A DNA stretch of 25,584 nt from a virus. Position 1 is the first letter of the stretch. Every line of letters starts with the position of its first letter. Under the pieces are notes generated by a model. It had not been told where the DNA came from, ran no database searches, and saw only the letters and a list, made by a program, of their open reading frames with translations. Below are positions 1-25,584 of this stretch, piece after piece. The translations under genes and the position numbers were made by a program. Location of the stretch: IMG/VR virus record IMGVR_UViG_3300030060_007136, positions 1-25,584 of that record, one strand, 5' to 3'.

Positions 1-662
1 GTTCGGGTGAGAGAAGTCACGTTGATCGTGTGGATGATTACAGAAGAAACTATATCTCAACACAAAAGTTATTGATTGCATGTCTTGATTATAAACCAAA
101 GTCCATAGTGTTTGCAAGTTCAGTATCAGTGTACGGTAATAAATCAGATGCAAGAGAAGAGGATAGACCAGAACCATTATCTAATTATGGTAGACACAAA
201 TTGATGGCAGAAAGATTGCTTAAGGATTATTGCGACTCTACAGGTGTCATGGGAACTTCTCTTAGATTATTCAATGTATACGGTGATGGGCAAGATGAAT
301 GGGATTTGCAACAGGGCATGGTGTCAATTTATGTGGCACTTGCTAAACAAGGTCACATACAAGTAAAAGGGTCTGGAAATAGAGTAAGAGATTTTGTGCA
401 CGTAGATGATGTTGTAGATGCTATAAATTCTGCTTTACATAGATGCAGTGGCAATACTTATGAAGAAATAAACATTGGATCAGGTATACCTCGCAAAGTT
501 TCAGAAGTTGTTGAAGCGATTGCAACCAAATACAATGCCACATATGAATATTTGAGTGAAAGAACTGCAGGTGACTCAGATTTTTCATATGCTAATATAT
601 TGAAGGCGGAAATTTTGTTAGATTATAGGGTAAAACATCATGATATTATTCACTGGTTGTAG
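1..662 (+). CDS. NAD-dependent sugar-nucleotide epimerase/dehydratase, 5' end outside window
   Basis: Extended short-chain dehydrogenase/reductase of the UDP-glucose 4-epimerase type, which would convert a nucleotide-activated sugar for glycan synthesis in the cytoplasm. The reading frame is open from base 3 with no start in view, so the NAD-binding Rossmann loop lies upstream. Visible family marks are SHVDR (about 15-29), the N..ST.KLL helix, the SSVSVYG strand (about 118-139) and the catalytic pair Y-G-R-H-K (YxxxK, about 186-200). Later come the substrate-binding R-x-F-NVYG and the RDFVHVDDVVDA block typical of GalE/RmlB-like enzymes. The C-terminus (DYRVKHHDIIHWL) is shorter than usual and its last 23 bases overlap the next gene, so it may have been clipped at a recombination junction. 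The fold is clear. The exact sugar is unknown. Confidence 0.88.
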   Translation, partial: SGERSHVDRVDDYRRNYISTQKLLIACLDYKPKSIVFASSVSVYGNKSDAREEDRPEPLSNYGRHKLMAERLLKDYCDSTGVMGTSLRLFNVYGDGQDEWDLQQGMVSIYVALAKQGHIQVKGSGNRVRDFVHVDDVVDAINSALHRCSGNTYEEINIGSGIPRKVSEVVEAIATKYNATYEYLSERTAGDSDFSYANILKAEILLDYRVKHHDIIHWL

Positions 663-1215
663 TATGACATGGGGAGATGAGTTAGAACACCGTCTCCAAG
701 ACAGATTTTCAAGATCTCATCCTAATATTGCTGAGTGTGGCATGTCAAATGACATGATGGTGATGAAAACTATTGAGTATATTGAGCAAAATCCTGACGT
801 AGAGTATGTTGTTGCTCAATTTTGTGTGCCAAGAAGGATAATGTATTACAAAAATGGTTGGAAAAACATAACTCCGTGGACAAAAACAACTGAGGCGAGA
901 GTATTTTACAAATATTTGGATTCACAAGAGTCAAGAATGATGAATTTATGGAAAAATGTGTATATTTTAGATCAATACCTAGGTGACATACCTCATTATT
1001 TTTGGAGATCTGGTGAAGAATCGGAAAAAAATATGAAAAATGACTGCATTTTTAAGAAATTGGTGCCTTGGAGTGATATGGTGACCTTGTATGACCTTAT
1101 TGGCACCCCAGATGGTAGTCCCCAAAACTACGTAACTGGTCACCCTAACAAACAAGGTCATGAATTGATCGCTCAACACCTCCAAGGCGTTGTCCCAAAC
1201 TCATTATACCACTGA
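640..1215 (+). CDS. SGNH-hydrolase-like protein, copy 1
   Basis: 191 residues. The N-terminus MILFTGCSMTWGDEL fits SGNH/GDSL block I with the candidate nucleophile Ser8. GMSND (34-38) fits block III (GxxN, Asn37), and GHPNKQGH (167-174) fits block V with His168. The Asp usually three residues before the block V His is Val here, so a classical triad is incomplete. Such enzymes remove or transfer acyl groups on sugars or lipids, but activity here is unproven. The start overlaps the epimerase stop by 23 bases, which suggests translational coupling. The 3' end overlaps the 3' end of the convergent sulfotransferase-like gene by 43 bases. The protein is a clear paralog of the one at 8355-8993, sharing GCSxTWGDEL, the DRFS segment, G-x-SND, ENLWKN/MNLWKN and GHP...GH. 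Confidence 0.7.
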   Translation: MILFTGCSMTWGDELEHRLQDRFSRSHPNIAECGMSNDMMVMKTIEYIEQNPDVEYVVAQFCVPRRIMYYKNGWKNITPWTKTTEARVFYKYLDSQESRMMNLWKNVYILDQYLGDIPHYFWRSGEESEKNMKNDCIFKKLVPWSDMVTLYDLIGTPDGSPQNYVTGHPNKQGHELIAQHLQGVVPNSLYH

Positions 1216-2084
1216 TCATAGTATTTTGCAAGGCATCTTCGTCCGAAACTCAAGTCATCATCTGATAAATCTTCCAAATCGGTGTTCCACTGACATTGAA
1301 GGTATTCATGTTTAGGTGCTTTTGTTCCCATTTCAGGATAATAGCAGTTAGGCCATAGGTTTTTGATGTCAAATTGTAAAAAATTGCTAAGTTTTGCTAA
1401 AGCGTCATTTTTCCCTCCCCATAAGTCCTCTGAGACAATGGGGTGTGTACTAAACACACCTCTGTATGTCTTATATCTCTTCACGTAGTCACAATTCAAC
1501 CCATAATCTCCCTTCATGAGATAATTTCTGAAGTAATCTTTAGATGACACATACTTTTTTTGCAACAACCAACTATTTTTATAATGATATGACAATTCTG
1601 AGTACAATCTCCTCACAGGATCTCTAAAAATTATTAGAATTTTAATTTTGAAGTGTTTTTTAAGGATTGGTGCAATCTTTTGTAGAAAAGATAGAGGTAA
1701 GAAAGCGTTACTATTAGAAAAATCGTGAACGTAAGAATACTCATGCTTTACTCTTTGATAATGTCTGGTATAATATTTGATATATGTGTCTAATGTTGGT
1801 TTCTGGTATAATTCATGTATCTCGTCAAGGTTCTTATGGAAAGCGTACTTGTTTTTCATACCATATGATTGTGGCATGACAGGAACCATGGAATCATTTA
1901 CTGCTTTTTCATACCAAGGTTTTCTCCACTCCCACGCATCTTGACTATATACATGAGATAGTAAATGGTCTTCTTTTAAGATACCTGTATGACTACATTT
2001 ATTAGCACATTGTAAAGTAAGATGCAAAGGACTCGTAGCACTCCAACCAGTACCAGCACCAATGATCAAAGGAGTCTTAAACAT
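1173..2084 (-). CDS. Sulfotransferase-like protein, inverted paralog A
   Basis: 303 residues and the only minus-strand gene in the window. It shares all blocks of the local family. These are an N-terminal loop GAGTGWSATSPLHLTL (9-24) in the place of the 5'-phosphosulfate-binding loop, DFSNSN (121-126), and FRDPVRRLYS (153-162), which matches the 3'-phosphate-binding motif RDPxxRxxS of PAPS-dependent sulfotransferases. EDLW replaces the MEEFW of its paralogs, and the C-terminal block YPEMGTKAPKHEYL...QW is kept. The product would transfer sulfate from PAPS to a sugar or other acceptor in the cytoplasm. The loop lacks the Lys or Arg that usually contacts the phosphosulfate, so activity is uncertain. 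The stop overlaps the SGNH-like gene by 43 bases. The start lies 24 bases from the favoured start of the divergent oxygenase gene. No Shine-Dalgarno sequence is obvious. Confidence 0.75.
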   Translation of the reverse strand: MFKTPLIIGAGTGWSATSPLHLTLQCANKCSHTGILKEDHLLSHVYSQDAWEWRKPWYEKAVNDSMVPVMPQSYGMKNKYAFHKNLDEIHELYQKPTLDTYIKYYTRHYQRVKHEYSYVHDFSNSNAFLPLSFLQKIAPILKKHFKIKILIIFRDPVRRLYSELSYHYKNSWLLQKKYVSSKDYFRNYLMKGDYGLNCDYVKRYKTYRGVFSTHPIVSEDLWGGKNDALAKLSNFLQFDIKNLWPNCYYPEMGTKAPKHEYLQCQWNTDLEDLSDDDLSFGRRCLAKYYDQWYNEFGTTPWRC

Positions 2085-2108
2085 ATAAAGGAACCATGGG
2101 AATATATT

Positions 2109-2711
2109 ATGATAGAAAATTTCCTATCTCCAGAGAGATGGAATGCTATTAAGAATTTAGCAGAGATAGAACTTGAAAATTACTATAGTTGGATTGAGTC
2201 AAAAGATGATAAAGTATATTTTAATAAAGCAAATAAATCAAGAAACAAATATGTCTTTTATCCAGAAGAAGACATAATACCAGAGGTAAATGATTTATTC
2301 TTTGATTTTGATTTGCCACATAGAGGTTATACAGGTAAGTTAGGAAAAATTGTACACTGGGCGATAGCACCCCCTGATTGGTATTATCCTACACACATAG
2401 ACAATAGATCTAGAATCAGCACCTCAATCTTATATGTCAGTCCAGATGAAAGTGATGGAACTGTCATAGCAAAAAATCCAAGTATCAATGATTTGGGAGA
2501 TCATGAAGCAGCAAATCAAAAAGACACATATAACTATAAAACAGATTGGAAACCAAATTCTTTGATGTTTCACAATCCTATACCAAACGTATCATGGCAT
2601 GCAATAAGAAATACCACTGATAAACCTAGAGTTACACTCAATACTTTTATAGTGCAACCAGATTTAGTTTCAAAAGGCAGATGCTACAGTGATCACATCT
2701 TGAATATATGA
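2109..2711 (+). CDS. 2OG-Fe(II) oxygenase-like protein (prolyl-4-hydroxylase/Rps23 type)
   Basis: With the ATG at 2109 the protein has 200 residues. HID (His96, Asp98) after WYYPT fits the HxD iron-binding motif. The distal His164 in SWHAIRNTT and Arg174 in PRVTLN fit the second iron ligand and the 2-oxoglutarate-binding Arg. The start MIENFLSPERW is the usual opening helix of phage and bacterial oxygenases of this fold. The substrate may be a sugar, peptide or lipid and cannot be read from sequence. The frame stays open upstream to an ATG at 2022, and the preceding residues PWEYI resemble the strand that normally comes before the D/ENFL motif. The true start may therefore lie upstream, inside the antisense paralog A gene. 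The stop overlaps the next ATG as ATGA. Confidence 0.72.
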   Translation: MIENFLSPERWNAIKNLAEIELENYYSWIESKDDKVYFNKANKSRNKYVFYPEEDIIPEVNDLFFDFDLPHRGYTGKLGKIVHWAIAPPDWYYPTHIDNRSRISTSILYVSPDESDGTVIAKNPSINDLGDHEAANQKDTYNYKTDWKPNSLMFHNPIPNVSWHAIRNTTDKPRVTLNTFIVQPDLVSKGRCYSDHILNI

Positions 2712-3622
2712 AACCAACCTTGTTGTTGTTTGGTGGCATAGGTTTCTGTGCAACCACACCGCTTTATTATACACTTTGTTGGGATAACAAATACGCACAC
2801 GGTGGTCATTGTAAAGAGACAGAATATTTTCGTGTAATTGAAAATAACAAATTAGTAAAAAGATTTCTTAGACAACAAGAAAAAGACTTAAGAAATAAAC
2901 CACCAATACTATGCAGTAATTCACCATATGTAAAATTTAATGGTGAAGAATTTTTTTGTAAAGACATATCCATTGAAAGGTACATTGATTATTTCTTGAC
3001 TCATTGGAATCATATAAAAAAAGATGGTTATCATGCAGTATGTGATCTTTCAAATGCTAACATGGATGTTTCATCGCAATTACTGGAAAGGATAAGAGAT
3101 CAGATACAAAAACACTTTGTAATCAAGTGGCTTATGATAGTACGAGATCCAATAAGAAGATCATTTTCTGTATCAAATAGGTTGACTCAAAATTACACTG
3201 CTAATGAGTGGTTTCATGGTCTTGACGCTCTGCAACATTTTAAAATATCATGTAAAAATCCTTTTCTACCAGACATATACTGTGATTATGTTGGAAGATT
3301 TGAAAAGATTGAAAAAATTTTTGGTAAAGGACAAATAATTGTTATGGAGGAATTTTTTGACAAAAACTCTAAAAGACACTCGAAGTCTGTTGATGATTTG
3401 TCAAAATATCTTGATTATAAAATAGAAAAAATACATGAAAATGTTTACACTCCTGATATGGGTTCAAAAGCACCACATCTCAAATACCTAAGGGATCAAT
3501 GGTCGTCTGATGTTATAGATATGGATGAAGACACCTATCAATATGCTATGTCTCATATGAAACATATATACGACGATTATAAAAATAAATTTGGGTATAT
3601 TCCAGAAGAGTGGGGTCAATGA
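2708..3622 (+). CDS. Sulfotransferase-like protein, paralog B
   Basis: 304 residues. It starts MKPTLLLFGGIGFCATTPLYYTL, where residues 9-18 stand in the place of the PAPS 5'-phosphosulfate loop. NKYAHGGHCKE follows and is almost identical in paralog C. Then come DLSNAN, VRDPIRRSFS (RDPIRR at 146-151, the 3'-phosphate-binding type motif), MEEFF (from 213), and the C-terminal block IHENVYTPDMGSKAPH...LRDQW. Length and motif order match small bacterial carbohydrate sulfotransferases. Start and stop are both coupled to neighbours by ATGA overlaps, so the gene sits in a single polycistron. The product is probably a cytoplasmic transferase acting on a phage- or host-made glycan. The acceptor is unknown, and the basic residue expected in the first loop is absent. 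Confidence 0.75.
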   Translation: MKPTLLLFGGIGFCATTPLYYTLCWDNKYAHGGHCKETEYFRVIENNKLVKRFLRQQEKDLRNKPPILCSNSPYVKFNGEEFFCKDISIERYIDYFLTHWNHIKKDGYHAVCDLSNANMDVSSQLLERIRDQIQKHFVIKWLMIVRDPIRRSFSVSNRLTQNYTANEWFHGLDALQHFKISCKNPFLPDIYCDYVGRFEKIEKIFGKGQIIVMEEFFDKNSKRHSKSVDDLSKYLDYKIEKIHENVYTPDMGSKAPHLKYLRDQWSSDVIDMDEDTYQYAMSHMKHIYDDYKNKFGYIPEEWGQ

Positions 3623-4557
3623 AACCAATTTTATTATTGAATGCTGGTGTGGCGTTCTCTGCTACATCACCTTTACATTACACACTTGGGTGGGACAACA
3701 AATACGCTCACACAGGACACTGTAAAGAACATCATTACCTTTACATTTTGGAGAGTGACGACAGACATGCAAAACGTGAGTTTCTACACGAAAAAAGACA
3801 AAAAGCAAATGACAAGAAACCTATTATACTAGGTCCTGATTCAGAGTACGTTAAATTCAAAGGTGATTATTTTTTCAATCCTGATAACTCAATTGATAAT
3901 TATATAAAGTATTATCTAGAGCATTACGACAATATAAAAGATGACTACAAGGCAGTTGCTGATTTTTCCAACAGTAACGCCATATTGTCAGAGAAGTTTA
4001 TGAATAGTATCAAACCTAAATTACTTGAGAACTTTGATGTGAAAGTAATAATGGTTTTTAGAGATCCAATAAGAAGGTTGTGGTCTGTATCTAATGTAAT
4101 TGTCAATAATTGGAAAACATTGAAAAAAAATAAGAGCAAAAGAAAACACTCAAGCACTAATTGGAATATAGAACCTGAGAATGTTATAGATTATATCAAG
4201 ATGTGTGTTGGTGGTAAACTTGAACCAAATGCATACTATCACGACATACTAAGGAGACACAGAAATGTCTGGGGTAGAGATAATGTACATCCGATTATCA
4301 TGGAGGAGTTCTGGGCAGGTGATACACAACCACTTGAAGACTTCTTAGAATTTCCCCTCCCAAAAATACATGAGAATGTTTATTATCCTGATATGGGATC
4401 TAAAGCACCCCACTATGATTATCTAAAAGATCAATGGCAATCAGATACTGAGGATATCACTAAAGATTTGTATGAGTATTGTCTTGGTAAGATAAAATAC
4501 ATTTACGATGAATTTGTGTTGGAATATGGGCGTATGCCTGAGGCGTGGATGCGGTGA
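3619..4557 (+). CDS. Sulfotransferase-like protein, paralog C
   Basis: 312 residues from the ATG at 3619. A GTG at 3610 is in frame, but the paralogs all begin at M/V-K-P, and the ATG at 3619 gives an ATGA overlap with the previous stop. Motifs in order are LNAGVAFSATSPLHYTL, NKYAHTGHCKE, ADFSNSN, FRDPIRRLWS (RDPIRR at 148-153), MEEFW, then IHENVYYPDMGSKAPH and LKDQWQSD. It is closest by eye to paralog B at both ends. It carries a lysine-rich stretch of its own (KKNKSKRKHSS, near residues 170-180) just after the RDP motif, where sulfotransferases hold acceptor-binding loops, which suggests a different acceptor. The function call rests on motif order. The first loop again lacks Lys or Arg. Confidence 0.75.
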   Translation: MKPILLLNAGVAFSATSPLHYTLGWDNKYAHTGHCKEHHYLYILESDDRHAKREFLHEKRQKANDKKPIILGPDSEYVKFKGDYFFNPDNSIDNYIKYYLEHYDNIKDDYKAVADFSNSNAILSEKFMNSIKPKLLENFDVKVIMVFRDPIRRLWSVSNVIVNNWKTLKKNKSKRKHSSTNWNIEPENVIDYIKMCVGGKLEPNAYYHDILRRHRNVWGRDNVHPIIMEEFWAGDTQPLEDFLEFPLPKIHENVYYPDMGSKAPHYDYLKDQWQSDTEDITKDLYEYCLGKIKYIYDEFVLEYGRMPEAWMR

Positions 4558-5447
4558 AACCAATACTACATATCAATGCAGGTGTGGGATGGTCTGCAAC
4601 TAAACCCCTTTGTTATACATTAGAACAAATTGGATACTGTCACAGAGGAGAAACAACAGAGAGTAATATTTTGTACTATCTCTATGAAAGAATGTACAAA
4701 CCTGTTCATGCAAGATATTACTGGCATACAGAGCATAAGCATAGGGGATATAAATTTGTATTAAAGAATACGACGCTTGATTGGTATATCACATACATGA
4801 AGGAGAGAGTGAAGGATGGATATAGAGGTGTCAGTGATTTTTCTAATAGTAATGGTGATTTGCCAAAAAACTTTTTGAAGCAAATAGCACCAAGATTGCA
4901 AGAAGAGTTTGATGTGCGTGTGACTATGATATGGAGACATCCAGTAAGAAGGTCTTACTCACAAATATCAAATTGGTATAAGCATATGACCAATAATGAC
5001 AATGCTCCAAAAGAATGGAAGATAAGAGATCCAGAAAAAGCAAAGCAATGGCAAATGATAAAGGAGACATACCCAGATAGTATTTCATATTGGAGGAGTC
5101 AACTTATCAAACCCTCTCGTTTCTTTGTACCAGACTACGTGTCTAATTTTGAGGCGTGGAACGTATTTGATAATGTATACGCTGTAATAATGGAAGAAGC
5201 ATGGCATGACCCATCAGCACTATCAGATTTTATTGGACATAAGATCGATAAGATGCATGCCAACGTATATTACCCAGAGAGAGGAACAAAAAGACCAGAG
5301 ATAAAAGGTTTGAGAGATCAATGGAGTTCTGATATGCAAGATTTATCAAAAGATGATTTGCAAGAAGGTAGGAGGAGACTGAATTTTGTGTATGAAAATT
5401 TCAAGAAAAAATTTGGATATATACCTTATCAATGGGAATTATCATGA
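4554..5447 (+). CDS. Sulfotransferase-like protein, paralog D
   Basis: 297 residues from the GTG at 4554, chosen because it overlaps the previous stop as GTGA and yields VKPILHINAGVGWSATKPLCYTL, matching its paralogs. An in-frame GTG at 4545 would add three residues. The family blocks are present: SDFSNSN, WRHPVRRSYS (from residue 127), MEEAW, then MHANVYYPERGTKRPE and LRDQWSSD. The Asp of the RDPxRR motif is His here, while both flanking Arg and the Ser stay. This paralog alone has a Lys in the N-terminal loop (SATKPL), where a PAPS-binding Lys would be plausible. The stop overlaps the ATG of a 30-codon micro-ORF. Confidence 0.74.
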   Translation: MKPILHINAGVGWSATKPLCYTLEQIGYCHRGETTESNILYYLYERMYKPVHARYYWHTEHKHRGYKFVLKNTTLDWYITYMKERVKDGYRGVSDFSNSNGDLPKNFLKQIAPRLQEEFDVRVTMIWRHPVRRSYSQISNWYKHMTNNDNAPKEWKIRDPEKAKQWQMIKETYPDSISYWRSQLIKPSRFFVPDYVSNFEAWNVFDNVYAVIMEEAWHDPSALSDFIGHKIDKMHANVYYPERGTKRPEIKGLRDQWSSDMQDLSKDDLQEGRRRLNFVYENFKKKFGYIPYQWELS

Positions 5448-5536
5448 AAAGATTATGGGAATGGATCAAGGGAGAATATAAACTTTGGAAATTGCGTCGT
5501 CAAGATCCTTACATATATGAAGACGATGAAGACTAA
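5444..5536 (+). CDS. Micro-protein of 30 residues between sulfotransferase-like genes
   Basis: A short frame whose ATG overlaps the TGA of paralog D as ATGA, the same coupling used by the real genes around it. The peptide begins MKRLWEWIKG, a basic Trp-rich amphipathic segment, continues with KLWKLRRQDP, and ends in an acidic tail, YIYEDDED. The stop falls 11 to 20 bases inside the following gene, depending on which ATG that gene uses. Without this ORF the span between paralog D and the next gene would be a 69-base gap in an otherwise gapless operon. I do not recognise a function. A membrane-surface or partner-binding peptide is possible. The evidence is context and composition only. Confidence 0.5.
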   Translation: MKRLWEWIKGEYKLWKLRRQDPYIYEDDED

Positions 5537-6032
5537 ACCACTATTCATTTTGTGTGGTGCTGCTCATTATGGAAAGGTAGGAAAAATTGATCCTCTTTAT
5601 TTTCTTTTATCAGAAAAAAAGATTTGTCAGGGTAGGCATCTTGAGTCATACAATTGGATAGAGACTTTTGGTAAGACTTTGTATAAATGCGATGCTTTGG
5701 GTAAAATATTCACTAATCGCACAGATGGTGAAAAAGACCCACCCACAATAAAAAAGTACGTTGATGTTTACAGGACTTATTGTGATGCGATTTATCCTGT
5801 CTATAAAGGAGTAATAGAAAATACACTACACACTTCTTCTTTTATAACATTGACACATGATTTCATAGATCAATTATATACTGAACTCAAACCACATTTC
5901 AGAGTAAAAGGTTTAGTGGTGTATACTGAAGAGTATGAACGAGTCTTTGAAAAATATAATGCACACTTTCCAACATTCGCTGTCAATCCATATAAAATTA
6001 ATCAAGAATTATGGGATTTTTTGAGTGAGTAA
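5517..6032 (+). CDS. Half-length, divergent sulfotransferase paralog E
   Basis: 171 residues, covering only the N-terminal half of the family fold. The opening KPLFILCGAAHYGKVGKIDPLYFLL aligns with the LLLxGxGxSATxPLxYTL loop of the other copies but loses its SAT core. The segment LKPHFRVKGLVVY aligns with the strand before the RDP motif in the paralogs. At that place the sequence is TEEYER (137-142) instead of RDPIRR, and the DFSNSN block is also gone. Everything after that block (MEEFW, MGSKAP, DQW) is missing. Catalysis is therefore unlikely. It may be a decaying copy or a non-catalytic partner. The frame is intact and overlaps the next gene by 8 bases, which argues for some selection. Start is ATG 5517 or ATG 5526; the latter fits the MKxKP pattern of the family slightly better. 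Confidence 0.6.
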   Translation: MKTMKTKPLFILCGAAHYGKVGKIDPLYFLLSEKKICQGRHLESYNWIETFGKTLYKCDALGKIFTNRTDGEKDPPTIKKYVDVYRTYCDAIYPVYKGVIENTLHTSSFITLTHDFIDQLYTELKPHFRVKGLVVYTEEYERVFEKYNAHFPTFAVNPYKINQELWDFLSE

Positions 6033-7011
6033 AATACCTTTGTTATTGTTCTGTGGATGGGGTCACTCTGCATCAACACCTTTTTATTATACTCTTGCCT
6101 TAGATAATAAGTATTGTCACGCAGGTCACAAAAAAGAAATAGGATATCTCACGGAGTTAGAGAATTACGAATTCTTTGGTAAAGACATGTGGATCGGTTG
6201 TCATACAGATCCATATGATAGATTGCTTGGAGACAGTAAACATCTTTGGGATGTTCCTGAGATATTAGATCGACACTCACCTTATAATAAACATAGTGAG
6301 GATTTTATAAGAGATTGGATATCACCACCACCTAGTATAGAGAAGTACATAGATTACATGCTTATTCATTATGAAAGTATAAGGAATGACTATAAAGCAG
6401 TAGCTGATTTTGCAAATTCAAATGGTTGGTTAAGAAAATCGTTTCTTGATAAGTATGCACCAATCTTAAACGAAGTATTCGATGTAAAATGTATATTTGT
6501 GTGTAGAGATCCTGTCTATAGATCATACTCTGATTTTAGTGCAAAGTTTACAGGTAATGATCCTAGTGGTAGACTATTAAAGAAAGGACAACTATACCCC
6601 GACATGCCTTTAGACAAACACTATGAACACATTTATGATATGTTTATGGGTGAATTGAAAAAAAGTTGCACAAGATTTTATGTAGATTTTTTCACAAAAT
6701 TTACAAAATATTTTGACACTATGCAAATTGTGATGGAAGAGTTTTGGGAACCTGAATTGCATGATGAACAAATAGAAAAATTATCAACCTTTTTAGATTA
6801 CCCAATAAAAAAAATTCATGAGAATTTATTTTGGCCAAGAAAAACCATGAATAAACATGAGCATCTCAAAGATCAATGGGGGGCAGTGGAAGAACCCATA
6901 ACAGAGGAGTTATATAATCATGGTAGAAGAGAACTAAGTTTTGTTTACACTCAGTGGGTGAACACTCATGGGTCATTACCAAAAGTGTGGGGGGTTTATG
7001 ATAGGGTTTAG
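6025..7011 (+). CDS. Sulfotransferase-like protein, paralog F
   Basis: 328 residues, the longest copy, starting at a GTG that overlaps the stop of paralog E by 8 bases. Motifs are LLLFCGWGHSASTPFYYTL, NKYCHAGHKKE (as in B and C), ADFANSN, CRDPVYRSYS (RDPVYR at 161-166), MEEFW, then IHENLFWPRKTMNKHEHL and LKDQW. Extra length lies between residues 45 and 100, a region rich in Asp, His and Trp, where the paralogs also differ most. That pattern fits acceptor-specific loops on a shared nucleotide-binding core. The second Arg-neighbour of the RDP motif is Tyr (RDPVYR) rather than Arg. The last 14 bases overlap the favoured start of the carbamoyltransferase. Confidence 0.74.
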   Translation: MSKIPLLLFCGWGHSASTPFYYTLALDNKYCHAGHKKEIGYLTELENYEFFGKDMWIGCHTDPYDRLLGDSKHLWDVPEILDRHSPYNKHSEDFIRDWISPPPSIEKYIDYMLIHYESIRNDYKAVADFANSNGWLRKSFLDKYAPILNEVFDVKCIFVCRDPVYRSYSDFSAKFTGNDPSGRLLKKGQLYPDMPLDKHYEHIYDMFMGELKKSCTRFYVDFFTKFTKYFDTMQIVMEEFWEPELHDEQIEKLSTFLDYPIKKIHENLFWPRKTMNKHEHLKDQWGAVEEPITEELYNHGRRELSFVYTQWVNTHGSLPKVWGVYDRV

Positions 7012-8374
7012 TGAGGGTTTTCATGATGCTGCTGTTGCAGTTGTGAATAATGGTAGGATACCTTACGCAGCACACTCAGAAAGATACTCAAAAAAGAAAC
7101 ATGACAAACACCTTGATGTCACCGCAGCATCCACAGCAAGACTCTTATCGACTGATGGTAAGATAGCGTTTTACGAAAGACCATGGTTGAAGAGAACAAG
7201 ACAATTTTTTGCAGGGCAGAAGGCGTGGTATAGAGAAAGACATCTATCACTTAAACCTACTGAGTATCATAGTCATCATAAATCACATGCAGCAGCAGCG
7301 TTTCAAACATCACCTTTTGATCAAGCAGTATGTGTGGTGGTTGATAGTATAGGTGAGTGGGACTGCACATCTATATGGACAGCGAAGTATGTCAAGGGGC
7401 ATGCGTGTTATAAAAAAGTGTGGTCACGCTGGTATCCGCAATCTATTGGTTTATGGTACTCTGCGTTGACAAAATGGGCAGGTCTGCGTCCGTTAGATGA
7501 GGAATATATTTTTATGGGTATGGCAGCGTATGGTCACCCTGTCCACCTTAACGCTGTTGAAAGGGCACTTCGTAGAAATAATCATAAAGGGATAAGACTT
7601 GGTGATTACGATAAGTGCGATATAGCAAAGAGTGCAGAGAGAATATTGCAATTAGAATTGAATGAGATATTTGACATAGCATCACGATATAGTAGGAACA
7701 TATGCTATGGGGGTGGTGTTGCCTTGAATTGCGTTGTAAACACAGGTCTAAGGGAAATGTATAATCTTTGGATTATGCCTTGTCCTGGCGATGCAGGGGG
7801 TGCTCTGGGGGCAGCATGTTTAGCATACGGTAAGAAGGTTGCCTTCAGTCCGTATCTTGGATATAATATACAAAAGTTCTGTGATCCAAGGAGAGTTGTT
7901 GATGGACTCCTCGAAAAAAGAGTCGTGGGGGTTGCGAATGGCCGTGCTGAGTTCGGTCCTCGTGCTCTTGGTAATAGAAGTTTATTGGCGGATCCGAGGC
8001 AAGCTAGCACAAAAGACTTAGTAAATGAAATCAAACGAAGAGATAAATTCAGACCCTTTGCCCCTGCAATTTTGGAGGAGCATTGTCAGGACTACTTTGA
8101 TATGCCTTCCAATTCGAGATACATGTCCTATGTCTATAAGTGTAAGCAACCTAAGGCGATACCTGCTTGTATACACGTCGATGGTAGTGCGAGGGTACAA
8201 ACAGTTCCGTTAGATTCTGAGAGTATTCTGAGACCAATACTAGAGGCATGGTATGCACGTACAGGATGTCCTGTATTATTAAATACATCTTTGAATATCA
8301 AAGGTAAACCAATGGTAAATACAATACATGACGCAAAATCATTTGAAAGAAAATATGATGTCACTGTGTTTTAG
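6998..8374 (+). CDS. O-carbamoyltransferase (NodU/CmcH/TobZ family)
   Basis: 458 residues from the ATG at 6998, which gives MIGFSEGFHDAAVAVV, the standard N-terminus of the family. An upstream ATG at 6968 would add ten unlikely residues. The N-terminal Kae1-like domain has HD (9-10), HHKSHAAAAF (metal-binding His near 93-97), VDSIGEW, and GGVALNC followed by CPGDAGGALGAA. The C-terminal domain has FGPRALGNRSLLADPR (near 317-332), DKFRPFAPAI and TSLNIKGKPMV. The family moves a carbamoyl group from carbamoyl phosphate, via carbamoyl-AMP, to a hydroxyl of a sugar. Some phage members are reported to act on hydroxymethylated DNA bases instead. The protein stops soon after KGKPMV and lacks the last helix and strand usually seen there. 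Its 3' end overlaps the second SGNH-like gene. Local sequence around 7400-8000 looks richer in GC than its neighbours. Confidence 0.9.
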   Translation: MIGFSEGFHDAAVAVVNNGRIPYAAHSERYSKKKHDKHLDVTAASTARLLSTDGKIAFYERPWLKRTRQFFAGQKAWYRERHLSLKPTEYHSHHKSHAAAAFQTSPFDQAVCVVVDSIGEWDCTSIWTAKYVKGHACYKKVWSRWYPQSIGLWYSALTKWAGLRPLDEEYIFMGMAAYGHPVHLNAVERALRRNNHKGIRLGDYDKCDIAKSAERILQLELNEIFDIASRYSRNICYGGGVALNCVVNTGLREMYNLWIMPCPGDAGGALGAACLAYGKKVAFSPYLGYNIQKFCDPRRVVDGLLEKRVVGVANGRAEFGPRALGNRSLLADPRQASTKDLVNEIKRRDKFRPFAPAILEEHCQDYFDMPSNSRYMSYVYKCKQPKAIPACIHVDGSARVQTVPLDSESILRPILEAWYARTGCPVLLNTSLNIKGKPMVNTIHDAKSFERKYDVTVF

Positions 8375-8993
8375 TGGATGCAGCATCACTTGGGGTGATG
8401 AATTGCAAGATAGAATGAATGACAGATTTAGTAATCTTGTATCTCAACATTATGGTTGCAATGGATATAATCTCAGTGAACGTGGTATAAGCAATGACGC
8501 TATTGTGCGGAGAACCATTAAGTATCTAAAAAATACAAGACCAGATGTGTTAGTGATGCAATTTACTGTGACGCAGAGAATAGAATATTTTGAGAAACAA
8601 CCTGAGAATTGGACACCACAAAGAACCAAGACACGCAGAGAAAGAGATTATTACACACGAATATACAATGATGTTCTTGGTGCAGAGAATTTATGGAAGA
8701 ACATATTCCTGTTTGATTCGTATTGTAAAAGTATTGGTCAAAAGTATGTGTCTATAATTGCAGAACACTATGAGAGCACACAAAGGTGGCCAGAGAGGTA
8801 TTATGAAAACAAAATAGGGTATTGGAGAAGTTTGTGTGATGACTATACTCCAGTATGGATGCAGATGGACTTATTAAAGGGTTTGAAAACTCATCCTCAT
8901 CATTATGCAAATGGTGTAAATGGCGGACACCCAAGTCCAGAAGGACATAAGACAATTGCAAATAAAATCATTGAGTTGATAGACGCTATATAA
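8355..8993 (+). CDS. SGNH-hydrolase-like protein, copy 2
   Basis: 212 residues from the ATG at 8355; the next codon but none downstream is also ATG (8358), and 8328 is an earlier, less likely option. It starts MMSLCFSGCSITWGDEL with the candidate nucleophile Ser10, has GISND (44-48) for block III, and NGGHPSPEGH for block V with His192. The block V Asp is Asn here, compared with Val in copy 1. These residues suggest an esterase or acyltransferase fold acting on a glycan, though catalysis may be altered. The two copies bracket the sulfotransferase, oxygenase and carbamoyltransferase genes. The start overlaps the carbamoyltransferase stop by 20 bases. A sigma70-type promoter for the next gene lies inside its 3' end. 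Confidence 0.72.
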   Translation: MMSLCFSGCSITWGDELQDRMNDRFSNLVSQHYGCNGYNLSERGISNDAIVRRTIKYLKNTRPDVLVMQFTVTQRIEYFEKQPENWTPQRTKTRRERDYYTRIYNDVLGAENLWKNIFLFDSYCKSIGQKYVSIIAEHYESTQRWPERYYENKIGYWRSLCDDYTPVWMQMDLLKGLKTHPHHYANGVNGGHPSPEGHKTIANKIIELIDAI

Positions 8994-9004
8994 AGTGTTA
9001 TAAT
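8976..9004 (+). promoter_or_regulatory. Sigma70-type promoter
   Basis: TTGATA at 8976-8981, a 17-base spacer, then TATAAT at 8999-9004. This is five of six bases in the -35 box and all six in the -10 box, at ideal spacing. The -35 box is inside the last codons of the SGNH-like gene. Transcription would start near 9011, about 15 bases before the ATG of the glycosyltransferase-like gene. Such a promoter would be read by host RNA polymerase without the phage late sigma, so early or middle expression is inferred. Confidence 0.65.
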
Positions 9005-9025
9005 GATTATGACTGAACTCTAATT

Positions 9026-9778
9026 ATGGCTAAAGGATTTAAGGTGGTATCTAAACCACCTACAGCGAAGGAAGACGCTTTTGATATTGAAGCAGCAAAA
9101 GAACTCATCAAGGGTAAAAGTGTTGTATTCTGTTTACCTGGCAGAGGTGTATCATATATCTTCCTAAAGAATTTCGTATCACTCTGTTTTGAGTTGGTAC
9201 AAAACGGAGCAAATATACAGATTGCACAAGACTATAGTTCAATGGTAAATTTTGCAAGATGCAAAGTTTTAGGTGCAAATGTTCTTAGAGGTCCTGATCA
9301 ATTACCTTGGGATGGTAAACTAAATTATGATTATCAACTGTGGATAGACAGCGACATTGTTTTCAATCTTGAAAATTTTTATAGAGTTGTAGCAATGGAT
9401 AAAGACATCGCAGGGGGTTGGTATGCCACAGAGGATGGTAGAACTACATCATGTGCACATTGGTTAGAAGAAGACGATTTCAAAGAGAATGGTGGAGTTA
9501 TGAATCATGAGATGGTGGAAGGTATTGTCAAACGTCGTAAACCATTCACTGTAGATTATTCTGGTTTTGGTTGGTTACTCATAAAGAAAGGTGTATTTGA
9601 ACATAAAGATATGAAATATCCTTGGTTTGCTCCACAGATGCAGGTATTTGACTCAGGTGAGGTGCAAGATATGTGTGGTGAAGATGTATCATTCTGTCTT
9701 GATGCAATCAAAGCAGGTTATGAAATATGGATTGATCCGCAATGTAGAGTGGGACATGAAAAAACAAGAATTATATAG
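9026..9778 (+). CDS. GT-A fold glycosyltransferase-like protein
   Basis: 250 residues. After VVFCLPGRGVSYIFLKNF comes the strand LWIDSDIVF with the DxD-type motif D108-S109-D110, the metal and nucleotide-sugar site of GT-A enzymes. A typical late acidic motif follows, GEDVSFCLDAIKAG (Glu219, Asp220), with a C-terminal VGHE (His244) where GT-A enzymes often place a third metal ligand. It would transfer a sugar from a nucleotide donor to an unknown acceptor in the cytoplasm. Proteins of this look are common in T4-like marine phages. It is the only glycosyltransferase in view and has its own promoter, so it may serve the cassette upstream or work alone. The 62-residue gene follows after 9 bases. 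Confidence 0.75.
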   Translation: MAKGFKVVSKPPTAKEDAFDIEAAKELIKGKSVVFCLPGRGVSYIFLKNFVSLCFELVQNGANIQIAQDYSSMVNFARCKVLGANVLRGPDQLPWDGKLNYDYQLWIDSDIVFNLENFYRVVAMDKDIAGGWYATEDGRTTSCAHWLEEDDFKENGGVMNHEMVEGIVKRRKPFTVDYSGFGWLLIKKGVFEHKDMKYPWFAPQMQVFDSGEVQDMCGEDVSFCLDAIKAGYEIWIDPQCRVGHEKTRII

Positions 9779-9787
9779 ATAGGTCAG

Positions 9788-9976
9788 ATGATAAACATAA
9801 CTGACATGGAACTATATGACATTTATATAAAAGGGAGTAAAGAGTTCAGTTCAATATCAGAAGAGGAAATGCTCGATATTACGCAAGAATTGGCAGACGA
9901 TTATTACAAAGAAGGGTTTCCTCACCCCGATGAAATAGAGGTAAGATACCTCGGACACGAAGAAGACCCCCAGTAG
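9788..9976 (+). CDS. Small acidic protein of unknown function, 62 residues
   Basis: I do not recognise this protein. It starts MINITDMELYDIYIKG, has a central Glu-rich predicted helix (ISEEEMLDITQELADDYY), and ends GHEEDPQ. The charge is strongly negative and there is no signal peptide or membrane segment. The ATG has an AGG four bases upstream as a weak ribosome-binding site. It lies 9 bases after the glycosyltransferase-like gene and should be on the same transcript. Its TAG stop (9974-9976) sits in the loop and the first base of the 3' arm of the intrinsic terminator, so the last codons also form the hairpin. The intact frame and clean spacing support a real gene. Confidence 0.65.
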   Translation: MINITDMELYDIYIKGSKEFSSISEEEMLDITQELADDYYKEGFPHPDEIEVRYLGHEEDPQ

Positions 9977-9988
9977 GGGTCTTTTTTT
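9964..9988 (+). terminator. Intrinsic (Rho-independent) terminator
   Basis: AGACCCC (9964-9970), loop CAGTA, GGGGTCT (9976-9982), then a run of T to 9988. Seven perfect pairs, four of them G-C, followed by the U-tract, make a standard terminator. It ends the transcript from the promoter at 8976 and separates the accessory genes from the baseplate genes. Confidence 0.9.
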
Positions 9989-10001
9989 GTCTCTAAATAA
10001 T

Positions 10002-10009
10002 GATAAATA
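10002..10009 (+). promoter_or_regulatory. T4-like late promoter octamer before gp25
   Basis: GATAAATA matches the NATAAATA late-promoter pattern of T4-like marine phages (TATAAATA in T4). Transcription would begin roughly 10015, giving a leader of about 15 bases before the GTG start of gp25. A weaker look-alike, TCTAAATA, lies just upstream at 9992-9999. Its place directly after a terminator and before the baseplate block supports the call. Confidence 0.65.
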
Positions 10010-10029
10010 TACCCAGACTATAATTTTCA

Positions 10030-10434
10030 GTGCCTGCACAAAGGTTTTCGCAAGGATTTAAGGATATCTCCTTATCTTTCAAAAGACATCCAGTAACAAA
10101 TGACATTCTTGCATTAAAAAATGAGGATGCCATAAAACGTTCTGTGCAAAATTTAGTTCGCACAATACAGGGTGAAGTTTTTTTTAATGATTTAATAGGC
10201 ACACGATTGGAGGGATCACTTTTTGAATTAGCGAATAATGATTACGTAGATCCTATAAAAAGTCAAATTGAAAATGTAATCAGTAATTTTGAACCTAGAG
10301 TTCAATTAATGAAAGTAAATTTTAAGACTTTTCCTGACCAAAACGCAATTGAAGTTACTGTAAAATATGATATTATCGGACTTGATGCTCCTACACAGTT
10401 TATCAATTTTATTCTAGAACCCACAAGGTTATAA
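10030..10434 (+). CDS. 25: Baseplate wedge subunit gp25
   Basis: 134 residues, close to the 132 of T4 gp25. The GPW/gp25 family core motif E-P-R is at 88-90 in NFEPRV. RSVQNLVRTIQGEVFF (from residue 37) fits the family's N-terminal helix. In T4, gp25 forms the core bundle of the baseplate wedge with gp6 and gp53 and nucleates the sheath. TssE of type VI secretion is a homolog. Translation starts at GTG (10030); no ATG exists nearby and no Shine-Dalgarno sequence is clear. The stop and the next ATG share one base in TAATG, so gp6 is translationally coupled. Confidence 0.93.
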   Translation: MPAQRFSQGFKDISLSFKRHPVTNDILALKNEDAIKRSVQNLVRTIQGEVFFNDLIGTRLEGSLFELANNDYVDPIKSQIENVISNFEPRVQLMKVNFKTFPDQNAIEVTVKYDIIGLDAPTQFINFILEPTRL

Positions 10435-12587
10435 TGGCACTACAACAATTCACAAATCTAAATTTTGAGGATATAAAAACCTCAATTAAGGATTATCTTA
10501 GACAGAACTCTAATTTCACTGACATGGATTTTGAGGGGTCTAATCTTTCTGTCATTGTAAATCTATTAGCATATAATTCATACACCACAGCATATAATAC
10601 CAATGCAGTTGTAAATGAGACATTTATTGATAGTGCTACACTTAGAGAAAATGTTGTTTCTCTTGCAAGAAATATAGGATATGTTCCAAGATCTAAAAGA
10701 GCATCTAGAATGTTGGTTGATTATGGTATAACTGGCATCACAACAACAACAAAAACAATTACTTTTGAACCTGGTTTTATAGGAAATGGAAGTGTATCTA
10801 ATATAAATTTTTTATTTTCAATACCTGAAAAAGTAACTGGCACTGCATCAGATGGTATAGCAAGTGGGACAATAGAGGTTTTTCAAGGACAATACTTACA
10901 ATCAAATTTTACTGTCAATAATTCTTTACCCAATCAAAGATACATATTACCTAATAATGGCGTAGATACTTCGACTATTAGAGTAAAGGTAAGAGAAAAT
11001 AATTCAAGTGATACACTTGAGGAATACAAATTGGTTGATAATATTATTGGAATCACCTCTACATCCAACATCTATTTGATACAGGAAACAACTGATGAGA
11101 AGTATGAAGTATTATTTGGTGATGGTATTTTTGGAAAAGAATTATCAAATGGAAACGTTATAGAAATATCTTACATAAAAACTGAAGGGAAGGAGGGAAA
11201 TGGAGTGTCTAGATTATCATTTTCTGGCACTATAACAAATGAAAATAATGCTACAGAGACAGAGATAAATGGAGATCTTGTACCTCAATTCCCATCACAG
11301 AATGGTGATGATATAGAAGATATAAAAAGTGTAAGATATTACGCACCTAGATTGTACTCTTCGCAACATAGAGCAGTCACCGCAAATGACTACGAAGCGA
11401 TTGTACCATCTGTATATCCAAATATAGAATCAATAAGTGCATTTGGTGGTGAAGAATTGACTCCTCCAAAATACGGTAGGGTTTTCATAGCTGCAAAACC
11501 TAAAAATGGTGCATTCTTATCCAACTTTACAAAAAAACAAATACTCACATCATTGAAAAATTACTCTGTAGCAGGTATAGTTCCAGAGATAATTGATTTG
11601 AAGTTTTTATATGTAGAACTTGATACTCATGTTTATTACAATGCAAACTTTGTCGGAGATACACAGAATCTTAGAACTGATATCATAAATGCGATGAGTT
11701 CGTTTGCAGGTGGTACAGAATTGAATAAATTTGGTGGTAGATTTAAGTATAGTAAAGTTTTATCTCTTATTGACAGAGTAAGTGATTCTATCACATCAAA
11801 CATTACCACAATAAGAATAAGAAGAAATTTGGTTGCACAATTAAATGTGTTTAGTCAATATGAAATATGTTTTGATAATACTTTTCATAGGAATGAAAGT
11901 AATTATAATATAAAATCGACGGGATTCACTGTGTCAGGTGTTTCAGGAACTGTTTACTTTTCTGATCAACATGTATCTGGTGATAAGGGTAATTTATTTC
12001 TTTTTCAAATAGATGGAGACTCAACAGTGAAAATTTTATCTAACACATTTGGTTCTGTAGATTATAAAAAAGGTGAAGTAATCATTGATACTGTAAATAT
12101 CACAAGCACTTTATTATCTGATAATATTATTGAAATACAAGCAGTGCCACAATCAAATGACGTGCTTGCTAGAAAAGAATTATATCTTCAATTTGATGTA
12201 TCAAATAGTAATTTCTTTATGAGAGAGGATCCAATATCAACTGGTGCAAATACATCTGGTACAAGGTATGACCCACAATCAAGTTACAGCAATGGTGCAA
12301 AAGTAAGGGGTGCCATTATCACTAGCTCTGCTAGTTCTTCTAATCTTGTTGGATATGTAAATGGAAATCCTTATTACGGACCTTTTCACTTCCATCCTGA
12401 TACAGGTAAAAAAATGGTTGGTGAGTTCCACGTCTCTACTCCTCATGATACGATATACTCTACAAAAGCAGAGAGTTTAGGAATTGCTGCTGACAGTGCT
12501 CCCATAGATAGTTCGTCATCTAGCACAATGACATCGACATCATCGTCGTCATCATCCTCAAGCAGTAGTAGTGGATACGGATACTAA
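10434..12587 (+). CDS. 6: Baseplate wedge subunit gp6, with C-terminal extension
   Basis: 717 residues against about 660 in T4. The N-terminus LNFEDIKTSIKDYLRQ and the following GSNLSVIVNLLAYNSYTTAYN block are characteristic of gp6 in T4-like phages. The middle (KSVRYYAPRLYSSQHRAVTANDYEAIV, about 298-324) is the baseplate J-like core. gp6 dimers link neighbouring wedges into the inner ring of the baseplate. The extra C-terminal part holds GNPYYGPFHFHP (643-654) and HVSTPHD, then a Ser-rich tail (about 692-717) ending GYGY. That tail is disordered by composition and probably exposed. Both ends are coupled by TAATG overlaps. Confidence 0.92.
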   Translation: MALQQFTNLNFEDIKTSIKDYLRQNSNFTDMDFEGSNLSVIVNLLAYNSYTTAYNTNAVVNETFIDSATLRENVVSLARNIGYVPRSKRASRMLVDYGITGITTTTKTITFEPGFIGNGSVSNINFLFSIPEKVTGTASDGIASGTIEVFQGQYLQSNFTVNNSLPNQRYILPNNGVDTSTIRVKVRENNSSDTLEEYKLVDNIIGITSTSNIYLIQETTDEKYEVLFGDGIFGKELSNGNVIEISYIKTEGKEGNGVSRLSFSGTITNENNATETEINGDLVPQFPSQNGDDIEDIKSVRYYAPRLYSSQHRAVTANDYEAIVPSVYPNIESISAFGGEELTPPKYGRVFIAAKPKNGAFLSNFTKKQILTSLKNYSVAGIVPEIIDLKFLYVELDTHVYYNANFVGDTQNLRTDIINAMSSFAGGTELNKFGGRFKYSKVLSLIDRVSDSITSNITTIRIRRNLVAQLNVFSQYEICFDNTFHRNESNYNIKSTGFTVSGVSGTVYFSDQHVSGDKGNLFLFQIDGDSTVKILSNTFGSVDYKKGEVIIDTVNITSTLLSDNIIEIQAVPQSNDVLARKELYLQFDVSNSNFFMREDPISTGANTSGTRYDPQSSYSNGAKVRGAIITSSASSSNLVGYVNGNPYYGPFHFHPDTGKKMVGEFHVSTPHDTIYSTKAESLGIAADSAPIDSSSSSTMTSTSSSSSSSSSSSGYGY

Positions 12588-15500
12588 TGATACAAACATC
12601 ATTAACAAAAGTCAAAATACATGAAATAATTGAGAGTCAAATACCAGAGGTAATTGACGAGCAAAACCCTCTTCTGGGTGATTTTCTTAAACAATATTAT
12701 ATTTCTCAAGAGTATCAAGGTGGTGCTATTGACATCGCTGAAAACCTTGTCGAATACAAGAGTTTAGATTTTTTAAACACTGAAAACTTAATAGGTTTCA
12801 CATCAGTCTCCCAATATGTTGAAGCAAGATCAGATGTAATATATGTCGACTCAACAGAAGGATGGCCTAATCAATATGGTTTATTGAAGATTGATAATGA
12901 GATTATCACTTATACAGGTATAGGTTCTACATCATTTGAAGGGTGTGTTAGAGGTTTTAGTGGTATTGAAAATAACAATAGAACTAATCAACCAGAATAT
13001 CTTACCTTCACTAATACTGGTGTGGGAACACACGGTGTAGACGCTAGGGTGCATAATCTTAGTAATACATTCCTTACAGAGTTTCTCAGAAAATTAAAGA
13101 GACAAGTATTGTCAGGATTTGCTGAAAGAAAATTAGATGAGAAACTTAATCAATCTAATTTTTTGAGGCAATCAAAAGATTTTTACAAATCAAAAGGAAC
13201 TGAAGAAGCATTCAAAATATTATTTGGAGCATTATATGCTGAAAAGGTTGAGATGATTCAACCATCAAAATTCATCATAAGTCCATCAGACGCTGATTAC
13301 ATTGTAAATGATGTTTTACTATGTGAATTGATTTCAGGTAATCCACTTAAAATATCGGGTCAGAGTCTTGCACAAGAAACCACTCCTCTTCAAACAAGTG
13401 GTTCAATTTACAATGTTGAGAGATCTATCATAGGTGGCAAAACTTATTATAAGATAGCAATATCAAAAGGAACAACTTTTGGTAAGTTTCAGCAAGTTGG
13501 TAAAACATTTCTAACACAATCATCACCTGTGGGATCCACAGTATTGAATGTAGACTCGACTATTGGGTTCGGTGCGACTGGATCAATAGAGTTTGAGGAC
13601 AGAATTCTAACTTATAATGCAAAATCTCTAACTCAATTTAGAGATATCTCGCCACTAACATCACCATGTGGAATTGGATCAACAGTAAAATTTGGCATAG
13701 TCGCCACTTCATATGAGGATGGTGACATCAAATTACCCGTCGAATTTAATGTTTTAGGTGTCTTAAATGAATTTGTTGGAAGTGCAATAAATCAACAAGA
13801 AGACTCAGTTATCAATGTAAGTCAATTAGGAAAGATAGAAAGGGAGTTAGAATATAATACATGGATCTACAACACAGCATCAACTTATGCTGTAGAAACA
13901 TTCTTATTACGTAATACAAATAATTACGATTTTACCCTTACCGCAAAAGAATTTTCACTATATGTGGGTGATCAAATTGAAGTCATTGACACAATTGACT
14001 CATCAAATATATTTGTAGGTAGTATAACTTTTGTTTATGATGATGATAATGAATTCTCTATATCCGTAAACGTTCCTACACTTGATAATAATAGAAAATA
14101 CTTCATAAGAAGAATATTAAAATTACAAGGTGATATAACAGCTGATGTTCAAAATACTTATTCTCAATTTGGAGTGCCTTACGTTGCCTCAAACAGTCTT
14201 CCTCACTGGCCTATAGATCCACAAACAAGAGTCAGAACATTCTCAAACGCAGGTATATCAACAACTCAAGTAGAGATAAATCTACCTGACCATAATTTTC
14301 ATGACGGTGATTTAGTTGTATATTCATCTTCTGGTATCGGTACACTTACAAACTTGAATGAAGGTGAGGCGTATTATATTAAGAAAATTGATAGTAGCAC
14401 GGTCAAACTTGCTTACACAGGAGAGAACGTAAGAAGAGGACAATTTATAACAGCATTTTTTGGTAATGATATTGGAGTAACAACTTCACATACACTTACA
14501 CCATTTTCTATATTTGGTAATGAGATAGGTGGACAAAAATTACTTAGAAAATTTGACAAACCCGAATTCGGTGATAGAGAAAAAACTGTTCAAGGAGGAG
14601 TTGGTTTATTTGTGAACGGTGTTGAGGCATACTCATATAAATCATCGGACATTGTATATTTTGGACCTTTACAATCTGTTGAAGTATTGAATAGGGGCAC
14701 AGATTATGATATAGTGACTCCACCAAGATTATCTGTTACACAAGACGGACATACTGGTGTGGGAGCGTCTGTTATTGCACAAGTAGAGGGTAAATTACGA
14801 GAAGTTTTAGTTGACAATGAAGGACTGGATTACGAAGAGATACCAACCGTAAAAATTTCAGGAGGAAATAATACTACAGCTGTAATAAAGGCAAAAATGA
14901 AGACAGTTCATCATACTGTTGAATTTGATGCGACATCATCAGGTGGTGTAGTAAACACAGCAACTGATAGGTTTGTATTTACAAAACCACATGGTTTGAA
15001 AGATGCTGAAGAGATAATATATGATGTAAATGGAAGTAGTGCTATTGGAATCGGTGTAACACCAGGTTCATTGGTAGACACTGCCCCATATTTTGTTGTG
15101 AAAATAGATGATTTTCAAATTCATTTATCAGAATCAAAAACAAAAGCACTTGCTGGAATTGGCACAATAGATCTATCAACAAATGGTGGTGGTTTACAAA
15201 GATTTCAGACAATCGCAAGAAGACAGAAAGTTGATAAAATTTTAGTTGAAGATGAAGGTTCCTTTAAAAATAGAGAGTTACGCACTATTTCAGGTATCAA
15301 TACATTTACAGATACCATCAATATTCCTTCACATGGATTCAATAATTCTGAGATAGTAAAATACTCATCAGATACATCAGTCATCGGTGGACTTACAAAT
15401 AATGCAGAGTACTTCGTAGATAAAATAAACGACGATAGCTTTAGACTATCAAATAATAAAGAATTATCCTCCTACATCACATTAAGAAATGATGGATTAG

Positions 15501-18500
15501 GAACACATACTTTTCAAGATCCACCCATTTCTATTGACATTAGTGGAAGACAAGGTATATCAACTGACAATGCAAGTGCAACTCCAGTAATACGTGGTGA
15601 CATATTAGGGGTGCATGTGAGTGAGAAAGGAAGCGATTTTGGATCGACTGTAATAAATGACAATTACAAACCATTTATCAACATCGTGGTTGGGAAGAAA
15701 GCATTCCTACAACCATTTATTGTTGATGGGGGTGTAGATCAAATAATTGTAAAAGACGGTGGTGAAAATTTCTTTAGCACCCCTGATATTATTATCACTG
15801 GAGATGGCACAGGTTGTAAAGTAAAAGCAAATGTGTCAAATGGTAAGATAATAAGCATCAATGTCATAGACAAAGGTAAAGGTTATAATCAACTTACTAC
15901 CACTGCAAGAGCAATTACACCTGGCGAAGGAGCAATATTCTCTAGTGTGATTAAGTCATGGACAATTAATCAAGTAGAGAGATATGCTAAATTTGGTGAT
16001 GTTAAAGATGATGATGGTTTTCTTGAGACACCTAGAGACAAAGATTTAGGTAATCCATATGTAAATTATTACATTCCAAGAAATCTAAGGAACTTCTTAG
16101 GTGATGTGGGACAGGATCATTCACCGATTGTTGGTTGGGCGTATGACGGTAATCCAATTTACGGACCTTTCGCCATAGTTGATGGTAATAAAAAGTATAT
16201 TGAATCAAGTTATCGTAAATTAGCTGGTCAAAGAGTTGACGGACCTAATATCAGTATCTACCCTGCTGGATTTTTCATAGAAGATTTTACATATGTTGAG
16301 GGCACAGGTGATCTTGATGAGCATAATGGAAGATTTGCTCCTACACCTGAGTATCCAAATGGTGTATATGCTTACTACACCACAGTCGAACCTATACAAG
16401 TCAACAATGCCAATAGTCCTTTTGATGGTGTTAGGACTCCTTTGTTCCCTTACATAATAGGAGAATCTTACTACTCAACTTTAGATAAATTCAACACTGC
16501 ATTTGAATCGACTCAAGATTTAGATCCAATATCATTAGGTTTTGTTAGAAATACGCAAGCATACAATATTAATGAATATGATTTTGTGCCCAATGCCAAC
16601 AAAAATACAAATATTATCTCTAAGATAACAAAAACAAAAAATGGGTTTGTTGATAGAATTGAAATCGTAACTTCAGGTAAAGATTACAATGTGGGAGATA
16701 AATTAGTATTTGATAATAGTATTACTGGTGGTTTTGGTGCTATAGGTCAGGTAAATTTTATTGAAGGACCTGGCATAAGCACTATCACATCAACCATTAC
16801 AGAGATTGATGATATCGTGTTGATATCAAATGGTGACACTGTGACTGGAATACACACAGGTCCTCACAATCTTGCTAATAATGCCTTCGTAGAGGTGATA
16901 GGTATATCTACTTCAACACACACAAATCTCACAACACAATCAAGAATAAAGGTAAAGACTGTAAGATCTGGGATTGGTATGAGTATGGGCACCAGTGCTG
17001 CAACTGGATTGACCACAAGTGTATTATTAAGTGAGTGGTTACCTGATGTTATAAAAGATTATAAGTTCAAAATAAATGATTTAGTTAAGATTGAGAATGA
17101 ACAACTAAAGATTTATAACTTCGATTTCAATAATAATAGAGTAGAATTCCTTAGAGCACAGAATGGCACAACTGGTGTCGCTCATTCATTTGGAACAGAA
17201 CTGACAAGAATAGAAAATGAATTTACTTACGCACTTGAAAATCCTGTCAATCTAAACACACCAGAAGATGAAATTTATTATTTCAATGCCGAAACGTCTG
17301 TAGGGACAGGTAATACTTTTGGTGTAGGAATCGGCACCACAGTCACAGTAGCTGGGAGAGGTGGTAATCAAACAACATCATTCTTTGGCAACGAGACAAA
17401 GGACATATTCATACCAACAAGATCATTCTACTTACCAAATCATTCATTTCAAACTGGAGATAAGGTAGAGTACAATCCTGGTGCTGGTACATCGATAAGA
17501 TATCAAACAGATGCAATGAAACGTGTCAGCACATCATTCACTGCTCCGATGCCATCTGAGTTATTTTTACAAGTTATTGACAGAAATCTAGTTGGAGTTG
17601 TGACTACAAGAACTGGTATAGGATCTGACTTACAGAGGGTCATGCTTAGTGCAAATGCAGGTATAGGAAACACACATTTCTTTAAGACCAAAAAAGATGT
17701 AGTTACAGGAACTTTAAGAATTATAGAGGTGACAGCAACTTCAAATAATCATACATTTGAAAGGAATGATGTAATTGATCTCACTGTAGTGTCATCTGCA
17801 ACAAGTTCAGTTACAGCAGTATACGATCCTGGCACAAGGTTCGTGAGCATAGGTTCATCTGTAAACCCACCTATATCATTGACAATCGGTGATACTTTGG
17901 AAATAGACACTTCAAGCGTGTCTCTTGAGAATACAAAATTATTATTTTTCTTAGATCAAGATTACAATAAACCTTTTGTTGGCACTGGTAAATCTGCGAT
18001 TGAAGTTATTAATAGTGGTATACCTGGCAATGCAGGTTCTAAAACATCTATACATTTTACTACTAGAGTTCCTGATGTGCTCTACTATAAATTCTTACCA
18101 CTTCAAAATACAAAAATTATTGAAATCAATAAGGAGATAAAAAATTATTCTAAGGTATTTGTAAACAAGAGTAAATTTACTGGTGCACACACTATCCTAT
18201 CTAAGGATACAAATACTTTTAGTTGGAATTTATTCACTGTCCCTGAACGTGTGGGGTACTCTAGCGAATCAAGTTTATCTTACATCACTAATTCAAAAAA
18301 TGTCAAGGGTGGTGTAGCAAGTGTTCTATTGCAGGGAACTGGTTATGATTACAAGGATATACCCCAAGTATCTGTCGCATCAACCACAGGATCCTCAGCT
18401 AATCTCAAAGCGTTTGGAAGAGACATAGGAAAAATAGATGAAGTAAGAATGGTAGAGACAGGTTATGATTATCCATCTGATCTAACATTACAACCACAAG

Positions 18501-20860
18501 CTTCTGTTCAACAAATAATAAATTTGAAGGACAATTTTGCAGTTGACAGTGTAGCGATTACATCAACTGGAAAAAATTACCTTACACCTCCAAATTTTGT
18601 AGTTTACAATAGTAAAACAAATTCAGTAAATGAAAATCCAAAATTTGAGGCAGAAATCAAAGGTGGATCAGTTGCAAATGTCAAGGTAATAACTGGTGGT
18701 GGAAATCTAAGCACTGGTGATGTTGAACTACTTGCAATTAATAATTCAAATGGTGTTGGTATAATAAGTGCCACATACAATGATCCTAATGTAACTCTTA
18801 GATTACAAACTCCTCTTACAGGTTTCAATACAGATGTGCCAATGCCATTTGATATTGGTGATAAAGTGTTTGTAGAAAATGTTGGCGTGAGCACAGGAAA
18901 TGGGTACAATTCATCTGATTTTGGATATAAAACATTTACACTTACAGGAATAGATACTGCTTTTGGCAATTTGAACGGAGCAACGATAACCTATGTTGTT
19001 GACAAAGATCCTGGTTTACATGATTTTGGAAAGTTTGGAACAGTTACTAAAGATGAAGATATTGCTAAATTTGAGGTAACACTTATTGAAAGCACATTTC
19101 TAAATGGCGAACCAGTTGTATCATCTTCAGGAAAAGAAGCAAATGTTGTTATTGGTAAGGGCAAAACCAGAAATGTACTGAGGGTAGACACCTTAGTAGG
19201 ATTCAATACAGGTGATGTTATTACTGGTAAATTTTCTAAAGCAGGTGGTACTATAGATTCAACCATAGAATATACAGGTCATTTTACTCTTGATACATCT
19301 ACAGAAAAATCATTTGGTTGGGAGAGAGATACAGGAAAATTAAATGATTTCTATCAGAGAGTACAAGATAATGATTACTATCAACATTTTTCATATTCAC
19401 TTAAAAGTTTTGTTGGAATCAACAGTTGGAGTGAACCTGTAGATTCTCTTGCACATATAGCAGGGTTCAAAAAACACTCAGATTTATTAATCAATTCTGT
19501 TCCTGTTGTTGCACCTCAACCATCTGGTATATCATCAGGTACAGGTAATGTTATTATTATTGATGCAGAAGCATCGTTACTTGAGACACCTAATTTTGAT
19601 TTAGTGAGTGAAAATACAAATGTTGATGAGGATATTTCAGATGAAGTAAGATTTAAATCAGGTAGATTTGGTGATGCAATAATTTGCTCAACTAATAGAG
19701 TATTGAGCATAGATGATTTGAGTCCTCAATTTTACTCAGACCCAAACCTTGTCAGATCTGTGGAACTTGATACCTTTGACATGATTACAGGAGGACCTGG
19801 TGGTGATGGTATCAATGCTATCAAATACTATGCACAGGTTGTGCTTGATACGACACAAGACACATCTTTCAATATGACTCAATATACTGAATTTGTTGTG
19901 TTCCATGATGGCACTGATGCATTTATCAACAACTACTCAGAACTTAGTGATGCTGATGATTTAGGTGAATTTATGACTGAAACAAACGGTCCTCTTGCAA
20001 GTGTATCGTTTGTGCCAAATAATTCATCATTTAGTTATGATGTCACATTCCATAAAGAAATACTCACAAATGCTGTGGGCGTAGCGTCAACATCATTTGG
20101 ATTCCAAGAATATAAAGGTAAAACACTTGCACTGAATGTATTTGGATCATCAGTGGTACAGGAAGTTGATGCGATTGATGCCACACTATACAAATCTGGC
20201 AGCATACTTGTTGCAGCAAGAGGACCTCTTGGTGAGAAGGAAATAGATGAATTTACGTGGTTAGCGAAGGGTTCTAATAATGTTGTTTTCACTAATTTTG
20301 GTAAGATGGATGCTGATACGGATGTTGGTCAATTCCAAATCAATATGTTGAGTAATGTATTGAAGTTAAGACATACATCACCAGTGGGTATGGCGGTGAC
20401 AGTGACAGCATTCTCAAGATCAGTGGGAGTAGCACAAACTCATGGTAACACTAGTATTACAGGATCATACGTCATCGGTGATACTGAGTTAGATGGTTCA
20501 TTTACAAATATTGTTGCGAGTGGATCACCCACACAACAAGTAATATCAACTAAAGCATACGCTAATTATACTACTTGTAGATTTCATGTAGAAATACACA
20601 ACACTACTGATGACAAATATTCAGTGTTTATAGTGGGTGCAAATTCATTTGGTGGGAATGCATCATTCAACAAATACAATAACCTATTCACAGATGATAG
20701 TGAAAAACGTAATATGGCAAATACTGACATACATATTACAGGAACTAATACACAATTACGTTTCTTACCAGTTGCAAATAAGGCATACACGGTAAGAGTA
20801 GCTGAACTCAAAATTGACAAACCAGATTCAGTAGCAAGCGATCAAACTTACAACCTATAA
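12587..20860 (+). CDS. Giant baseplate/tail structural protein with YHYH-type domain (gp7 slot)
   Basis: 2757 residues. The first 240 or so residues form an alpha-rich head: LLGDFLKQYYISQEYQGG, then FLRKLKRQVLSGFAERKLD and KDFYKSKGTEEAFKILFGALY. This type of head is seen in phage baseplate proteins that dock to the wedge. The rest is beta-rich. Modules of the kind H-G/N-F..GD.V.Y...YFV.KI..D.F.LS occur near 555-640, 794-875 and 911-978. Modules of the kind V.N.G.DY..PP...V lie near 697-762, 1046-1111 and 1912-2010. A YHYH-type domain spans about 1175-1290, with VGWAYDGNPIYGPF, DEHNGRFAPTPEYPNGVYAY and LFPYIIG. Position between gp6 and gp8 matches T4 gp7, but the length is over twice that of gp7 and I see no clear sequence match to it. 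It is coupled to gp6 and to the next gene by TAATG. Confidence 0.8.
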   Translation: MIQTSLTKVKIHEIIESQIPEVIDEQNPLLGDFLKQYYISQEYQGGAIDIAENLVEYKSLDFLNTENLIGFTSVSQYVEARSDVIYVDSTEGWPNQYGLLKIDNEIITYTGIGSTSFEGCVRGFSGIENNNRTNQPEYLTFTNTGVGTHGVDARVHNLSNTFLTEFLRKLKRQVLSGFAERKLDEKLNQSNFLRQSKDFYKSKGTEEAFKILFGALYAEKVEMIQPSKFIISPSDADYIVNDVLLCELISGNPLKISGQSLAQETTPLQTSGSIYNVERSIIGGKTYYKIAISKGTTFGKFQQVGKTFLTQSSPVGSTVLNVDSTIGFGATGSIEFEDRILTYNAKSLTQFRDISPLTSPCGIGSTVKFGIVATSYEDGDIKLPVEFNVLGVLNEFVGSAINQQEDSVINVSQLGKIERELEYNTWIYNTASTYAVETFLLRNTNNYDFTLTAKEFSLYVGDQIEVIDTIDSSNIFVGSITFVYDDDNEFSISVNVPTLDNNRKYFIRRILKLQGDITADVQNTYSQFGVPYVASNSLPHWPIDPQTRVRTFSNAGISTTQVEINLPDHNFHDGDLVVYSSSGIGTLTNLNEGEAYYIKKIDSSTVKLAYTGENVRRGQFITAFFGNDIGVTTSHTLTPFSIFGNEIGGQKLLRKFDKPEFGDREKTVQGGVGLFVNGVEAYSYKSSDIVYFGPLQSVEVLNRGTDYDIVTPPRLSVTQDGHTGVGASVIAQVEGKLREVLVDNEGLDYEEIPTVKISGGNNTTAVIKAKMKTVHHTVEFDATSSGGVVNTATDRFVFTKPHGLKDAEEIIYDVNGSSAIGIGVTPGSLVDTAPYFVVKIDDFQIHLSESKTKALAGIGTIDLSTNGGGLQRFQTIARRQKVDKILVEDEGSFKNRELRTISGINTFTDTINIPSHGFNNSEIVKYSSDTSVIGGLTNNAEYFVDKINDDSFRLSNNKELSSYITLRNDGLGTHTFQDPPISIDISGRQGISTDNASATPVIRGDILGVHVSEKGSDFGSTVINDNYKPFINIVVGKKAFLQPFIVDGGVDQIIVKDGGENFFSTPDIIITGDGTGCKVKANVSNGKIISINVIDKGKGYNQLTTTARAITPGEGAIFSSVIKSWTINQVERYAKFGDVKDDDGFLETPRDKDLGNPYVNYYIPRNLRNFLGDVGQDHSPIVGWAYDGNPIYGPFAIVDGNKKYIESSYRKLAGQRVDGPNISIYPAGFFIEDFTYVEGTGDLDEHNGRFAPTPEYPNGVYAYYTTVEPIQVNNANSPFDGVRTPLFPYIIGESYYSTLDKFNTAFESTQDLDPISLGFVRNTQAYNINEYDFVPNANKNTNIISKITKTKNGFVDRIEIVTSGKDYNVGDKLVFDNSITGGFGAIGQVNFIEGPGISTITSTITEIDDIVLISNGDTVTGIHTGPHNLANNAFVEVIGISTSTHTNLTTQSRIKVKTVRSGIGMSMGTSAATGLTTSVLLSEWLPDVIKDYKFKINDLVKIENEQLKIYNFDFNNNRVEFLRAQNGTTGVAHSFGTELTRIENEFTYALENPVNLNTPEDEIYYFNAETSVGTGNTFGVGIGTTVTVAGRGGNQTTSFFGNETKDIFIPTRSFYLPNHSFQTGDKVEYNPGAGTSIRYQTDAMKRVSTSFTAPMPSELFLQVIDRNLVGVVTTRTGIGSDLQRVMLSANAGIGNTHFFKTKKDVVTGTLRIIEVTATSNNHTFERNDVIDLTVVSSATSSVTAVYDPGTRFVSIGSSVNPPISLTIGDTLEIDTSSVSLENTKLLFFLDQDYNKPFVGTGKSAIEVINSGIPGNAGSKTSIHFTTRVPDVLYYKFLPLQNTKIIEINKEIKNYSKVFVNKSKFTGAHTILSKDTNTFSWNLFTVPERVGYSSESSLSYITNSKNVKGGVASVLLQGTGYDYKDIPQVSVASTTGSSANLKAFGRDIGKIDEVRMVETGYDYPSDLTLQPQASVQQIINLKDNFAVDSVAITSTGKNYLTPPNFVVYNSKTNSVNENPKFEAEIKGGSVANVKVITGGGNLSTGDVELLAINNSNGVGIISATYNDPNVTLRLQTPLTGFNTDVPMPFDIGDKVFVENVGVSTGNGYNSSDFGYKTFTLTGIDTAFGNLNGATITYVVDKDPGLHDFGKFGTVTKDEDIAKFEVTLIESTFLNGEPVVSSSGKEANVVIGKGKTRNVLRVDTLVGFNTGDVITGKFSKAGGTIDSTIEYTGHFTLDTSTEKSFGWERDTGKLNDFYQRVQDNDYYQHFSYSLKSFVGINSWSEPVDSLAHIAGFKKHSDLLINSVPVVAPQPSGISSGTGNVIIIDAEASLLETPNFDLVSENTNVDEDISDEVRFKSGRFGDAIICSTNRVLSIDDLSPQFYSDPNLVRSVELDTFDMITGGPGGDGINAIKYYAQVVLDTTQDTSFNMTQYTEFVVFHDGTDAFINNYSELSDADDLGEFMTETNGPLASVSFVPNNSSFSYDVTFHKEILTNAVGVASTSFGFQEYKGKTLALNVFGSSVVQEVDAIDATLYKSGSILVAARGPLGEKEIDEFTWLAKGSNNVVFTNFGKMDADTDVGQFQINMLSNVLKLRHTSPVGMAVTVTAFSRSVGVAQTHGNTSITGSYVIGDTELDGSFTNIVASGSPTQQVISTKAYANYTTCRFHVEIHNTTDDKYSVFIVGANSFGGNASFNKYNNLFTDDSEKRNMANTDIHITGTNTQLRFLPVANKAYTVRVAELKIDKPDSVASDQTYNL

Positions 20861-23800
20861 TGTCTTTTCAATTAGCATCAGTCAATAAACAATTCAATAC
20901 TCAAAGTGAAAGTTTTCAAAGGTCGTTCAACCTAACTCATCAGGGTGATCCTATATTTTCACACGAGTTTGATGCCAGTTCAAGTACAAATGTTCTTTTA
21001 GGTTCTGATACACTTGTAATAAAAAATCATTTTTATGTCACTGGTGAGGAATTGACATATGATACGGGAGGTGGCACAGGGATAGGTATAGATCATACAA
21101 GTAGTGGTATTGGTGCTGACACATTATTACCATCATCTGTATTTGTTATCAAAGTTAGTGAAGATAAATTCAAACTGGCATCTACCAAGGCATTTGCCCT
21201 CTCAAACGATCCTATAGGATTGACCACAGTCGGTGTAGGTACAACACATAGATTTACTGCACAAAAACCTGATACTAAGTGTATTATATCAGTCGACAAT
21301 GTTATACAATCACCTCTAATAAGCATCACTGGAACAGCGACCACAACTGAAAATACAATGGTCAATCGTGAGGTAAGATTTGCTGATATTAGAGGATTCA
21401 AACAGTATGACATGATACAAATAGGAAATGAAATTCTTAGAATTCAAGTTATTGGTTTTGGTACAGAGTCAAATAATGTACTTTTAGATAGAGCGTGGAT
21501 GGGAACCACTGAAGAAGCACACTTAAATAATTCCACAGTAACTTTATTGCAAGGTGATTATAACATCAGACAAGACAAGATACATTTTGCAGATGTGCCT
21601 TTTGGTGGAACAAGACAATTTGTAGGTGTCTCATCTTTTAATGTTGATGTAACAACAAATAAATTTACTGCATTGACTGAAGTATTTGATACTGGCACAC
21701 AAGTAAAACTTAGATCTATTACTCCACCATCACCTCTAGTAGGTAACAGAGATTATTTCATAATAAAAAATGACAACAACAACTTTTCATTTGCAGAAAC
21801 AAAAGGAGATGCTCTTACTGGTGTTGGCATAACACTTACATCTGCAGGCATAGGAACACACAAACTACTTGTTGCTGACGTAGTGCAGGGAAGTGAGTTT
21901 CAGGGTAGGGCATTTACAAGATCAGATTATAGTGGTAACTTTTTGCTTGATGATTTAGCACCAAGTTTTACAGGTGTAGCAAAAACATTTACAATGACAA
22001 GTGGTGGATCGAATATAACAGGAATCAATACTGATTTTGGTGTTGTATTGATTAATAATGTATTTCAAAAACCAGAAACTGATTATGAATACTTAAGTAA
22101 TTCTGGCATTACATCAATAAGATTTACTGGTAATAATATTGAAGGCCAAACTGAAGTATACTCAACCTCTGATGTCAACGCTAATAGATTACCAAGAAGG
22201 GGTATCATATCTGGTTTGGGTAATTCTCAAGGTTTTGGATACCAACAAACAATTGCTGGTTTTGGTACAGCAGTTGTCTCTGGTTTTGGAACTATAACAG
22301 TGTCGATGGGATATACTGGTTCAGGTTATAGAGAAGCTGGCACTCAATTCCGTGTTAGAGTATTAGGTGGCAACCCTACAACTGCTGCAGCTGGCACATT
22401 CTCAGTGCAAGATGGTAGAATAAAAAAAGTCTTTATGGATAGTACGCCAGGTGTTGGTTACACATTTACAGATGTGCCATTACTTGAGTTTGATTCTCCT
22501 TATGGATATGATGACATCAAACTTATAAGTGCAAATACAGGTATAGGTGCATCTGTTTCCATCACAATTGGTGTAGGAGATAGTATCTCAGAATCAAACA
22601 TCATAAACACTGGATATGGTTTTACGGTTGGGGAGGTGCTTACTATAGCAGGTATTCCTACCAATTTCAGTGCTGGTACAAATTTTCAACCTGCAACCTT
22701 TACCGTCACTGAGACAAGTGATGATAAATTTTCAGGTTGGGTATTAGGTAAGTTTCAAATACTAGATGATTTTTCAGACGAATTTAATGGAAGTAAAAAA
22801 ATATTTACAATAACAGAAAATAATACACCAGTTAGCATTGAAAAGGCAACAGGTAATCTAATAAGTCTTGATGATGTCATCCTAATTTTTATAAATGACG
22901 TGCTTCAAAAACCTGGTGTTGCATATAAATTCAACGGTGGTACACAAATAGAATTTACAGAAGCACCTGCATTTGGATCATCGTTACAAGTTTTATTCTA
23001 TCGTGGCACAGACGCTGATGTGACTGAAGCGTCAGCAGTTGAAACAATAACTAAGGGTGACATTATTACATTACAAAGTGCACCTGAAAACAGATCAATA
23101 CTCAAACAAAATCCAAGAACTATAAGGGAGACCGTATCAAGAGACACTTTACAAACAACAATTTACAAAGCTCAGGGTATTAGTGCAACAAAGAGCACCC
23201 TCAGACCAGTTACGTGGAGAAAACAAGAGCATGATAAAGTTGTTGATGGTGCCATTGTAAGTAAAGCAAGAGGATTATATGCAGGTCAAATTTTCCCTGC
23301 CACTAGAATTATAGCTGACGTTGCTACAACTGACACTGTAGTGTATGGACAATCAGGAATAATAGGTTTTACAAAAACAGAGGATCCAAATACCTCAACT
23401 TTTGGTGTAAAAATCATTGACACTGATAAAGATAATAGTGGTTTTGGCACAACCACTTTTACAAACCCATATAAATCAATCTCTGGTGTGACAATGGTAG
23501 GTGACCATGGTGAGATAGTTGGAGTTGGTGTCACATCAAAAGGATTGCAATTAGATTTCTCCATACCATCAAATTCACCACTTAGAGAAAATAATCTTGG
23601 TGGTATCACAGAGACTGGTATAGGTACTGGTGACTACTTTGTTGTGAGTAGATCTAATGTATCCAGTGGAGGTATTTTGACTGCGAGAACAAGCAATGGT
23701 TCTGCTGTTGTTGGAATTGCAACCACATGTCTTGATGGCGTTTATCAAGTAAGTCATATAACCAGAGTTGGATCAACACAAACATTCCGTGTTCACACTG

Positions 23801-23988
23801 AACTTTCATCTGGTCATGGAGTAGTGGCGAGTGTAGGAAGTAGCGTCCTTGGTTCCTACTCATACGCTAAATTTACGACTGGAGCTGTAGGTTTAGCATT
23901 CACCGTGAATACCTTGAATGGTCTTACAGGATTATCTACTGCTCCACAAATCCAAAGAACAACTAAATTGTCACTGGATTACACATAA
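20860..23988 (+). CDS. Large beta-modular baseplate/tail structural protein (gp7 slot, second gene)
   Basis: 1042 residues, near the size of T4 gp7 (about 1030), but I cannot show homology to it. The N-terminus MSFQLASVNKQFNTQSESFQ has no signal peptide. It reuses modules of the preceding giant protein: FVIKVSEDKFKLASTKAFA...VGVGTTHRF (about 61-134) and NRDYFIIKNDNNNFSFAETKGDAL...GIGTHKL (about 261-337). Two copies of an adhesin-like unit follow, VVLINNVFQKPETDYEY (about 388) and ILIFINDVLQKPGVAYKF (about 671). The second unit continues to TEAPAFGSSLQVLFYRGT, a pattern common in phage tail-fibre and baseplate proteins. The GYTGSGYREAG region (about 484) is another G-GY module. The C-terminal third contains VGDHGEIVGVGV. 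It is probably a peripheral baseplate or fibre-attachment protein. Confidence 0.75.
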   Translation: MSFQLASVNKQFNTQSESFQRSFNLTHQGDPIFSHEFDASSSTNVLLGSDTLVIKNHFYVTGEELTYDTGGGTGIGIDHTSSGIGADTLLPSSVFVIKVSEDKFKLASTKAFALSNDPIGLTTVGVGTTHRFTAQKPDTKCIISVDNVIQSPLISITGTATTTENTMVNREVRFADIRGFKQYDMIQIGNEILRIQVIGFGTESNNVLLDRAWMGTTEEAHLNNSTVTLLQGDYNIRQDKIHFADVPFGGTRQFVGVSSFNVDVTTNKFTALTEVFDTGTQVKLRSITPPSPLVGNRDYFIIKNDNNNFSFAETKGDALTGVGITLTSAGIGTHKLLVADVVQGSEFQGRAFTRSDYSGNFLLDDLAPSFTGVAKTFTMTSGGSNITGINTDFGVVLINNVFQKPETDYEYLSNSGITSIRFTGNNIEGQTEVYSTSDVNANRLPRRGIISGLGNSQGFGYQQTIAGFGTAVVSGFGTITVSMGYTGSGYREAGTQFRVRVLGGNPTTAAAGTFSVQDGRIKKVFMDSTPGVGYTFTDVPLLEFDSPYGYDDIKLISANTGIGASVSITIGVGDSISESNIINTGYGFTVGEVLTIAGIPTNFSAGTNFQPATFTVTETSDDKFSGWVLGKFQILDDFSDEFNGSKKIFTITENNTPVSIEKATGNLISLDDVILIFINDVLQKPGVAYKFNGGTQIEFTEAPAFGSSLQVLFYRGTDADVTEASAVETITKGDIITLQSAPENRSILKQNPRTIRETVSRDTLQTTIYKAQGISATKSTLRPVTWRKQEHDKVVDGAIVSKARGLYAGQIFPATRIIADVATTDTVVYGQSGIIGFTKTEDPNTSTFGVKIIDTDKDNSGFGTTTFTNPYKSISGVTMVGDHGEIVGVGVTSKGLQLDFSIPSNSPLRENNLGGITETGIGTGDYFVVSRSNVSSGGILTARTSNGSAVVGIATTCLDGVYQVSHITRVGSTQTFRVHTELSSGHGVVASVGSSVLGSYSYAKFTTGAVGLAFTVNTLNGLTGLSTAPQIQRTTKLSLDYT

Positions 23989-23991
23989 ATA
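23984..23991 (+). promoter_or_regulatory. T4-like late promoter octamer before gp8
   Basis: CATAAATA, an exact NATAAATA match, spans the stop of the 1042-residue protein. Transcription from it would begin near 23997, about 27 bases before the gp8 ATG. It sits at the only intergenic gap in the structural block after gp25, which supports a real late promoter. Confidence 0.6.
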
Positions 23992-24023
23992 ACAATTACG
24001 AACTAAAATAGTTTGCAAAAATA

Positions 24024-25562
24024 ATGCCAGCAGTCATCACCGACCAGATAAGAGTTTTAAATGCGACGAATTTCGTAAGTGGAATTTCGACGACTGATAA
24101 CAGTTATTATGTTTTCATAGGTCTACCAAATGCAACCTCAGTTGCATCTGATTGGAACTCAAATACCCCGTCACCTATTGATAATTTTGACGAACATGAT
24201 AACATATATGATACTCTAATATCTGCGAAAAAAATCACATCCAGCGACGTGTTGAGAGTGATTAGAAAAATTACATGGTCAAGTGGAACGATATATGAAA
24301 TGTATCGACCAGACTATAGTATAAACAAATTAAGTCCTCAAACAAGTTCTACTAATTTGTATAGCACCAATTATTATGTTATGAATTCTGATTTCAGAGT
24401 TTATGAATGTATATACAATGGAGCGTCTCCTTCAAATAGTGGCGGTGGTGTCATATCGCTTGAAGAACCTGTGCATACAGATTTACAACCACGTCAGGAG
24501 AGTGATGGATATGTTTGGAAATATCTTTATACTATCAAACCAAGTGATATAATAAAATTCGATAGTGCTGAATACATACCTGTACCAGATAATTGGTCAA
24601 CTAACACTGACGTAGCAGACGTAAGAAATTCTGCTGTGGACGGTAAAATAGAAACTATTGTAATTGAAGATGTAGCTAACGCTACGTATCAATTCAACGG
24701 AACCAAAAATGCAGTTCCGATAAGAGGAGATGGATCTGATGGACTGGCATCTGTCACATTTATTAATGGTAAACCTTCTGCTGTACAAGTGACAAATGGT
24801 GGTAGTGGATACTCATTTGCCACACTTGATCTTGACTCTGTGGTGACAGGTAGTGGGGCATCATTCTCTGTTATCGTCCCTCCACCTGGCGGTCATGGTG
24901 CAGATATTTACAGAGAACTTGGAGCAAACAAAGTTTTAGTATACTCACGTATTGAGAATAGTGATGTCACAAATCCTGATTTTCCTACTGGTAATCAATT
25001 TGCAAGAATAGGTATTATCGAAAATCCACAACAATTCGGTAGCACAAACCAATTGACTATTGCTTCTGCGTCTGGTGTTTATGGATTGAAATTAGTTGGT
25101 GCAGCAACCACCAGTATGTCTGTCAAGGTGGATGGTGAAATAAGACAAACAACTGGAATCGGGTCTACTGCAGTTGGTCAAATAATAGGATATGATCCAG
25201 TCACAAAATCACTACAATATTGGCAAGACAGATCCCTTGCTACCAATGATTCCTCAGGTAATAAACCTACCTATGGATACAAACTAAATAGATTCACTGC
25301 AAGCCCTGCGACAGGTGGTAGTACAAATATTGTTGTCACCACTACAGGAGGGACAGAAACCTTATCAATAGATACTGGTTTTACTGGAGTCTCTACTACG
25401 GTGAACTCACAAACATACTATTTTGGTCAAACATATAATAGTGGATTAGCAAACCCAGAGATCAAAAAATACTCTGGCAATATAATCTATATTGACCAAA
25501 GACCTGAAGTAACTAGAGCAACAAACCAACGTGAAGATATTAAAATTATCTTAGAATTCTGA
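24024..25562 (+). CDS. 8: Baseplate wedge subunit gp8, expanded
   Basis: 512 residues against 334 in T4. Two stretches match T4 gp8. The first is DGYVWKYLYTIKPSD followed by AEYIPVP (T4 has DGYVWEYLFEIPPD and EYIVVP). The second is the C-terminus IIYIDQRPEVTRA...EDIKIILEF (T4 has MIYMENRPPI...EEINILFTF). The N-terminal IYDTLISAKKITSSDVLRVIRKITWSSG region matches the T4 segment around its DMWTHMMG. gp8 dimers join the baseplate wedge to gp7 and gp10 in T4. The added sequence lies between the two conserved parts, about residues 215-470. It includes a VQVTNGGSGYSFATLDL module like those of the giant protein and a region FGSTNQLTIASASGVYGLKLVG. The gene has its own late promoter. Confidence 0.9.
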   Translation: MPAVITDQIRVLNATNFVSGISTTDNSYYVFIGLPNATSVASDWNSNTPSPIDNFDEHDNIYDTLISAKKITSSDVLRVIRKITWSSGTIYEMYRPDYSINKLSPQTSSTNLYSTNYYVMNSDFRVYECIYNGASPSNSGGGVISLEEPVHTDLQPRQESDGYVWKYLYTIKPSDIIKFDSAEYIPVPDNWSTNTDVADVRNSAVDGKIETIVIEDVANATYQFNGTKNAVPIRGDGSDGLASVTFINGKPSAVQVTNGGSGYSFATLDLDSVVTGSGASFSVIVPPPGGHGADIYRELGANKVLVYSRIENSDVTNPDFPTGNQFARIGIIENPQQFGSTNQLTIASASGVYGLKLVGAATTSMSVKVDGEIRQTTGIGSTAVGQIIGYDPVTKSLQYWQDRSLATNDSSGNKPTYGYKLNRFTASPATGGSTNIVVTTTGGTETLSIDTGFTGVSTTVNSQTYYFGQTYNSGLANPEIKKYSGNIIYIDQRPEVTRATNQREDIKIILEF

Positions 25563-25566
25563 TACG

Positions 25567-25584
25567 ATGCCACAGAACACCAAC
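25567..25584 (+). CDS. Start of next virion structural gene (3' end outside window)
   Basis: The last 18 bases read ATG then codons for PQNTN, four bases after the gp8 stop. Structural proteins of T4-like marine phages that follow gp8 often begin MPQNTNLN, so this is probably that gene. Only six codons are visible. Confidence 0.45.

Follow-up and report, generated by a model that had tools for sequence, protein, structure and literature searches.

An array of sulfotransferase-fold paralogs without the P-loop lysine in an uncultivated T4-like cyanophage

Introduction

A fragment of the genome of an uncultivated T4-like cyanophage carries six related genes that were predicted to encode sulfotransferases. 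The array lies in the window analysed here, a stretch of 25,584 nucleotides, next to genes of glycan metabolism and the baseplate genes (Table 1). Do these proteins transfer sulfate, and what would a phage gain from so many of them?

Six genes and a conserved fold

All six open reading frames of the original prediction, five full-length (copies A, B, C, D, and F) and one half-length (copy E), were found. In pairwise BLASTP comparisons, the full-length copies were 29-40% identical over their whole length, with E values of 1e-30 to 1e-77, far beyond chance, while copy E was a genuine yet remote relative (E 3e-6 to F and 5e-5 to A). The ATG of copy C and the GTG of copy D each lie in a 4-bp overlap with the stop of the preceding copy, and copy F usually sits where the array meets the carbamoyltransferase gene. 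The left edge of the window is the start of the contig, so further copies may exist upstream. A phage search with the 30-aa open reading frame between D and E gave no match.

Table 1. Features of the array and its surroundings in the window.
Feature	Position	Strand	Remarks
NAD-dependent nucleotide-sugar epimerase	3..662	+	Truncated by contig edge; PF01370 E 8.5e-34
SGNH/GDSL-like protein 1	640..1215	+	Weak; paralog pattern, recurs in 16 island ORFs
Copy A, sulfotransferase-fold paralog, 303 aa	1173..2084	-	P-loop GTGWSATSPL; diverged from other copies
2OG-Fe(II) oxygenase-like gene	2109..2711	+	PADLOC 2OG model E 4e-6; HxD...H pattern; frame open from 2022, in-frame ATG at 2109
Copy B, 304 aa	2708..3622	+	P-loop GIGFCATTPL
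Copy C, 312 aa	3619..4557	+	P-loop GVAFSATSPL; used for AlphaFold2 model
Copy D, 297 aa	4554..5447	+	P-loop GVGWSATKPL; RHP replaces RDP
Possible 30-aa ORF (MKRLWEWIKGEYKLWKLRRQDPYIYEDDED)	5445..5537	+	Between D and E; read from sequence
Copy E, half-length, 171 aa	5517..6032	+	Without 3'-PSB Arg/Ser and C-terminal half
Copy F, 328 aa	6025..7011	+	P-loop GWGHSASTPF
NodU-type carbamoyltransferase	6968..8374	+	PF16861 E 2e-53; PF02543 E 2e-31; phrog_1601 E 7e-90; true in-frame start probably 6998
SGNH/GDSL-like hydrolase 2	8328..8993	+	PF00657 E 0.008 (below cut-off); recurs in 70 island ORFs
Glycosyltransferase-like phrog_1574	9026..9778	+	phrog_1574 E 1e-114
ATAAATA late-promoter core	10003..10009	+	Upstream of gp25; right-hand island border
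gp25 baseplate wedge	10030..10434	+	PF04965 E 4e-10; opens late structural block

Of the ordered motif blocks said to be shared by the copies, not every one occurred in each copy: copy A had SEDLW where MEEFW was expected, copy D had RGTKRP for MGSKAP in addition to its altered RDP, copy F lacked the MGSKAP block, and copy E lacked the RDP..S site and all sequence beyond it. The predicted variable regions recurred across the wider family, whose length varied most in two segments, residues 41-94 (spanning 36-127 residues) and 156-207 (spanning 18-62).

The expected P-loop sulfotransferase fold was borne out, and the refuting outcome named with the original prediction, absence of such a fold, did not occur. 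An AlphaFold2 model of copy C, built on 79 sequences, had a pLDDT of 92.7 and the PAPS-sulfotransferase fold; its top matches among solved structures were all PAPS sulfotransferases, with 3rnl best (E 2e-7), followed by 3-OST, CurM, TPST, and NDST. A separate profile match to 3rnl had an E value of 3.5e-8. In Pfam, the copies of the window stayed below the gathering cut-offs of Sulfotransfer_1/_3/_2 (best 18 bits versus a cut-off of 22; copy A matched Sulfotransfer_1 with E 0.0019). At E<=0.1, PF00685 matched 20/81 family members, PF13469 10/81, and PF03567 2/81, and one related ORF barely attained the PF00685 cut-off once its pieces were joined. PHROGs, NCBIfam, and PADLOC assigned no family to the copies; the anti-phage defence models of PADLOC matched only the neighbouring 2OG gene, through a generic model.

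Loss of the P-loop lysine

The KE motif, which is typical of glycan sulfotransferases, was present in most of the 82 non-redundant family members (K36 in 69/82, E37 in 68/82), as was the 3'-phosphate site (R148 in 81/82, R153 in 82/82, S156 in 79/82), whose arginine and helix serine are lost in copy E. The lysine or arginine of the P-loop (5'-PSB) was replaced by an aromatic residue in every one of the 82 (W in 54, F in 15, H in 10, Y in 3), at a position that aligns without gaps to the lysine of PKSGTT in a related phage protein. A P-loop glycine was replaced by alanine in 75/82. The second lysine position of 3-OST-type enzymes is presumably also replaced, by F116 in DFSNSN. The column nearest to the second NDST lysine (K833) held lysine in only 29/82 members; the idea that a lysine of the C-terminal SKAP block compensates for the loss was rejected, with lysine in only 29/82.

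A lysine or arginine of the 5'-PSB loop is taken as the defining feature of PAPS sulfotransferases (PMC11625862), and the corresponding lysine of NDST1 is the proposed catalytic acid (PMC3733922). Its aromatic replacement throughout the family thus makes sulfate transfer an unsafe inference. The original sulfotransferase reading stands as regards the fold and the glycan-modification context, but sulfation itself is doubtful, since the 5'-PSB Lys/Arg, whose absence that reading overlooked, is missing from all full-length copies. Altered catalysis, another donor, or a binding-only role may apply. The 82 replacements probably go back to a single change in an ancestor.

The PAPS-dependent, Sulfotransfer_1-type enzymes that sulfate polysaccharides (heparan sulfate 3-OST and NDST, bacterial 3rnl) share with the array family the fold, the strand-loop-helix P-loop, the R-D-P-x-x-R-x-x-S 3'-phosphate site, and the KE motif. 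They differ from it in the two P-loop positions described above; the array family, in addition, has its own C-terminal Q-W/Y...P..W signature, and most members score under Pfam cut-offs. The sulfotransferase of S-SCSM1, a cultured T4-like cyanophage, was among the structural viral matches and belongs to the same superfamily, but it has a canonical PRSGST P-loop, passes Sulfotransfer_3 (E 3e-22), is the single Pfam match in its genome, and is not matched by the array-family profile. The nearest sister found was the PKSGTT family, known from three viral contigs (L069, L081-L083) as well as from AG-345-D19, a single-cell assembly, and related to the array family with a profile-profile E value of 1.5e-19. 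It lacks R153, and in AG-345-D19 it is a single gene, not an array. This sister keeps the lysine, so the array family either lost it as a derived change or stands as a family of its own. Residues H31, N253, P257, Q272, Y296, and W310 are conserved in the array family and not evident in the sister.

Distribution and selection

The family had 122 members in 36 fetched related-phage sequences, with at most eight copies per contig. Orthologs of copy A (60-81% identity) occurred in 18/36 of these sequences and those of copy D (62-86%) in 13/36, the window included. Orthologs of A, D, and F recurred across viruses, differently assorted from one virus to the next, and were under purifying selection (dN/dS 0.04-0.12 overall; 0.04-0.07 for A, with dS saturated; 0.06 for D; 0.08 for F). 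On these comparisons, the paralogs are old lineages. For A, D, and F, a quick tree, whose deep branches are uncertain, led to rejection of recent tandem duplication as the origin. Copy E has an ortholog at 80% identity in another contig, L029, with dN/dS of about 0.1, and is thus maintained; a decaying pseudogene was ruled out.

No family member was found in cultured phages, the search leading only to AG-345-D19, a single-cell assembly, and a DNA-level phage search gave no match. Two GTDB genome scans found no bacterial relatives; both relied on short exact motifs, so absence from bacteria is unproven. The literature searched held no report of such an array.

The island and its host

The order array, carbamoyltransferase, SGNH, phrog_1574 glycosyltransferase, gp25 was fixed in almost every locus that extends as far as gp25 (locus counts take in near-identical contigs). 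The phrog_1574 glycosyltransferase is 76-79% identical to its counterparts in P-SSM2 and S-SSM7, and it adjoins gp25 in cultured cyanophages too. Epimerase, carbamoyltransferase, glycosyltransferase, and 2OG genes are also found in the LPS/glycan-modifying sets of T4-like cyanophages; in cultured S-SM2, P-TIM68, P-SSM2, and S-SSM7, however, the gp25 junction has no array.

Downstream of gp25 come gp6, a gp7-like gene, and gp8; this baseplate order and the cyanophage kinship of the genes place the virus among T4-like (Kyanoviridae-like) cyanophages. The host is a cyanobacterium: psbA was present in three larger related records (none was read in the window's own record, a 27-kb fragment), and gp8 and the phrog_1574 gene were nearest to those of cyanophages. 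A SAR11 host, which would be expected to lack PAPS, was rejected for the same reasons. Cyanobacterial sulfate assimilation runs via PAPS, and the APS-kinase model gave a match in Synechococcus elongatus. Supply of PAPS by the phage was rejected, as 20 related records searched contained no APS kinase.

Proposed function

We give an even chance to the reading, taken as a whole, that the array forms the centre of an island for glycan tailoring, carried by a lineage of uncultivated T4-like cyanophages, and that its paralogs transfer a group, most likely sulfuryl, to a host cell-surface glycan by lysine-free catalysis. The intact R148-D-P-x-R-R153-x-x-S156 site would hold the 3'-phosphate of a nucleotide of the PAP/PAPS type, and the variable segments would give each full-length paralog a different acceptor pocket. 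The likeliest donor would be host PAPS, its sulfuryl group passing to a hydroxyl on a glycan that the products of the nearby epimerase, glycosyltransferase, carbamoyltransferase, SGNH, and 2OG genes build or edit. With the P-loop lysine aromatic in all members, a different residue would have to serve in catalysis (a candidate base is Glu37, in the KE motif), or the route would be unlike that of textbook sulfotransferases. Distinct copies would leave distinct marks. Viruses that exchange copies would thereby alter the infected cell's coat, which might, for example, block superinfection or adsorption onto debris. The combinatorial system of the original prediction would fit the variability of the acceptor loops and the mosaic island content.

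Less probably, the family gave up sulfuryl transfer: with the fold unchanged, its members would use a different donor or would only bind, in the manner of a lectin or a PAP-binding protein, and the aromatic residue would reflect the new ligand. The uniformity of the replacement amid strongly conserved surroundings, the lysine-keeping sister in related phages, the new family-specific residues, and the conservation of copy E despite its half domain are consistent with this, but the retained 3'-phosphate site and KE motif would be needless in a pure binder of another ligand. Tentatively, and with confidence between that placed in these two readings, we describe the proteins as a virus-specific multi-copy family without the P-loop lysine, engaged in lysine-free or other-donor transfer or forming a variable glycan- or nucleotide-binding set, with cassette-like reshuffling.

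If active, these would be sulfotransferase-fold enzymes without the lysine that underlies the accepted mechanism and recognition by annotation tools; its loss would partly account for the poor coverage of the family in today's profile libraries, and uncultivated ocean cyanophages would possess a reshuffled set of tools with which to mark the surfaces of cyanobacteria. If they do not act as sulfotransferases, the family would represent a repurposed fold that has expanded greatly.

Expression timing and virion decoration

Decoration of the virion had also been suggested. The island lies directly beside gp25, gp6, and gp8 of the baseplate and shares their strand, as would suit enzymes that modify tail fibre or baseplate glycans. 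The ATAAATA core, however, was found upstream of gp25 in 24/28 cases and of gp8 in 1/1, but upstream of only 2/118 array genes, 1/70 SGNH hydrolase 2 genes, 1/30 carbamoyltransferase genes, and 0/28 glycosyltransferase genes. The near-absence of T4-type late-promoter motifs favours a predicted early or middle expression of the island and action on host glycans. Moreover, the same slot in cultured cyanophages holds small-gene, purM, CP12, and 2OG regions. We therefore consider modification of the virion improbable.

Least probable is a metabolic system for sulfation or detoxification of soluble small molecules, with no link to surface glycans: sulfotransferases with this fold do also modify polyketides and small molecules (the structural matches included domains of CurM and olefin synthase), but the constant neighbours are epimerase, glycosyltransferase, carbamoyltransferase, and SGNH genes, and after 3rnl the best structural relatives are mostly polysaccharide sulfotransferases.

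Array, Neighboring Genes, and Source of the Window

The window makes up bases 1–25,584 of a virus record that is 27,307 bases long. The original prediction of a six-paralog array was confirmed: open reading frames of the family are present at each position, and the five full-length copies are alike end to end, with pairwise identities of 29–40% over their whole length (E 1e-30 to 1e-77). Copy E is a distant relative of the full-length copies, at half their length. Between B and C and again between C and D, the stop of one copy overlaps the start of the next by 4 bases. A possible 30-aa ORF (MKRLWEWIKGEYKLWKLRRQDPYIYEDDED), without a match in phage records, lies between D and E at 5445–5537.

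Coordinates of the sulfotransferase-fold paralogs in the window
Copy	Position	Strand	Description
A	1173–2084	−	ORF of the family; opposite strand to the other copies
B	2708–3622	+	ORF of the family
C	3619–4557	+	ORF of the family
D	4554–5447	+	ORF of the family
E	5517–6032	+	ORF of the family, 171 aa, half-length
F	6025–7011	+	ORF of the family

The array is part of a probable glycan-tailoring island that also contains an epimerase, at least one SGNH-like gene, 2OG oxygenases, a NodU-type carbamoyltransferase, and a glycosyltransferase-like gene, and that ends at gp25. Downstream, gp25, gp6, a gp7-like giant gene, and gp8 follow in the same order as in cultured S-SM2. The gp8 product is 67% identical to that of the single-cell-derived marine virus AG-345-D19 and 49–53% identical to those of the nearest cultured cyanophages, while the glycosyltransferase-like gene adjoining gp25 shows 76–79% identity to its P-SSM2 and S-SSM7 counterparts. 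The psbA gene occurs in three related records that are larger than this one (one of 192 kb, one of 122 kb, and AG-345-D19). The source of the window is therefore an uncultivated T4-like cyanophage, with Prochlorococcus and Synechococcus as candidate hosts. Directly ahead of gp25, S-SM2 and P-TIM68 have instead purM or CP12 and small ORFs, whereas P-SSM2 and S-SSM7 also have the glycosyltransferase-like gene there, with 2OG or small ORFs.

SGNH/GDSL-like proteins (window 640–1215 and 8328–8993; L018 60–4386 and L019 138–2834 in related loci) are likewise multi-copy and diverged in the same islands, in parallel to the sulfotransferase-like expansion, and number as many as six genes per locus in relatives. 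Many relatives also have, between the array and the carbamoyltransferase gene, a 345–380-aa gene of unassigned family (L010 8364–9407, L018 11922–13046, and equivalents) that is missing from the window.

A Sulfotransferase Fold without the P-Loop Lysine

An AlphaFold2 model of copy C, built with 79 family sequences (pLDDT 92.7, pTM 0.92), supports the predicted sulfotransferase fold, since its best solved-structure matches are all PAPS sulfotransferases: bacterial 3rnl (E 2e-7), 3-OST-3, CurM, 3-OST-1, TPST, and NDST, in that order. The sequence profile, used without structure, matches 3rnl at E 3.5e-8. In a viral structure library, the matches are sulfotransferases of Marseillevirus LCMAC201, S-SCSM1, and uncultured marine viruses.

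Among 82 non-redundant members, the 3'-phosphate site is conserved (R148 in 81, R153 in 82, S156 in 79), as is the KE motif (K36 in 69, E37 in 68). The family P-loop reads G-x-G-[W/F/H/Y]-S-A-T-x-P, with Trp (54), Phe (15), His (10), or Tyr (3) at the position of the essential lysine, and Lys or Arg in 0/82. This replacement is a single family-wide state, not 82 independent events. A review of polysaccharide sulfotransferases names three defining features of the superfamily, namely the lysine or arginine of the PSB, the serine of the helix, and the architecture of the sheet (PMC11625862); in NDST1, the lysine has been proposed to protonate the bridging oxygen (PMC3733922). The proteins look like members of the sulfotransferase fold but are not classed as PAPS sulfotransferases, because the defining P-loop Lys/Arg was tested for and is absent.

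A sister family (AG-345-D19 and three viral contigs) retains the lysine, reading MKPILVICPGNPKSGTTSL vs. MKPILLLNAGVAFSATSPL here (profile–profile E 1.5e-19). The alignment is gapless across the stretch, so assignment of the lysine column is independent of distant alignment; either the lysine was therefore lost in the present family, or a change at that position is what divided the two groups. The sister, a sulfotransferase-like family of related phages with a PKSGTT P-loop (L069 1501–2313 in AG-345-D19; L081–L083), itself scores under Pfam cut-offs. In the 122-kb relative, two adjoining proteins with GIPGSGWAK-type P-loops (L057 1192–1938 and 1847–2695, minus strand) look like a further sulfotransferase-like family.

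Each copy most likely recognizes its own sugar position, to which it would transfer a group. Sulfate from host PAPS is the probable group, and catalysis would have been reorganized to do without the lysine; a search of 20 related phage records turned up no APS kinase. The chief rival explanation is that the family has stopped transferring sulfate. The original interpretation is supported in part: the fold and the genetic setting agree with it, but sulfation itself is a hypothesis that the missing P-loop Lys/Arg weakens.

Spread and Evolution of the Family

A viral-contig scan returned 32 loci, and an iterated profile search yielded 122 members in 36 sequences, the window counted, some of these contigs being near-identical and two loci sharing one contig. 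Copies per locus range from one (fragments) to eight (L013); the 192-kb genome has six at three places, with an in-frame stop in one matched stretch. With three query copies, AG-345-D19 was the only match among 50,697 phage records, and a scan of GTDB genomes that required short exact motifs gave no match.

In the tree, copies A, D, and F each group with counterparts from other viruses (11, 10, and 7 rows; SH-aLRT 99–100) rather than together, and the paralogs therefore predate these viruses. Orthologs of the A, D, and F types are present in 18, 13, and 10 of the 36 sequences, while B and C sit in a more diverse middle group. The array is a mosaic, in which A tends to be first and divergent, F last, ahead of the carbamoyltransferase, and the middle variable. 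Length variation across the family is focused at residues 41–94 and 156–207, segments that flank the acceptor cleft in the sulfotransferase fold.

The dN/dS values were 0.04–0.11 for A, D, F, and C, and ~0.1 when E was compared with its ortholog in L029, with dS saturated for every copy tested except E. That ortholog (L029 1368–1877; 80% identity) is flanked by D and F orthologs, as in the window. Copy E, which has neither the 3'-phosphate site nor a C-terminal half, is therefore maintained, in the same D–E–F order; it is possibly a non-catalytic partner subunit.

Late Promoter Motifs

The late-promoter core ATAAATA occurs upstream of gp25 in 24 of 28 cases across loci and upstream of 2 of 118 sulfotransferase-like genes. 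This argues against the island being a late unit, though with moderate strength, since genes in an operon need no promoter each. In the window, the motif occurs twice (13.5 expected), at 10003–10009 upstream of gp25 and at 23985–23991 upstream of gp8; its rarity, and the location of both sites just upstream of late structural genes, look as if it were selected against elsewhere.
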